Below are positions 1 through 64,000 of a stretch of 64,000 bases of DNA, one piece after another. The position numbers and the translations under genes are program-made. The notes under the pieces were generated by a model. That model worked only from the letters and a program-made list of their open reading frames with translations, was not told where the DNA came from and did not search any database. Where the stretch lies: the NCBI GenBank assembly GCA_003166865.1, contig PMUP01000023.1:44718-108717 (forward strand). Direction: 5' to 3'. This DNA comes from Bryobacterales bacterium (lineage in GTDB: Bacteria > Acidobacteriota > Terriglobia > Bryobacterales > Bryobacteraceae). The number at the start of each line of letters is the position of its first letter. Position 1 is the first letter of the stretch.

Positions 1-2
1 TA

Positions 3-617
3 TCGCCATTCTGGATGATCGGCATTGATGCGCTGATCCCCGGCGGCGGCGAGCGCCTGCACGGGCCCACCATGTTCGCAATGCTGGTGGGCCTCGCCGG
101 AACCACGCTTCTGGTCGCTCCTGAGATCCAGCGCGAAGGATTCGGCGGTCCGCTGCTGCGGGGATTTGTGCTGCTGCAAGTTGGCGCGGCCGGCTGGTGC
201 CTCGGGTCCATCCTCCAGCGCCGTCACCAGACCACGGCGCATCCCGTCGTCACCGGAGCGGTGCAGCAATTGGCTACCGGAATCGCCTTCGCTGTTCCGG
301 CGTTGTTTGCGAAGCCTCATCCTTCCGCTTGGAGCGGGCGCAGCATCGGAGCTGTTGCCTATCTCGTCGTGTTTGGTTCCATCGTCGGCTACAGCGCTTA
401 CATCATCGCGCTGGAACGGCTGCCCGTTTCCGTGGTCAGCATCTATAATTACGTCAACCCGGTCATCGCGGTTTTCCTGGGCTGGCTTTTCTTCCGCGAG
501 CACATCGGACTGCAAGAAGTCATCGCGATGCTGATCATTTTTTTCGGTGTGGGACTGGTGAAGCGCTACTCCCGCCCACCTTCTCCAAAGCCGGTTCGAG
601 CCTCTGTGGCTTCGTGA
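3..617 (+). CDS. EamA/DMT-family transporter, 3' part
   Basis: The reading frame is open from the window edge, so the 5' end lies outside; the first ATG inside is at 15 but upstream codons continue the frame. About 200 residues remain, with five or six hydrophobic segments and the typical end of a drug/metabolite transporter repeat (motifs YSAYIIALERLP, VNPVIAVFLGWLFFRE). Such proteins export metabolites or amino acids across the inner membrane; the substrate cannot be told. The last 83 bases overlap the 3' end of ligD on the other strand, a convergent arrangement that fixes both C-termini. Confidence 0.85.
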   Translation, partial: SPFWMIGIDALIPGGGERLHGPTMFAMLVGLAGTTLLVAPEIQREGFGGPLLRGFVLLQVGAAGWCLGSILQRRHQTTAHPVVTGAVQQLATGIAFAVPALFAKPHPSAWSGRSIGAVAYLVVFGSIVGYSAYIIALERLPVSVVSIYNYVNPVIAVFLGWLFFREHIGLQEVIAMLIIFFGVGLVKRYSRPPSPKPVRASVAS

Positions 618-3087
618 GCACTGCTTCGAACAGATCGCCGGTACGCTCAAAACGCTCCAGCACATTGTGGATGTTGAATTGGCCCGGCTCCAGGCCCGCT
701 TTCACTTCGGACCAGTCCAGCGGCGTGGAAACCGGAGCGCCCGGGTGCGCGCGCAGAACATAAGGTGCGGCAATTGTCTTGGCGCTCGAAATCTGCAGGT
801 AATCGAAATACACCTTGGCCTTCTTGCGTTGCGACACAGTGCGCGGCGTGGTGAACAGATCCGGATTCTGCTTGATCACCAAAACCGAAAGCAGTTCCGC
901 GAACGACCGTACTTGCTCGAACGTGTACACCGGTTCCAGCGGAATGTAGATGTGCATCCCGTCGCCGCCGGTGGTCTTGGGATAGCCCGCGAGGCCGACC
1001 GAGTCGAGCGTTTTCTTGACGAGCCGCGCCGCTTCCACAATTTGGCTGTAGGGGCAGCCCTCGGTTGGATCGAGATCGATCAGCGCGAAATCCGGATTGT
1101 CGAGCGATCCAATGCGGCTCATCCAGGGATTCTGGTCGATGCACGCCAGATTTGCCAAGTAGACCAGCGTCGCGCGGTCGTTGCAGATAATGTAGTGAAT
1201 CTTGTCCTGATTGTGCTCGGAGAAAATCGGCTCCAGCCGCACCCACTCCGGCACTTTGCCCTCGGCTTCTTTTTGAAAAAAGAACTGCCCGTTGATGCCG
1301 TTCGGATAGCGTTTGAGCGAAAGCGGACGGTCGCGCAGATGCGGCAGAATCAGCGGCGCAACTGCATCGTAGTAATTGATTACGTCGCGCTTCGTGACGC
1401 CTTCGCCGGGATAAAAGACCTTGTTGAGATTCGTCAGCTTGAGGGAATGCCCTTCGATTTTGAGCGTGACTTCGACCGGCGACTTGGCGGGAATCAATGG
1501 GCCGCTCGGCTTATCTTGGGGTTCTTTCGGGTCCTTATCGGTCCGAAGCGCCACGAAGACGGGCGCGCGCAGCAAGCCATCGGGAGTGATTTCAAGATAC
1601 TTGATTTCGGCGACCAATTCCGGCTTCACCCAAGTAACGTCGCGCAACGCCTTGACCTTCCCGGTGAAAGGACTCTTCTTCGTAATCAGCGGTTCGAGTT
1701 TCTCGAAAATCTCCTTGAGCGATTTCTCGTTGAATCCCGTTCCCACCTGCCCGGCATGCACCAACTTTTCACCGTCGTAACGTCCGAGCACCAGCGAGCT
1801 GAAGTAGTCGCGCTCGCCGTGCGTGAACCCACCGATAACGAAGTCGTCCGAGGAGTTAATTTTGATCTTGAGCCAGTCGCGGCTGCGGCGGCCTTCGTAT
1901 TTGCTCGCGCGCGCCTTCGCGACAATTCCTTCCAGGCCGTGGCCACGGGCGGCTTCGAGCATCGCTTTGCCGTCCACCGTGAAGGTATCGGAAACGTGAA
2001 TGCGCTCCGACGGCGTCACGATTTCGGCCAGCAATCGCTTGCGTTCATCGAGCGGGGCGCCGCGCAGATCGTAGCCGTCCAGATACAGCAGGTCGAACAA
2101 GAACAAATGGACCGGAGTGGAGCGCGAAAGATGCGCGATAGAGTTTGCGTCAGCCACGGAAATCCTCGGCTGGATCAGACTGAAACTCGAACGGCCTTGG
2201 TCATCCAGCACGGCGATCTCGCCGTCCAGAATCGCCTGCGAGGCTTTGACCTGCCGCGGCAGAACGCTCAGTTCGGGATATTGCTGTTCGCAGCGCTTCT
2301 GCGTCCGCGAAAAGATGCATAGTTGGTTGTCGTCCTGATCGCCCCGGATAAAACACAGCGCGCGCACCCCATCCCATTTCACTTCGTAGAGCCAGCCTTC
2401 ACCAGCCGGCGGCTGCGTGGCAATGGTCGCGAGCATGGGGGACACGCTATGCGGCATTGGCGATTGCACGGCCCCCGGCGGCATCGCGTGGGATTGGGGA
2501 TTGGGGGTTGGGGATTGAGGCGGTGGAAGATTTTCCGCGATCTCCTGCTGCGTTCTTCCGGTGAGCACGCTGCGCGCGTAATCCTCGATGTTCCAGCCCG
2601 GCTTGGCTTCGGCATCTTTCTTCTTGATCAGCAGCCATTCGTTGCCCTTGCCGCGCCCGCGCATCAGCACTAGCGCGAATTCGCCGCGCAGCTTCTCTCC
2701 GTGCAGACGAAACTTAAAATCGCCGCGTTCGATTTGCGCCAGCGCCGGCGCATCGCCCAGCAGATCGTAGCTGCCGCGGTCCCACAGCATCACGCTGCCG
2801 CCGCCGTACTCGCCTTTCGGAATGTTGCCCTCGAAACCGCCGTAGTCGAGCGGATGATCCTCCACGTGCATGGCAAGATGTTTGGCCAGCGGCTCCAGGC
2901 TGGGACCTTTCGGAACGGCCCACGATTTCAGCGTTCCGTCCACTTCCAGACGAAAGTCGTAATGCAATCGCGTGGCATCATGGCGCTGTACGCAAAACGA
3001 GTTTCCGGCGGGCGTCGATTGAACACGTGGCTCCGGCTCCGGAGTCTTTTTGAACGACCGCTTGCGGCTGTATTCTTTTAGCGACAT
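535..3087 (-). CDS. ligD: Multifunctional ATP-dependent DNA ligase LigD
   Basis: An 850-residue LigD for bacterial non-homologous end joining. Domain order is phosphoesterase (about 25-180, with HDATRLHYDFRLE), ligase (about 215-530, catalytic Lys237 in YEVKWDGVR) and primase-polymerase (about 560-850, starting near NLNKVFYPGEG). This is the Pseudomonas-type order, not the mycobacterial one. LigD normally works with Ku; no ku gene is visible here. The linker at about 187-217 is rich in Pro, Ser, Asn and Gln and is encoded by a G-rich repeat (see 2490). The first two domains remove 3' ribonucleotides/phosphates and seal; the last fills gaps. Confidence 0.95.
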   Translation of the reverse strand: MSLKEYSRKRSFKKTPEPEPRVQSTPAGNSFCVQRHDATRLHYDFRLEVDGTLKSWAVPKGPSLEPLAKHLAMHVEDHPLDYGGFEGNIPKGEYGGGSVMLWDRGSYDLLGDAPALAQIERGDFKFRLHGEKLRGEFALVLMRGRGKGNEWLLIKKKDAEAKPGWNIEDYARSVLTGRTQQEIAENLPPPQSPTPNPQSHAMPPGAVQSPMPHSVSPMLATIATQPPAGEGWLYEVKWDGVRALCFIRGDQDDNQLCIFSRTQKRCEQQYPELSVLPRQVKASQAILDGEIAVLDDQGRSSFSLIQPRISVADANSIAHLSRSTPVHLFLFDLLYLDGYDLRGAPLDERKRLLAEIVTPSERIHVSDTFTVDGKAMLEAARGHGLEGIVAKARASKYEGRRSRDWLKIKINSSDDFVIGGFTHGERDYFSSLVLGRYDGEKLVHAGQVGTGFNEKSLKEIFEKLEPLITKKSPFTGKVKALRDVTWVKPELVAEIKYLEITPDGLLRAPVFVALRTDKDPKEPQDKPSGPLIPAKSPVEVTLKIEGHSLKLTNLNKVFYPGEGVTKRDVINYYDAVAPLILPHLRDRPLSLKRYPNGINGQFFFQKEAEGKVPEWVRLEPIFSEHNQDKIHYIICNDRATLVYLANLACIDQNPWMSRIGSLDNPDFALIDLDPTEGCPYSQIVEAARLVKKTLDSVGLAGYPKTTGGDGMHIYIPLEPVYTFEQVRSFAELLSVLVIKQNPDLFTTPRTVSQRKKAKVYFDYLQISSAKTIAAPYVLRAHPGAPVSTPLDWSEVKAGLEPGQFNIHNVLERFERTGDLFEAVLTKPQRLEPALEKVGGSSASPVPHRKK
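2490..2518. repeat. G-rich GGATTGGGG repeat inside ligD
   Basis: Near-perfect tandem copies of GGATTGGGG/GGGTTGGGG on the plus strand. The ligD strand reads this as a Pro/Asn/Ser/Gln linker between the phosphoesterase and ligase domains. The same TTGGGGATTGG core recurs at 20713-20742 and 55064-55080. Four or more G-runs make a G-quadruplex possible; that is inference. Confidence 0.6.
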
Positions 3088-3124
3088 TGGGATGCTACCG
3101 CTCTCATTTTACAGAGGTGGCCCC

Positions 3125-3497
3125 AATCAGGACTTTGCGGCACGCGGTTCCGCCAATATCGGAGCGTGGATTGTGGGCCGGAACATGTTCGAGCCGATTC
3201 GTGGACCTTGGCCCGACGACGCTTGGAAGGGATGGTGGGGCGAAAACCCGCCTTTTCACACTCCCGTCTTCGTCCTCACCAACCATCGACATCCGGCTCG
3301 GAGGCGGAGTCGCAACCGTTCGACAGTACCTTCGCGCCGCGCTGATCGATGAGATGCACTTGGCACTATCGCCCGTCCTGCTCGGTTCAGGGGAGCACCT
3401 TCTGACCGGTATCGACGCACCCAGACTCGGCTATCAGTGCACCGAATACGTTCCGACCGCGAACGTCACGCACGTCATTCTAACAAGGCGCGGGTGA
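3125..3497 (+). pseudogene. Remnant of a RibD C-terminal/dihydrofolate reductase-like protein
   Basis: Two pieces of one recognisable protein lie in different frames. The first, about 3125-3288, reads ANIGAWIVGRNMFEPIRGPW and continues to a VFVLTNH end. The second, from about 3286, reads DIRLGGGVATVRQYLRAALI and ends at 3497 with a typical ATHVIL-like tail. The stretch that normally links FVLTHH to the DIRLGGG strand (about 40 residues) is missing and the frame shifts there. The N-terminus is also lost against the ligD start. I read it as an inactive gene from the DHFR/RibD-C domain family. Small plus-strand ORFs starting at 3050 and 3087 are fragments of it. Confidence 0.75.
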
Positions 3498-3722
3498 TCG
3501 CCCGGCACCGGTTCGCGGCTCGTAAAAAATCTTTTGCGCCGCACTCGCCTTCCGCGACTAATCCATGCCTGCCGGGTGATGGTGGACTTGGTCCGCACCG
3601 CAGAGATAAGGTGCCATCGTCAAGGAGTTGTTGGGCGGTGGCAGAGTTCATCTGACAGCGCACAGCTTACACCACGGCCCACTGTTGATCAACGCGGCCA
3701 CGCCCGCAGTATACTGGGCCTG

Positions 3723-4100
3723 ATGCCCACACGCGTCGTTCGATTCCTGGTCGGCGTGCTGGCGCTCGTTCTCCTGGCTCAGCCAATTCCGCCCCTTGCA
3801 TTCGCTTCGTCGGATTCCGCCTCTTGCTGCTGCAGGGGCAAGAGCGCGACCTGCTGCCGCCGAATGCATGGAATGCCGCATGGACACTCATCCGGTCCGG
3901 CGTTGTCCTCACGCGAGTGCTGCGGGCAATGCCAAATTTCGGTCCGCCAGAGCCAGCCCGTTGCGGCGACCGTTGCTCCTGCGACGACGTTTGCGGAGCC
4001 GGCGCCCGCGATTTCTCGGGCGATCGCCGCACTCGATGGTTTCCGTTCCACACATTCCGACCTCGCTCTCTATCAGCGTCCTCCTCCTTCCGCCGTCTAG
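3723..4100 (+). CDS. Secreted Cys/His-rich small protein, putative metal-related
   Basis: About 125 residues. An N-terminal hydrophobic stretch (VVRFLVGVLALVLLAQPIPP) looks like a signal peptide. The mature part starts with clustered cysteines and histidines: CCCRGKSATCCRRMHGMPHG, then a second ECCGQC motif. That pattern suggests soft-metal binding (copper or similar) in the periplasm, but no named family is certain. It ends 42 bases before a TonB-dependent receptor on the same strand, so the two are likely co-transcribed; together they suggest metal acquisition or handling. I chose the ATG at 3723 because upstream codons do not look coding. Confidence 0.6.
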   Translation: MPTRVVRFLVGVLALVLLAQPIPPLAFASSDSASCCCRGKSATCCRRMHGMPHGHSSGPALSSRECCGQCQISVRQSQPVAATVAPATTFAEPAPAISRAIAALDGFRSTHSDLALYQRPPPSAV

Positions 4101-4142
4101 TCTTCTCGCGCACATTTGAAGAATCAAGAAGTAGGAGGCTTC

Positions 4143-6419
4143 ATGCGAAAGCTCTTATTCTGTTTGTGTTTCCTGCTCCAGGCAGCAATCTTCGGCAGAA
4201 TACAAGGAATCGTCCACGATCCACAGCATCGGCCGGTGGCCGGAGCATCGGTAAAGCTGCAGGCGATTACCTCGGATTACTCCCAAACCGCGCAAACGGA
4301 CGACAACGGTGAGTTTTCGTTCACCAGCGTGCCGGTCGGCGACTACAGAATCACAGTCGCTCAACCTAAATTCGACACTTCGGAGCAGACCGTCACAGTG
4401 GATTCCAGCTCATCACCGGTTCTCCACTTCCAACTGGCGATCGCGACTTTGAGTCAAACTACCGTTGTCGTCGGCCAGGCAGGAGTGGCAAATATGGATT
4501 CGGTAACCCCCACCACTCTGATCGATCGCGAGGACATCGCCCAAACTCCCGGCGCCGACCGCACCAACAGTATGGCGATGATCACAGACTACACGCCCGG
4601 TGCATACGTAACTCATGACATGCTGCACATGCGCGGAGGCCATCAAGTCGACTGGCTGATCGACGGCGTGCCCGTACCCAACACCAATATCGCCACCAAT
4701 CTGGGTCCGCAGATTGACCCCAAGGACATCGATTATCTCGAAGTTCAGCGCGGCAGCTACGATGCGGAGTACGGCGACCGCACGTATGGAATATTTAACA
4801 TCGTGCCCCGCACCGGCTTCGAGCGTGACAATGAGGCGGAGCTGGTCACCTCGTTCGGCAATTGGTACCAAACCAACGATCAAATCAATTTCGGCGGGCA
4901 CACCCAGCGCTTCGCCTATTACGCGAGCGTCAATGGAAATCGCAGCGACTACGGTTTGCAGGCCCCGATCGGGCAAGTTGTTCACGACGCGGAGAACGGT
5001 TATGGGGGATTCGCGTCATTCATATTCAACGCCAGCCCCTCCAACCAATTTCGGCTGGTCGCCTCGCTGCGCCGCGATTATTACCAGATCCCTATCGACC
5101 CGAATCCCAACTCAGCCGGAAATCAGGTGTATCCCAGTTACGGCCTCCGCGATAGTGAACGTGAACCCGATGGTTACGTCACCTTCTCCTGGATCCACAC
5201 ATTTAATTCAAACCTGCTGCTTACGGTTTCACCCTTCTATCATTACAACCAGGCCGCCTATAACGGCGGGCCGAACGATGTGCCCGTGATCTCCACTGTG
5301 CACCAGACCGCCAATTACGCCGGCGCGCAAGCCAGCTTGAACGCAACCGTTGTGAAGAACAACGACTTTCAAGTGGGAGTGTACGGATTCGCTCAGCATC
5401 AGGCCAACTTTTTTAACAACGTCTTTACGGATTGCGCGCCGAGCTGTCAAAACTTCGGCCCGTCGTCGGCTGCGGTAACTGGCGGCCTGGCCGAAGCGTT
5501 CATCAGTGATCGATTTAAAGTGACCTCGTGGTTGACGCTGATCGCCGGCCTTCGCTACTCGCACTTCACCACCGCGGGAATCATGGAGAACGCGACCGAC
5601 CCGCGCTTTGGTATTGCCATCAGAATCCCGAAAATAAACTGGGTCTTTCATGCCTTTTACGGTGACTTTTATCAAGCGCCTCCACTATTGACTGCTACTG
5701 GTCCATTGCTCGACTTAGCCAGCAGCCAGACTCTGACTTTCGCCCCCCTGAAGGGAGAGCGCGATGAAGAATACCAATTCGGAGTCTCGATTCCCTTTCG
5801 CGGTTGGGTGCTCGAGGAAGACAGCTTCCAGACCCGCGCGCAGAATTGGCTGGACCACAACAATATCGGCGAATCGAACATTTTCTGGCCAATCACCTGG
5901 ACGGCCGCTCTGATTCAGGGTTGGGAAACCACGCTGCGCTCCCCCCGCATGTGGCGTCGCGCTCAGTTCCACCTGGCCTACTCGAATCAGATCGCGCAGG
6001 CCAAGGGGCCCATCACCGGAGGCGTGATCTGCCCTCTTCCCGTGTCGCCGTCATGTCCCGTGGCCGTGCCGCCGGGATATGCGCCGGTGGACCATGATCA
6101 GAGAAACACGTTGAACATGGGTGTCAATGCAAGTCTTCCCTGGCGGGCGTTCGCTTCGACCAATGTGTACTACGGCTCGGGATTCACCAACGGGATGCCG
6201 GACGCGCAATATCCGGGGAACTATCTGCCGCAGCACACTACGTTCGACATTTCACTCGGAAAGAGTTTCGGCGAGAAAGACAAATACCGGCTCTCGGTGA
6301 CCGCTCTGAATGTGGCGAATCGCCGCGTGCTACTCGACAACAGCCTGACCTTCGGCGGATTCCACTTTAACGACCCACGAGAAATCTACGTCGAATTCCG
6401 TTGGAGGTTTCACTACTGA
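4143..6419 (+). CDS. TonB-dependent receptor with carboxypeptidase-regulatory-like N-terminus
   Basis: A 758-residue outer-membrane receptor. The ATG at 4143 has an AGGAGG four bases upstream (4133-4138), so I prefer it to the TTG at 4116. Signal peptide at 1-20, a beta-sandwich regulatory-like domain at about 21-105 (GIVHDPQHRPVAGASV, DDNGEFSFTSVPVGDYRI), a plug at about 120-220 (LIDREDIAQTPGADRTNSMA, MRGGHQVDWLIDGVPVP) and a beta-barrel to the C-terminus, which ends in the aromatic YVEFRWRFHY expected for outer-membrane insertion. The substrate is unknown; the preceding Cys-rich protein hints at a metal. Confidence 0.9.
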   Translation: MRKLLFCLCFLLQAAIFGRIQGIVHDPQHRPVAGASVKLQAITSDYSQTAQTDDNGEFSFTSVPVGDYRITVAQPKFDTSEQTVTVDSSSSPVLHFQLAIATLSQTTVVVGQAGVANMDSVTPTTLIDREDIAQTPGADRTNSMAMITDYTPGAYVTHDMLHMRGGHQVDWLIDGVPVPNTNIATNLGPQIDPKDIDYLEVQRGSYDAEYGDRTYGIFNIVPRTGFERDNEAELVTSFGNWYQTNDQINFGGHTQRFAYYASVNGNRSDYGLQAPIGQVVHDAENGYGGFASFIFNASPSNQFRLVASLRRDYYQIPIDPNPNSAGNQVYPSYGLRDSEREPDGYVTFSWIHTFNSNLLLTVSPFYHYNQAAYNGGPNDVPVISTVHQTANYAGAQASLNATVVKNNDFQVGVYGFAQHQANFFNNVFTDCAPSCQNFGPSSAAVTGGLAEAFISDRFKVTSWLTLIAGLRYSHFTTAGIMENATDPRFGIAIRIPKINWVFHAFYGDFYQAPPLLTATGPLLDLASSQTLTFAPLKGERDEEYQFGVSIPFRGWVLEEDSFQTRAQNWLDHNNIGESNIFWPITWTAALIQGWETTLRSPRMWRRAQFHLAYSNQIAQAKGPITGGVICPLPVSPSCPVAVPPGYAPVDHDQRNTLNMGVNASLPWRAFASTNVYYGSGFTNGMPDAQYPGNYLPQHTTFDISLGKSFGEKDKYRLSVTALNVANRRVLLDNSLTFGGFHFNDPREIYVEFRWRFHY

Positions 6420-6575
6420 ATACTACTATCGGCGACTGCCGACCGATGACTTGGCCGTCCGGCTGCTTCCAATTCCCGGTGACGCAAGCGTATGGATTCA
6501 TTCCGCATACGAGGGCGAAGACTTTTTAGACCACGACGTGATCGGGATTTCGACGCGCGGTCCAGCAACAAGGGC

Positions 6576-7781
6576 TCAAGCGAGATCGGTGCCTTTGGTT
6601 TCCGGGAGCTTGAAAATGAGCGCGGCGCCGATTAGAAAGAACGCGGAGTTGAGCGCGAGTCCGGCACCGAAGCCTTGATGATCGGCGACGGCTCCCACGG
6701 CGAAGGGCGCGAGAGCGCTGGCGGCGCGGCCGGTGTTATAGACGAATCCCTGCGCGGAGCCTCGAATGGAAGTGGGATACAGCTCGGCGAGCATGGTTCC
6801 GAACAGTGAGAAGAATCCAGTCCCGAAGAATCCGACCAGTGGTCCTAGCGCGAGCAGCCAGGCTTCCGAGTGCGCTCCGGCCCAAACAGGCGTGAGTCCA
6901 TAGATGGGCGTCAGGATGGCGGCGATTATGACGTAGACGAAGAAGGCCGGGCGGCGTCCCCACCAATCGGCCAGCCAGCCGAAACTGGCGTAGCCCAGAA
7001 AGGTTCCGAATTGCATGGTGAAAATCCACGCGCTGGTTTGGGAGACATTGAGGCCCGCGCCGCCTTGGGACCGGGGAGCGGAGAGGAATCCGGGAAGCCA
7101 GGTGTTGAGTCCCCAGTAGGCGAACAGCATGGATGTGGCGAGAGCAGTGCAGAGCCAGGTGCGCTTGGCCAGCGGGCGGCGAAAGAGATCGAGCCAGGGA
7201 CTCGCTACCGTTTTCGCGGTCCAGAGGGGCGGCTCTTTCACTTTGCGCTGGATCCAGATGGTGAGCAGCGCGGGAAGAAGTCCAGTGAGGAAAAGCACGC
7301 GCCATCCGAAACGCGGCAGGATGTAGGCGGTTGCGGCGGCAGCAAGCATGTAGCCGAGGGCCCATCCGGATTGCATGAGCGCGATGGCTTTGGCGCGGTG
7401 GCGCGGCGGCCAGCTTTCGGCTACCAGGACGGCGCCCGCGGACCATTCGCCGCCGAGTCCAAACCCGACGATGCATCTCCAGAAGATGAGCGTCGCAAGG
7501 CCAGTGGCGACGGCCGACCCGCCGGAGCCGATCGAATAGACCAGGATGGTGAGGATCAAAGTGCGGCGCCGCCCGATCCGGTCGCAGAGAAAGCCCGCGC
7601 CGATGCCGCCCAGCGCGGAAGTGATCAAAGTTGCGGAGCTGACCAGGCCGGCGGTGGCAGCCGACCAGTGGAACTCGGCGCGGAGGGTTTGCACCACGAA
7701 GACGTACAGCAGAACGTTGTAGGAATCGAGCACGAAGCCCGCCATGGCCGCCCAGAGCGCGAAGCCGCGTTGCTCGGTCAT
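6576..7781 (-). CDS. MFS transporter
   Basis: A 401-residue major facilitator protein with about 12 hydrophobic helices. The loop 2-3 signature is GFLCDRIGRRRTL and a second half signature is GWLADWWGRRPAF. The layout (WSAATAGLVSSATLITSALG, then FGLGGEWSAGAVLVAE) is like sugar- or aromatic-acid:proton symporters of the MFS; the substrate cannot be assigned. The start ATG at 7781 is followed at once by the first helix. An in-frame stop lies a short way upstream with no better ATG between. It converges on the TonB receptor gene, with a 156-base gap showing no clear gene. Confidence 0.88.
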   Translation of the reverse strand: MTEQRGFALWAAMAGFVLDSYNVLLYVFVVQTLRAEFHWSAATAGLVSSATLITSALGGIGAGFLCDRIGRRRTLILTILVYSIGSGGSAVATGLATLIFWRCIVGFGLGGEWSAGAVLVAESWPPRHRAKAIALMQSGWALGYMLAAAATAYILPRFGWRVLFLTGLLPALLTIWIQRKVKEPPLWTAKTVASPWLDLFRRPLAKRTWLCTALATSMLFAYWGLNTWLPGFLSAPRSQGGAGLNVSQTSAWIFTMQFGTFLGYASFGWLADWWGRRPAFFVYVIIAAILTPIYGLTPVWAGAHSEAWLLALGPLVGFFGTGFFSLFGTMLAELYPTSIRGSAQGFVYNTGRAASALAPFAVGAVADHQGFGAGLALNSAFFLIGAALIFKLPETKGTDLA

Positions 7782-7916
7782 CCAAGCGAATGGGCTGGTG
7801 CGGGCAGCAGGGGCGGTGGATTGCGTGGAGAAAGGCAGGCAGATTCAAAATATCACGACGCGGGCTATACTGATTAGCAAACGGGTTGAGCCGTCGTTGA
7901 GCAGGCTCTGTCTCCC

Positions 7917-8762
7917 ATGAACATTTCGGTAGTCGTACCGTTCCACAACTCGGAGGCTTGGGTGGAAGCGTGTATACGAGCGCTGCTGAACCAAACCTAC
8001 TCAGAGGGCCGTTGCGAATATATTTTCGTCGACAACGGCTCCACGGACGGTTCCGCCGCGATCGTGAGGCGCTATCCGGCGGTGCGGTTGTTGTCAGAGG
8101 CCAAGCGCGGTTCCTATGCTGCCCGCAATCGCGGATTGCAAGTGGCCAGCGGCGAGATCATCGCGTTCACGGATTCGGACTGTGCGCCGCGCTCCGACTG
8201 GCTGGAGCAGATCGCGCGCAGCATGCGCGACCCGGGCGTGGAAATCGTGCTGGGCCGGCGCGAGTTTCCGGCCGGATCCCGCGCCATGCAGCTCCTGGCG
8301 GACTATGACGCCGAGAAAGTACGCCACATCTTCGCCGGGTGCCCGCGCGAGCAGTACTACGGGTACACCAACAACATGGCAGTGAGGAAGTCTCTCGTAG
8401 ACGCCATGGGCCCGTTTCTGGAGATCCATCGCGGCGGGGATACCGTTTTTGTGAAACAGGCCGTCAATCGATACGAGCGCGGCATTCTGCGCTATGCACC
8501 GGATGTCCGGGTGGTTCATTTGGAAATGACCAGCGTGGGCAAATGGTATCAAAAGATGCTGACCTATGGCCGCAGCCATCAGAACTACCGGAGGATCGTC
8601 GCGTCGCGCTCTCTTTCGATCCAACAACGGCTGGAAATCTTCAGACGTGTGGCCGCCACGAATAAGTTATCTGTACTGGACCGTGCCAAGCTGTCGTTGA
8701 TTCTTGCCGCCGGGATGGTGCACTGGTTTACGGGGCGCCTGACCGGGATGCTCGAATCTTGA
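7917..8762 (+). CDS. Family 2 glycosyltransferase
   Basis: 281 residues with a GT-A fold N-terminus: ISVVVPFHNSEAWVEACI, FVDNGSTDGS, and the metal-binding region AFTDSDCAPRSDWLEQ. A hydrophobic stretch near the C-terminus (LILAAGMVHWFTG) could touch the membrane. Such enzymes add sugars from nucleotide donors to lipid carriers, polysaccharides or proteins; the acceptor is unknown. It stands alone, divergent from the MFS gene and converging on a kinase gene 22 bases downstream. Confidence 0.9.
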   Translation: MNISVVVPFHNSEAWVEACIRALLNQTYSEGRCEYIFVDNGSTDGSAAIVRRYPAVRLLSEAKRGSYAARNRGLQVASGEIIAFTDSDCAPRSDWLEQIARSMRDPGVEIVLGRREFPAGSRAMQLLADYDAEKVRHIFAGCPREQYYGYTNNMAVRKSLVDAMGPFLEIHRGGDTVFVKQAVNRYERGILRYAPDVRVVHLEMTSVGKWYQKMLTYGRSHQNYRRIVASRSLSIQQRLEIFRRVAATNKLSVLDRAKLSLILAAGMVHWFTGRLTGMLES

Positions 8763-8784
8763 CGGTCTGAAGATTTGTGTCATC

Positions 8785-10542
8785 TTATGACGCCAGGGCG
8801 CCGAGCGTGGCGAATTCAGCCAATTCGCGCTGGATGCGTTGGCGTTCCCTCGGGACGGTGAAACGAAAGGCGGCGCCGGACCCGGACTCGGATTCCACCC
8901 AGATCCTTCCACCATGCCACTGCACGATTCGCTGGCAGATGGCGAGGCCGATGCCGGTACCGGGAACCTCCCTGCCATGGAGCCGCTTGAAGATTCCGAA
9001 AATCCGCTCGTGATACTCGGGCGAGATTCCGATGCCGTTGTCGCGGACGGTGAAGAGCCAGTCGTCGCCCGCGGCTTCCGCCGAGATCTGGATGCGTAGC
9101 GGCTGGGGACCACGATACTTGATAGCGTTGCCAATCAAATTCTGGAGCAGCAAGACCAACGAACGGTCGTCGATCCAAACATCGGGAAGCGGATCGCAGG
9201 TGATGGTGGCGCCGCTCTCCTGAATCGAGGCGGAGCGCGCGAACAATACTTCGGCCAGCGCACTTTCGGCGGAGTTGGGCTGGGTAGGAAAGGTCTTCGA
9301 AGCGCAGGTGGAAGAATACTGGAGCAGATCGCGGATCAGGGAACTCATTCGCTCCACTCCCTCGACGATGTGGGAGACGAACTCAGCCACATCCGGGCCG
9401 CCCTGATCGCGGTAACGGCTGACCAGCAACTGGGTGAAGCTGGCCACGGTGCGGAGCGGCTCCTGCAAGTCGTGACTGGCGACGTAAGCGAACTGGCGCA
9501 GCTCATCGTTGGATTGTAGGAGCACCTGGCGAGTAGCTTCCAGGCGTTTTCGTTCCTGCTCCGCCATGGTAAACAGCCGGGCGTTGTCAATGGCAATGCC
9601 GGCCTGCGAGGCCAGGCTGCTGGCGACGTTTTCGTCGCGATTGGAGAACGGTTCCCCGCCGCGGCGCCCGAAAAATAGAATGCCCACCAGAGCGCCAGGA
9701 CGCGACCTTACCGGCAGGGCGATCGAGTTCTCGAGCGAAAGCCTGCGGGCGACGGTCTTGATCCAGGCCTCGCTGGCAGCGGGCGGCTCTGCGTCGATGA
9801 GCGCATGCTCGCCGAGCAGGGCGCTGGTTTCAGCCAGCGGAAGGCCGGAGACGCAGCGCAACGCGAACTTTCGCGCGCCTTCGATCGCCGTGCCCGCGGG
9901 CGGGCCTTCCGAAAAGAAGACGCCAACGTCGGCGCCGCTGAGGTCCGTGCCGGCGTCCACGATCGCGGGCAGCAGGGCATCGAGATTGAGCTCGGCGGAG
10001 AGAATCCCGCCCACGTGATTCAACAGTTCAATCTGCGCCCGCGCGGCCCCTTCGCGAGCATACGCCTGTGTGCGATCGGCCTCGGCTTGCCGCATTTCCT
10101 GGATGTGGTGCTCCACCTCGTACTGCCGCTCGCGGGCGCGTAAAGCAGTGCGCACTACCGTGAGCAGCGTGATGGATCGGAGGGGACGCTGTAGCAAAGT
10201 AATGTTGCCCAGCGGCTGCATGAGCGCGAAGCGTTCTCGCGTTTTCCCGGCCCGCGCCTTACTGCCCGTCAGAATGATGAACGGAAAGTCGGACCAAGCC
10301 GGCTGAGCCTTCACCCAGTTGTGCAACAAGGGAATGTTTCCATCCAGAGCCTCGTCGGCGATAACGGCCGTTCCGGCGCCCGCGCTCAGCCTGGCGACCA
10401 GTTCGCCGGCACTGGAGCAAATCTCGGCGGTCAACTGCTCGCGCTCCATGACCGCGCAGGCCAGCTCTGTGTCGCGTCCGGCTGGCGCAAAAATCAAGAC
10501 CTGGGTGCTTACGCCACTCAAGGAACAGAACCCCCAGCCCAT
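8785..10542 (-). CDS. GAF-domain sensor histidine kinase with receiver-like N-terminus
   Basis: 585 residues. Residues about 10-125 resemble a receiver fold (VLIFAPAGRDTE, FPFIILTGSKA, ITLLQRPLRS) but the acidic pocket and phosphate-accepting Asp are not convincing, so this is probably a pseudo-receiver. A short coiled coil follows, then a GAF domain (about 165-320), a HisKA with VASHDLQEPLRT (phospho-His near 357) and an HATPase domain with intact N, G1 and G2 boxes (LIGNAIKYR, VRDNGIGIS, GTGIGLAICQR). The SHDLQEPLR box is typical of phytochrome-like kinases. It follows the response regulator at 10566-10976 by 23 bases. Confidence 0.88.
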   Translation of the reverse strand: MGWGFCSLSGVSTQVLIFAPAGRDTELACAVMEREQLTAEICSSAGELVARLSAGAGTAVIADEALDGNIPLLHNWVKAQPAWSDFPFIILTGSKARAGKTRERFALMQPLGNITLLQRPLRSITLLTVVRTALRARERQYEVEHHIQEMRQAEADRTQAYAREGAARAQIELLNHVGGILSAELNLDALLPAIVDAGTDLSGADVGVFFSEGPPAGTAIEGARKFALRCVSGLPLAETSALLGEHALIDAEPPAASEAWIKTVARRLSLENSIALPVRSRPGALVGILFFGRRGGEPFSNRDENVASSLASQAGIAIDNARLFTMAEQERKRLEATRQVLLQSNDELRQFAYVASHDLQEPLRTVASFTQLLVSRYRDQGGPDVAEFVSHIVEGVERMSSLIRDLLQYSSTCASKTFPTQPNSAESALAEVLFARSASIQESGATITCDPLPDVWIDDRSLVLLLQNLIGNAIKYRGPQPLRIQISAEAAGDDWLFTVRDNGIGISPEYHERIFGIFKRLHGREVPGTGIGLAICQRIVQWHGGRIWVESESGSGAAFRFTVPRERQRIQRELAEFATLGALAS

Positions 10543-10565
10543 AGACTCGGGGACCCTACAGACTG

Positions 10566-10976
10566 TTACAGGGAGGGGACTTTAGGGTCGACAAACTCGG
10601 GGATCCATCGCTCCACGATTCCCCGGACCGCATCCGCATAGGGCTCAAAGCCAATGGGCTTCTGAACGTATTCTCGCGCGCCCAGGGCCAGGGCTCGCTG
10701 GACCTCCGCTTGGTTCTGCGTGGAGCTGAAGATCACAATGGGGATATTCTTCCGCCGGTATTGCTGCAAGACGGCCTGACCGTCCACGCGAGGCATGTTC
10801 AAATCCAGAATGATCAACTGTGGCTGGAAGTCCGCCGAGTTCAGCATCGCCAGCGCCTGCTCGCCGTCGTTGGCGACTAGAATGTGGGGGGGAGAAGGAA
10901 CCTGCGATAGAGCAACGCGGATTAGCAGCACATCGGCCGGATTATCTTCGACAAGAAATACCGCAGCTCTTTGCAT
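10566..10976 (-). CDS. Single-domain response regulator, Rcp1-like
   Basis: 136 residues, just a receiver domain. Acidic pair in FLVEDNPADVLLI, phosphorylation site Asp58 in LIILDLNMPRVDG, conserved Ser in IVIFSSTQN and Lys in REYVQKPIGF. The VEDNPAD start and extended alpha-4 region match the Rcp/phytochrome-partner type. I start at the ATG at 10976; the frame is open further upstream but that part looks non-coding. No output domain, so it probably signals by protein contact, most likely with the kinase encoded just downstream in the same operon. Confidence 0.88.
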   Translation of the reverse strand: MQRAAVFLVEDNPADVLLIRVALSQVPSPPHILVANDGEQALAMLNSADFQPQLIILDLNMPRVDGQAVLQQYRRKNIPIVIFSSTQNQAEVQRALALGAREYVQKPIGFEPYADAVRGIVERWIPEFVDPKVPSL

Positions 10977-11058
10977 CGCGTGGCTCGCAATCCATTTATA
11001 AGATTCGCCCAGAGCCGGTTCGTTACATCGATTCGTTACATTAGGACCAGGGGCCGGC

Positions 11059-11517
11059 TTACGCGCAGGCGGAAGTGCTGACGCGCGCGCCAGATTCTTC
11101 CAGGAAGACCTGGAAGCCAAATTGAGCGATGCGTTCGCCTTTTCCCCAACGACTCATGTTCCATTGAACGCGCAGAGAGCGGATGTCGGGGCGTTGGGCC
11201 AAATTCAGCAGGGCGGAATAGACTCCGCAATATTGCCGTTGTCTCAGGGTGATGAGAGGCTTGGTTCCCCACTCGACCTGGTCTGGTGAGCCCCAGACGG
11301 AGACGGTGAGGCCGGTGCGTTCCACCACCGCGTTAACGCCTAGTGTAATGACGAGGAGCTTGCCGCTATAGTCATCGAGGCCTACGGCCGGACCGACGCC
11401 GTCTATTCGCCGGACCGAATCGGGAAGCAGACATTTCGGCTCACAACTGCATTTGGACCGCTTCCGGCCGGAGCCGATCTCGTCACCGATCATTTCAGGA
11501 ACAACTTCAGCTTGCAT
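11059..11517 (-). CDS. Conserved hypothetical protein
   Basis: 152 residues, soluble, no signal peptide. A short Cys-containing segment (KCSCEPKCLLP) precedes a region with regular beta-strand periodicity: KLLVITLGVNAVVERTGLTV, SVWGSPDQVEW, SLRVQWNMSRWGKGER. It reads like a small beta-sandwich. From memory similar proteins occur in other acidobacteria, but I cannot name a family or function. A GGAG lies about nine bases before the ATG at 11517. It lies between the Rcp-type regulator and a doubtful ORF on the same strand. Confidence 0.6.
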   Translation of the reverse strand: MQAEVVPEMIGDEIGSGRKRSKCSCEPKCLLPDSVRRIDGVGPAVGLDDYSGKLLVITLGVNAVVERTGLTVSVWGSPDQVEWGTKPLITLRQRQYCGVYSALLNLAQRPDIRSLRVQWNMSRWGKGERIAQFGFQVFLEESGARVSTSACA

Positions 11518-11537
11518 TCGACCTAGCTCCTGTAACC

Positions 11538-11843
11538 TTACTTAACGGCACTAACTCGCCAGATGTTTAGCGTCGTCATGAACTTTTTCAGGGCCGTTTC
11601 GCGGCGCCTCGCTTTTTCCAGCACTTTTTGCACCAACTCCGGTGGATCCCGGTTTCCATGTTCATAGCGCGCAAGTATCACATTCCATTTACGATTTCGG
11701 TCCGAATCACTGCCTAAGGTTTGCGGACCCACGCAAGTGCTTTGAGTAAACTTGCAACATGCCGGATAGAAAATGCCGGGTGTCCCGCAGTCCCGTTCTA
11801 GGGGCCCCGCACCCTTTGCGCTTTTTGGGGTCGGGAATCTCAT
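11538..11843 (-). CDS. Doubtful small ORF
   Basis: 101 residues with no recognisable family. The C-terminal half is basic and helical (VQKVLEKARRRETALKKFMT) and could be the end of a decayed gene. No good ribosome binding site precedes the ATG at 11843 and the surrounding 11.5-11.95 kb is less GC-rich than its neighbours. It may be a remnant or not a gene at all. Confidence 0.25.
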   Translation of the reverse strand: MRFPTPKSAKGAGPLERDCGTPGIFYPACCKFTQSTCVGPQTLGSDSDRNRKWNVILARYEHGNRDPPELVQKVLEKARRRETALKKFMTTLNIWRVSAVK

Positions 11844-11959
11844 GGCGGAAGAAATTGGTTCCCCAAAGATATGTTCAGAGTAGTAACATCATCTAATCAG
11901 CAGCTAGTCAAAAGGATGGGCCGGCTGGCACGCCCTACCTTGATCGGAGGATCTGGACC

Positions 11960-13222
11960 ATGGGACTTCTTCCTCGCTTCGCGGACGAGTGGGTGCTGAA
12001 GCGGATTCTCAAGGCCACAGGCCAGGCGCCGATTCGTTTAGCGGTCAGGGGCGGGGCGGATGTGTCGCCGGCTGGGGTTTCTCCAGTAGCCACGGTGGTG
12101 CTCGAAGATCGCGACACGCTGGCGGGCCTGCTGTGTGACCCGGAAGTTAGTTTTGGCGACGCCTACATGGACGGCAAGATCGAGGTGCAGGGCGATTTTG
12201 TCCGGCTCCTGGAAGAGTTGTATCGGGCGATGGAGAATGCGCCGGGCGCCCGCAAATGGTATTCGCGGCTGGCGTCGAAGTGGCTGGACCTTTGGCAGGA
12301 CAATTCGCCGAGCGGGTCGCGCAAAAACATCCACAGCCACTACGATCTGGGCAACGATTTCTACAAGCTGTGGCTGGATGATCAGCTACTCTACACATGC
12401 GCCTACTTCCCGGCGCCTTCATCGACTTTGGAACACGCGCAGATCGCTAAGATGGACCACGTGTGCCGCAAGTTGCGGCTGCAACCCGGCGAGACGGTGG
12501 TGGAAGCGGGGTGCGGCTGGGGCGCGCTGGCGCTGCACATGGCGCGGGAGTACGGCGTGTCGGTGAAAGCGTTCAATGTGTCGCGCGAGCAGATTGCATT
12601 GGCGCGCGAGCGAGCCGCAGCGGAGGGGCTAAACGACCGCGTCGAGTTCATCCAAGACGACTACCGTGCGATCTCGGGAAAATTCGACGTCTTTGTCTCG
12701 GTGGGCATGCTGGAGCACGTCGGCTTGGATCACTACCGGGAATTTTCCGAGATCATCCACCGCAGTATCGGTGACCACGGACGTGGGCTGCTGCATTTCA
12801 TCGGCCGGAACTGTCCAGCGACGTACAGCCGCTGGATGCGCAAGCAGATTTTCCCAGGGGCGCACATCCCATCGCTGCCGGCGGCGCTGAAGATTCTGGA
12901 GCCGAAGGATTACGCGGTGGTGGATGTCGAGAATCTGCGGATGCACTACGCCAAGACGCTGGAGCATTGGCTGGAGCGCTTCGAACGATCCAAGCAGCAG
13001 GTGACGGCGATGTACGATTCTCGCTTCGTCCGCGCGTGGCGCTTGTACCTGGCCGGATCGCTGGCGGCGTTTCGTGTCGGCGATTTGCAGTTGTTCCAGA
13101 TAGTGTTCACCGGTTCCGAGCGCGAGCCGATTTTCTGGACGCGCGATCCGCTGTATACCGATACCAAGCCGGTGGTAGAGAAGGTCCGCGAGAAAGTCAA
13201 ATGGACGCATGCGATGTCCTGA
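11960..13222 (+). CDS. Cyclopropane-fatty-acyl-phospholipid synthase family methyltransferase
   Basis: 420 residues with the CFA synthase pattern: N-terminal lipid-binding part, then SHYDLGNDFYKLWLD, TCAYFP, and the SAM-binding VVEAGCGWGALALHMA. Later blocks (VSVGMLEHVG, HFIGRN, FPGAHIPSL) also fit. The enzyme transfers a methylene from S-adenosylmethionine onto unsaturated acyl chains of membrane phospholipids, giving cyclopropane or methyl-branched lipids. A CGGAGG lies about seven bases before the ATG. The last 22 bases overlap the next gene, so both are translated from one message. Confidence 0.92.
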   Translation: MGLLPRFADEWVLKRILKATGQAPIRLAVRGGADVSPAGVSPVATVVLEDRDTLAGLLCDPEVSFGDAYMDGKIEVQGDFVRLLEELYRAMENAPGARKWYSRLASKWLDLWQDNSPSGSRKNIHSHYDLGNDFYKLWLDDQLLYTCAYFPAPSSTLEHAQIAKMDHVCRKLRLQPGETVVEAGCGWGALALHMAREYGVSVKAFNVSREQIALARERAAAEGLNDRVEFIQDDYRAISGKFDVFVSVGMLEHVGLDHYREFSEIIHRSIGDHGRGLLHFIGRNCPATYSRWMRKQIFPGAHIPSLPAALKILEPKDYAVVDVENLRMHYAKTLEHWLERFERSKQQVTAMYDSRFVRAWRLYLAGSLAAFRVGDLQLFQIVFTGSEREPIFWTRDPLYTDTKPVVEKVREKVKWTHAMS

Positions 13223-14334
13223 TCGTGGGCGGCGGACCGGCCGGCTCCGCGTGCGCGTGGGGCCTCGGAAACTCCGGGCTCGACGTTCGGATCCTCGACA
13301 AACAGAGATTTCCGCGCGATAAGGTCTGCGGCGGCTGGATCACGCCCGCGGTTTTGAACGAGCTGGGAATTGACCCCGCCGAATACGCGCGCGGAAGGCT
13401 GTTGCAGCCCATCACCGGGTTTCGCACGGGCTCGATCGCTCACAAAGACGCCGGCGGACCGGCCATCGAGACGGATTACAACCGGACGGTGAGCTATGGG
13501 ATTCGCCGCCGCGAGTTCGACGAATATCTCTTGCGGCGATCGGGCGCGCGATTGCTGGAAGGAGTGACGCTCGCGAGCTTGCAGCGCGCCGACGGCGGTT
13601 GGATCGTCAACGAGCAGATCAGGACACGCCTGGTGGTGGGAGCGGGCGGGCACTTTTGCCCGGTGGCTAAATTGACGCGCGCCAAACGAGCGCGTGAAAA
13701 CGCGGTGGTGGCTCAGGAGGCCGAGTTCGAGATGGACGAGCGGCAACGCGCGGGATGCCGCATTCGTCCGGAGATTCCCGAGCTTTACTTTTGCGCCGAC
13801 ATCAAGGGCTACGGCTGGTGTTTTCGCAAACAGAATTTCCTGAACATCGGGCTGGGAAGAATGGATCAGCACCGGCTTTCGGAACACGTGGCGGCGTTCG
13901 TGCGCTTTTTGCAAGCCGCCGGGCGGATCACCTTCGATGTTCCCGCGGCGCTGCTCGGCCACGCGTATCTTTTGTATGGGGTGTCGGAGCGCCAGCCGGT
14001 GGATGACGGAATGTTATTGATCGGGGACGCGGCTGGCCTGGCGTACAAGCAGAGTGGCGAGGGGATCCGGCCGGCCATCGAATCGGGGCTGCTGGCCGCG
14101 CAGGCCATCCTGGCGGCGGAAGGGAACTACTCGGGCGCGGCGCTCCAGCGATACGAAGCGCTGTTGCAGAAGCGGTTCGGAACGTCCGGGCAGGATTGGG
14201 CGTCCAAGGCTGGACAACTTCTGCCGTCCGCCTGGATGGGGGCGGTGGGCCGGCGGTTGCTGGGCGCGCGCTGGTTCGTACGCGATGTGGTGATCGATCG
14301 CTGGTTTCTGCACGCCAACGAGCCCAGTCTATAA
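13201..14334 (+). CDS. FAD-dependent oxidoreductase, geranylgeranyl reductase family
   Basis: 377 residues. N-terminal FAD-binding fold with LIVGGGPAGSACAWGL, then KVCGGWITP, and the second FAD motif LLIGDAAGLAYKQSGEGI. The family reduces isoprenoid chains or oxidises/reduces other hydrophobic substrates. I take the ATG at 13201, which overlaps the CFA synthase stop; the open frame further upstream lies wholly inside that gene. Its coupling to a lipid methyltransferase suggests a role in membrane-lipid modification, for example reducing or saturating a chain. That link is inference. Confidence 0.88.
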   Translation: MDACDVLIVGGGPAGSACAWGLGNSGLDVRILDKQRFPRDKVCGGWITPAVLNELGIDPAEYARGRLLQPITGFRTGSIAHKDAGGPAIETDYNRTVSYGIRRREFDEYLLRRSGARLLEGVTLASLQRADGGWIVNEQIRTRLVVGAGGHFCPVAKLTRAKRARENAVVAQEAEFEMDERQRAGCRIRPEIPELYFCADIKGYGWCFRKQNFLNIGLGRMDQHRLSEHVAAFVRFLQAAGRITFDVPAALLGHAYLLYGVSERQPVDDGMLLIGDAAGLAYKQSGEGIRPAIESGLLAAQAILAAEGNYSGAALQRYEALLQKRFGTSGQDWASKAGQLLPSAWMGAVGRRLLGARWFVRDVVIDRWFLHANEPSL

Positions 14335-14796
14335 ACCCGCGCCGGAGGGGCTTGCGCGTTCAGCATCCTGGATGAGCCGGCGGGCGTGGGCGGCTTGATC
14401 GCGGGCGACGCGGACCTCAAAGGCCAGGTTGGGCAACACTGAATCGCCAACCAACACGGCCGCGATGCCGTTTGAGTCCAAGAAGTTTTTCATGCCCGTG
14501 GCTTCCATTTCAGTCGCGGCGCTGGCTATGGTTTCGAGGTCGAGTTCGGATGAGGGATCCACTTCTTCGACTTCGTCAGGCAGCGGATTTTCGGCGATCA
14601 GCTTCTCGGCGCGGGCGGCCTTGGCGGCGGGAACGCGCACTTCGAAAACGCCTTCGGGCACTCCCGGCGCGGAGTCGTCCCATAGCACGGCGTCCATCCC
14701 GGCATCCTGGAGCAGGCCGAGAATCTCTTCGCAATCCTGCTTGGCGCTCGCGTCCATGGAACGATACACCGTAACCAATTTCGATTCGTTGCTCAC
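14329..14796 (-). CDS. DUF2007-like protein with two repeats
   Basis: 155 residues built of two similar halves (about 5-70 and 80-145), each with the pattern of a small alpha-beta fold: an acidic helix, LLQDAGMDAVLWDDSA / FLDSNGIAAVLVGDSV, then FEVRVP / FEVRVA and a helix ending in an Arg-Ala-Arg run. This matches the DUF2007 'putative signal transducing' fold. It is cytosolic with unknown ligand. Its 3' end overlaps the oxidoreductase gene by six bases, convergently. Confidence 0.75.
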   Translation of the reverse strand: MSNESKLVTVYRSMDASAKQDCEEILGLLQDAGMDAVLWDDSAPGVPEGVFEVRVPAAKAARAEKLIAENPLPDEVEEVDPSSELDLETIASAATEMEATGMKNFLDSNGIAAVLVGDSVLPNLAFEVRVARDQAAHARRLIQDAERASPSGAGL

Positions 14797-14854
14797 GATT
14801 TGATTCTAGAGGATTGAGCCGGGCGAGGGCGGTAGAATAAGAACTGGAGGCTAT

Positions 14855-15142
14855 ATGGCGGATCAAGATTACGGCAACAGGGCGGTATGGTTCATGGCGG
14901 GGATTGCGATCGGGGCGACGGTGGCGTTGCTCTACGCGCCAGCCACGGGCGAGCACACGCGGCGGCAGCTCGCCAGAAGAGCGCAGAAGGGCCGGGATGT
15001 GCTGGCCGACTCCGGGGGCGACTTGCTGGATCGCGGGCGCGAGATGTACGAGCGTGGGCGGAAGCTGGCCGATGAAGCCGCCGACATGTTCGAGCGCGGC
15101 CGGAAAATCGTGGAGAGCACCGCGTCCAATCTGAAGGGATAA
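14855..15142 (+). CDS. YtxH domain-containing protein
   Basis: 95 residues. A single N-terminal hydrophobic helix (AVWFMAGIAIGATVALLYAP) is followed by TGEHTRRQL and a long charged amphipathic helix with repeated RG(R/G)K segments. This is the YtxH layout, linked to envelope and general stress in other bacteria; the exact role is unknown. A GGAGG precedes the ATG by five bases. It is eight bases ahead of the dehydrogenase gene, so they are probably co-transcribed. Confidence 0.8.
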   Translation: MADQDYGNRAVWFMAGIAIGATVALLYAPATGEHTRRQLARRAQKGRDVLADSGGDLLDRGREMYERGRKLADEAADMFERGRKIVESTASNLKG

Positions 15143-15150
15143 ATAGAATC

Positions 15151-16731
15151 ATGAGCAGCACAATGGCCGAGGCGGTGAAGGCGCCGCAGACGTTTGCAAA
15201 CGAGCCGGTGGCCGATTTCTCGAAATTGGTGAATCGCGAGGCGATCGAGCGGGCGTTGCTCCGAGTGCGCGCGGAGTTTGGACGCGAATACGAGCTGCTG
15301 ATCGCCGGACGCCGTGAGAAGACGCCTGACAAGCTGAAGTCGCTGAATCCGTCGCGGCCGACCGAGGTGGTAGGCGTTCACAGCAAGGCGACCGCGGAAC
15401 TCGCAAAGGAAGCGGTGGAGGCGGCTCACGCGTATTTTCCGGAGTGGGGCGCCGTGCCCGCGGAGACCCGGGCGCGGATTCTGCTGCGAGCCGCCGAATT
15501 ATTTCGCGAGCGGAAGTTCGAATTCGACGCGTGGCTGGTCTATGAGTCTGGCAAGACCTGGCCGGAAGCGGACGCCGATGTTTCCGAGGCGATCGATTTC
15601 TGCGAATACTACGCGCGGCAGATGCTGCGTCTCGCCAAGCCGGATCCGCTGGTGCAGTTGCCGGGCGAGAAGGACGAACTGTTCTACCTGCCGCTGGGCG
15701 TGGGCGTGATTGTGCCGCCCTGGAATTTTCCGCTGGCCATCATGGTGGGGATGACCACGGCCGCGCTGGTGTCGGGGAACACGGTAGTGATCAAGCCTTC
15801 GAGCGACACGCCGACCATTGCCGCGAAATTCGCCGAAGTTCTGCTGGACGCGGGCTTTCCGGCGCGATCGTTCTCGATGCTGGTGGGCAGCGGCGCGGTG
15901 GTGGGCGATGTGCTGGTGGAGCATCCCCTGACGCGGTTCATCGCGTTCACGGGATCGAAAGAGGTTGGGCTGCGCATCAACGAATTGGCCGCGAAGCCGC
16001 GCAAGGGACAGAAGTGGATTAAGCGCGTGCTGGCCGAGATGGGCGGCAAGGACGCGATCGTGGTGGATCGGGAGACGGACGTCGATACCGCGGTAAAGGG
16101 TGTGATGTGGTCGGCATTCGGGTTCCAGGGTCAAAAATGCTCGGCATGTTCGCGCGCGATTGTGGACGCGGCCATCTACGACGAGTTCGTCGAGAAGCTG
16201 AAGACCGAAGTCGCGGGGTTAAAAGTCGGGCCGGCGGATGAGCCCGGAAATTACATGGGCCCGGTGATCAACGAAGGCGCGATGCGGTCGATTTTGGATT
16301 ATGTGGAGGTCGGCAAGAAGGAAGGCCGGCTGATTTCTGGAGGCGGCAAAGCGCCGGGCGATGGGTACTTTGTGCAGCCGACGGTGATCGCGGATGTGGA
16401 TTCCAAGTCGCGCATCTTTCAGGAAGAGATTTTCGGGCCGGTGCTGGCGGTGGCGAAGGCGCGCGATTTCGAGCACGCGCTCGAACTGGCAAACGATTCC
16501 GAATATGGGCTGACGGGCGCCGTCTACACCAATAATCACGAGAAGATTCGCAAGGCGCGCGAGCAGTTCTTCGTCGGGAACCTGTACATCAATCGCAAGT
16601 GCACCGGAGCGATGGTGGGGGCGCATCCGTTTGGCGGGTTCAACATGTCCGGCACGGATTCCAAGGCGGGCGGGCCGGACTATTTGCTCCAGTTCCTGCA
16701 AGCCAAGGTGATCGGCGAGAAGATTTCGTGA
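15151..16731 (+). CDS. pruA: L-glutamate gamma-semialdehyde (delta-1-pyrroline-5-carboxylate) dehydrogenase
   Basis: 526 residues of the RocA-like, stand-alone P5C dehydrogenase type. Visible motifs: PWNFPLAIMVGMTTAALVSG, cofactor region VIKPSSDTP, FTGSKEVGLRI, general-base Glu in LAEMGGKDAIV, and nucleophile Cys in GFQGQKCSACSR. It oxidises glutamate semialdehyde to glutamate with NAD, the second step of proline breakdown; no proline dehydrogenase gene is in this window. The ATG at 15151 or the one at 15163 could be the start. A terminator-like hairpin follows at 16828. Confidence 0.92.
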   Translation: MSSTMAEAVKAPQTFANEPVADFSKLVNREAIERALLRVRAEFGREYELLIAGRREKTPDKLKSLNPSRPTEVVGVHSKATAELAKEAVEAAHAYFPEWGAVPAETRARILLRAAELFRERKFEFDAWLVYESGKTWPEADADVSEAIDFCEYYARQMLRLAKPDPLVQLPGEKDELFYLPLGVGVIVPPWNFPLAIMVGMTTAALVSGNTVVIKPSSDTPTIAAKFAEVLLDAGFPARSFSMLVGSGAVVGDVLVEHPLTRFIAFTGSKEVGLRINELAAKPRKGQKWIKRVLAEMGGKDAIVVDRETDVDTAVKGVMWSAFGFQGQKCSACSRAIVDAAIYDEFVEKLKTEVAGLKVGPADEPGNYMGPVINEGAMRSILDYVEVGKKEGRLISGGGKAPGDGYFVQPTVIADVDSKSRIFQEEIFGPVLAVAKARDFEHALELANDSEYGLTGAVYTNNHEKIRKAREQFFVGNLYINRKCTGAMVGAHPFGGFNMSGTDSKAGGPDYLLQFLQAKVIGEKIS

Positions 16732-16827
16732 TAACATCGGCCAGGTAAGGGTTCGGCGGCGATGGAACCCCGATCAGAAGGGGACCAAGAAGTCACAACT
16801 CCAGGGTCGATTCCGAACGACGCGGCG

Positions 16828-16856
16828 AAGGGCGCAGGAGCAATCGGCGCCCTTTT
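16828..16856 (+). terminator. Rho-independent terminator candidate after the dehydrogenase gene
   Basis: A perfect 8-bp stem AAGGGCGC / GCGCCCTT with an 11-base loop, then a short T-run. It lies about 100 bases past the pruA stop and just before the convergent 16876-17262 gene, so it may serve both strands. Confidence 0.6.
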
Positions 16857-16875
16857 CCATTGGCGGCGCGCTAGC

Positions 16876-17262
16876 TCACGCGCGCGGTTCAGTAACGGGC
16901 TCGAGCGGGTTCGGGTAGGCGTCGGGATCGCGCTGTTCGTCACCGTGGAGGCACTGGAAATCTTTTTCAATCAGGATGGACAGGTGCTTGCCGGATTCGA
17001 GCGGCTGATCGGCGGAGATGCCGACGCGGTCCGTGGTGAACCATTCCATTCCCACGGCGGCTGGGACCTGAATCTTGAGCCAGCCGTTCTGGAACGAGGC
17101 GCGGGGCGCGGGGATGCTCGATGACGACTCGAGCGTGTAAGCGAAATTAGCGCCGGGCGCGAACTGGACGCTGTCTTCGACGAAACCGGTCTTGCTGAAC
17201 TGCGACACTTCGGATTGGCTCAGACGCAACCGCAGCGAGTTTCCATGGATGCGGAGTTTCAT
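16876..17262 (-). CDS. Small conserved protein coupled to FdhD (DUF7009-like)
   Basis: 128 residues, no signal peptide. Beta-rich N-terminus ([19 protein letters not shown]), a middle with FAYTLES and [13 protein letters not shown], and a short acidic tail with [14 protein letters not shown]. The ATG overlaps the fdhD stop by four bases, so it is translationally coupled. Its repeated pairing with fdhD in other genomes, from memory, suggests a role near molybdenum-enzyme maturation, but no function is proven. Confidence 0.7.
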
Positions 17263-18080
17263 TGGATTCTGGATGCTCCTGAATAGATATTAAAACGGCC
17301 ATCGCGAACGAAGCCAAGCAGGGTCATGTGGAAGCGCTGCGCGGTTTCCACCGCCAGGCTGGAGGGCGCGCCGACGGCAGCCAGGATCGGGATGCCGGCC
17401 ATCAGCGCTTTTTGAACCAGCTCGAAGCTGGCGCGGCCGCTGACCAGCAGCAGGTGGCCGCTGAGCGGTGTCCGGCCGGCTAGCATTTCCGCGCCAATCA
17501 GCTTGTCGACGGCGTTGTGGCGGCCGACGTCTTCGCGCAAGAGCTGGAGTTTTCCTTGAGGATCGAAGAGCGCCGCCGCGTGCAGGCCGCCAGTGCGTTC
17601 GAAGACCGGCTGTTCGCGCCGCAACGTTGTGGGGAGATGATGGATAACGGTGGTTTGGACCACCGGCGCGTTGCGCGGGAGCACCGGGCAGCCCTGCATC
17701 TGGATGGCTTCGATGGACGCTTTGCCGCAGACGCCGCAGCTCGAGCTGGTGTAGAAGTGGCGCTCCAGGCGATCGAGATCCACTTCGACGCCGGGATTCA
17801 GTTCCACCGTCACCGAGTTGCCGAGTTGCCGCGGGTTTGCGACGGCCATCTTCGTCCAGAAGACATCGCGGATTTCGGCCCTGTCGTGGAGGATGCCTTC
17901 GGTGAACAGGAAGCCGGCGGCCAGCTCGAAGTCGTGGCCGGGGGTCCGCATGGTGATGGAGACGGGCTTTTGGCCGAGGCGGATTTCGAGCGGTTCTTCG
18001 ACGGCCAGCAGGTCCTGAACGGGCGCCGAGGAGTCGCCGTCGACTTTCTGGACGGGTACTGTGAGGATGGGCCGGTTCAC
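17259..18080 (-). CDS. fdhD: Formate dehydrogenase accessory sulfurtransferase FdhD
   Basis: 273 residues. The key CxxC (Cys115, Cys118, in SSSCGVCGK) passes sulfur to the molybdenum cofactor of formate dehydrogenase. Other FdhD blocks: [32 protein letters not shown] and [20 protein letters not shown]. The start is a GTG at 18080 after a weak ribosome site. No formate dehydrogenase gene lies in the window, so the client enzyme is elsewhere. It may be read from the same message as the upstream NarL-type regulator (see hairpin at 18093). Confidence 0.95.
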
Positions 18081-18092
18081 ACCGGCTTTATG

Positions 18093-18137
18093 GTAACGCG
18101 CGCAGACGCGAGGACGCGCGAAGCCTCGCGGGGTTAC
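18093..18137. other. Strong hairpin between response regulator and fdhD
   Basis: Nested inverted repeats: GTAAC / GTTAC outside and CGCGAGG / CCTCGCG inside, loop of 10. The outer arm contains the stop codon of the response regulator. There is no T-run on the minus strand, so it is not a classical terminator; it could slow transcription or protect the 3' end of the regulator message. Confidence 0.45.
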
Positions 18138-18799
18138 GCCAGGTTCGGGATCTTGATGATCTTCTTCTGGATGGCGTATTGCACAAGCTGCGCCTTGTTG
18201 TGGATGTCGAGCTTGCGCATCAGATTGAATTTGTGCGCTTCCACGGTCTTGACGCTCAAGTTTAGATCGCAGGCGATTTCCTTGACCGAGTTTCCTTCGG
18301 CCAGCATCTTGAGGACTTCGCGTTCGCGCGTGGTGAGCGTGGCGAAGCGTGGCAGCCGGTTGGCTGACTTGATGCGTGAGCGGAAATCATCCACCAGCTG
18401 AGAGAGCATGCGCGGGCTCAAGTAGCTGCCGCCCCGGCAGATGTCGCGGACGGCGGCGACCAGTTGGGCCGAAGGGCTGTCTTTGAGAACATAGCCGCTG
18501 GCGCCTACTTCCATGCCTTCCACCAGGTAGTCTTCATCGTCGTACATGGTGAGAAACAGGACCTTGGTTTCGGGCCGATTCTTCTTGATTTGCCGGGTGG
18601 CTTCGAAGCTGCTGAGGCCGGGCATGCCGATGTCCATCAGCACGACGTCCGGACGGAGTTCGGTGGCCTTCTCGACGGCCTCGCCGCCATTGGACGCTTC
18701 GCCGACAACTTCCATGTCCGCTTCAGTGGAGATCAGGGTTCGGATGCCCTGGCGAAACAGGGTGTGATCGTCCGCCAACATGATGCGAGTCTTTGCCAT
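18134..18799 (-). CDS. NarL/FixJ-family response regulator
   Basis: 221 residues. Receiver domain with [10 protein letters not shown], phosphorylation site Asp56 ([10 protein letters not shown]), and the conserved Thr/Lys switch ([15 protein letters not shown]). The C-terminal LuxR-type helix-turn-helix reads [20 protein letters not shown] and [15 protein letters not shown]. It is a DNA-binding transcription regulator. Its gene follows its likely kinase (18874-20649) by 74 bases on the same strand. Targets are unknown. Confidence 0.93.
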
Positions 18800-18873
18800 A
18801 ACGTGTACCCGAGTTTGCCTCGAATCCCTTTCCTAAGCTGAGCTTCCCGCCTGCGGCTTCAGACGTAACCGGG

Positions 18874-20649
18874 CTACGCTCCGGCCGCCCTGATTCTCCG
18901 CGCGGTTCTTCCTCCCATCGGCTTGGCGGCGATTGGCTCGATCGAACTGGACGCCGGTTCCTTTGCCACCGGCAGCCGGATCAGGATCTTGGTCCCCCGG
19001 CCCGTTTTCTTACGATCAACCCAACCATTCCTAACACCGGTCCCATCGTTGGCCTTAATGCTGGACCCGCTTCTGGGACGGCTACGAATTTCAAACCTGC
19101 CACCAAGTAGGGCAACGCGCTCTCTCATGCCAGAAAGTCCAAACGAGTCTTTCCGAGCCAGCGCCTCCTCGACTCTAAACCCGACTCCGTTGTCCTCAAC
19201 GGCCAGTCTGACCCATCCATCGGCCGAACTGACGGAAATGTTTACGCCGCTGGCCGAGGAGTGTTTCGCGATGTTGTTGAAGCACTCCTGCACCAGCCTA
19301 TAAACAATAATTTCAGTATGTTGTGGGAGCCGGCCCAAGTGGCTGAGCAACAGCTTGACGCGGATGGGATTAAGGCGGCGGAAGCGGTTGACCAACTGGC
19401 GCAAAGCGGCGCCCAAGCCGAGCTGTTCGAGCACGGCCGGGCTCAAGGCGGCGATCAAGCGGCGCATTTCGAGAATGGTCCGCTCGGTGAGATCGCGGGC
19501 CTCCCGCAGCTTGCTGATCCATTCCACGTGTTCGGACGGCAGGGCTTGTTCCAGAAGCTCAATTTGGAGGCGGATGCACAGCAGGGACTGGCCGGCCTCA
19601 TCGTGCAGCTCCCGGCTGATGCGGCGGCGCTCCATCTCCTCGACGTGGAGCATGTGCTCGGCGAGCTGCCGGATCTGTTCCTCGCGGGCCGCGAGGTCTT
19701 CCATGAGGCGGGCCTTTTCGGCGGCCATCAGGCAGCGCTCGGCGGCGGCGGCCAGCAACTCTTGCTCGCGCGGCAACCATTCGTAGGACTTCGAGAAGGC
19801 GAATTGCATGACGCCCGAGGTGCGTCGCCCGGTGGCCAGCGGAATGGACCAGACGGTCTGGAATTGGTCCTTCCAAGCCGGGTCGAGCAGCAGGCCGGCG
19901 GAGCCGCCATCTTTGAGCTCGATCTGCCGGGAATGGGCGAGCGTCCGCATTTTGGCGCGGCCATTCGCAACCTCGGCCAACGCGGGGCGAAGCTGGCCGC
20001 GGGTCCGAGCCTGAGCCCGCAACACCCAAGCGCTGCGCTTGTCGTTCAGCAAATAGAGATGGCCGGCGTCGGCATGGCAGACATGGACCAGCGAATCCAG
20101 GAACCGGCGCAGCAGCTCATCCAAATTGCGCGATTCCAGTTCGACACGGAACAGCTCATAAAACGCCTGTGTTTCGGCCTCGCGAACCTGGTAGTACGCG
20201 TTGTTCAGCGTCAGAATCACACAGAAGTGGAGTTGCTCGCGCACCCACTGCAAGTTCGCGTACTCATTGGGGAGCAGCTTGCGCAGCAGGGGCGTGAGCA
20301 GGCGGTCATATTCCTGCAGTGCCTCCACGATGCTGCTGGGCGGAAGATTCAACTTGGCCAGGCGCCGGCCGTTATATTCCACCTGTTCGATGAACTTGAG
20401 GGGCGGCTGACCGTTGGCCAGAATGCGGGCGGCGGCGCCGGGTGTGATGGCAGCTAGCGCCACGCGAATTTTTGAATCGAATTGGCGCGGCCGGAACTTG
20501 TCGCGCTTCAGCTTGGCGAGGAAGCGCCGGTCGAGCGTTTCCGCGTGCGGCAATAAACAGACCGCCAGGCGGTGCAGATGAACGCGTAACTGGTCGCTGA
20601 GTACGTCAGCAGCGTCTGCCAGTTCCGGCGATATTTCCGTGAGCGGCAC
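18874..20649 (-). CDS. NarX-type sensor histidine kinase with GAF domain
   Basis: 591 residues, cytosolic. An N-terminal all-helical region (about 1-165) of unknown fold, a GAF domain (about 180-320, VCHADAGHLYLLNDK), then the HisKA_3 box RRISRELHDEAGQSLL with phospho-His, and an HATPase with ECFNNIAKHS and DNGVGF. Start is a GTG at 20649. The ATP lid carries an unusual insertion of about 23 residues (KANDGTGVRNGWVDRKKTG) between RSRPRSGS and GTKILIRLPV; related kinases run straight from one block to the other. The downstream gene encodes the partner regulator. Confidence 0.88.
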   Translation of the reverse strand: MPLTEISPELADAADVLSDQLRVHLHRLAVCLLPHAETLDRRFLAKLKRDKFRPRQFDSKIRVALAAITPGAAARILANGQPPLKFIEQVEYNGRRLAKLNLPPSSIVEALQEYDRLLTPLLRKLLPNEYANLQWVREQLHFCVILTLNNAYYQVREAETQAFYELFRVELESRNLDELLRRFLDSLVHVCHADAGHLYLLNDKRSAWVLRAQARTRGQLRPALAEVANGRAKMRTLAHSRQIELKDGGSAGLLLDPAWKDQFQTVWSIPLATGRRTSGVMQFAFSKSYEWLPREQELLAAAAERCLMAAEKARLMEDLAAREEQIRQLAEHMLHVEEMERRRISRELHDEAGQSLLCIRLQIELLEQALPSEHVEWISKLREARDLTERTILEMRRLIAALSPAVLEQLGLGAALRQLVNRFRRLNPIRVKLLLSHLGRLPQHTEIIVYRLVQECFNNIAKHSSASGVNISVSSADGWVRLAVEDNGVGFRVEEALARKDSFGLSGMRERVALLGGRFEIRSRPRSGSSIKANDGTGVRNGWVDRKKTGRGTKILIRLPVAKEPASSSIEPIAAKPMGGRTARRIRAAGA

Positions 20650-20712
20650 CCAATTGTACTATCGGTCCCTAGGGGGAAAGCTTTAGCGGTTTCGCCCGGC
20701 GGCACGGGCAAC

Positions 20713-20742
20713 GGGATTGGCGGGTTGGGGATTGGGGATTGG
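20713..20742. repeat. G-rich TTGGGGATTGG repeat
   Basis: Non-coding stretch with GGATTGG and GTTGGGGATTGGGGATTGG units, the same core as at 2490-2518 and 55064-55080. It lies between the kinase start and the toxin gene. Confidence 0.6.
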
Positions 20743-20789
20743 TAGTCGCCGGAGACCCAATGCTCGTGGCGCTATGGCGTTTGCTGCGA

Positions 20790-21071
20790 TCACTTGGGCT
20801 TCAGTTGAACGCGAACCGTCGGCTCTGCTTGGACGAAGATTACGCCGTCATCTTCGCGATACCAGAACACGCTCCATCCCCATCCCTCTACGTGTTCGCA
20901 CGCAACTACATAATCCGAGGTCTGTAGTATGTATTCCTCCGGGTCCGGTTTGAATTCGCCGTCCCGTTCCAAGGCTTGGATGACGACAGCGAGTTGGTCC
21001 TGAGAGCGCTCCGGCATTGGAGCGAGCGCGCGATGGAACGAGTCCAGCAGGACGACCTTGCAACTAGCCAT
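20790..21071 (-). CDS. Putative toxin of an AbrB-type toxin-antitoxin pair
   Basis: 93 residues, soluble. It begins MASCKVVLLDSFHRAL, continues with a helical part (RSQDQLAVVIQALERDG) and ends in beta-like segments (YVVACEHVEGWGWSVFWY, VRVQLKPK). No named toxin family is certain; the size and position argue for a RelE-sized toxin. It starts 33 bases after an AbrB/MazE-type antitoxin on the same strand, the standard order for such pairs. Confidence 0.6.
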   Translation of the reverse strand: MASCKVVLLDSFHRALAPMPERSQDQLAVVIQALERDGEFKPDPEEYILQTSDYVVACEHVEGWGWSVFWYREDDGVIFVQAEPTVRVQLKPK

Positions 21072-21104
21072 CTGAGCCTAAACCCTATCACAGCACTTCC
21101 TGGC

Positions 21105-21371
21105 TCAGCGTGACGTTGCTGCTCGGGGAGCTATCGCACCTGCTTTATGCCGAGCCGCTTTCGACTCTTCTACCAACTCCAACACTCGCGGAGTGATCAA
21201 CTGTGCACGCTTGGCAATCAGACGGATTTCGGAAGTGGATTGGTCGAAACTCCACTCCAATAGATCGCCCTCTTGGAGACCGAAGATCTCTCGAATCTCT
21301 GGGGGTACCGTAACCTGAAACTTGCCGACAATCCGGGTCGTAATTGGGCGCATAGCGACCATAGGATGCAT
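21105..21371 (-). CDS. AbrB/MazE/SpoVT-type antitoxin
   Basis: 88 residues. The N-terminal swapped-hairpin DNA-binding fold is clear: TTRIVGKFQVTVPPEIREIF, GLQEGDLLEW. The basic C-terminal tail (LVEESKAARHKAGA) would bind and block the toxin. The ATG at 21371 has an AGGAGG five bases upstream and is preferred over the GTG at 21377 that lies inside the ribosome site. Such antitoxins usually repress their own promoter. Confidence 0.85.
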   Translation of the reverse strand: MHPMVAMRPITTRIVGKFQVTVPPEIREIFGLQEGDLLEWSFDQSTSEIRLIAKRAQLITPRVLELVEESKAARHKAGAIAPRAATSR

Positions 21372-21458
21372 AAACACCTCCTAGTAAGATTATCCGAATT
21401 TCCGAATTTCTTGTCAAGGGGGGGGCTTACGCCGTGCCGGTGGCATTGCCTATAAGTA

Positions 21459-21785
21459 TCACTCTCCATAATAGATAGCGACCAGGTGATAGCCTGCCAA
21501 TGACAGAAAGCCCAACGCCAGGAATCCGATCCCCCAGTAAGCAAGCAGGCTGGTGCGGCGGCCACGGACCTTCGTAGTGAAATCGGGATCGCCTATCGAG
21601 ACATTCTGGTATTCCGCCGATAAACCATGCTTTCTGCCCCACTGCCCTATTAGATCCAAGCGTTTGATTTCGGAGGACTCCCTTCGCCGGAGGAACAGGT
21701 CTCTTGCCAGCACCAGAGCTCCTACGAAACTCAGGAATTCGCCGATTGTTCCGATCCAGTGTGCGATGTGGGAATGCGGCGGCAT
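21459..21785 (-). CDS. Hypothetical membrane protein
   Basis: 108 residues with two hydrophobic helices (about 10-28, [20 protein letters not shown]; and about 82-102, [20 protein letters not shown]) and a basic loop between ([10 protein letters not shown]). No family recognised. Its 5' end faces the rpsT promoter on the other strand, about 77 bases away. No clear ribosome site. Confidence 0.5.
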
Positions 21786-21816
21786 ATTCGACCCGTATCA
21801 TCTCACGGCGATAGCG

Positions 21817-21846
21817 TTGAGTTTCGGCCCGCGCATACGGTATCCT
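21817..21846 (+). promoter_or_regulatory. Candidate sigma-70 promoter for rpsT
   Basis: TTGAGT at 21817-21822, 18-base spacer, TATCCT at 21841-21846. The predicted start site lies only about 10 bases before the rpsT ATG, so the leader would be very short; no Shine-Dalgarno is visible. Confidence 0.35.
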
Positions 21847-21861
21847 GAAGTCTGTACAAGA

Positions 21862-22131
21862 ATGGCAAACACTTTTTCAGCGCTGAAGCGCATGCGCCAG
21901 ACCAAGCGGAAGACGCTCATCAATCGCCTCCGCAAATCGCGGCTCCGCCACCAGATCCGTTCGGTGCGGCGGTTGATTGAACAAAAGGACGCCAAGGGCG
22001 CGCAGGCTGCGCTGCCGGTCACGTTTTCGGTGATCGACCGCTCGGCCCGCTGGGGCATCATCAAGAAGAACACCGCGGCGCGTTATAAGAGCCGGATACA
22101 GGCCAGGCTCAAGGCGCTCGCGGCCGCTTAG
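21862..22131 (+). CDS. rpsT: 30S ribosomal protein S20
   Basis: 89 residues, very basic, all-helical. [20 protein letters not shown] then [14 protein letters not shown] and [17 protein letters not shown] match S20, which binds the 5' domain of 16S rRNA in the small subunit. The ATG at 21862 gives the normal family length. The last four bases overlap the 3' end of holA on the other strand. Confidence 0.95.
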
Positions 22132-23180
22132 TTCGTCAGATTCAGCACCAACTCTTCCATCACAACGCGGTCGTCGGGACGCGTGTCTCTCAGCGCTTTG
22201 TCGGCCCAGAAGACCTTCTGGATGGCGCGCGCCAGTTTCTCGTTGGGGAAGGCAGCGACGGTTTGCTGCACCTGCTCCGCGCGATCGCGCCAGATGCGAA
22301 TGCCTTGCTTGGTGAAGTGCGCCTGGATTTGCTGCGAAGTTTTAAGTCCCGATTCGCGGGCGGCCATGGCCAGCCGGAACTGCGTGGCGAGGAAGGTCAA
22401 GGCCAAGGGCAGGTACTCGCCCTCGCGCAGCAGCGTGTCCAGGCTGTCGAGCGACCGCTTTCGATCACCTCGTCCTAAAGCCCCCACCAGCGCGAAAATC
22501 GTGGACGCCTGCGCGTTCGGAACCAGGGTCAAGATATCATCCGCAGTGACCTTGCGAGTGCCGCCGGTGTAGAGGCGCAGCTTTTCGATCTCGTTGGCGA
22601 GGCGGCTGGCGTCGGCGGCGAGCGATTCCACCAGCAGTCCGATTTCCGAGAGTCCGATTTCGAGGCCTGCTTGCTTGGCGAGATCCTGCGCCAGGCGCCG
22701 GGCGGACTCGAGCGTGTAAGGGCGCAGCTCGACCACCTCCCCAATAGCGGCATAGAATTTCTGGACGCGCTCGATTTTGGCGCGGTCTTCGCCTTCGAAG
22801 TCGTAGCGGCTGGCTTCGAACACCAGCACGCATCCGGGCGTATTAGGGTGCTTCAGATAGGCCGCCAAATCGGCCGCAGCGGCGTTTTCGGCATCGCTCA
22901 CGGCCCGGCCGCGCGGCAGAGCGCTTTCGGCGCCCGAGACCCACACCACACGGTTGGGCGCGAACAGCGATAGCGAGCGCGCATCGTCCAAAACCGCCGC
23001 GAGGGTGGTCTCTTCCAGATCGTGACGGCTCAGGCCGTTCTCGCGATCCTCGGGCGCGAGCACCTTGTCCACTAACGCCCGGCGGCAGGCGCTCAATTGA
23101 TACACTTCGGGCCCGAGAAACAGGTACACCGGCGCGGGAGGCGCCTTTTCGATCCGCTGCAGGAACTGATCGGGGCTCAA
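22128..23180 (-). CDS. holA: DNA polymerase III subunit delta
   Basis: 350 residues. The wrench subunit of the clamp loader that opens the beta clamp. Typical start [19 protein letters not shown], middle [29 protein letters not shown] and the C-terminal helical part with [20 protein letters not shown]. It is the last gene of the psd-pssA-(Asd-like)-lptE-holA run; its ATG overlaps the lptE stop by four bases. lptE-holA adjacency is common in many bacteria and supports both calls. Confidence 0.92.
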
Positions 23181-23722
23181 AAGTTCTCCAGGATCGAGGT
23201 CACCAAATCGCGCGCCACGTCCTTGCTCAAGCGCTGGATCCCGGCGCCGCTCTCGTCGAAGTATTGATAATTGTTGATCGTGGACAGCTCGTAGCGCTGA
23301 TGCGCTTCATAATAGGGCCGCGAGAAGATGACTTTGCCGGTGGCGCGCTCGGTCAGGCTCACGTTCAAGACCACGATGATTTGCAGGCCGCTGGTTCGTC
23401 CGGTGGCTTGATTGATCAAGGTCGGATAAGCGACGTAGCGCACCACGCTGCCGCTCAGCACTGCATCGGCCTGGGTTGGATCGTTGACAGGCTTGTAGCG
23501 GGTGCGGGTGATGAATTCGCGGCTGATGGCTTCGGGAAGGGAGTCGCTGAGTTTGTATTTCACGGTGCCGTTGCTGAAAGGTGGAATGGCGATGGTATGG
23601 ACGTCCTTGGGCACCAGGTCGGCCTTGCCCGCCACATGATAGCCGCAGGAGCCCAGCGCAAGACTCGCCGCGATGAGCGATGTCATTGCAAAACCCGCCG
23701 CCGGCTTATTCCAAATATCCAC
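23177..23722 (-). CDS. lptE: LPS-assembly lipoprotein LptE
   Basis: 181 residues. I start at the GTG at 23722, because GGGAGG lies about seven bases upstream and the N-terminus (MDIWNKPAAGFAMTSLIAAS) then forms a full lipoprotein signal ending LALGSC. The internal ATG at 23686 has no ribosome site. After the lipobox: CGYHVAGKADLVPKDVHTIA, IPPFSNGTV, typical of LptE, which plugs LptD in the outer membrane for LPS insertion. It overlaps the Asd-like stop by 17 bases and holA by four. Confidence 0.88.
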   Translation of the reverse strand: MDIWNKPAAGFAMTSLIAASLALGSCGYHVAGKADLVPKDVHTIAIPPFSNGTVKYKLSDSLPEAISREFITRTRYKPVNDPTQADAVLSGSVVRYVAYPTLINQATGRTSGLQIIVVLNVSLTERATGKVIFSRPYYEAHQRYELSTINNYQYFDESGAGIQRLSKDVARDLVTSILENF

Positions 23723-24752
23723 GGGCAACCTCCCAGGCGTTTTCAGCCGCGATTTGCAGATTGTCCGCCACCACCCAAAACCACCAGGCGCGCGGTTGAT
23801 TGCGATCCTGCGTGATGCCGCCAACGGTGATGCCACCAAGTCCAGCCACACCGACATTGGTGGGCGGTTCATGGTCCTTGGTGCGGACGTCGATGTTGGC
23901 CGATGCCAGGGCTTGGAAGATGGCATCCATTCCGGGGCTCTCTTCAAATTCTACCCAGGCGGAGATGCTGTAGCCGTGGAACACCGGCGCCTGGATGAGA
24001 CGTAGCGACGGCATGGGAGCGCCAGTGGCGGCCAGCAGGCTGGCCAGGTGACGATCGATTTTTTGCTCGATCTCTTCGAGCGAGAGCGCCGCTTCGGAGC
24101 CATATTGCGACAGCATATTGAAGCTGACCTGCGCGTCAAATACATCTTTCGGCAAGGGCTTGAAAGAAAGCAGCGCAACGGCCTGCTTCTGCAGTTCCTC
24201 GATGCCGGCCTGGCCCCGCTCGCTCACCGGTTCAAAAATCTCCACCACCGAACGACGGATCGCCCCGGCTTTCTGGAGATGCGTCAGTAGCAGCGCGAGT
24301 GCGATGGCGGCGGGTTGCGCGATGGTTTGAATCCCGTCGTCGGCGTGGAAGTCGGGAGCCTCCACCATGGGTGCGCGCAGACGTGCCTCCGCCAGATCTT
24401 CCAAACCACCGCTGACATCGATGACGGCGGGAGCGGGCTGAGCGCCGCGAGTTTTCTGGTAGGCCTTCTCGCTGGATGCCTTGGAGCCGGCCAGGATGAC
24501 GACGCGTGCCGAGCCCAGATCGGCCAATTCGATGGAAGCCATCACCAGCGGCTCATCTGCTCCGCTCGCGGGCCCGCGCGTGAGAATGCTGGCAACGCCT
24601 TGGGGCGCGTCTTCCACCTCGATGGCCGCCACCAGCTTGAGAGTGGCCGGGGCTTTGCGGGATTCCAGCAACTCATGGACTTCCTTGCCCAGCAGCGATT
24701 CGCCGCCGACAATCGCAATGGTGCCCCGCTGACTGCTGCGATGAGTGTGCAT
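23706..24752 (-). CDS. Asd/ArgC-like semialdehyde dehydrogenase homologue lacking the catalytic Cys
   Basis: 348 residues. N-terminal Rossmann segment TIAIVGGESLLGKEVHELLE and C-terminal dimerisation part with EPVSERGQAGIEELQKQ and PVFHGYSISAWVEFEE fit the aspartate-semialdehyde dehydrogenase fold. Where true Asd enzymes have the Asn-Cys nucleophile, this protein reads TIAQPAAIALALLLTHL, so the Cys is gone. It is probably not a working dehydrogenase and may have a structural or binding role. Its ATG overlaps the pssA stop by one base; its stop lies inside lptE. Confidence 0.82.
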   Translation of the reverse strand: MHTHRSSQRGTIAIVGGESLLGKEVHELLESRKAPATLKLVAAIEVEDAPQGVASILTRGPASGADEPLVMASIELADLGSARVVILAGSKASSEKAYQKTRGAQPAPAVIDVSGGLEDLAEARLRAPMVEAPDFHADDGIQTIAQPAAIALALLLTHLQKAGAIRRSVVEIFEPVSERGQAGIEELQKQAVALLSFKPLPKDVFDAQVSFNMLSQYGSEAALSLEEIEQKIDRHLASLLAATGAPMPSLRLIQAPVFHGYSISAWVEFEESPGMDAIFQALASANIDVRTKDHEPPTNVGVAGLGGITVGGITQDRNQPRAWWFWVVADNLQIAAENAWEVARGYLE

Positions 24753-25654
24753 TAGCTGGTTAGTTGCTCCGGTTGCGGCGGCGCCGGCTGTGGAGGAGGA
24801 TGTTGCGGGCGGAAGCGTCGGCGAATAATGCCCGCGGCGCGAATCACGATGCCGGTGGCGACGTATACGCTTGCGAGCGCCAGCAACACAGGTTCCGAGT
24901 AGTTCCAGATTAAGTAAATGAGTGCGCCAAAAAAGATCACGATGAGAGGCGATCGCGGGCCTTTGAAGTTGATCTCCTTAAAGCTGGGATAGCGCCAGGT
25001 GCTGACCATCAAGAATGAAAGCAAGGCCAGCAATCCGAGCCACAAGGCCGAGTGGACCCACCATCCGAGCGGTACGCTGTCGGTGGCGTACACAACAGCG
25101 GCGACGATGGCCGCAGCCGCGGGAATGGGAAGGCCGACGAAATACTTGCGGTCCGGGCGGCCGGGATTGGCCGGAACCGGGTTGGTCTGGACGTTGAAAC
25201 GGGCCAGCCGTGCCGCGCCGCATAGCAGAAAGATGAAGGCGAGGAAGTATCCGGCGCGGTGGTCCATCAGGAATCCGCCGGGGGTGACGAACTCGACTCC
25301 CCAGGTGAACGCGAGAACGGCGGGAGCGATGCCAAAGGTGATGACGTCGGCGAGCGAATCCATTTCGCGGCCAAAGGCGCTAACGGTATTGGTCATGCGG
25401 GCGATGCGGCCGTCTAATCCATCCAGCACGACTGCGGCGCCGATGGCCTTGGCAGCCACTTCGAAATGCGGATTGTTGCCCAGTTGTCCGCTGGCGCCCA
25501 GGAGCGCGCCCTCCACCGAGCGGATGATCGCGATGAATCCGAGAAAAATATTGCCTGCGGTGAACAGCGTAGGAAGAGCGTAGGCCGCGCGCCGGGGACG
25601 CCGCGAGAGGGGCCGGGAATCGAAGAAGCGTTCCTTGAGAGAGAGCCGCGCCAT
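24752..25654 (-). CDS. pssA: CDP-diacylglycerol-serine O-phosphatidyltransferase
   Basis: 300 residues, inner-membrane enzyme of the CDP-alcohol phosphatidyltransferase family. The signature DGLDGRIAR..FGREMDSLAD sits at about 78-103 and holds the metal-binding aspartates. Seven to eight hydrophobic helices; a basic N-terminus (RPLSRRPRRAAYALP) and a proline-rich tail. It joins serine to CDP-diacylglycerol to make phosphatidylserine, which the upstream psd product turns into phosphatidylethanolamine. Confidence 0.93.
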   Translation of the reverse strand: MARLSLKERFFDSRPLSRRPRRAAYALPTLFTAGNIFLGFIAIIRSVEGALLGASGQLGNNPHFEVAAKAIGAAVVLDGLDGRIARMTNTVSAFGREMDSLADVITFGIAPAVLAFTWGVEFVTPGGFLMDHRAGYFLAFIFLLCGAARLARFNVQTNPVPANPGRPDRKYFVGLPIPAAAAIVAAVVYATDSVPLGWWVHSALWLGLLALLSFLMVSTWRYPSFKEINFKGPRSPLIVIFFGALIYLIWNYSEPVLLALASVYVATGIVIRAAGIIRRRFRPQHPPPQPAPPQPEQLTS

Positions 25655-25663
25655 TACGAGAGC

Positions 25664-25691
25664 CCCATTACGTCAACCCCATTACGTCAAC
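25664..25691. repeat. Perfect 14-bp tandem duplication across the psd stop
   Basis: Two exact copies of CCCATTACGTCAAC lie side by side. The right copy contains the psd stop codon, the left copy fills most of the 27-base gap before pssA. Looks like a recent slippage duplication that lengthened the spacer. Confidence 0.7.
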
Positions 25692-26287
25692 CTACGCTGG
25701 GCGATGATGCTGGAGCCGCCGGCAACGCGTTCGCCGGTCCGTACCTGGATGTCCCACTCGGGTCCCAGGAAGACGTCGACCCGCGAGCCGAATTTGATCA
25801 GCCCCACGCGCTCGCCTTTGGCCACGGCGTCGCCAGGTTTCTTGTAGCACACGATGCGGCGCGCGATTAATCCAGCGATCTGCGCGAAACGGACGCAGGT
25901 GGTTTCGCCGGCGATGGTAAACGTGTTCCGCTCGTTTTGGGAGCTCGCGATTTCGCGGCTCGCAACCAGGAACTGGCCCTTGGTGTATTCGATGGCCGTG
26001 ATCTTGCCGGCGATGGGCGCGCGATTCACGTGAACGTCGAAGACGTTCAGGAAGATGCTGATGCGCGTGCATTCCGCGCCATCTCCAATTATGCCCACCA
26101 CTTTGCCGTCGGCCGGAGAGACGGCCACGGGACCGTCAGGGATGGTCCGATCCGGATCGCGGAAGAAATACAGGCAGAAGAGGGCGACCAAGAACAGCGG
26201 CGCGCTCCACGCCGGATGGATGAGGCGCCAGAGCAGAGCACCACCGGCGGAGAACGCCAGAGCGTAGTAAATGCCATCGATGACCAT
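25682..26287 (-). CDS. psd: Phosphatidylserine decarboxylase
   Basis: 201 residues, the short archaeal-like form. One or two N-terminal membrane helices (about 10-42), then FFRDPDRTIP, VSPADGKVV, the His motif NVFDVHVNRAPIAG and the self-cleavage site GLIKFGSRVD, where cutting before Ser168 makes the pyruvoyl group. It converts phosphatidylserine to phosphatidylethanolamine. First gene of a five-gene operon with pssA. Confidence 0.92.
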   Translation of the reverse strand: MVIDGIYYALAFSAGGALLWRLIHPAWSAPLFLVALFCLYFFRDPDRTIPDGPVAVSPADGKVVGIIGDGAECTRISIFLNVFDVHVNRAPIAGKITAIEYTKGQFLVASREIASSQNERNTFTIAGETTCVRFAQIAGLIARRIVCYKKPGDAVAKGERVGLIKFGSRVDVFLGPEWDIQVRTGERVAGGSSIIAQRRLT

Positions 26288-26390
26288 CGCTGTCTCTATT
26301 GTAGCGGCGGAGGGGCGGGGGACTCAGCGGCGAGAATTTTTACGGTTTGATGACAGCCTTGAAGCGACCCTTCGTGTGGTACAGCCGCTC

Positions 26391-27677
26391 CTAGTGAGAC
26401 CCCACGATGCTGAATTCCACGGGATTTGACACCACCACGAAATCGGCCGGCCGCGTTTGGCCCACGTCTAGCCCGATCAGCGGCCGCCACGTCACCCACA
26501 GCGTATAGGAGCCCACCCGATCGGGCGCCATTCCAAGTAAATTCGACTCCAGTATCCAAGGTTCACCGGCGCGGTAGGGAGCCGGAGTGGTGTCGCCGCT
26601 CCAGTATTCCGAATCCATCTTCCGTTCTGATAAATGCCCATCGGCGTCACGAATCGATATGGCGATATCCGGCAGCAGCCGCTGGACCCCCCAGAACACT
26701 CCTGGACCTTCCGCAAAAGTTGCGGTAGCGATATGCAACGGAATCGCCTGGCCGATTTCGTAGCTCGGCCGATCCAGGGTCAAATTCGCGGCCAAGCCGT
26801 GCACTTGGGGTCCCCAGGTGCGTTGCACAGTCTGGATGTCAATCACTCTGACTGCAATCGTGTTCGACCGCACTCTCGCGACCTTGCCCTGGCCGGCATC
26901 AAATTCTTCGGTGATGTCGAGCGTGAAATCCTTCTCCGGATGATAGCCCCAGCTAAAGGTCCATGCAATCCGGCCGTCAGGAGCCCTCTGCTCACCCTTA
27001 CTATTGAGGCAACCGCCATAATTTTGCATCTCGAACAGGTGCTCCACTCGGGTATCTCCGTCTTTATCGGGGAATCGCAAAAAGAGTGAGGGGCACGGCG
27101 GCGATGACGGTGCAACCATCTTTGGCGAGCCTACATCATCGCGCTCCAGCTTCAACCGGATCGCACTGCCGGTGAAGATGGTACCCAGCTCGGACGAAAG
27201 AGTAAGTGATTTTGGAGCCAGCGAACCTGAGGCGGGCGCGGTTGCAGAACCAGGATCGCCGGGAGCCAGCAGACCAAATGAACTGACTCGCATGGGCGGG
27301 CAGATGTGAAGCGGCCCGGGTAAGAACGTAATCGGGGTCGACAGCCACCCTACCGTGGGACACTCTGCGGCCGAGTGGAACTCCACCACCTCCTTGGCCG
27401 TGCTGGCCGGCGTTATGACGACTGGCGCGATTGATCTTCGAAATTGCGAAGGCTCCGGGGCCCCTGTTACCTCCGGCGCCTCCCGAAATGAGCAGGCATG
27501 GTCACTAACGTTCTTGAGATAGAAAACGATGGACACGTCGCTCGCGCCCGGATCGGACATCTCGACATTGCTATCGAGATCCGCGGTCCGGCACTCGGCG
27601 ATACCTGACCCTGGCTGCGTTTGGCCGGCGGCCTGCCCGAACACGAGCGCCGCGAACAGAGCGAATTGAGAGCTCAC
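26391..27677 (-). CDS. Secreted hypothetical protein with Ig-like segments
   Basis: 428 residues, start GTG at 27677 with AGGAAGGAG about six bases upstream. Signal peptide MSSQFALFAALVFGQAAGQ. The mature part is beta-rich with two Ig-like stretches: VSIVFYLKNVSDHACSFRE near the N-terminus, and TLDRPSYEIGQAIPLHIATA with GSYTLWVTWRPLIGLD near the C-terminus. Several cysteines may form disulfides. No enzyme motif seen. It lies 16 bases after the STAS gene and may be co-transcribed. Confidence 0.6.
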   Translation of the reverse strand: MSSQFALFAALVFGQAAGQTQPGSGIAECRTADLDSNVEMSDPGASDVSIVFYLKNVSDHACSFREAPEVTGAPEPSQFRRSIAPVVITPASTAKEVVEFHSAAECPTVGWLSTPITFLPGPLHICPPMRVSSFGLLAPGDPGSATAPASGSLAPKSLTLSSELGTIFTGSAIRLKLERDDVGSPKMVAPSSPPCPSLFLRFPDKDGDTRVEHLFEMQNYGGCLNSKGEQRAPDGRIAWTFSWGYHPEKDFTLDITEEFDAGQGKVARVRSNTIAVRVIDIQTVQRTWGPQVHGLAANLTLDRPSYEIGQAIPLHIATATFAEGPGVFWGVQRLLPDIAISIRDADGHLSERKMDSEYWSGDTTPAPYRAGEPWILESNLLGMAPDRVGSYTLWVTWRPLIGLDVGQTRPADFVVVSNPVEFSIVGSH

Positions 27678-27693
27678 GCCGGCTCCTTCCTGA

Positions 27694-28071
27694 CTACCCT
27701 GAAGATGTCGAACTGCTTGACCTTGCGTTCCCAGAGAAGCTGTTTACGGCATCCCGCACGTCATCAAACACCTCGAACAACGTGTTGAGCTGCGTCATCA
27801 GCAGCAGTTCCACGGTACGCGGATTGGGATTCACCAGCTTCAGCGTGCCACCCTGCTTGGTAAGTGAAGTGTAGCCGCCTACGATCGCGCCGAGGCCCGT
27901 GGAATCGACGTAGGACACGTTTCTCAGGTCTAGAACCACTTTCGAATGGCCCGCCACGCCGAGCGCCCGAACCCTATCAAAGACGTCATCGGATTCGCGA
28001 AATGAGAGCCGTCCGCCGAGCGCCAGGATCACGACGTCTCCACGACTGATTTGTTCGATGGTCAAGCTCAT
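27694..28071 (-). CDS. STAS-domain anti-sigma factor antagonist
   Basis: 125 residues. The STAS core reads DVVILALGGRLSF, KVVLDLRNVSYVDSTGLGAI and GGTLKLVNPNPRTVELL. Ser57 in VDSTGLG is the conserved phosphorylation site, so the protein can take part in partner switching with a kinase and a SpoIIE-type phosphatase; a SpoIIE phosphatase is encoded at 61598-63610. A short Ser-rich tail follows. No anti-sigma kinase gene is next to it. Confidence 0.88.
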   Translation of the reverse strand: MSLTIEQISRGDVVILALGGRLSFRESDDVFDRVRALGVAGHSKVVLDLRNVSYVDSTGLGAIVGGYTSLTKQGGTLKLVNPNPRTVELLLMTQLNTLFEVFDDVRDAVNSFSGNARSSSSTSSG

Positions 28072-28139
28072 ACGGCAAGGTCGACTTTCTCGATTGTATA
28101 TCGAACGCCGCCAGCGAATGCGCTATGATATGAGACCAA

Positions 28140-28538
28140 ATGCTGCGCACCATCGGGTCGGTTTTGGCCGGGTATATCGCGATCGGAGTCCTGGTGGCTC
28201 TCACGGACCTCGTCTTTACGGTCGCGATTCCGGGTTTCCGCAGCATGGCCACACCGCCGCTCTATTATTTCGCGATCGTGACGTTCACTGACACGCTGTA
28301 CTCAGCCGCCGGCGGATATTTGTGCGCCGCGACCGCGCGCGCCTCTGCTCGCATGGCCACGCTGGGGCTGATGATCTTCGGCGAAATCGTGGGCGTCGTC
28401 ACAACCGTCCTGTTCTGGCACAACCAGCCGCACTGGTTCGCGTTCGCGCTGCTGGTGCTATTCCCGTTCGCGGTATGGATCGGATACAGGCTGCGAGCGC
28501 GCGGCGCCGTGCCGGCCATGGCCAGCGACGCAGTCTAG
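28140..28538 (+). CDS. Hypothetical four-helix membrane protein
   Basis: 132 residues with four hydrophobic helices (about 5-28, 42-62, 72-92, 98-117) and almost no loops; starts MLRTIGSVLAGYIAIGVLVA. No family recognised. The last four bases overlap the convergent SDR gene. Confidence 0.6.
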   Translation: MLRTIGSVLAGYIAIGVLVALTDLVFTVAIPGFRSMATPPLYYFAIVTFTDTLYSAAGGYLCAATARASARMATLGLMIFGEIVGVVTTVLFWHNQPHWFAFALLVLFPFAVWIGYRLRARGAVPAMASDAV

Positions 28539-29488
28539 GCCCGGGCCGCATCTTCGGCCGGGAGCTTAAGGTCCAGACCGAAGTCTTTCTTCACGCGCTT
28601 ACGAAAACCCTCGGCATCCAGCGCGTTGAAATCGATCCACTCTTCATCCGTCATGGCGGCTCTCCAACTCAGAAATGGCTGGGCATCTGGTCCGCAAGGA
28701 TGCCGTAGTTTCCAGGTGCCGCTTTCGATGATATTTCTGATTGCCTCGGCGATGATGGACGGCGGCGCCGGTTGCGCGAGAGCAGCCTGAACCAATGCCG
28801 CGAAGTTCCTTGCGTGACGGTAGCGTGACGGAGGCGCGTCGGTGATTGCGTGCGCCATCGGCGTCTCGATGATACCGGGTTCCACGATGGCAACCCGCAC
28901 TCCAAACGGTTTCATCTCCCCGGCCAGTGCTTCGCTAAGGGCCTCCAGCGCGAACTTCGACGCCGTATATGCGGCCATCGACAAACCTGCGATCTTTCCC
29001 GCTACCGAGCTAACATTGATGATGCAACCGCTCCTACGCTCCCGCATGCCCGGCACCACCTGGCGAATGCACCGCAGAGCTCCGAAATAGTTGGTCTCCA
29101 TGGTGGCCCGAAATTCTTCCATGGGAAGTTCTTCCACCGAGCCGTGCCGCTCGATGCCGGCATTGTTGACCAGAACGTCAATAGGCCCGACTGCCGCGAA
29201 GCACTCCGTAACGGAGCGGTCGGAGTCGACATCCATGGTGAGAATGGAAGTCGGCAGCTTCTCCTGGGCAACGCGTTCACCCAGTTCCGGCGCGCGCGCG
29301 GGATTGCGCATCGTGGCATAGACCTGGTGGCCCGCCCTCCCGAGTTCCAACGCGGTAGCCAGTCCTATTCCGGAACTGGTTCCTGTGATCAGTATCTTTG
29401 CCGTCAGTTCTTCCTCGCTCGGTCCAGCGTACCAACTATCTCGGTCGCCGAACGAGCGCCGCTCCCCTGGCCGATGGTCCGCCTCCAT
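28535..29488 (-). CDS. Short-chain dehydrogenase/reductase
   Basis: A classical SDR: cofactor motif ILITGTSSGIGLATALEL, NNAG (VLVNNAGIERHG), catalytic Ser in IINVSSVAGKIAGLSM and YTASK (AAYTASKFALEAL). The frame stays open to an ATG at 29569, but the first 50 or so residues there look non-coding. I give the ATG at 29488; a CTG near 29407 right before the Rossmann strand, after GAGGAAG, is also possible. Substrate unknown; the size suggests a retinol/steroid-type oxidoreductase. Confidence 0.85.
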   Translation of the reverse strand: MEADHRPGERRSFGDRDSWYAGPSEEELTAKILITGTSSGIGLATALELGRAGHQVYATMRNPARAPELGERVAQEKLPTSILTMDVDSDRSVTECFAAVGPIDVLVNNAGIERHGSVEELPMEEFRATMETNYFGALRCIRQVVPGMRERRSGCIINVSSVAGKIAGLSMAAYTASKFALEALSEALAGEMKPFGVRVAIVEPGIIETPMAHAITDAPPSRYRHARNFAALVQAALAQPAPPSIIAEAIRNIIESGTWKLRHPCGPDAQPFLSWRAAMTDEEWIDFNALDAEGFRKRVKKDFGLDLKLPAEDAARA

Positions 29489-29723
29489 CGGTCCAACGCC
29501 AGGCAACCGCGCCTTGAGGGCTGCGTGAATTACGGAGTATCCCACGAATGGCGGCTTCAACGAGTTCACCTAACGCACGGTGCACCACCCCAGCCCAACT
29601 ACCGCGGGTCTTGCCGGTGGGCGCAACCATTACATGGGCGTGGTGGAAATCGAGAAGATTGGGATTAGGAGCCGTTTATTCTGTGCTAAACTTTACCACA
29701 CTTCCGTTTCTGGAGAAACAACC

Positions 29724-30551
29724 GTGAAAACAACTCGCTGTTACGTCCACTTGCTCAGTCTTTTGCTCTTGATTACCACACTCTCGCCTGCGCAGACTAC
29801 CCCTGCAGAGACGAAGGGAGCAGCAATCGGCCAAACCATCAACGCAGCTATTACCGCCGCTCTGCCGGGCGTGTCGGCGATCGAAAATATCGTTGCGGCC
29901 CTTTTCAAGAAGCCAGCTGGCACGGTCGCCCCGACCGCAACTACCAGGGTGACAGCGCAGAATGTGACGGACGCCGTCAAAGGCGCGACGGCTACCTTGC
30001 AGAGCAACGCGCAGGCTCAACTAACTGCTCTGCAAGGTGCTATCGCTGAGATCGCCGCGGCGAACGCCCTCGCGACGGCTGCACAGACCGCGAATACAAG
30101 CCTGACACCCGCGAGAGCCTTTCTCACGATTCCGGACGGAATGCGTGCCTTCAAGACTCAATGGGGCGTCGCAAAGCAGAATCTCAAGACGGTGACATCT
30201 TTCGACTCGTCGAAGCTCGGGAAGATTAGCAGCGAGTCTATACTGGACGCTTGGAACTTGCTCAACCAAAACTACACTCAATGGGAATCCGATGTAGACC
30301 TCTATTCCAGTCAAACGCCGCCGAATTTGGCGCTAGTTCTTTCGAGCTTCGATAAGTTGTTGACATCCGTCCAGGGGATAGCAACGATACCCAGCGTTGA
30401 ACTATCGCTGCTTGCCAACCAGCTCAGCACTATCAAAGCTCAGGCCGCCATCGGAACCGGCACGCCGCCGCCTCCGCCCCCACCCCCCGCAACCTTGCTC
30501 AACGCCGCAGGCTCGCTTGGGGAGTTTATTAAGAGCACTGTGAAGCAATGA
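29724..30551 (+). CDS. Secreted protein with a novel C-terminal domain (paralogue A)
   Basis: 275 residues from a GTG at 29724 (TGGAGA upstream). Signal peptide MKTTRCYVHLLSLLLLITTL ending near SPAQ. An Ala/Thr-rich helical middle, then about residues 110-240 form a domain shared with the next gene: ANALATAAQTAN, SKLGKISSES, NYTQWESDVDLY, LLANQLST. An eight-proline run follows and a short C-terminal tail. It is probably exported to the periplasm or cell surface. No known family recognised. Confidence 0.7.
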   Translation: MKTTRCYVHLLSLLLLITTLSPAQTTPAETKGAAIGQTINAAITAALPGVSAIENIVAALFKKPAGTVAPTATTRVTAQNVTDAVKGATATLQSNAQAQLTALQGAIAEIAAANALATAAQTANTSLTPARAFLTIPDGMRAFKTQWGVAKQNLKTVTSFDSSKLGKISSESILDAWNLLNQNYTQWESDVDLYSSQTPPNLALVLSSFDKLLTSVQGIATIPSVELSLLANQLSTIKAQAAIGTGTPPPPPPPPATLLNAAGSLGEFIKSTVKQ

Positions 30552-30619
30552 GCGCCGCGAGAACGCCATGCGCCGCCGAATGCGCGGCAAGGAGTAGATT
30601 GTAGACGGGGACGGACCAC

Positions 30620-31513
30620 ATGGACCTGGAGCCCAAACCTTCGCTGAACGCAACGCCCGGTCGCGAAACCCAGGAGGCCGTAAACCTCCGGCTGACGGAA
30701 GACAAGCTGCGGCGGGAATTGTTAGACTTGCGCCGGCCCTATCTGTTGCGCAATTCGCAGCTGCTTACGGCGCTCATCACGTCGCTGGGTGCCGTTATAG
30801 GTGTGTCTCTGCTTATAAAGGACAACTATTTTAAAATTCGGGATGAGAGGTACGCTCTTCAGGATAAGCTTAACGCCCTACAAGCAGTAAACACGGCTCG
30901 TCTAGATGCTGATGCAAAGAAAACCGCCGAGCGCGCGAAACAAGAAAGCAAAGAGGCGGCTCAGCTCGTGGCAGAAGCCGAACGTGCGAAGGCAGCCGCT
31001 AAGAAAGCGATCATCGAGTCAAACGAACAAATCAAAGCCGCTAATGACCTCCTTGCAGCTACAAAGCGCCAGCTGAAGGACGCGCAGCTGGAGCTCGAAG
31101 CTGCGAATGCCCTCGCAATGACCACACAGAGCGCGAATGCGAGCATGATTAAAGCGGGTGTCTATCTGCAAGTTGGGGACTGGAACAATTTCAACAATGA
31201 CTGGAACGTCGCGAGAGTTTACCTTCAGAAGGTGAAGAACTCCGACCTTTCTAAGCTTGGTAAAATCAGCAACGAACCAATGAAAGCGATTTGGACGGCC
31301 TTCACCGATGGCTACGGGGAGTGGATTGCCGAGGTCACTGACGGCTCCGCGAAGAAGGATCTGACGCTGACCCACCTGGGCTTCGACCGCATGCAGAGAG
31401 CCGTTCAAGACCTCGCTATGGTATCGAGCATCGAGCTCCACCAACTCGCCAACCGGCTCAGCACTTTATCAGGGCCCCAGTCGGAGTCCAAGCCCGCGAC
31501 CGGAGTTCCGTAG
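30620..31513 (+). CDS. Membrane-anchored coiled-coil protein sharing that domain (paralogue B)
   Basis: 297 residues. One membrane helix at about 46-66 (LLTALITSLGAVIGVSLLI), then a long coiled coil at about 75-160 rich in Ala, Lys and Glu, and residues 158-283 that align with paralogue A: ANALAMTTQSAN, WNNFNNDWNVARVYLQKV, SKLGKISNEP, VQDLAMVSSIELHQLANRLS. With one signal-peptide copy and one anchored copy 68 bases apart, the two may interact. Function unknown. Confidence 0.7.
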   Translation: MDLEPKPSLNATPGRETQEAVNLRLTEDKLRRELLDLRRPYLLRNSQLLTALITSLGAVIGVSLLIKDNYFKIRDERYALQDKLNALQAVNTARLDADAKKTAERAKQESKEAAQLVAEAERAKAAAKKAIIESNEQIKAANDLLAATKRQLKDAQLELEAANALAMTTQSANASMIKAGVYLQVGDWNNFNNDWNVARVYLQKVKNSDLSKLGKISNEPMKAIWTAFTDGYGEWIAEVTDGSAKKDLTLTHLGFDRMQRAVQDLAMVSSIELHQLANRLSTLSGPQSESKPATGVP

Positions 31514-31606
31514 CCTTGCCCGAGCCAACATCTGAGCAACTGGTTCTGGAATAGGACTAGCTACACGTTAGACCTTGGCGTGGCCAATTTTGGAGTCTTA
31601 GCTTCG

Positions 31607-31980
31607 ATGGTTCTCGACGTTGGTTGCGGTGCGCGCAAGGCCGAACCGGACGCGGTAGGTATCGATATCCCACCGCGATCGGTGCCGACATCGGATGGGA
31701 CCTAAATGAGTTTCCCTGGCCCTTCCAGAGCGACGCGTTCGACCGTATTCACATGTCACATATCATCGAGCATGTGCGGGGCGCGTCGCGGACCACGGCG
31801 GAGATCTCCACATGCGGCATCTGGCCGCACGAAGCTTCCAGCGTTTCACGGGAGCCGATTTTGCGACCCTTACGGGCTCGAATATATCAGCATCGACAAG
31901 CTGGAGCTGATATTTGGAAAAAACTTCGTTCTGGAAGGAACGGCCGTTGGCTGGCGCGCCGCGTCCCGTGATCCCATCGC
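31607..31980 (+). pseudogene. Degraded SAM-dependent methyltransferase
   Basis: Broken pieces of one methyltransferase appear in order but in different frames: MVLDVGCGARKAEPDAVGID, then GADIGWDLNEFPWPF with AFDRIHMSHIIEHVRG, then DPYGLEYISIDKLELIFG. This is the order of a methyltransferase-11 fold (motif I LDVGCG, the D-LN-FPWPF block, the HIIEHV block). At least two frameshifts and a deletion separate them, so no product is possible. Confidence 0.75.
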
Positions 31981-32043
31981 TTACGCTATGATGTCACGAG
32001 TTGAAACACTCGCGGCGAATGTGCGTCCAAGGAGGGACCGCTC

Positions 32044-32313
32044 ATGCCATGCCTGTTCCTGATCGTGATCCTGCTGTTCCCGCGCGTCGCGCTGGCGCTC
32101 CTGTTCCTGTTCACGCATTACCTGGACCGCGCCTTCCACAGCATCCTCCTCCTAATCCTAGGCTTCATATTCTTGCCATTCACGACGCTGGTGTTTGCCT
32201 GGATGGTCAACAGCGGCTTGCCGATCGCAGGGGTCAACCTGTTGTGGCTCTTGCTAGCCGTAATGGCGGATTTGGGAACGGTCGGGCATGGGTACAGCCG
32301 CCGACGGGCGTAA
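32044..32313 (+). CDS. Small hydrophobic membrane protein
   Basis: 89 residues with two or three membrane helices (MPCLFLIVILLFPRVALALL; SILLLILGFIFLPFTTLVFA; GVNLLWLLLAVMADLGTVG). An AGGAGGG precedes the ATG by six bases. No family recognised; the C-terminal part (NLLWLLLAVMADLG) is typical of small two-helix proteins of unknown role. Confidence 0.65.
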   Translation: MPCLFLIVILLFPRVALALLFLFTHYLDRAFHSILLLILGFIFLPFTTLVFAWMVNSGLPIAGVNLLWLLLAVMADLGTVGHGYSRRRA

Positions 32314-32445
32314 GCCCGGACCGGCCCTCGACGTCGGGTCCGGCATGCTATACTGACCAAGTCGGACATAACCTTGCAATCCGCTAAGTGGTTGATTTTA
32401 AAGTACTAACCGCGTAGAATTACCTAACTCTTTCGTTTTCAGAGA

Positions 32446-32489
32446 TTTCCAGAAACCAGGCGTTTCCAGCCTGGAGCCAAGCCCGGAAA
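32446..32489 (+). other. Possible structured leader before the lysozyme-like gene
   Basis: Outer arms TTTCC (32446-32450) and GGAAA (32485-32489) enclose a perfect CCAGGC/GCCTGG stem (32456-32474). The outer right arm touches the AAAGGA ribosome site of the gene at 32501, so folding could hide it. I could not match it to a known riboswitch. Confidence 0.35.
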
Positions 32490-32500
32490 GGAATTACTTA

Positions 32501-32995
32501 ATGAGGGATTTTCTTTTGATTGCCGGACTGCTGGCAGCACCGTTCACAACCAGCGTTCAGCAGTATCGCGCCGAGCCGGCCGTGGACCAGAACGACCCGC
32601 GGCTGTCCCGGCTGACGAAGTTCTTTGCCGACCGCGATTGCCCGCTTCGAGATTCAGCGATGGATTTTCTGGTAGCCGCCGACCAAAACGAGCTGGATTG
32701 GAGGCTGCTGCCGAGCATCTCCATTATTGAATCGAGCGGAGGCAAGGATTACACGAACAACAACGTTTTCGGCTGGGATTCGTGCAAGGAGCGGTTTACT
32801 TCGGTGCGGGCGGGGATTCACTATGTGGCGGCTCAGCTTGGAAAATCAAGCAGATACAAGGGCAAAAACGTCGACCGCAAGCTGCAGATCTACAACCCCT
32901 TGCCAGAGTACTCCCAGCGCGTGAAGGCTGTTATGCGAGCCATGGGCGATCGCTCGCAGTCCGGCCCCCAACTGCGGACGTTAGCCGCGGATTGA
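32501..32995 (+). CDS. Lysozyme-like/glucosaminidase-fold secreted protein
   Basis: 164 residues. N-terminal signal-like stretch (MRDFLLIAGLLAAPF). The body has a lysozyme-type pattern: LLPSISIIESSGGKDYTNNN with a likely catalytic Glu in IIESSG, NVFGWDSC, RAGIHYVAAQLGKS and NPLPEYSQRVKAVM. It may cut peptidoglycan or bind it in the periplasm. A possible structured leader lies just upstream. Confidence 0.72.
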   Translation: MRDFLLIAGLLAAPFTTSVQQYRAEPAVDQNDPRLSRLTKFFADRDCPLRDSAMDFLVAADQNELDWRLLPSISIIESSGGKDYTNNNVFGWDSCKERFTSVRAGIHYVAAQLGKSSRYKGKNVDRKLQIYNPLPEYSQRVKAVMRAMGDRSQSGPQLRTLAAD

Positions 32996-33002
32996 GTCCA
33001 GC

Positions 33003-33155
33003 TTAACCGCCTTGCATGACGTGAACGCCCCAGTAAAGGCCACCGAAGACGATCAGTGAGATTGCGATAACTAAAACCCAGCGGATTACCCGCTCGGTGT
33101 TGGACGAGGACTTGTGAGCGTCCAATTTGATTTGCTCGTCGAGGCTTTCGAACAT
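33003..33155 (-). CDS. 50-residue single-helix membrane protein
   Basis: Too short for usual gene calls but well supported: GGGAGGT seven bases before the ATG at 33155 and a clear amphipathic N-terminus (MFESLDEQIKLDAHKSSSN) followed by one membrane helix (VIRWVLVIAISLIVFGGLYW). Role unknown. It converges on the lysozyme-like gene with a seven-base gap. Confidence 0.7.
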   Translation of the reverse strand: MFESLDEQIKLDAHKSSSNTERVIRWVLVIAISLIVFGGLYWGVHVMQGG

Positions 33156-33275
33156 AGATAACCTCCCGGACTTGGCTTGTGCTGCCCAAGTATATTCCTG
33201 ATATGCACGAAATGACAGGGTGTTAGTCGCTTTGTGCTAATTGCTTTGTTTTGAATAGGCTTAGCGTGGGCGGGC

Positions 33276-34592
33276 TTACAGCGCCATGCGTTCCAGCTTG
33301 CGATAAAGCGTTTTCCGCTCGATCCCCAGGATTTTTGCCGCGCGGCTTTTGTTGCCGCCGGCGGCTGCCAGCACGCGCCGGATCTGGTCGGCTTCGGTAT
33401 CGGCCAGGCTCTCGCTCGCAGTGTCGCGAGGCTCGGTGAGTTCGATGGCTTCGCGCACCGCGGCGTCGTCGATGCGCCCCTGCGGAGTTACGATGACCAG
33501 CCGCTCGATCATGTGCTGCAGCTGGCGCACGTTTCCCGGCCAACTGTAATTTTCCAGCGCTCGCAATGCCGACTCGGTGATTTTCGCCTGTTGGCCATAG
33601 CGCTCGTTGTATTTCTTCAGAAAATAGTGCGCCAGCAGCGGCACATCGCCCCGGCGTTCCACCAAGGGCGGCAGAATAATGCGCACCACGTTCAGGCGAT
33701 ACCATAGGTCCTCGCGGAATTTGCCCTGATCCACCATCTTTTGCAGATCGCGATTGGTGGCCGCAACCACGCGCACGTCCACCTTTTTCCCGCGCGGCGA
33801 GCCCAACGGCCGGATCTCTTTTTCTTGCAGGAATCGCAGCAAGTTCAGTTGAAAGCCGAGCTCCAGATCGCCGATCTCGTCCAGAAACACCGTGCCATTA
33901 TTGGCGGCCTCGAAAACGCCCATGCGATCGCGATCGGCGCCGGTGTAGGCGCCCTTCAACGCGCCGAACAATTCGCTTTCGAGCAGCGATGGCGCGATGG
34001 ATCCGCAGTCCACCGGCACGAAGGGCTGATGCGCGCGTGCGCTGTTGTTGTGAACCATGCGCGCGATCATCTCCTTGCCGGTGCCGGTTTCGCCTTCCAG
34101 CAGCACCGTGACGTCGGTGGGCGCCACCAGTGAGACGGTCTTGTAGATCTCGACCATTTTGGGCGAGCTGCCGACCATTTCGCTTTCCGGCAGATCGTCG
34201 ATTTCGGATTCCTTGTCGTCCGGCTGCTGGTTGACGCTGGCCTCGGCGCGCTTCACGGTGTCCAGCATGCGGTCCAGCTCGAACGGTTTGGCGATGTAGT
34301 CGAACGCGCCGCCCTGCGTGGCTTTCATCACCGTTTCGATGGTCCCGCGGGCGGTCATCAGAATCACCGCGCAGTTGGGGTTGCACTTGCGCGCGCTGGC
34401 GAGCACATCCAAGCCGGTGCGCTCATCGATGTAAATATCCGAGATAACGATGGGGTAGGAATCGGCGCCCAGACGTTCCAAGGCTTCGCGGGTGGAGGCA
34501 ACGGCATCCACCGTATAGCCTTCCAATTCGAGAAAAGTCCGGATTGTATTTCGGACGGAATTGTCGTCTTCAACCACCAAAAGTCGCTGCAC
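33276..34592 (-). CDS. NtrC-family sigma-54-dependent response regulator
   Basis: 438 residues. Receiver with Asp52 (VISDIYID), a sigma-54 AAA+ core with Walker A GETGTGKE and the loop GALKGAYTGA (a GAFTGA variant that contacts sigma-54), Walker B TVFLDEIGDL, and a Fis-type helix-turn-helix (KSRAAKILGIERKTLYRKLE). It activates sigma-54 promoters when phosphorylated; one perfect sigma-54 promoter is at 46915-46930 in this window, though a link is unproven. It follows its kinase by 25 bases. Confidence 0.95.
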   Translation of the reverse strand: MQRLLVVEDDNSVRNTIRTFLELEGYTVDAVASTREALERLGADSYPIVISDIYIDERTGLDVLASARKCNPNCAVILMTARGTIETVMKATQGGAFDYIAKPFELDRMLDTVKRAEASVNQQPDDKESEIDDLPESEMVGSSPKMVEIYKTVSLVAPTDVTVLLEGETGTGKEMIARMVHNNSARAHQPFVPVDCGSIAPSLLESELFGALKGAYTGADRDRMGVFEAANNGTVFLDEIGDLELGFQLNLLRFLQEKEIRPLGSPRGKKVDVRVVAATNRDLQKMVDQGKFREDLWYRLNVVRIILPPLVERRGDVPLLAHYFLKKYNERYGQQAKITESALRALENYSWPGNVRQLQHMIERLVIVTPQGRIDDAAVREAIELTEPRDTASESLADTEADQIRRVLAAAGGNKSRAAKILGIERKTLYRKLERMAL

Positions 34593-34617
34593 TCTTACGC
34601 CGCCTTGCTTATACCTA

Positions 34618-36486
34618 TTAGACTGACACAGCCGGAGGCTGGGACGCTCGGGAGCGCGCGGCGAACACCACCGTGAAACAGGAGCCCTGGCCCGGTTGAC
34701 TGATCACTTCCATCTTCCCGCCGTGATGGTGAACGATCTGTTCCACAATCGACAGGCCGATGCCGGTGCCCGCAACGCCCGAGGCTTCGGCGCGCTTGGT
34801 CCTATAGAATTTCTGGAAGATCTGGCGCAGCTCCTTCGCGTCCATTCCGATGCCCTGGTCTTCGACCGAAAGGCGCAGTTGAGCGGCGTCTTTCCCCACA
34901 GCGACCAAGCGGCACGCGACCGTGATCTGGGTGTCGGCGGGCGAGTATTTCACGGCGTTGTTGAGCAGGTTGTAGACGGCGTATTCCATCAGCTCGCGAT
35001 CGCCTTCCAGGTTTCCGTCCAGCTCCCGGGTCAGGATACGGATGTTCTTGCGCTCCGCGAGCGGGAGCACACGACCGAGACAAGTTCCGACAATCTCCCG
35101 CACTTCGAACGGTTCCCTCTTCAGCTCCATCTCGCCGTCGGAGAGCCGCTCGACGTCCAGAAACGTTTGGATCATGCGCGCCAGCCGCTTCGACTCTACG
35201 TTAATCATCTCGGCGATTTGCTTGCGCTTCTCTTCGCTCAGGTTGTAGCGGCCCATCAGCTCGCTCGATCCCTGGATGGCGGTGAGCGGCGTGCGCATTT
35301 CATGCGTGACGAAGTGGATGGCCTGCTGGTAGCGATGGCGTTCGGTTTCCGACGCCCTCAACGCTCGGCGTACTACAAAGTGTTGATAGCTGGCGGCGGC
35401 GATTGCCGTGAGCCAGGCCGAGGCCAGTGGCGCGAAGAACGGGAACACTAGCCCCGCGCGGAACAGCAGAAACGGCGTTGCGTGCGCGGCGAGCAGCATA
35501 ACGCCAGCGGTCGTGTAGGCCAGCCAGCCGGAAAGAAACGCGAAGATGAGGCCGGCGAGAATGCCAACGACGATACAAAAGCCCAGGACAGCGAGATTCG
35601 AAGCGTTCGTCAGGAATTGGCCGCGCTCCAAGGTTTCAAAGAGCTGCGCGTGAACCTCGACTCCCGGGATCCGGCCCTGGCCGTTGGGTGTCGCGACGCG
35701 GTCATAAGTGGCCGAAATGGAAGTCACTCCGACGAAGACGGCTTGTCCACGAAAACGCTCGGCGAGTTCGGGCTTGTCCACCAGCTCCAGCAGCGAGATT
35801 CGCGGGACCGGCTCGCGCGAGAAGAGCACGCGCAGTGCCCGGTCGCTGTCCGGGGTCCGCGGGGCGGGAATCACTTCACTTCCGATCTGGAGGTCATCCG
35901 GCGATTCGAGGATTCGCTGGCCCCGCGCCAGCCGGAAAGTCTCCAACGCCAAGGCCCAGTGACGCTCCTGTTCAGTCCGTTCCTCGAGCGGAATCTGCCG
36001 AGTGACGCCATCGCGCGATAGTTCGTCGGCCCGATCATGCCCGAGCGCGGTGGCGGCGCGTCGAAATTCATCCAGCGGATTCTCCCAGCGGCCACCTTGG
36101 AGATGTGCCACCAGCACCAGGTTCTTGGTCGCCTGCATGGCGTGGAGCAGGCGGGCATCTTCGGCCGCATCTTCTTTGTCGGCGAGCACCATATCGATGG
36201 CGACAACCTTCGGCTGGACCGGCGCCAGCAATTCGAGCGCTTTGGCGAGCATCGCGCGGTAGGCGGCCACACCTCCCATCGCGCTGAAGGTGGCATCGTC
36301 GATCGCGAGGATCAGGCAATGCGGGCTGGTGGCGGCGGGCGGATGCAGACGGAACATCCAATCGTAGGCGTAATCGTCAATCGCCGCGGCGACCGCGGTC
36401 CATCCCGCGAGAATCGCCAGTGCCAGGGTCGCGCCCAGGATCGCGACGTAGCCCAGCGTGAATCTATTTGGAGACGGCTTCTTCAA
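34618..36486 (-). CDS. CHASE2-domain sensor histidine kinase
   Basis: 622 residues. One N-terminal membrane helix, an extracytoplasmic CHASE2 domain (about 40-300, with YDWMFRLHPPAATSP and LILAIDDATFSAMGG), three membrane helices (about 295-365), HisKA with FVTHEMRTPLTAIQGSSEL (phospho-His) and an HATPase domain with LLNNAVKYSPAD, DQGIGMD and GTGIGLSIVEQ. It senses an unknown external signal and feeds the sigma-54 regulator just downstream. Its ATG overlaps the aminopeptidase stop by 23 bases, so all three genes form one operon. Confidence 0.93.
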   Translation of the reverse strand: MKKPSPNRFTLGYVAILGATLALAILAGWTAVAAAIDDYAYDWMFRLHPPAATSPHCLILAIDDATFSAMGGVAAYRAMLAKALELLAPVQPKVVAIDMVLADKEDAAEDARLLHAMQATKNLVLVAHLQGGRWENPLDEFRRAATALGHDRADELSRDGVTRQIPLEERTEQERHWALALETFRLARGQRILESPDDLQIGSEVIPAPRTPDSDRALRVLFSREPVPRISLLELVDKPELAERFRGQAVFVGVTSISATYDRVATPNGQGRIPGVEVHAQLFETLERGQFLTNASNLAVLGFCIVVGILAGLIFAFLSGWLAYTTAGVMLLAAHATPFLLFRAGLVFPFFAPLASAWLTAIAAASYQHFVVRRALRASETERHRYQQAIHFVTHEMRTPLTAIQGSSELMGRYNLSEEKRKQIAEMINVESKRLARMIQTFLDVERLSDGEMELKREPFEVREIVGTCLGRVLPLAERKNIRILTRELDGNLEGDRELMEYAVYNLLNNAVKYSPADTQITVACRLVAVGKDAAQLRLSVEDQGIGMDAKELRQIFQKFYRTKRAEASGVAGTGIGLSIVEQIVHHHGGKMEVISQPGQGSCFTVVFAARSRASQPPAVSV

Positions 36487-37702
36487 TCTCGTCCGGCTCC
36501 TTGGGCAGCGCCGCGCTTAGGACCTTGGCGCCGTTCGCGGTCACCAGCACCACATCCTCGATGCGAATGCCGATCTGTTCCTCGCTAATATACACGCCAG
36601 GCTCGATGGTGATCACCATGCCCGCTTCCAGCGGCCCGCTCGCGGCCGGGTCGTGTACCCGCAAACCAACCTGATGCCCGATGTCGTGGATGAAATACTT
36701 GCCCAGAGGCTCGCCATGCTGGTCCTTGCCGTGCGCGTCAATGTAATCGCGCGCGATTTTCGTGAGCGATTGCCCCGGGCCCCCCAGCCATGCGCCGGGC
36801 TGCACTGCGGCGATGGCCGCTTTTTGCGCGCCCAGAACTACCTGGTAGACCTCGCGCTGGCGCGGTGTGAACTTGCCTCCCACCGGAAGCGTGCGCGTGA
36901 TGTCGCTGGCGTATTCGTCGCACTGAGCGGCCGCGTCGATCACCACCAGCTCGCCGCGATCCATGCGGCGCTGGTTCGACATGTAATGCAGGATAGGACC
37001 ATTTGGTCCCGACCCGACAATCGGTGAATAGGCCGGGCCTTCGCAGCCCCCATCGAGAAAAGCATCCAGGAGCGTGGCGGCGATCTGATATTCGAATCGG
37101 CCGGCGGATAGGCGCTTCCAGGCCGCGCGATGCGCCTGGATGCTGACGTCTGTGGCGTGTTCAATCGCGGCAATCTCGGACGGCGATTTCTTGAGGCGCA
37201 GTTGGGCGATCAGCGGCGTGGCGTCGGCTACGTCGCGAAACGGATAGCGCCCTCGCAACTGGCCGGTGTAGGTTTCCGTCCAAGGCGCATAAATGCGAGA
37301 GTGCTCGGCCAGGGCGGCGTCGAGCGCCGATTCGAGCTTCTCGATCGGCAGAACTTTGTCGAAACCAGTGACTGCATGCGCGTCAGCATCCTCGGCCGAC
37401 ACTCGCTTGCCGTGGTAGCGCTCCGCGCGCTGGTCGTGACGCGGCAGAAACAGGATTTCATCCGTGGGAGTCAGCAGCAGCGCCGCGCCAGGTTCGGTCC
37501 AGCCGGTCAGGTAGTAGAAATTCCGCTCTTGAGCGAAGCGGAAGAGCGGGTCATAGCCTTCAGCTTCTCCCTTAAGCAGGAACACGCCGTCATCGAGCAA
37601 CTTCCGCAGTGCGGTGCGGCGCGCCCGAAACTCGTCCGGTGGGGCTTTAGCCGCCGGGACCGCCGCCGCGGCCAGCAGGAACAGGATGGACAGCCGGATC
37701 AA
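36464..37702 (-). CDS. Exported Xaa-Pro aminopeptidase (aminopeptidase P)
   Basis: About 412 residues from a TTG at 37702, which gives a clean signal peptide (LIRLSILFLLAAAAVPAA). The frame is open to a TTG at 37798, but that longer N-terminus overlaps the small gene at 37795. The metal-ligand set is complete: Asp in VIDAAAQCDEY, Asp in SDITRTLP, His in HDIGHQVGLRVHDP, Glu in TIEPGVY and Glu in IRIEDVVL. It removes N-terminal residues ahead of proline, here probably in the periplasm. First gene of the operon with the kinase and regulator. Confidence 0.9.
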   Translation of the reverse strand: MIRLSILFLLAAAAVPAAKAPPDEFRARRTALRKLLDDGVFLLKGEAEGYDPLFRFAQERNFYYLTGWTEPGAALLLTPTDEILFLPRHDQRAERYHGKRVSAEDADAHAVTGFDKVLPIEKLESALDAALAEHSRIYAPWTETYTGQLRGRYPFRDVADATPLIAQLRLKKSPSEIAAIEHATDVSIQAHRAAWKRLSAGRFEYQIAATLLDAFLDGGCEGPAYSPIVGSGPNGPILHYMSNQRRMDRGELVVIDAAAQCDEYASDITRTLPVGGKFTPRQREVYQVVLGAQKAAIAAVQPGAWLGGPGQSLTKIARDYIDAHGKDQHGEPLGKYFIHDIGHQVGLRVHDPAASGPLEAGMVITIEPGVYISEEQIGIRIEDVVLVTANGAKVLSAALPKEPDEIEEAVSK

Positions 37703-37794
37703 ATGCCAATCTATCAAAAGCGCAAAGGGTGCGGCGCGCACCACCAAACGGGCCAGGAACTGCTTCGCGCCGCAATCCGTTTTGCGCGAGTTCC

Positions 37795-37875
37795 TCAAAA
37801 GTGATGAGTGAACAGCGCAATGATAAGAATGATCGGAATCGGTACGCCTATGAAATAAAGCAAAATCGATCGCAT
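37795..37875 (-). CDS. 26-residue membrane peptide
   Basis: MRSILLYFIGVPIPIILIIA then LFTHHF, one hydrophobic helix. AAGGAGG sits eight bases ahead of the ATG at 37875, and the sequence resembles tiny membrane proteins I recall from many soil bacteria. It starts 22 bases after the 271-residue membrane protein gene on the same strand. Function unknown. Confidence 0.7.
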   Translation of the reverse strand: MRSILLYFIGVPIPIILIIALFTHHF

Positions 37876-37897
37876 GGTAAGCCTCCTTCAGGGCAGC

Positions 37898-38713
37898 CTA
37901 GACGGCCTTTACGTGATCGCGCTGTCTTCCGCCGATGGTCGCCGCATAGCTCGCGCTAAACGCCCCCATCATAAGTGCGAGGAACAACCATAGCAGTAAA
38001 TGCGCCGTCACTTTGCGCGCCGTATCCTCGGTTTGGCGGGCATCCGCGACAACGTCCGAGACCCGTTTTTCTGCTTCGGGCAAACTGATTCCGGTCTTGG
38101 CGGCGGTAAGCCGGGCTAAGTAATTTTGATCCTCCGCTGGTATCTGATTCTGCCGCAGGGCATTGGCAAGAATGCGTCCGGCCTCCGCCTGGAGCGCAAC
38201 ATCCTTACTTTCGGGCCCAATGCGATCTGAACGAAATAAAGTATCGACAAAATACGCGTTGGGATCCGTTGCGCCGGCCGCCGTCACGCCCACCATGGAG
38301 GCGGCCGCGGACGCCAGAAAAGTCACGCTGATCACTAGCGCCACGGCCCATGCCAGAAATCCATTGGCGGTGTCGCGAAAGTATACTTCGTCCGTGTGTA
38401 TCAGCGCCCACTTGGTGCGCAGCCGGCCAGTGAGATAGCCACCCAACGCGGAAGCCACGATTTCGATGAGGATCAACCAGACGATGGCCGCGGCGCCTAC
38501 CGACGACGCTGATGCGCCAACGTTGGACCAGGGCGAAACAGCGGACAGTCCAAATCCGGCGCCTAAAGCGAGAAGAATCAAATAGAACGCGGCAGCCACG
38601 AAGGCCCCGCCAATCACCGCGCCCCAGGAGACGCCCGACGAGTGCGCCTCTTTATTAGGGTAGCCTACATCGTTAGGGTAGCTGGTATCCGTAGAAATTA
38701 CGTGACTTTCCAT
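37898..38713 (-). CDS. Conserved membrane protein (PhnA-like in some annotations)
   Basis: 271 residues. N-terminal soluble part with a short repeat (YPNDVGYPN), then membrane helices at about 30-55 (WGAVIGGAFVAAAFYLILLA), 70-97 and 120-145, a charged middle (QAEAGRILANALRQNQIPAE) and a final helix near 245. Proteins of this layout are widespread in Rhizobiales and acidobacteria and are unassigned. Divergent from the PPK2 gene with 77 bases between. Confidence 0.7.
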   Translation of the reverse strand: MESHVISTDTSYPNDVGYPNKEAHSSGVSWGAVIGGAFVAAAFYLILLALGAGFGLSAVSPWSNVGASASSVGAAAIVWLILIEIVASALGGYLTGRLRTKWALIHTDEVYFRDTANGFLAWAVALVISVTFLASAAASMVGVTAAGATDPNAYFVDTLFRSDRIGPESKDVALQAEAGRILANALRQNQIPAEDQNYLARLTAAKTGISLPEAEKRVSDVVADARQTEDTARKVTAHLLLWLFLALMMGAFSASYAATIGGRQRDHVKAV

Positions 38714-38790
38714 CTATTCATACCTCTTCTGGACTTGAGAGCACATTAGGAACCATTCCGGATGCCGCAGCACCGGAGGATACTAAAGCC

Positions 38791-39591
38791 ATGGACCTCG
38801 CGAAACACTGCATCGTCCGCCCGGGCGGCAACGTGCACCTGAAGAAGCTCGATCCCGACGAGACGTTCGGAACGAAACGCAACGATAAGGCGCACGAGAA
38901 GACCCTTGTCCGGCTGCGTGAGCTGCAACATATGCTGTACGCCGACAAGCGCCATTCGCTACTGATCGTCTTGCAGGGGCTGGACGCGTCAGGTAAAGAC
39001 GGCACCATCCGGCACGTCATGTCCGGGGTGAATCCGCAGGGCTGCGACGTCACTTCGTTCAAAGCTCCTACCGCCGAGGAGTTGGCCCGCGACTTCTTGT
39101 GGCGTATCCACAAAGCTGTTCCGGCCAAGGGCAACATCGGCATCTTCAACCGCTCGCAGTACGAGGATGTCCTGATTGTGCGAGTCCACGAACTGGTCGC
39201 GAAATCTGTATGGCGGCATCGCTACCGGCAGATCAACGATTTCGAACGCATGCTGACCGGCAACGGTGTCACTATCCTGAAATTCTTTCTGCACATCAGC
39301 AAGGAAGAACAAAAGAAGCGCTTCCAGGCGCGCATTCAGGATCCGTCGCGAAATTGGAAGCTCTCGCTGCCCGATTTCGAAGAGCGGCGGCGTTGGGATG
39401 AGTACACCGCCGCGTACCAGGATGCTCTGCGCAAGTGCAGCACTGAAGAGGCGCCCTGGTACGTGATTCCAGCCAACAACAAATGGTTCCGGAACTATCT
39501 GGTGGCGGAATTGGTGGTTCAGGCGCTGGACGACATGCGGTTAAAGTATCCTCCGCCTTCGGTCGATCTGTCAAAAGTAGTACTTAAGTGA
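38791..39591 (+). CDS. ppk2: Polyphosphate kinase 2
   Basis: 266 residues. Walker A IVLQGLDASGKDGT, the PPK2 lid region FLWRIHKAVPAKGNIGIFN and Walker B NRSQYEDVLIVRVH are all present, followed by FLHISKEEQKKRFQARI and KWFRNYLVAELV. It moves phosphate between polyphosphate and nucleoside mono- or diphosphates, tying energy to stress. Its class (ADP- or AMP-using) cannot be settled by eye. The next gene overlaps by four bases. Confidence 0.95.
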   Translation: MDLAKHCIVRPGGNVHLKKLDPDETFGTKRNDKAHEKTLVRLRELQHMLYADKRHSLLIVLQGLDASGKDGTIRHVMSGVNPQGCDVTSFKAPTAEELARDFLWRIHKAVPAKGNIGIFNRSQYEDVLIVRVHELVAKSVWRHRYRQINDFERMLTGNGVTILKFFLHISKEEQKKRFQARIQDPSRNWKLSLPDFEERRRWDEYTAAYQDALRKCSTEEAPWYVIPANNKWFRNYLVAELVVQALDDMRLKYPPPSVDLSKVVLK

Positions 39592-40367
39592 TCGAAGACG
39601 CCACAACATTTCGCTCCAAGGAAAAGGTTCTGGGTGACCTGTCCAAGGCGCTGCAATTCTCGATCGAGTCGTTAGAGGCAAATCGCAAAGGACAACTCTC
39701 CAAGGAGCAGGCCAAGAAGCTCGCTGGCCGCTGCTTTCAGCCCGTAATCTTGACGTGGCTTTTTGCCGTGACGCCCTTCCTGGCGTGGACCCACATCACA
39801 TCCACCCGGCAGCAGATTTCTTTCCTGGCCGCGTTGCCTGTGCTGATCGGCCAGCTCACTCACGTGAAGGATCTGTTCGAGACTCAAGGAAAAATGGGCG
39901 GCGTGATGATGCTCGGGTCCATCCTGATTTCTCTGGCCATCGCGGTAATCCTGGCTTTTCGTATTTCATTGGCGCTCTGCGCGGATGTCTTGGACCGCAA
40001 GGTGACCATGCAGGAGGGCCGGGTGATCGCCCGCGAGGAACAGATCAATCGGCCCAACGGCCGTGATCCTATCGAGAAGTACTTTTTCTGTTTGCGGTAC
40101 CTCACGATGCCGGTCAATCTGGCGGCTTATCGGGCCATCGAAGCCGGATCCATTTACCTGGTTTACCTGTTGCCTCGCAGTGAACTGCTGGTCTCCATCG
40201 AACCGAAACTCGAGGACACACCGGAGGAGCTGGCAGCGCAGGCGGCGGCGTCGAACTTTTCGAGAGGCGCGAGTTCGTCAACTCGAGTTGATAACGACAC
40301 GAACTTGAATCCGAGCGCGGATCCCAGCGAGGATCAGGTGCCCGTTCAACCCACCAGTTTGCCGTAG
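39588..40367 (+). CDS. Membrane protein coupled to PPK2
   Basis: 259 residues from a GTG that overlaps the PPK2 stop. Helical N-terminus, two membrane helices around 50-75 (PVILTWLFAVTPFLAW) and 105-135 (MLGSILISLAIAVILAFRIS), a soluble middle and a low-complexity acidic tail (SSSTRVDNDTNLNPSADPSE). No family recognised. Tight coupling suggests it places or regulates the kinase; that is inference. Confidence 0.68.
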   Translation: MIEDATTFRSKEKVLGDLSKALQFSIESLEANRKGQLSKEQAKKLAGRCFQPVILTWLFAVTPFLAWTHITSTRQQISFLAALPVLIGQLTHVKDLFETQGKMGGVMMLGSILISLAIAVILAFRISLALCADVLDRKVTMQEGRVIAREEQINRPNGRDPIEKYFFCLRYLTMPVNLAAYRAIEAGSIYLVYLLPRSELLVSIEPKLEDTPEELAAQAAASNFSRGASSSTRVDNDTNLNPSADPSEDQVPVQPTSLP

Positions 40368-40537
40368 TCGCGCAAAGCTCGCGCGGCTAATTCATCCAGC
40401 TTCCCATTGTGAACGTCCGCTTCGAACTGTCGGCCCCAGGCCTCGGCTTCGAACTGGACGAACCACTCGCGAAACGCTCGTAATTCCTCAGAACTGAGCT
40501 GCTTCACTTGCCCTTCGAAGTTTTCCACCCTGCTCAT
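40346..40537 (-). CDS. Orphan antitoxin-like protein
   Basis: 63 residues of a common antitoxin type: MSRVENFEGQVKQLSSEELR, then EWFVQFEAEAWGRQFEADV and DELAARALRDYG. In other genomes this is followed by a RelE/ParE toxin on the same strand. Here the next bases on that strand lie inside the opposite-strand PPK2-partner gene, so no toxin is present; the C-terminus also looks cut short. It overlaps the neighbour by 22 bases. Confidence 0.7.
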   Translation of the reverse strand: MSRVENFEGQVKQLSSEELRAFREWFVQFEAEAWGRQFEADVHNGKLDELAARALRDYGKLVG

Positions 40538-40843
40538 AATGCTGCATTTCGACGAGTCACAAGATTCCTCGCCTGCCCATCCCCTTGCCCCTCACCGCCT
40601 TCCACTGGCGCACGCTCTCCACCGCCAGCCTCATCCTATACAATCTCAATCAGCCGACCATGCCTTCACAGCCGCAGCTTCATCACCAGCGCGAGCGCCT
40701 CTCGGAAATCGTGCAAATGCAATCGGCTCAGTCCCGTAAACCGAAATTACCAAACGGAGCGAATCCCATTTCTGAACACCCCCCAACCAGCCACCAACAA
40801 CCAGCCAGCCGCCCGCCTGCTAAAATAGGAACTCCCCGCGACA
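40538..40843. other. Intergenic stretch before uvrA
   Basis: 306 bases with a CCAACCAGCC-type low-complexity run near 40780 (AACC repeats like those between dnaK and dnaJ). A 158-residue ORF from 40585 runs through it into uvrA in another frame but lacks protein-like composition. I see no SOS box. Confidence 0.5.
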
Positions 40844-43602
40844 ATGCTCAAACGCATCACCGTGCACGGCGCCCGCCAGCACAATCTCAAAAACATCGAC
40901 GTCGAAATCCCCCGCAACACTTTTACCGTCATCACCGGCCTCAGCGGCTCCGGCAAATCCTCCCTCGCCTTCGACACTATCTACGCGGAAGGCCAGCGCC
41001 GCTACGTGGAAACGCTCTCGCCCTACGCGCGCCAGTTTCTCGATCAGATGGAGCGGCCTGAAGTTGACTCCATCGACGGGCTCAGCCCCGCCATTTCCAT
41101 CGAGCAAAAAACCACCAACCGCAGCCCGCGCTCCACGGTCGGCACCATCACCGAAATTTACGACTACTTGCGCGTGCTCTACTCCTCCATCGGCGTTCCG
41201 CATTGCCCTACTTGCGGCATCGAAATCTCGCGCCAGAGCACCGAACAAATTCTCCAGCAAATCCTCGCGCTGAGGGAAGGCGAGCGCATCATGATCCTCG
41301 CCCCCATCGTTCGCGGCCGCAAGGGCGAATATAAGAAGGATCTTGAAAAACTCTCGCGGCAGGGTTTTGTGCGCGCCCGTGTCGATGGCGTCCTGCGTTC
41401 TCTCGATGAAGAAATCCCGCTCGACAAGCGCAAAAATCACACCATCGAAATAGTGGTGGATCGTCTTCCGCTCAAGCCCGGCTCCGAGAAACGCATCGAA
41501 GCCTCCATCGAAACCGCCGCCAAGCTGGCCAACGGGCTCGTCACTGTCGCGGTCGTCAACGGCGAAGAGAAGCTCTATTCGCAAAAGCTCGCTTGCCCCA
41601 ATTGCGGCGCCAGCATCCCGCAGCTCGAGCCGCGCTCGTTCTCCTTCAACAGCCCTTTCGGCGCGTGCGAAACTTGCCACGGACTCGGCAGCACCTGGAG
41701 CTTCGATCCCGCGAAAGTAATAGTCGATTCTTCCAAACCGTTATTGGATGGCGGCCTTGGGCCCGGCGCCAGTTCCTCCTACATGCAGCAGCAGCTCAAC
41801 GATGGCGCCGCGCGCCTGCGTATCAAAATCAACAAGCCTTTCGAGGAGCTGCCCAAGAAGTCTCAAGCGCTGCTGCTCGAAGGGGGCAACGGATTCGACG
41901 GCATCATTAAGGTCCTCACCGACACGTACGAGGAAGCCGGTGCCGGTTATCGCGAGTGGCTGATGGACTACATGTCGCCGGCGCTTTGTCCCGATTGCCG
42001 CGGCCGCCGCCTCCGCCCCAGCAGCCTCGCGGTGCGCGTGAAGGGCGCCGGCCTCGGCGAGCTGACCGAAATGTCTATCGATCGCGCGCTCGCCGCCGTC
42101 AAGCTGTGGAAGCTCAATGAACGCGAGCAGCAGATTGCCGCGCGTGTCGTCGAAGAGATCCGCAATCGCCTCGAGTTCCTCACAGCGGTCGGTCTCAACT
42201 ACTTGAGTCTCGCGCGATCCGCGGCCACGCTTTCGGGCGGCGAAGCCCAGCGCATCCGCCTCGCCACCCAAATCGGCTCGAAACTTCGCGGCGTGCTTTA
42301 TGTCCTCGACGAGCCTTCCATCGGACTCCACCCACGCGATAACGACCGCCTGCTCAATACCCTCACGCGTCTCCGCGACCTTGGCAACACGGTGCTGGTG
42401 GTCGAGCACGACGCCGAAACCATCGAACGCGCCGACTATGTCATCGATCTCGGCCCCGGCGCTGGACGCCTCGGCGGCGCTTTGGTGGCGGCCGGAACTC
42501 CTCGCGAGATCCAAAGAAATCCTGCTTCGCTGACCGGCCAATATCTCTCTGGCGCGGTCCGCATCGAACCGCCCTCGGGACGCCGTCACGGGAACGGCAA
42601 GAAACTCACCGTGCACGGAGCGCGCGAACACAATCTCAAGGATGTCACTGTCGAATTTCCGCTGGGCTGCTTCATCGCCATCACGGGCGTTTCCGGCAGT
42701 GGCAAATCCACGCTGATTAACGATATTCTTTATCGCGCTCTCGCTAAAGAGATCTACGGCTCGCACGACTCCCCCGGCGAGCATACTTCCATCGAAGGCC
42801 TGGAACACATCGATAAGGTTGTGGAGATCGATCAATCGCCCATCGGCCGCACTCCTCGCTCCAACCCGGCGACATACACCGGCGTGTTCACTCCTATCCG
42901 CGAGCTGTATGCCATGCTTCCCGAATCGCGCGAGCGCGGTTACAAAGCCGGCCGCTTCAGCTTCAACGTCAAGGGCGGACGCTGCGAAGCCTGCCAGGGC
43001 GACGGACTCAAGCGCATCGAAATGAATTTCTTGCCCGACGTCTACGTCACTTGCGACGTCTGCCGCGGCCGCCGCTACAACAGTGAAACGCTACAAGTGA
43101 AGTACAAGGGTCTTTCCATCGCGGATCTGCTCGAATCCACCGTGGAAGACGCCGTCCCGATTCTCGAAAACATTCCGCAGATCAACGCCAAGCTGCGCAC
43201 GCTGCATGATGTAGGACTCGGCTACATTCATCTCGGCCAATCCTCCACCACACTCTCCGGCGGCGAAGCCCAGCGCATCAAACTCGCGCGTGAATTGAGC
43301 AAACGCCAAACCGGCCGCACCCTCTACATCCTCGACGAACCCACCACCGGCCTGCATTTCGAGGACGTCAAGCGGCTTCTTGATGTGCTCCAGCGCTTGG
43401 TCGATCTGGGCAATACTGTCATTGTGATCGAACATCAGCTCGACGTGATCAAGTCGGCCGACTGGATTATCGACATGGGCCCGGAAGGCGGTGAGCGCGG
43501 CGGCAACATCGTGGCTTCCGGAACGCCCGAGCAACTTCTGCGATTCAAGAAAAGCTACACCGCGCAAGCGCTTGAGAAGGTGCTGCGCCCGGGAAAAGTC
43601 GC

Positions 43603-43606
<4 letters not shown>
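40844..43606 (+). CDS. uvrA: Excinuclease ABC subunit A
   Basis: 920 residues, the damage-finding ATPase of nucleotide excision repair. Two ABC modules with Walker [14 protein letters not shown] and [13 protein letters not shown], signature LSGGEAQRI twice, and zinc-finger cysteines ([34 protein letters not shown]). It acts with UvrB and UvrC, not in this window. First gene of a run with four downstream genes; the next ATG overlaps its stop by four bases. Confidence 0.97.
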
Positions 43607-44543
<937 letters not shown>

Positions 44544-44547
<4 letters not shown>

Positions 44548-45275
44548 TTCCCCAGCCCGAGCCCACCCCACCGCCCACCCCCCACCCCCCACAACCGTTT
44601 TTCGATTACACCGACCTCTTCTTCTTCATCGGCCTGTGTGTGCCGTGCCTCCTCTTCGCCACCTTACTCGTGCGCACGACCGCCATCTTCATCCACACGC
44701 CGCCGCCGGCCATGCTGCTGCTCATTCAAGGCATCTGGTATTTTCTTGCATTCGGCTCCATCGCCGCGCTCTTCCGCATCCGCTACCGGCAGCCGTTCTG
44801 GCGCGCGCTCGGCTGGCGATCGCTTTCATTTCCCAGCTCGCTTGGCGCTCTTCTCGCCGGCCCGCTACTTGCTCTTGCACTCGGCATGCTCGGCGCCGCG
44901 TTGCACACACCCGAAATCGATCTCCCCTTCCAACAAATGCTCGGCTCTACCGGCACAATTATTTTGCTCGGCATCCTGGTCGTCATTCTCGGCCCGGTGG
45001 CCGAGGAGCTGGCCTTCCGCGGATTCCTGATGCCGCTGCTGGTTCGCAGCCTCGGGGCGGCGGGCGGCATTGTGGTCACCGGGTTCCTCTTCGGAAGCAT
45101 TCATGGTTATGAGTACGAATGGTCCTGGCGCCATATGCTGCTGATCTCGCTGGTTGGCTGCGCGTTCGGTTGGGCCAAGTACAAGACGCAGTCCACCGCC
45201 GCCGCGGCCTTCATGCATTGCACGTTCAATCTGACGCAATTCGCCGCGTTCCTGTGGCAAGCCCGGACCCTGTGA
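44544..45275 (+). CDS. CPBP-family intramembrane metalloprotease
   Basis: 243 residues, about seven membrane helices. The active-site set is present: GPVAEELAFRGFLMPLL (EExxxR type), FGSIHGYEYEW and HCTFNLTQF. Such enzymes cut membrane-bound peptides (CAAX-like or Abi function). A proline-rich cytosolic N-terminus precedes the first helix. Coupled by four bases to the upstream gene, 12 bases from mtnA. Confidence 0.88.
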
Positions 45276-45287
45276 TCGAGACCATTC

Positions 45288-46304
45288 ATGATTGAAACCA
45301 TACAATGGACCGACGCGGGCGTCGTCATGATCGATCAGACGCGTCTTCCGCGCGAAGAGGTCTACGTCACTTGTATCGATCACCATCAAGTCGCCGAAGC
45401 AATTCGTTCCATGGTGATCCGGGGCGCGCCGGCCATCGGCATCGCGGCCGCCATGGGAATTGCGCTGGGTATGCGGAACGCGAAGTCCAGCGCTGAGTTT
45501 GACAGCATCTGCGAAACCATTCGCAGCACTCGCCCCACCGCCGTGAATCTGTCTTGGGCCATCGAACGCATGCGCCGCGTGTTCGCAGAATCCAGCACCC
45601 TCACCTTTGCGGAGATCCGCGAACGGTTGATCGCCGAAGCCGTTCAGATTCGCCTGGAAGACATCGCCATCAACCAGTGCATCGGAAAAAACGGCGCGCC
45701 GCTGATTCCCGATGGCAAGACGGTGCTCACGCACTGCAACGCGGGAGCGCTGGCAACCGCCGGCTACGGCACCGCTTTGGGCGTGATTCGCGCGGCCGTA
45801 GCGTCCGGCAAAAACATCGATGTCTTCGCCGGCGAAACCCGGCCATTTCTTCAGGGCGCGCGGCTTACTATCTGGGAACTGCAACACGACCACATCCCCG
45901 CCACGCTTATCACGGACAACATGGCCGGCCATTTTCTGCACTCCGGCCGTATCGGCTGCGTCGTGGTGGGCGCCGACCGCATCGCTTCCAATGGCGATGT
46001 CGCGAATAAAATCGGCACTTACTCGGTCGCCGTTCTCGCCAAGGAAAACAGCGTTCCGTTCTACGTGGCGGCGCCCATCTCCACGCTCGACCTCAGCCTA
46101 GCTTCGGGCGATGAAATTCCCATCGAACAGCGCGCGGCCAGCGAGGTCACGCACGTTCACGGCGTGCCCGTCGCGCCGGAAGGAACCGAGGCCGCTAATC
46201 CCGCCTTCGACGTCACGCCGAACCGGTACGTCACGGCCATCATTACGGAACGCGGTGTGGCGCGCGCGCCGTACACTGAGTCCCTCCGGGGGCTGATAAA
46301 TTAA
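45288..46304 (+). CDS. mtnA: S-methyl-5-thioribose-1-phosphate isomerase
   Basis: 338 residues. Family blocks [35 protein letters not shown] (with the active-site Cys), TDNMAGHFL and [18 protein letters not shown] (with the catalytic Asp). It turns methylthioribose-1-phosphate into methylthioribulose-1-phosphate in the methionine salvage pathway. No other salvage gene is close; the operon mates are repair and unknown proteins. Confidence 0.95.
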
Positions 46305-46327
46305 GTCAAAGTTGGTAAGTTGAATTT

Positions 46328-46852
46328 ATGATTCGTTCCGCCTTCTGCTTCCTGCTGGTAGCGTCGGGGCTGGCCTTGGCCGCCTCCGGCGAGTTGTCCA
46401 ACCGCCGCGCGCCCGGCTTCGCCCTGCCTGATCCCACCTATCAGCATTACTACGATCTGCAGGATTTCGCCGGCAAGGTGGTGATCGTCGATATCATGTC
46501 CACGCGCTGCCCGCACTGTCTTTTATTGTCCACCACGCTTGAGCAGGTGAAGGCGCGCTACGGTGAAGAGGTGGCGATTCTGGAGGTGGTCCTGCCGCCC
46601 GATAACCAGGACACGGTTTCCAAATTCGTCGCCACTAACAACGTCACCATTCCCGTGGTCTGTGACATGGGACAAATGACCGCATCCTATTTCAAGGCCA
46701 CACCCAGCACCATGAACCAGGTCGTCGTTCCGCACCTGTTCCTCATCGATAAACAGGGCATCATTCGCAACGACTTCGCCTATGAAGAATCTACTCGGGC
46801 GGTCTTTGAAGGTGCGGGATTATTCACGGAAATCGACAAGCTGCTGAAGTAG
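46328..46852 (+). CDS. Secreted thioredoxin-like (TlpA/ResA-type) protein
   Basis: 174 residues. Signal peptide MIRSAFCFLLVASGLALAAS, then a thioredoxin fold: APGFALPDPTYQHYYDLQDF, VVIVDIMSTRCPHCLLLS with a CPHC active site, and VPHLFLIDKQGIIRND. CPHC is the motif of DsbA-like oxidants, while the layout is TlpA-like; a periplasmic disulfide or peroxide reductase role is likely. Last gene of the uvrA-mtnA run. Confidence 0.88.
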   Translation: MIRSAFCFLLVASGLALAASGELSNRRAPGFALPDPTYQHYYDLQDFAGKVVIVDIMSTRCPHCLLLSTTLEQVKARYGEEVAILEVVLPPDNQDTVSKFVATNNVTIPVVCDMGQMTASYFKATPSTMNQVVVPHLFLIDKQGIIRNDFAYEESTRAVFEGAGLFTEIDKLLK

Positions 46853-46871
46853 ATTTGCGTGGACCCAGTTC

Positions 46872-46930
46872 CTAAGTAACTCATCGCTAAGAAACTTCGC
46901 GCTTAGCATTGCCTTGGCACGAAAATTGCT
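46872..46930 (+). promoter_or_regulatory. Perfect sigma-54 promoter with phased CTAAG boxes
   Basis: TGGCACGAAAATTGCT at 46915-46930 matches the sigma-54 consensus exactly (GG at -24, GC at -12, 10 bases between). Upstream, CTAAG occurs at 46872 and 46887 and as the inverted CTTAG at 46902, all 15 bases apart. The start site would fall at about 46941, next to the ATG of the 89-residue gene. Confidence 0.8.
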
Positions 46931-46942
46931 CAGATCGTGGGC

Positions 46943-47206
46943 ATGAAGGCATCAAAGTCCATCTCCACGCATGACGAATTCGAGACTGCGGTGGTTGCCG
47001 AGCTGCACCATCTGCGCAGCAGCGAAAAGCTCTTGCAGCGCCTGTATCCGCGTCTGAAAACCCTGCCGCGACTTCGAAACCGGTTCCTGCAGCAGCTCGC
47101 GGAAATGCAACTGCGCGCCCAACGTTTGGACGCAGTCCTTAATCCCATCGGCGCCTTGCAGACCGCGCTGCCGGCCGCGCCAGCCATAAATTCTCCCGCT
47201 GCCTGA
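46943..47206 (+). CDS. Small helical protein, ferritin-like (YciE/DUF892) fragment
   Basis: 87 residues from the ATG at 46943 (a GTG two codons earlier is also open). Helical: ELHHLRSSEKLLQRLYPRLK and RLRNRFLQQLAEMQLRAQRL. The spacing of acidic and basic residues recalls the first two helices of the YciE/DUF892 ferritin-like family, but only half of that fold is present. If the sigma-54 promoter is used, the message is almost leaderless. Followed after 11 bases by the DUF3309 gene. Confidence 0.55.
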   Translation: MKASKSISTHDEFETAVVAELHHLRSSEKLLQRLYPRLKTLPRLRNRFLQQLAEMQLRAQRLDAVLNPIGALQTALPAAPAINSPAA

Positions 47207-47217
47207 AGGAGGCCGCT

Positions 47218-47373
47218 ATGGTCCGTACATTACTGCTGATTATTCTGGTGATCATTCTGTTGGGCGCGCTTCCCGCCTGGCCATATAGCGCGGGCTGGGG
47301 CTACTATCCGAGTGGCGGCCTGGGTCTCGTACTTGTGGTCGTGCTTATCCTCATGCTGATGGGCCGTGTCTAA
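47218..47373 (+). CDS. DUF3309-family small membrane protein
   Basis: 51 residues: MVRTLLLIILVIILLGALPA, WPYSAGWGYYPSGGLGL, VLVVVLILMLMGRV. Two hydrophobic helices around a Trp/Tyr/Gly loop; this is the DUF3309 pattern. AAGGAGG lies eight bases ahead of the ATG. Often induced in stress in other bacteria by report; here it shares the sigma-54-linked unit. Confidence 0.85.
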   Translation: MVRTLLLIILVIILLGALPAWPYSAGWGYYPSGGLGLVLVVVLILMLMGRV

Positions 47374-47423
47374 TCGACTTCGGCCCCGGAGAGCGGGTGC
47401 TAAGATGTTGGTGATTCCTCACC

Positions 47424-47756
47424 ATGGGCACGCACGGCGTCAAAGTCGTTGTAATCTATCCACGGCCGCAAGATGAACAGGCGTTCGAGACAGCTTACCT
47501 CGAACAGCATGTTCCGCTGGTCGAGCAGAAACTCAAAGGCATCACGCGGCTGGTTCTGACCAAAGTAACGGGTTCGCCGCAGGGTAACGTGACCGCCTAT
47601 CGTATCGCGGAGCTGTACTTTCCCTCCCTAAACGATTTGAACGCGTGCATCGAGTCGGACGCCGGCAAAGAGGTCATGGCACATGCACAGGCGATCTCCA
47701 CCGGTGGCCCGCCGCTCATCCTGATTTGCGAGGAAGAAGCTTTCGTCTATTGGTAG
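47424..47756 (+). CDS. EthD-domain protein
   Basis: 110 residues with a ferredoxin-like alpha-beta fold: VKVVVIYPRPQDEQAFETAY, LEQHVPLVEQKLKGITRLVL, AYRIAELYFPSLNDLNACIE. EthD-type proteins help in breakdown of ethers or act as small dimeric oxygenase/accessory units; exact role unknown. It stops three bases before the dipeptidyl peptidase start. Confidence 0.8.
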   Translation: MGTHGVKVVVIYPRPQDEQAFETAYLEQHVPLVEQKLKGITRLVLTKVTGSPQGNVTAYRIAELYFPSLNDLNACIESDAGKEVMAHAQAISTGGPPLILICEEEAFVYW

Positions 47757-47758
47757 TC

Positions 47759-49744
47759 ATGAAATTTGCTTTGATTTGCGCATTGACATCGGCTGCTTGC
47801 TGTCAAACGCCGAGCGCCCGAGTGGATGTAGTGGGTTCCACTGGCTTCGTTCAACTGGAGGCGGATAGCTTTCGCAGCCTCAGCCCGCGCGAGCAAGCGC
47901 TGGCCTACTGGCTTTCCGAAGCGTCCATCGCGATCAATCCGATCAACTACGATCAGTGCTCGCGATTCGGTTTGCGGCAGAAGCGCGTGCTGGAGCTGAT
48001 CGTGGCGCATCCCGAGGGAGTGGATCCGAAGGTTTACGCGAAGATCCTGGCATTCACGAAACTGTTTTGGGCCAACCGGGGCAATCACAACGAAACGACC
48101 GCGCAGAAGTTTTTGCCGGACTTTACCTTCGAGCAGCTACAAGCGGCCGCTCGCGCTGCCGGCAAGGATCCGGCCTTCGAGAAGGAACTCGACGAACTGC
48201 GCCCATCGCTTTTCGATCCCAACTTCGAGCCGATGATTACCGCCAAGAGCCCGCGCGGAGGGCTCGACATGCTGCAGGCCAGCGCGAACAATTTCTACTC
48301 CGGTGTCACGCTGGCCGATCTCAAGGATTTCGCCGAGCACTATCCGTTGAACTCTCGGCTGGCGAAAGTGAATGGGCAGTTGGTGGAAGATGTCTATCGC
48401 GCCGGCACTCCGGACCATCGCGTGCCTCCGGGACTGTACGCTGAATATCTCGCCAAAGCGAATTCGTATCTGGAACACGCCGCCGAGTTCGCCGAACCGG
48501 CGCAGGCGAAGGCGATTCACGATTTGATCCGCTATTACCAAACCGGCGATCCGAAGGACTGGCTGCAATTTGATATGGATTGGGTGCGGAACAATGCGAC
48601 CGTGGATTTCGCCAACGGTTTCATCGAAATTTATCGCGACGCGCGCGGCGCCAAGGGCACTTCGCAGAGCTTTGTCACCGTAACGGATGAGTCGGTGCAT
48701 GCTTTGATGCAAAAGATCGCCGACAACGCTCAGTATTTCGAGGACCATGCTCCGTGGGGACCGCAATACAAGAAGCAGGGCGTGAAGCCGCCGCTCGCGA
48801 AGGCGGTGGAGACTTTGATCGAGACCGGCGATTTTCATGTGACCACGGTCGGCGACAACTTGCCGAACGAAGATGAAATCCACGAAAAATACGGCAGCAA
48901 GAGTTTTATGTTCCTGGGCAGTTCGCGCGCGCTGACGCATGCCGCGGGATTCGGGTCGCTCGATGAATTCGCGGCTTCGCCCGAGGAAATTGCGCTTGGC
49001 AAGAAGTACGGAGATGAAGCCGAAGACCTGATGACCGCGCTGCACGAAGTGATCGGACATGGCTCCGGGAAAATGAACCCGAAGTTGACCCGCGAACCGG
49101 CCTTCTACTTGAAGGAATATTTTTCGACGCTCGAGGAGGCTCGCGCCGATTTGATGGCCCTGTGGTGCGTGTGGGATCCGAAGGCGCGCGAATTGGGGCT
49201 GGCTTCGAATCCCGACGTCGCCAAGGTGATGTACTACGATGCGGTCATCGTCGCGATCACGCAGCTTCGCCGGATTCCGAAAGGCGACACCATCGAAGAA
49301 GATCACGAGCGCGATCGCCAGTTGATCGTCAATTACATCAAGGATAAGACCGGCGCCATCGCCGAAGTGAAGCGCGGCGGCAAAACATATCTGGAGATTC
49401 GCGATTTTGCGAAGATGCGCGAGGGCGTGGGTCAGCTTCTGGCGGAGCTCATGCGCATCAAAGCGGAGGGCGATTACAATGCCATCAAGGCTTTGATCGA
49501 CAAGTACGCCGTGCACTTCAATCCGGCGCTGCGCGATGAGGTGCTGCAGCGATATGGGAAGCTGAACATTCCCACCTACTGGGCCGGCATCAATCCGGAG
49601 TTGACCGCCAGCTTCGATAGCGCGGGAAAAATTTCCAAGGTCGCAATTTCTTATCCGCGCGATTTCGTCAAGCAGCAGCTTGGCTACAGCGCCAAAACTT
49701 CTTTCACTTTGTCGAGCAGCGATCCTAGAGTAAACGGCTTTTGA
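47759..49744 (+). CDS. Dipeptidyl peptidase III-like zinc peptidase (M49)
   Basis: 661 residues. The HExxGH zinc site, HEVIGHGSGK, has its first His at 429 and a second Glu in EEARADLMALW near 459, the M49 pattern. Signal/lipoprotein-like start MKFALICALTSAACCQ suggests export. It removes dipeptides from peptide N-termini. The open frame upstream of 47759 is inside the EthD gene. The last 61 bases overlap a convergent kinase gene. Confidence 0.92.
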   Translation: MKFALICALTSAACCQTPSARVDVVGSTGFVQLEADSFRSLSPREQALAYWLSEASIAINPINYDQCSRFGLRQKRVLELIVAHPEGVDPKVYAKILAFTKLFWANRGNHNETTAQKFLPDFTFEQLQAAARAAGKDPAFEKELDELRPSLFDPNFEPMITAKSPRGGLDMLQASANNFYSGVTLADLKDFAEHYPLNSRLAKVNGQLVEDVYRAGTPDHRVPPGLYAEYLAKANSYLEHAAEFAEPAQAKAIHDLIRYYQTGDPKDWLQFDMDWVRNNATVDFANGFIEIYRDARGAKGTSQSFVTVTDESVHALMQKIADNAQYFEDHAPWGPQYKKQGVKPPLAKAVETLIETGDFHVTTVGDNLPNEDEIHEKYGSKSFMFLGSSRALTHAAGFGSLDEFAASPEEIALGKKYGDEAEDLMTALHEVIGHGSGKMNPKLTREPAFYLKEYFSTLEEARADLMALWCVWDPKARELGLASNPDVAKVMYYDAVIVAITQLRRIPKGDTIEEDHERDRQLIVNYIKDKTGAIAEVKRGGKTYLEIRDFAKMREGVGQLLAELMRIKAEGDYNAIKALIDKYAVHFNPALRDEVLQRYGKLNIPTYWAGINPELTASFDSAGKISKVAISYPRDFVKQQLGYSAKTSFTLSSSDPRVNGF

Positions 49745-51726
49745 AGGAAGGCGGTTCCCGCGGGAAGCTCGCCCGAGTAAATGGTGGTGTCGTCGGTGTA
49801 GCCGGAAACGTAGAGCACTTTCATGTCGTGCCCCTGCGTCTGCAGGCGTTCGACCAACTCGCGGCCGCCCATTTGCGGCATCAGCACATCGGTGATCAGA
49901 AGCTCCACGCGTTGGGCGTGTTCCCGGCACAGCGCCAGCGCGTCCTGGCCGTTGGCCGCTTCGAGGACCTGGTAACCTTGCCGCCGCAAAATCTTGCGGA
50001 CCAGCGCGCGGATGCCGGCTTCATCTTCGACAACCAGGATGGTGGCAAGCGGCGCGGGTGGTTCGGGCGCGGGGGGCAGTGGCTCGGCGGCGGCAACCAC
50101 AGGTTCAGCGGCAAGGCCGGCTGGAGCTTCCAATCGCGGCAGGAAGATGCGGAATACCGAGGCGTGGGGAGCATTCGAGACCGAGATATCGCCGCCCCAT
50201 TGCCGTACGACGCCGTAGGCTCGGGACAGCGTGGCTGCGACGTCGTCCCAAGGTTCCTTGCCGGGGAGCGAGCACTCAAACAACGCGGCTTTGGCTTCAC
50301 CATCCAGCGGCTGCGATGGCGCGACGATCGAGATCACCGCGTAGGCTCCCGGCTGGAGCGGAGCGTTGGGGCGCCGCAAATCCTCCGTGATTTCGAGACG
50401 TGAAGTCTGCAGCGTGATTCTTTCGCCGGCGTGCATGCCTTGCCGCGCACGCTCGACAATGGCGGTCAGGACGTGCTCCAATTGCGACGCATCGGCGCGG
50501 ACGCGGTTCGGTTCAGCGGAAAGATGCAGGTCCAAGCCGACGTGGGTTCCAAGCAGAGCGTCGAGCCGCAGGCTGATTTTTGCGAGGGCCGATTCCAGTT
50601 CTATCTCCGCGACAGCCTGGCCTTGCCGCCGCGCAAAGGAAAGCAGTTGACTGGTAAGCCCGCCCACGCGTTCGGTGGCGCTAAGGATTTCCTGGACATC
50701 GGACCGCATGGTGCTGCCCGCGGGCAGAGCCGTGAGCAGCTCTTCGCTATAGCCGGTGAGGATCATGAGCGCGTTGTTCAAGTCGTGCGCCATGCGGCTG
50801 GCGAGGCGCGACACGGCTTCCACTCGCTCGGCTTGGACGAGTTGGTCTTCGAGCATGCGGCGTTCCGTGACATCGACGGCCACGCCAATCATGTAGCGGG
50901 GCTGGCCCTCGACAGCGGGCAGCAGCCGCGAGTATTCGCGCAGCCAGAGTGGGCCGCCGCCGGCGGTAATGGCCTGGAACTCAGAGGTATGGGCGGCGCC
51001 GGATTCGATGGCGCGTTGGTAGGACTGCGCCACCCAATCACGATCCGCATTATGCACGCGATCCAGCCAGAACGATGGATGGCTGGTCCAGTGTTCCGGA
51101 GCGAAGCCTAGCAGGGTTTCGGCATACGGGCTCGCGAAAACGAAGTTCATCGAGGGAACTTCCACGGCCCATATGACGGCGTCGAGGTGGTCGATGAACT
51201 CGGACGCGGTGACAGCGGGCCGAGGAGCGGGCGGGGCTTCGATTACTGGGGTTGCGGGCACCGGAGCTTCAATCATTGGGGCTTCGAAGACGAGCGCCGA
51301 TTGTACTTCTACCGTAGTCAGATCTTCGATGGTGAGAAGCGCTTCCTGGGCGGCCTCTTCGTCCCAATCGCGAATCGCGAGAATGCTAACGCGCAGGCGG
51401 CGTTTGTCGCGGGTGGTTTCGATCATGACGCCGTTTGCAGCGGTGCCGGTTTGGAGCACCTCTTCAATGCGATCGAGCAGGGAGGTGGGGAGGATAGTGT
51501 CCATGCGGCGATGCGGGGAATCGCCGGTGTGCAAGCCAAATATCTTGCGCGCCGCTCCGTTGGCCAGCAAGATGCTCAGGTCGGAGGAAAGGACCATCAG
51601 TCCGACCGGAATGGACGCGACGATCTCCTGGTAGTAACGGCGCTGGGTTTCGACCAGCGCCAGTAGTCGCGCGACTTCCCTAGACCGCCACTGATCCAAG
51701 TCAGTTCTCTCCATCTGTGTTCCCAC
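49684..51726 (-). CDS. Hybrid PAS histidine kinase with a degenerate ATPase domain
   Basis: 680 residues. Two PAS domains (about 35-130 and 170-290), a HisKA with RLASRMAHDLNNALMILTGY (phospho-His), an HATPase-like part and a C-terminal receiver (VVEDEAGIRALV, Asp in LLITDVLMPQM, Lys in FLQKPFTL). In the ATPase part the N box reads AIVERARQGM in place of the usual NARDAM type, the DxGxG G1 box is missing and the G2 box has no glycines (DDVAATLSRAYGVVRQ). It likely cannot bind ATP and may be trans-phosphorylated. Confidence 0.85.
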   Translation of the reverse strand: MGTQMERTDLDQWRSREVARLLALVETQRRYYQEIVASIPVGLMVLSSDLSILLANGAARKIFGLHTGDSPHRRMDTILPTSLLDRIEEVLQTGTAANGVMIETTRDKRRLRVSILAIRDWDEEAAQEALLTIEDLTTVEVQSALVFEAPMIEAPVPATPVIEAPPAPRPAVTASEFIDHLDAVIWAVEVPSMNFVFASPYAETLLGFAPEHWTSHPSFWLDRVHNADRDWVAQSYQRAIESGAAHTSEFQAITAGGGPLWLREYSRLLPAVEGQPRYMIGVAVDVTERRMLEDQLVQAERVEAVSRLASRMAHDLNNALMILTGYSEELLTALPAGSTMRSDVQEILSATERVGGLTSQLLSFARRQGQAVAEIELESALAKISLRLDALLGTHVGLDLHLSAEPNRVRADASQLEHVLTAIVERARQGMHAGERITLQTSRLEITEDLRRPNAPLQPGAYAVISIVAPSQPLDGEAKAALFECSLPGKEPWDDVAATLSRAYGVVRQWGGDISVSNAPHASVFRIFLPRLEAPAGLAAEPVVAAAEPLPPAPEPPAPLATILVVEDEAGIRALVRKILRRQGYQVLEAANGQDALALCREHAQRVELLITDVLMPQMGGRELVERLQTQGHDMKVLYVSGYTDDTTIYSGELPAGTAFLQKPFTLGSLLDKVKEVLAL

Positions 51727-51903
51727 CTAACAGTGTTGACCTTACCGGACGGCTAGGACAAGGTACTTTCTATCCAAACGGTACTGCGGAGTACTACGGG
51801 TTGCAGGCTTCTGGTTCCAGCACTTGCTCGGTTGGCTCATTATAGCCCCGATAAAAAGAATCGTTTATGAGACTTATAGCGGCTGTGTTGGAATCACGCG
51901 AGA

Positions 51904-52545
51904 ATGAAAGTGATGCTGCGACATGTGACTTCCCTGGGGTGGCTAGCGGGATGGCTGGCGCCGCTGGTTCTGTTCTTGTCCGCGTGTTCGGACGCTCCCA
52001 AGACTGCCAGCGAGAAAGAGCCTCCGAAACCGCCGGAGGCACTGACGGGACGGGAGGCGTTTCAGCGGATGTATCCGCAGGCGCGGGGGTGGGCGCCGGA
52101 TGCGCAGCCGCTCGAAATCGTGAGCCTCAACCTTGTTCAGGTAAAGGCGGACAAGGGCAAGGCGGGCGCCTGGCAGGTGGTATTTGTTTCGGCGTCGCGA
52201 GGGAAGGCGAAGACGTACACGTACTCGGCGGTGGAATCGGAAGGCAATCTGCACGAAGGCGTGTTCGGCGGAATCGAGGAGAACTACACGGCGCGCGGGG
52301 ATTCCTCTCCCTTCCAGATCGCGGCCATCAAGGTAGATACGGACGAAGCGTACGAGACTGCGGCGAAACACAGCGCGGAGTATCTGAAGAAGAATCCGGA
52401 CAAGCCGGTGATTTTTCTGATGGAGCTGACCAGGCGGTTTCCGGACGTGACGTGGCGGGTGATTTGGGGCGGGTCGGTGGGGACGAGCGACTATTCAGTG
52501 TTCGTGGACGGAAGCACTGGGCAGTATTTGGAGCGGATGCATTAG
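51904..52545 (+). CDS. Lipoprotein of unknown function
   Basis: 213 residues. Signal with lipobox LSAC (GWLAGWLAPLVLFLSACSD). The mature part has FQRMYPQARGWAPDAQPLEI, QVVFVSASRGKAKTYTYSAV and TWRVIWGGSVGTSDYSVFVD, reminiscent of PepSY-like beta-sheets, but I cannot name a family. ATGs at 51904 and 51913 are both possible. About 60% soluble, periplasmic. Confidence 0.65.
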   Translation: MKVMLRHVTSLGWLAGWLAPLVLFLSACSDAPKTASEKEPPKPPEALTGREAFQRMYPQARGWAPDAQPLEIVSLNLVQVKADKGKAGAWQVVFVSASRGKAKTYTYSAVESEGNLHEGVFGGIEENYTARGDSSPFQIAAIKVDTDEAYETAAKHSAEYLKKNPDKPVIFLMELTRRFPDVTWRVIWGGSVGTSDYSVFVDGSTGQYLERMH

Positions 52546-52679
52546 GGCGCGCGGAGTTAGGCCAGCTTGTCCCAGTCATCCGGATCGTTGCCGGACAGAC
52601 TTGACGTGACTGCCCTTCTGGGTGGTTTCGACGAGACCCGCTTGCTCAGCCGCCGCTTGACTGAACGATCAGACTTGGT

Positions 52680-52853
52680 TTGACCGCGCCGGAAAACTTC
52701 CATAGCGACAACCTGCACGTGGTGGAGCGCTGCACGCGCGGCAGCCCGGATGTGATGTAATACGAAGCAACGATCGACGATCCGAGCGTCTTTACGCGCC
52801 CGGGGAAATTGAGTACGCCGATCTATCGTCGCCAGGAAAAGGGCGCCGACTAA
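52680..52853 (+). pseudogene. C-terminal remnant of the acidobacterial secreted family
   Basis: 57 residues read NFHSDNLHVVERCTRGSPDV, then a TAA stop, then YEATIDDPSVFTRP and IYRRQEKGAD. This is the end of a protein like its intact neighbours (ENLHVIERLTRVDDKTLLYR). The internal stop and lack of the first 300 residues mark it as dead. Confidence 0.7.
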
Positions 52854-52874
52854 CAAATATTCGAGGAGGTGGGT

Positions 52875-53996
52875 ATGCGGAATCGATTCATATTATGGAC
52901 TAGCGCGGCCGCATTGGCGCTCGCATTGATTTCTCTGACGGCTCCCCCGATGGCGGGTCAGGCGACGCAGGCAGCGGCAAAATCTGTTGTGCCCCGCACG
53001 CCTGATGGACATCCCGACTTGCAGGGTACCTACGACCTGAGCATGATGACACCGCTCGAGCGGCTGCCTGGGGATCCGCCTTTCCTAACCAAGGAAAAAG
53101 CCGAAGCTTTGCAGAAAACCGAAGCCGCGCGCAGGGCCAAACTCAACCAAACTTCGTCGGCGGATCGGCCCGCGCCGCCGGTGGGCGGCGACACCAGCGC
53201 ACCAAAATCTTTTTTTGAATTTCTGGAGAAGGCCGGAGGCGGCGCCGTCGGCGGCTACAATAATTTCTGGCTGCAGCAGGGCTCGGCATACACCGTGGTG
53301 GATGGACAAATTCGAACATCCATCGTCGTCGATCCGCCGGACGGCCATGTGCCTCCCTACAATGCGGCCGCGCGCAAGCGGCTGGCGGGGGCCCGAGCGA
53401 CGCCAACCTCGGACGCGCGGGAGAACCAGGATCCGTCGGCTGAGCCGCCCGGCGCCTTCGATAACCCGGAGCAGCGGCCGCTCGGCGAGCGCTGTCTGCT
53501 CGGATTCAGTTCCACTTCCGGTCCGCCGGCGCTACCGGACTATTTCTATAACGATCTGCACCAGATTGTGCAAACTCCAGACTCGATCATGATTCTCACC
53601 GAGATGGTGCACGACGCACGCATCGTGCGGATGAACGCGCAGCATCTTCCCAAAAACATTCGCCGCTGGATGGGTGATTCGGTGGGTCGATGGGAGGGGG
53701 ACACGCTGGTTATCGACACGACCAATTTCAACGACAAGACCCGGTATCATGAATCGACGGAAAACCTCCACGTAATCGAGCGCTTGACGCGCGTTGACGA
53801 CAAAACGCTTCTGTATCGGTTCACCGTGGAAGACCCTGACACGTGGGATCGGTCCTGGACCGGGGAGTACACCTGGCCAGCGACCAGCAAACCGATGTAC
53901 GAATATGCCTGTCACGAAGGCAACTACGCGCTCGGCGATGTCTTACGGGGCGCCCGGCGGCAGGATGCTGAGGAAGCCGCGAAAAAGAACAAGTAA
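52875..53996 (+). CDS. Secreted protein of an acidobacterial family
   Basis: 373 residues from the ATG at 52875 with AGGAGG six bases upstream (a GTG at 52869 is inside that site). Signal peptide (ILWTSAAALALALISLTAPP), then TPDGHPDLQGTYDLSMMTPL and a conserved body ending in WMGDSVGRWEGDTLVID, TTNFNDKTRYHESTENLHVI and ERLTRVDDKTLLYRFTVED. This family is abundant in acidobacteria by memory and has no assigned function; it may bind or modify extracellular polymers. A broken copy lies just before it and an amber-interrupted one after it. Confidence 0.75.
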   Translation: MRNRFILWTSAAALALALISLTAPPMAGQATQAAAKSVVPRTPDGHPDLQGTYDLSMMTPLERLPGDPPFLTKEKAEALQKTEAARRAKLNQTSSADRPAPPVGGDTSAPKSFFEFLEKAGGGAVGGYNNFWLQQGSAYTVVDGQIRTSIVVDPPDGHVPPYNAAARKRLAGARATPTSDARENQDPSAEPPGAFDNPEQRPLGERCLLGFSSTSGPPALPDYFYNDLHQIVQTPDSIMILTEMVHDARIVRMNAQHLPKNIRRWMGDSVGRWEGDTLVIDTTNFNDKTRYHESTENLHVIERLTRVDDKTLLYRFTVEDPDTWDRSWTGEYTWPATSKPMYEYACHEGNYALGDVLRGARRQDAEEAAKKNK

Positions 53997-54130
53997 CGAG
54001 AAGCGAAGCATCCTGGCTTGCGATTCAAACTGACCCGCTACGCTTACCGGCGCAAAGTTCGAAGTGCGACACCGGTGGCATGGTAGTCCGCTGAACCCAG
54101 AATGCGCCTGCGGGCAGAAAAGTACCTGGG

Positions 54131-54946
54131 TTACCGCTTCTCCACGTGTGCTCGGTCCTTCTCATTCTCACCGCAGACGAATTCGAGGACATCGCTGTCC
54201 GGGATCAAGTTCAATTGCGTCTTAAGCGTGAAAGGCCGCGTGTAATAGATCGGATCTTCGAGAGTCACCTCCAGATCGATATGCCCGAAATCGCGGCGGC
54301 GATAGCGCTCGGCGATGTGCATCGATTCGCTGCGCGGATGGCCGGACCCATCCAGCCAGCTCTGTTCTGTAAAACCCATTGTTTCGACGGCCAGCGTGTC
54401 GCGTTCCCACTTGCCCACCGAGTATCCCATCCAGGAAGGCTCGGGGTCCTTAGGGAGGCTCCGCCCGTCGGTGTGAATCTGTCGCGGAGGGTCGCCGCCC
54501 TCAAACAGGATCACAATCTCCTGGGGCGCTTGAATCATCTTGAAAGCTAAAACGAATATGCCGGCGGGTATGCCATTCGGGAGACAGCGACTGTAGGGAG
54601 TTCCGAGCTTTGCGCGCTGTTTAAGGATCGCCACCGCCTCTGGCCGAAGCGGCTGCTCCTCGGGTTTAAGGCCCCAAAACACGTTCGATGCATCCTTGGT
54701 GACGTCGTTGAAGTCCACCTGTAACTTCTAGAAATTGTTGCCGAGCACGCGGGCAAACTCGCTCTCCGGGGTTCGCTCGGCCTGCCAGACACCGGAAAGA
54801 TCGGGCTTGCCGTTCATCCGCGGCGCGGGAGCGGTCAAGTTCGGCTTGCCGTCCTTGGTATGTGGAGTCCGTGCGTCGGGATAATTCAGCCACTGCGCGA
54901 CGAGCGGCAGGCTGGACGCGGCCAGCAGAATGGCAATCAACTTCAT
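54131..54946 (-). pseudogene. Secreted-family gene interrupted by one amber codon
   Basis: The two reading frames on this strand are one frame. The first 72 residues (signal peptide MKLIAILLAASSLPLVAQ, then KDGKPNLTAPAP, DLSGVWQAERTPESEFARVL) end at a TAG at 54728-54730. After it the frame goes on through KLQVDFNDVTKDASNVFWGL to the normal family end (QLNLIPDSDVLEFVCGENEK). Only that codon breaks the gene. It could be a new mutation, a sequencing error, or a read-through codon. Confidence 0.8.
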
Positions 54947-54973
54947 CGGAGTTGCTCCTTGGCCCCTCTACGC

Positions 54974-55390
54974 TTAGTTTGCTTTGGGTCTTTTCTTCTT
55001 GGGGATTTCGAGGACGGCGGGCGTGCGCAATTGAACCACGGGAATGAGCGAGCGCAGGGATTCGGTTGGGGATTGGCGGGCGCGGTGAGCGAATTCCTGA
55101 TTGAGCGTGGCGACGAATGTCTCGATTTGACCCTGCATCGCGGCCATCTTCTCGCGCATGTTGAGAATGATTTCGACGCCGGCGAGATTCACTCCCAGAT
55201 CGCGGGTCAGTTTGAGAATCACTTCCAGCCGTTCCAGATCGTCGTCGGTGTAGAGGCGGGTATTGCCTTCACTGCGCGAGGGAGCGAGCAACCCTTCGCG
55301 CTCGTACAAGCGCAGGGTCTGGGGATGGATCTGGTATTGCTCGGCGACGGCCGAGATCATGTAGGCGGCTTTGGATCGGGCTTTGGGCAT
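54974..55390 (-). CDS. hspR: MerR-family heat-shock repressor HspR
   Basis: 138 residues. MerR helix-turn-helix YMISAVAEQYQIHPQTLRLY then EREGLLAPSRSEGNTRLYTD, DLERLEVILKLTRDLGVNLA, GVEIILNMREKM, the HspR pattern. It represses dnaK from CTTG/CAAG-type boxes in other bacteria. Third gene of dnaK-dnaJ-hspR, three bases after dnaJ; the order without grpE matches HspR-regulated operons only in part. The C-terminal basic tail (PKKKRPK) is long. Confidence 0.88.
   Translation of the reverse strand: MPKARSKAAYMISAVAEQYQIHPQTLRLYEREGLLAPSRSEGNTRLYTDDDLERLEVILKLTRDLGVNLAGVEIILNMREKMAAMQGQIETFVATLNQEFAHRARQSPTESLRSLIPVVQLRTPAVLEIPKKKRPKAN
55064..55080. repeat. G-rich GGTTGGGGATTGGCGGG repeat in hspR
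   Basis: Third copy of the TTGGGGATTGG core also found at 2490-2518 and 20713-20742, here inside the hspR 3' part, read as an RQSPTES-like linker. Confidence 0.5.
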
Positions 55391-55393
55391 TGC

Positions 55394-56581
55394 TTACACC
55401 TTCGTCCAGATTTCCTTGCGCGGATCTTCTGAACTGACTTGCGACAGCTCGCGCAGCAGTTCTCGGGTGCGCTCATCCTGGACTTTGGGCGCCTGAATGA
55501 CCACCTCGACGATTTCGTCGCCGCGCTGATTTTTGCGCGCGTTCATAATGCCTTTTTCTCGCAAGCGAAACTTCTGCTGATTCTGCGTTCCTTGCGGCAC
55601 CTTGAGCAAAGCCCGGCCATCGATGGTGGGGACTTCGATCTTAGCGCCGAGACCGGCTTCGGACACCGTGACCGGCACCTGGATGTGAATGTCGTCTCCG
55701 TCGCGGCGGAAGAAGGCGTGGGGCTCGACGCGCACGGTGATGTAGAGATCGCCTGCGGCGCCGCCCGCTCTTCCGGCGTTGCCTTTACCCGCCACGCGCA
55801 GGCGCGAGCCGGATTGCGCGCCAGGCGGGATGCGGACCTCGACCGCCTCGGTCTTCGACAGACGGCCGTCGCCATGACAGGTGGGGCAGACATTCCGCAG
55901 GCGTCCCTTGCCATCGCAGCGTGGGCAGGTGAGGCTGAACTTCATGGCGCCAGCCATCTGGTTGACACTGCCCGAGCCATCGCACTCCGGGCACACGGTG
56001 GAGGCGCCACCGACGGCGCCGCTGCCGTTACAGGTCTCGCAAACTTCTTGACGCGCGGCATTGAGGCGCACTTGAGTGCCGCGGATGGACTGCCAGAAGT
56101 CGATGTCGAGTCCGTATTCGAGATCGGAGCCTTTTTCAGGACCGCCAGCGGCGCCTGGTTGCTCGCCCCGGTGGCTGCCGAAGAATTGGCTGAAGATGTC
56201 GCGAAACGCGCCCGTGCCGCCAGTTTGCGGGCCAGCTCCGGGGCCGGTGTGGTTCACGTAATCGGAGAAATCAAAGCCGCCGAATCCCATGCCGGGCTGA
56301 CCGGCTGCCGAACCACCTTGTCCGGCGCCCGGGCCGCCCGGAGGGATGTTGTCGGAATAGAAGCCGTACTGATCGTAGACCTGGCGTTTCTTGGGTTCGC
56401 TCAGGATGTCGTAAGCCTCCTGAACTTTTTTGAAGCGCTCTTCGGAGGCTTTGTCGCCGGGGTTCAGGTCGGGATGAAATTTGCGGGCCAGCTTGCGGTA
56501 CGCTTTACGGATCTCGTCTTCGGTGGCGCCGCGAGATACGCCGAGCGTTTCGTAGTAATCGTGTTTGCTTGCGGCTGGCAT
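55394..56581 (-). CDS. dnaJ: Chaperone DnaJ
   Basis: 395 residues from the ATG at 56581 (the longer open frame upstream is the inverted-repeat spacer). J domain [20 protein letters not shown] with HPD in [10 protein letters not shown], a Gly/Phe-rich linker, four zinc-binding repeats ([32 protein letters not shown]) and the C-terminal client-binding part. It presents clients to DnaK and triggers ATP hydrolysis. A possible hairpin lies between dnaK and dnaJ. Confidence 0.95.
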
Positions 56582-56592
56582 AAAGAGTTGCT

Positions 56593-56662
56593 GGTTATTA
56601 GTTGTTGGTAACTGGATACCGGCTACGATCAACCAGCAACCAATAACCAACAACCAATAACC
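56593..56662. repeat. Inverted AACC/GGTT repeat between dnaK and dnaJ
   Basis: Left arm GGTTATTAGTTGTTGGT at 56593-56609 pairs with right arm ACCAACAACCAATAACC at 56646-56662 with one mismatch. The 12-mer CAACCAATAACC is also repeated directly at 56637 and 56651. On the dnaK-dnaJ message it would fold into a long hairpin upstream of the dnaJ start. Confidence 0.75.
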
Positions 56663-56668
56663 GTTGAC

Positions 56669-58591
<1,923 letters not shown>

Positions 58592-58642
58592 TCTTCCCTC
58601 AATCCCCCGGCTACGCTCCGGGTTCGTATTAGCCTGGTTCCA

Positions 58643-58670
58643 TTATTAAACTTTAGTGTGTTCTTGTCAA
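58643..58670 (-). promoter_or_regulatory. Sigma-70 promoter of dnaK with HspR-like boxes
   Basis: Read on the minus strand: TTGACA (58665-58670), 16-base spacer, TAATAA (58643-58648), near-perfect. The palindrome CTTGTCAAG at 58663-58671 overlaps the -35. Further upstream are GCTTGACCAAGC at 58689-58700 and CTTG half-sites at 58714, 58724 and 58738. The exact HAIR consensus (CTTGAGT-N7-ACTCAAG) is absent, but the half-site CTTG/CAAG is shared, so HspR control is likely. Confidence 0.7.
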
Positions 58671-58827
58671 GTACGATTGCCACAACCTGCTTGACCAAGC
58701 ACAAGGCGACAAACTTGACCAACCTTGATCCTGAGATCTTGCCTCACGATTTGCTACCCAAAGGTGGGCAGTGGGGAGACATTGGTCTGGAACGGGAGCG
58801 AATAGCAGTCAGCCGTACGGAGGCACC

Positions 58828-59667
58828 ATGGACGCGTCTGCTATAGCCAGAAGCCTCGACAATCTGGAGAACTCCTGGTCATCGCTGGATTGGTGGCTTA
58901 ATTTCTGGACAATTCTTGTAGTAGTCGGCGTCGCAGTGGAATTGGCTGTCATAACCGCCGAATACGTCCATGACTGGCATGAGTTTAGGCGTGCCACGAT
59001 CCACTGTCCGGAAAAGCCTCGCCTCCTCGTTTTTTGTCTGGGATTGCTTGGCGCCGCATTAGTAGCAATTGGTGTTGCTGGAGAATTCGGCGTGCACGTT
59101 AGAGCTCAAAAGGTTGAAATTGATATGCGGTCCAGAAGCCGCGAACTGGTGGCTCTCGCAAATAAAGACGCAAAGGAAGCTGTAGATCACGCTGCGGCTG
59201 CGAACGAAAGAGCAGCAGGAGCAAACCGGGAAGCTGGGGCGGCCAATGAGCGGACTGCAATGCTGGAGCGAGAGAACTTGGAGCTGAAAAAGCAACTTTC
59301 GCCCCGCCGAGTCACGCAGCAACAACGAGAGCAACTGAAGCGGCTATTGGGGAAGTACAAGGGTATCGAGATCCTCAGCTCAAGAGGTGTCAATGGAATT
59401 GGCGAAGCGCCGCAATTCCGTGAGCAGCTATTTCAGGCATTTGAATATGCGGGATTGAAGGCTAGGGGCGGCTCGAATCTCCCATACAGCGAAATGACTG
59501 GGATTCATATCGAGGCCTTTGGCGACCTCGGGCGTTTCGCCGACGATCTGCGCTCCGCGTTGATAAAAGTCGGCCTTGCTACTCCTGCGAGCATCTATGT
59601 GACTAAACACCCCTCCCTGGGTAATGGGCAGGACAGGATCGACATCGCGGTACTGGAAAAGCCGTAA
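58828..59667 (+). CDS. Two-helix membrane protein with coiled coil and C-terminal alpha-beta domain
   Basis: 279 residues, GGAGG five bases before the ATG. Membrane helices at about 24-44 (LNFWTILVVVGVAVELAVIT) and 65-85 (LLVFCLGLLGAALVAIGVAG), an Ala/Glu/Arg coiled coil (about 95-160), then a domain with LLGKYKGIEILSSRGV, FREQLFQAFEYAGLKARGG, FADDLRSALIKVGLAT and SIYVTKHPSLGNGQDRIDIA. The C-terminal end has the look of a small alpha-beta fold. The layout (helix, coiled coil, head) resembles the pair at 29724-31513 but the head differs. Function unknown. Confidence 0.65.
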   Translation: MDASAIARSLDNLENSWSSLDWWLNFWTILVVVGVAVELAVITAEYVHDWHEFRRATIHCPEKPRLLVFCLGLLGAALVAIGVAGEFGVHVRAQKVEIDMRSRSRELVALANKDAKEAVDHAAAANERAAGANREAGAANERTAMLERENLELKKQLSPRRVTQQQREQLKRLLGKYKGIEILSSRGVNGIGEAPQFREQLFQAFEYAGLKARGGSNLPYSEMTGIHIEAFGDLGRFADDLRSALIKVGLATPASIYVTKHPSLGNGQDRIDIAVLEKP

Positions 59668-59727
59668 ATTTTACATAGCCCCTCACGGCCTGACATCTGA
59701 CACGAGTTGCAGGCCAGCGTGGATACA

Positions 59728-60801
59728 ATGAAGCCATTGATTATGACCACCATCCAGCGGATTCGCTTGTCCGATCTGGCGGCCCGGCTGGGCTGCGAAC
59801 TTCATGGCGACCCGGAACTAGAGATCACGGGCGTGGCGGGGTTGGAGGAGGCGGGCCCGAGCGAGCTGACGTTTCTGTCCAATCCCAAGTATGGGCCAAA
59901 GGTGAAGAACACGCGTGCGGCGGCGATTCTGGTGAAGGAGCCCCTCGCTGGGGGCCGGCTGGCCAGCTTGATTTCGGCGAATCCGTATCACGATTTTGCG
60001 CGCACGCTCGGGATGTTCTACCAACCGCCGCGGCCCAAGCCGGGCATCCATCCCCAAGCTTCGATCGCAGCGACGGCGCGAATTGGGGAAGGGGCGTCGG
60101 TGGGGGCGTTCGCGGTGATTGGCGAGCACGTGAGCATCGGCAAGAACGCGGTGCTGCATCCGCACGTGGTGATCTACGAAGGCGCCACGATCGGCGACGA
60201 TTTTTGCGCGCACTCGCACGCGGTGGTGCGCGAGTATTGCCGCATTGGGCATCGCGTAATCTTGCAAAATGGCGTGGTGGTTGGCGGCGACGGATTCGGA
60301 TTCGCCAAGACGCGCGAGGGAACGCATTTCAAAATTGTGCAGTCGGGCGTGACCGTGATTGAGGACGACGTCGAGATCCAGTCACTGACGTCGGTGGACC
60401 GGGCCACCATGGGCGAAACGCGCGTCAAGCGCGGGGCCAAGATCGACAGCCTGGTGCAGGTGGGCCACGCCTGCGTGGTGGGCGAGGACAACATCATTTG
60501 CGCACAGACTGGCCTCGCGGGGAACTCGACCCTGGGCAAGAACGTGTTGCTGGCCGGCCAGGTGGGAATTTCCGGGCACCTGACGATTCACGACAACGCG
60601 ACCATCTACGCGCAAAGCGGGATCGGCGGGGACGTGGCCAGCGGTGCGGTGATGTCGGGATCGCCGGCATTTGAGGCGCGCGAGTGGCTGCGCGCGATCA
60701 CGGCTTTCCCGAAGTTGCCTGAGTTGTTGAAGACAGTGAGACAATTGGAGAAGCGTTTGGAGCGCCTGGAAGGTGTTTCGACGACCTCGCCCACGACTTA
60801 G
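59728..60801 (+). CDS. lpxD: UDP-3-O-acylglucosamine N-acyltransferase LpxD
   Basis: 357 residues from the ATG at 59728 (59743 is also possible). N-terminal part LSDLAARLGCELHGDPELEI, then a left-handed beta-helix of hexapeptides (about 110-310; IGEGASVGAFAVIGEHVSIG, GDGFGFAKTREGTHFKIVQS, QVGHACVVGEDNIICAQTGL) and a helical C-terminus. It adds the second acyl chain to the lipid A precursor; catalytic His is in QVGHACVVG. Followed after two bases by the LOG gene. Confidence 0.95.
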   Translation: MKPLIMTTIQRIRLSDLAARLGCELHGDPELEITGVAGLEEAGPSELTFLSNPKYGPKVKNTRAAAILVKEPLAGGRLASLISANPYHDFARTLGMFYQPPRPKPGIHPQASIAATARIGEGASVGAFAVIGEHVSIGKNAVLHPHVVIYEGATIGDDFCAHSHAVVREYCRIGHRVILQNGVVVGGDGFGFAKTREGTHFKIVQSGVTVIEDDVEIQSLTSVDRATMGETRVKRGAKIDSLVQVGHACVVGEDNIICAQTGLAGNSTLGKNVLLAGQVGISGHLTIHDNATIYAQSGIGGDVASGAVMSGSPAFEAREWLRAITAFPKLPELLKTVRQLEKRLERLEGVSTTSPTT

Positions 60802-60803
60802 CA

Positions 60804-61601
60804 ATGACAGACGACAGTCCCACAAACGGCCGCCGGCCGGTAGCTTATCTCAACGAGACGTTTCTTGAAAGCCCCGATGCACGCGCATTGCGGATTCTTT
60901 CGGAATACCTGGAGCCGCTATCCCACTTCCGCGACGAAAAGATTCAGGACACGATTGTGTTCTTCGGCTCGGCGCGGCTGACCGAGGACGGGCCTTTGGG
61001 CAGATACTACCAGGAGGCGCGAACGCTGGCGCGATTGATCTCGGAGTGGTCCTCAAAACTTGAGGCGACGCCCCACCGCTTCGTGATTTGTTCCGGCGGC
61101 GGCCCGGGGATCATGGAAGCCGCCAACCGGGGCGCGGCGGACGCGGGTTGCAAGACCATCGGGTTGAACATCGGTCTGCCCTTCGAGCAGCGGCCCAATC
61201 CTTACATCACGCCGGAGTTGTCGTTCGAGTTCCACTATTTTTTCATGCGCAAATTCTGGTTTGCGTACCTGGCGAAGGCGCTGGTGGTTTTTCCAGGGGG
61301 ATTCGGCACCATGGATGAGCTGTTCGAAATTCTGACGCTGGCGCAGACGCGGAAGCTGGAAAGCAAGATGGTGATCGTGTTGTACGGGACGAAGTTCTGG
61401 AACGAGGTTCTGAATTTCGAAGCGTTGGTGGAGCACGGCACTATCGACCGGGAGGATTTGCGCCTGTTTCAGTACGCCGATGATCCCGAAACGGCGCTGG
61501 CCGTGTTGCAGGAACAGTTGACGCGGTATTTTCTGGAGCCGGAGAAGCCGCTGCCTGAAGCGGCGGCGGAAACTCCCGAGATCGCCAAATCGCGCGTGTG
61601 A
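60804..61601 (+). CDS. LOG-family protein (nucleotide 5'-monophosphate phosphoribohydrolase)
   Basis: 265 residues. Rossmann core with SGGGPGIMEAANRGAADAGC and VVFPGGFGTMDELFEILTLA, the two LOG signatures, plus FFGSARLTEDG. LOG proteins split cytokinin ribotides or nucleotides; lysine-decarboxylase labels for this family are out of date. It lies two bases after lpxD and overlaps the SpoIIE gene by four, so all three may be one unit with no clear shared role. Confidence 0.9.
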   Translation: MTDDSPTNGRRPVAYLNETFLESPDARALRILSEYLEPLSHFRDEKIQDTIVFFGSARLTEDGPLGRYYQEARTLARLISEWSSKLEATPHRFVICSGGGPGIMEAANRGAADAGCKTIGLNIGLPFEQRPNPYITPELSFEFHYFFMRKFWFAYLAKALVVFPGGFGTMDELFEILTLAQTRKLESKMVIVLYGTKFWNEVLNFEALVEHGTIDREDLRLFQYADDPETALAVLQEQLTRYFLEPEKPLPEAAAETPEIAKSRV

Positions 61602-63610
61602 AGCTCAAACTACAATCCTTGTGGAGACGGGCGGGGAAGCTGGAAAAGGCTTTTCTCGGCGCGCTATTGCTGTATTTAATCTTGCTCGCTGTGTGGCCGG
61701 CCAGCGGACTCGAGACGTTCGTGGCTTTCGTGACGTACGTCCTGGGCGGGTGGGTGGCGTTGCGTTTGTTGCGGATCGGGGTGCGCAAGGCAACTTGGCG
61801 ACTGCGCTATCGATTGATCGCCGCGTACGTGTTCATCGCGGTGCTGCCGATTCTGCTGATCCTCACGTTGGTGGGATTGGGCGGCTACATGCTGGCCACG
61901 CAGGTTGCGGTGTATTTGGTGCGATCGGAACTGGACCGGCGCGTGGCTTCGCTTGAATCCGCGGTCGAGGTTCTGGGCGCCCCGGGAGACGATTCACCCG
62001 ATGGGATTCTGGCGCGAACCGCCGTAGCGTATGAGAAGCGCTTTCCCGGGATCGCTTTTGTAGTGCAGGAAAAGGGCAAGGTCCGGCGCTGGCCCGAGAA
62101 CGCCGCGATCAGCGCGCCGGAGCATCTGCCCCTGAACTCGGGCGGCCTGGCAGAGCTTGACGGGCGCTACTACGCCTGGCACTATGCGGGCACCGATGGC
62201 GGCAAGTATTTGGTTATTGCGCCGCTATCGCGCCGGTATCTTAGCGGGATGATGCCGGGCATAGGCGATGTTTACTTTTTGCAGCGGGATTTCGTTGCCT
62301 CATCGGATGCCTCGGGCGAGGTCAAGCCGAAAACCAGAACGCCCTCGATGTCCAGCAAGGCTGTCCCTGGGTATCCACAAAACTTTCACTTTACGCCGGC
62401 TGGCGGTGACGCTCCACACGCGGCTCTGCCTCCGCCGGTGAATCGTTTCGACCTGCCTGTACAGTGGGGATCGTTCACCCGGGCAGTGGACTGGGCGCAT
62501 CCGGACCACACTGAGCCCGCGCTGTTGGTGGTTCGCGCCCGGCTGTCGTCGATTTTGGCCGCGATTTTGACTCAGGGCGGCGACATGTCGGGGGGCGCTC
62601 TGCTCATTACGTTCTATGTTCTAACTGTGGCGTTCCTGATTGTCGGGATCGCTGGACTGGCGATCGGGATCTCGATGTCGCGCAGCATTACCGGCGCGGT
62701 GCATTCGTTATATGCGGGAACGCAGCGGGTGATGAGCGGCGATTTTTCGCACTTGATTCCGGTGTCCGGGCGCGACCAACTCGCTGAGCTGAGCAGCTCG
62801 TTCAACAGCATGACGCAGAACCTGGAGCGGCTGCTCGTGGTGGCGAAAGAGAAAGAGCGCATGGAGACGGAGATCGAGATCGCACGTGGAGTCCAGGACC
62901 AACTTTATCCCAAGGCGCCGCCGTCGTTCGAGGGTCTGCAAGTGCTGGGAGTGTGCCATCCGGCACGCACGGTGTCGGGCGATTACTACGACTACCAACT
63001 GGTGGACGGGAAGCTGGCGATCGCGATTGGAGACGTGGCCGGCAAGGGAATTTCGGCGGCGCTGCTGATGGCGACCATTCAGGCGGCCATGCGCATGGAG
63101 CTGCGGGCTTCGGCCGACCTGGCGGCGTCCATGAATGGCCTGCGATTCTCGACGGCGCGGATGGTTTCGGAGCTGAATCAGCAACTGTATGCCACCACCT
63201 CGCCGGAAAAGTACGCGACCTTCTTTTTCGCCATCTACGATCAGGCGACGGGTGTGATCACGTATACCAATGCGGGCCACCTGCAGCCGGTGCTGATACG
63301 CGATGGCGCGCCCATTCGCTTGGACGTCAATGGAACCATCGTCGGCGCGTTTCCATTCTCGAAGTACGAGGAGAGCAAGCTGAAGCTTCAGAGCGGAGAC
63401 TTGTTGGTGTGTTACACCGACGGAATCAGCGAGCCGGAGAACGAATACGGCGAAATGTTCGGAGAAGAACGGCTGATTGAGCTGGTGGCGAAGAACGCGT
63501 CCCGGGACGATGCCGCGATTATCGACAGCGTGATGGAAGCGGTGCGGCAATGGACGGGAGTGCCCGAACTGTCGGATGACATGACGCTGTTGCTAGCACG
63601 CAAGCGATGA
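61598..63610 (+). CDS. Membrane-bound SpoIIE/PP2C-type phosphatase with HAMP domain
   Basis: 670 residues from a GTG overlapping the LOG stop. Membrane helices at about 20-40, 48-65 and 75-98, an external segment (about 100-330), a further helix near 340-360, a HAMP linker (about 365-415, TQRVMSGDFSHLIPVSGRDQ) and a SpoIIE phosphatase domain (GDYYDYQLVDGKLAIAIGDV, GKGISAALLMATIQ, TYTNAGHLQPVLI, LVCYTDGISEPENEYGEMFG). It probably dephosphorylates a STAS antagonist, possibly the one at 27694-28071. Confidence 0.92.
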   Translation: MKLKLQSLWRRAGKLEKAFLGALLLYLILLAVWPASGLETFVAFVTYVLGGWVALRLLRIGVRKATWRLRYRLIAAYVFIAVLPILLILTLVGLGGYMLATQVAVYLVRSELDRRVASLESAVEVLGAPGDDSPDGILARTAVAYEKRFPGIAFVVQEKGKVRRWPENAAISAPEHLPLNSGGLAELDGRYYAWHYAGTDGGKYLVIAPLSRRYLSGMMPGIGDVYFLQRDFVASSDASGEVKPKTRTPSMSSKAVPGYPQNFHFTPAGGDAPHAALPPPVNRFDLPVQWGSFTRAVDWAHPDHTEPALLVVRARLSSILAAILTQGGDMSGGALLITFYVLTVAFLIVGIAGLAIGISMSRSITGAVHSLYAGTQRVMSGDFSHLIPVSGRDQLAELSSSFNSMTQNLERLLVVAKEKERMETEIEIARGVQDQLYPKAPPSFEGLQVLGVCHPARTVSGDYYDYQLVDGKLAIAIGDVAGKGISAALLMATIQAAMRMELRASADLAASMNGLRFSTARMVSELNQQLYATTSPEKYATFFFAIYDQATGVITYTNAGHLQPVLIRDGAPIRLDVNGTIVGAFPFSKYEESKLKLQSGDLLVCYTDGISEPENEYGEMFGEERLIELVAKNASRDDAAIIDSVMEAVRQWTGVPELSDDMTLLLARKR

Positions 63611-63662
63611 CCCGCAAGCGATGAAGACAGCTGGAATGTGGTCCCGGTAAAATAGCCTCAGC

Positions 63663-64000
63663 ATGCGCCGCCTCCGCAATTGGCTGATCGTCCTGGGCAG
63701 CGGGGTTGTGCTCATCGTCACCGGCGGAACGCTAGGCTTCATATGGATCGAGCACTACCCACCCTTCGACGCCTTCTACATGACGCTGATCACGATCAGC
63801 ACGGTGGGGTACGCGGAAATCCATCCGCTCAGTTTCCACGGGCGGATTTTCAATTCGTTTCTGATATTCTTTGGCGTAACCATGATGCTGCTGGCGGTGG
63901 GCGGCATGACACAAGTAATCATCGCGCTGGAGCTCACGCAATATTTCGGGAAGCGGCGGACCAGGAAAATGATTAACAAGTTGCAGGACCATATCATCGT
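63663..64000 (+). CDS. Potassium channel protein with TrkA-N domain, 5' part
   Basis: The first 112 residues are in view; the gene runs off the end. Two membrane helices frame a pore: TLITISTVGYAEIHPLS, with a TVGYA filter in place of the usual TVGYG. After the second helix comes KLQDHIIV, the start of an RCK/TrkA-N domain that binds nucleotides. It is a two-helix channel with a regulatory domain. Confidence 0.88.
   Translation, partial: MRRLRNWLIVLGSGVVLIVTGGTLGFIWIEHYPPFDAFYMTLITISTVGYAEIHPLSFHGRIFNSFLIFFGVTMMLLAVGGMTQVIIALELTQYFGKRRTRKMINKLQDHII

Follow-up and report, generated by a model that had tools for sequence, protein, structure and literature searches.

An apparently taxon-restricted tandem pair of paralogues in a Bryobacterales genome shares a predicted helical-bundle domain behind a putative signal peptide in one protein and a membrane helix in the other

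Why do two adjacent genes carry a similar C-terminal region behind dissimilar N-termini, and do their products work together? The question is raised by P1 and P2, which lie in tandem on a common strand of a Bryobacterales contig (PMUP01000023.1); the whole stretch of DNA that was analyzed, 64,000 nucleotides long, is referred to below as the window. A preliminary description of this DNA had read the pair as paralogues, one secreted and one anchored, whose shared C-terminal domain belonged to no named family, and had proposed that they form a cell-envelope system situated in an accessory region. The features discussed here are listed in Table 1.

Table 1. Coordinates of the gene pair, of the domain shared by its products and of neighboring features (positions in the window).
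Feature	Position	Strand	Description
P1	29724..30551	+	275 aa, GTG start; intact frame
P1 layout			signal peptide ~1-24 (by eye), Ala/Thr-rich linker, domain ~103-240, eight-proline run, short tail
Shared domain in P1	30030..30443	+	residues 103-240
P2	30620..31513	+	297 aa, ATG start; intact frame
P2 layout			47-residue N-terminal segment, membrane helix 48-66, helical stalk ~70-165, C-terminal domain
Shared domain in P2	31073..31471	+	residues 152-284
Methyltransferase-like remnant	31607..32000	+	pieces in two frames; adjoins P2, outside the pair
Conserved right flank	32044..34592		89-aa ORF (+), glucosaminidase-like ORF (+), sigma-54 response regulator (-)

The start and stop positions first given for the two ORFs are correct, and a gap of 68 bases separates them. 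An alternative upstream GTG would give a P1 of 323 aa; in our judgement the start at 29724 is to be preferred, because the longer form would bury the hydrophobic leader. A consensus scan of positions 29300–32600 found no promoter-like site 5′ of P1 and no terminator-like site in the gap between the genes, its totals of 2 and 2 being at about shuffle level (means of 1.2 and 3.6). Six antisense ORFs of at least 60 aa overlap P1 or P2, the smallest being a 61-aa ORF at 30961–31146; the scan of the other five (83–141 aa) gave no Pfam match above the cut-off, the best having E = 0.11.

BLASTP aligns residues 103–248 of P1 with residues 152–297 of P2 at E = 9e-20 (73.6 bits), with 53 of 149 positions identical (36%). 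The two full proteins reach a local alignment score of 226, and the highest score among 2000 shuffles was 74 when the whole sequences were shuffled and 95 when shuffling was local. The core alone (P1 132–240, P2 180–285) scores 159, the corresponding highest values being 55 and 61; for full proteins and core alike, 0 of 2000 shuffles of either kind reached the observed score. The common C-terminal region of the preliminary description is thus real. The stretches N-terminal to the domain have no detectable kinship, as 955 and 1102 of 2000 shuffles match the observed score. Among the motifs first picked out by eye, ANALA, AN, SKLGKIS, VQ and LAN.LST are indeed invariant between the two proteins; W..F...W stands only in part, with the F and the last W invariant and the first W of P2 replaced by Met in P1.

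Across the domain, aligned over 132 codons, 38% of the amino acids are identical, and the proportion of synonymous differences exceeds that of nonsynonymous ones (pS 0.65, pN 0.39; Fisher p = 2e-5). This gives a dN/dS of about 0.37, an approximate value since dS, at about 1.5, is near saturation. The comparison points to constraint on the domain at the protein level (purifying selection) since P1 and P2 split, and the near-saturation of synonymous sites suggests that the duplication is old. Judged from their sequences, P1 and P2 are true paralogues.

The N-terminal parts were described as a signal peptide in P1 and a membrane helix with a coiled coil in P2. The P1 leader does look by eye like a Sec-type signal peptide, with a hydrophobic VHLLSLLLLITTL followed by SPA ahead of QTT, but the mean hydropathy of residues 6–24 is only 1.42, which is weakly hydrophobic for a signal peptide. 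A second hydrophobic stretch, in the linker (residues 43–61, mean hydropathy 1.62), makes it less than certain that P1 is a free protein. These are the two 19-residue segments of P1 with a mean hydropathy of at least 1.4; both are N-terminal to the domain and none is C-terminal to it. The helical periodicity of P1 70–130 is not above that of shuffled sequences (441 of 2000 as strong).

P2 has one such segment, at residues 48–66, which also lies N-terminal to the domain; it is strongly hydrophobic (mean hydropathy 2.34) and a clear candidate for the membrane helix. The 96 residues that follow (70–165) contain neither Gly nor Pro, are rich in Ala (25), Lys (12) and Glu (10), and overlap at their end with the first helix of the domain. 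Their helical periodicity is only weakly above that of shuffled sequences (85 of 2000 as strong), and therefore “long helical stalk” is safer wording than “coiled coil”. By eye, the charges flanking the membrane helix are nearly balanced, which leaves the orientation of P2 uncertain. We favor placing the P2 domain outside, since homologous domains are likely to share a compartment.

AlphaFold2, proposed at the outset as a check, predicts four helices in the P2 domain and in full-length P1. For the P2 domain (residues 149–287, from the two-row alignment of P1 and P2) the helices lie at 2–37, 40–58, 71–92 and 100–136 of the model; the best of five models has a mean pLDDT of 82.4 and a pTM of 0.77, and the other four have mean pLDDTs of 64.5, 58.1, 45.0 and 44.9. 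In full-length P1 the helices lie at 72–133 (starting ahead of the domain), 140–158, 170–195 and 202–220; the mean pLDDT is 58.8, with block means of 67–88 over residues 101–220 and of 59 or less in all other blocks. The two predictions agree, yet both are based on the same two sequences.

Both proteins are absent from all four congeners (G001–G004). Searches for relatives used profiles built from two sequences only and were all limited in reach; in the larger genome scans, few candidates are scored for each genome (no more than nine among the genomes listed). In a set of 61 related genomes, the genome itself included, P2 matches 2 and P1 matches 5 at E ≤ 0.01, and in single-protein searches of the order at E ≤ 0.001 P2 matches 3 and P1 matches 4 of 257 genomes. 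The two-row profile matched 5 of 237 genomes of the family at E ≤ 0.1, 1 of 299 of the class at E ≤ 0.01, namely the genome itself, and 2 of 396 of the phylum at E ≤ 0.01; these family, order, class and phylum samples overlap, and the genome itself accounts for one in each count. Within that genome, P1 and P2 are the only places that the profile matches at E ≤ 0.01. Neither protein has a tblastn match in phages or plasmids at E ≤ 0.01, and two genome-contig scans and four viral-contig scans (IMG/VR), all seeded by short peptide patterns, gave no relative confirmed at tblastn E ≤ 1e-3.

We judge the weak matches outside the pair to be due to chance or to stalk composition. The best of them is in genome G434 (loci L013, L017 and L045), on two contigs, with E = 0.0024 and 0.0175 for the two-row profile and 6.9e-5 with P1 (residues 128–225); a 2-kb locus there gives 33% identity over 96 columns and 41 bits in tblastn. 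The match runs antisense to a tRNA-thiouridylase-like frame (named by eye) and contains an internal stop, and we judge it to be chance. An origin of the domain by overprinting is rejected, because the reciprocal comparison of the G434 frame with the P1 and P2 DNA gives E values of 9.8 and 20, and the DNA matches are just 9–15 bases long. Four genomes (G042, G045, G046 and G056; E = 4.4e-4 to 0.0074) match on what is apparently one FG-GAP-like repeat protein by eye, and the P2 match in G197 (E = 3.4e-4) is by eye an ATP synthase b subunit, covering mainly the membrane helix and stalk. The match in G465 (E = 4.3e-4), a TPR protein by eye, and that in G731 (E = 0.0074) have no tblastn counterpart at E ≤ 1. 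For G329 (E = 2.0e-4) the best that tblastn finds is a P1 match of 20 residues at E = 0.046, the others being weaker, and for G043 (E = 0.001) and G405 (E = 0.042) matches of 20 and 51 residues; G068 (E = 0.05), G427 (E = 0.06) and locus L003 of the genome itself (E = 0.12) have none at E ≤ 0.01. Within their reach, these searches thus place the pair in no genome but its own, and the co-conservation that would have supported the proposed system is lacking. The pair is apparently strongly taxon-restricted, to judge from these sequence searches.

Our preferred reading, with a rough probability of 0.45, is that P1 and P2 form a tandem-duplicated, taxon-restricted family in which an exported P1 and a tethered P2 share an extracytoplasmic helical-bundle domain that associates with itself or with a target common to both. 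A gene of a strongly taxon-restricted family would have been duplicated in tandem, the helical-bundle domain being retained under purifying selection and the N-termini diverging or being swapped. P1 would reach the periplasm via the Sec route, and P2 would be held in the inner membrane by its one N-terminal helix, with the short charged start inside and the stalk and domain outside. The domain's most likely mode of action would be such an association in the cell envelope, with P1 as the free form and P2 as the tethered one. We infer the localization, orientation, pairing and co-expression assumed here; from the adjacency of the genes it is plausible that the two proteins work together.

The duplicates may instead have diverged into separate, unrelated roles with no partnership, their tandem position merely reflecting the origin of the copy. 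This we consider somewhat unlikely. It would suit the old split, with so low a domain identity and synonymous sites so near saturation, and also the unrelated N-terminal parts and the absence of co-conservation; however, neither frame is disrupted, and the two genes remain side by side at a place where a neighbor has decayed. We regard as unlikely the stronger proposal that the shared region founds a hitherto undescribed family of extracytoplasmic helical bundles, with secreted and tethered copies acting in a dedicated complex as a lineage-specific envelope system, for example by P1 competing with or capping a P2 bundle.

The absence of a named family, as first claimed, is borne out in the libraries searched: Pfam, NCBIfam, PHROGs, PADLOC and PDB sequences. 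Nothing in Pfam or NCBIfam passes a curated cut-off, and there is no match to PDB sequences at E ≤ 1. We set aside Pfam Cwp8_D2 (E = 0.0046; 17.7 bits, below the cut-off of 27), NCBIfam relax_trwC (E = 0.004) and Rad50_Halo (E = 0.0022), both below their respective cut-offs, and weak PHROG and PADLOC matches (best E = 0.021 and 0.015), which are centered on the membrane helix and stalk and in some cases extend into the domain. A search of the literature by title and start of abstract found no description of the pair, which is not proof of its being unpublished.

The domain could also be a far-diverged form of one of the known four-helix bundles that serve outside the cytoplasm for sensing or binding (of the 4HB/TarH, NarQ or PsbQ/CyanoQ type), beyond the reach of sequence profiles. 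Such structures do appear among the top 50 Foldseek matches to the P2-domain model (PcaY_PP sensor domain, E = 0.021; CyanoQ, 0.095; NarQ, 0.14; PsbQ, 0.18), the first being the best of all; however, none of the 668 PDB matches at E ≤ 10 reaches E ≤ 0.001, and none of 409 matches to viral structures does so. Designed and eukaryotic bundles score equally high. In VIA-align the top match of the P2 domain is the designed protein 8tn1 (Z 13.6, rmsd 2.8, 133 aligned), compared with Z 11.9, rmsd 3.2 and 130 aligned for NarQ 5jgp, and P1 matches best a designed helical protein (Z 12.5, rmsd 2.7, 112 aligned), followed by CCM3, p130Cas, talin and FAT at Z 10–12; by the program's own warning, a bundle Z below about 13 may mean just a common arrangement. 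No Pfam match to a sensor family was found either, and we consider this origin quite improbable. As far as the predicted models go, the PDB matches are generic four-helix bundles that do not tell function, and the predicted fold is too common to imply that the domain binds anything.

The surroundings of the pair vary within the genus. The order of the 89-aa ORF, the glucosaminidase-like ORF, the sigma-54 response regulator and a histidine kinase is kept in all four congeners, with other ORFs inserted between the second and third in G001 and G004. The first two (32044–32995) are small conserved ORFs near the regulator and kinase: the 89-aa ORF is hydrophobic by eye, and the glucosaminidase-like ORF, of 164 aa, has a Pfam match at E = 0.002, below the cut-off. 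At E ≤ 1e-3, tblastn does not find P1, P2, the SDR ORF, the STAS ORF, the ORF at 28140 or the 428-aa ORF in the four congener stretches. Three of these reach at least 5 kb past the conserved flank (about 5 kb in G004) and are without the block, and that of G002 is barely informative, as only about 400 bases of contig remain beyond the 89-aa ORF. The slot is occupied by other genes in G001, including a CoA-transferase-like pair (by eye), and further left the same contig carries LptE-like, asd, pssA and psd ORFs. The STAS and SDR ORFs have weak DNA matches on other congener contigs and likely have relatives elsewhere in the genus. “Accessory region” is therefore apt for a block that varies in this way, with P1 and P2 in none of the four congeners. 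The “dead methyltransferase” beside it is a methyltransferase-like remnant in two frames: the joined pieces match Methyltransf_23 at E = 0.0016, below the Pfam cut-off, and its single-frame ORFs have no Pfam match at E ≤ 0.01.

Just 3′ of the P2 stop, positions 31530–31564 match the start of the SDR gene (29355–29389) in inverted orientation at 28 of 35 positions and read in frame as GIGLAT after a stop codon, which may be a relic of an SDR gene. An equal match turns up in 14 of 100 dinucleotide shuffles, and we rejected this inverted repeat as an element boundary. The window contains no Rfam match at the gathering score. A recently acquired mobile or phage-borne pair from an unsampled source is very unlikely: it would account for the absence from congeners, the remnants nearby and a third-position GC of 0.65 compared with 0.71–0.80 in asd, pssA, psd, the response regulator, the histidine kinase and pepP, but the ORF at 26391–27677 and the adjoining SDR ORF are close to the pair (0.67–0.69), the phage, plasmid and IMG/VR scans gave no relatives, the window contains no tRNA, and no inverted repeat around the pair exceeds what chance produces.

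As it stands, the pair is a well-documented orphan pair: a clean case of an old duplication inside a family for which 1574 genome searches across the surrounding taxa, same-genome repeats included, gave no relative that convinces. Such a family would either have a hidden reservoir or change too fast to trace. If P1 and P2 do work together, they would show an orphan gene diversifying by a change of export signal.

Several known systems resemble the pair in part. Generic up-and-down bundles (designed ABLE/KABLE, FAT, talin rods, NarQ and PcaY_PP) are alike in having four helices of similar length, as in the predicted model, but identities in VIA-align are 2–15% and no Foldseek match reaches E ≤ 0.001. 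In 4HB/TarH chemoreceptors and NarQ-type sensors, two membrane helices flank a periplasmic sensor bundle of four helices, and a HAMP, methyl-accepting or kinase domain lies in the cytoplasm. For P1 and P2 four helices are predicted, with Foldseek E values of 0.021 or worse; their hydrophobic segments all precede the domain, and Pfam look-ups at E ≤ 1 (where filters remove most matches above about 0.1) list no HAMP, methyl-accepting or kinase domain in either protein. The same look-ups list no match to the PsbQ family, for which PsbQ and CyanoQ give fold matches at weak E values (0.18 and 0.095), nor to the profile of F-type ATP synthase subunit b, which P2 resembles in architecture. A frame in G068 (L015) has, like P2, one membrane helix followed by an Ala/Asn-rich (AANA) stalk by eye, but its C-terminal part is unlike that of P2, the match covering 35 positions at E = 0.05, with no tblastn match to P1 or P2 at E ≤ 0.01. 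Alike in kind are the taxonomically restricted genes of Bacillus: nine homologs “may form paralogous pairs”, and many of the genes carry membrane or signal-peptide signs, a signal peptide being present in 260 (18%) of the motif-bearing ones (PMC10003748). The likeness lies in restriction, paralogous pairing and signs of export; the difference is that the study concerns Bacillus only and that the copies described here differ in anchoring (PMC10003748). Since restricted paralogous pairs with export signs are known from that work, the P1/P2 family, unnamed in the libraries searched, would be of a familiar kind.
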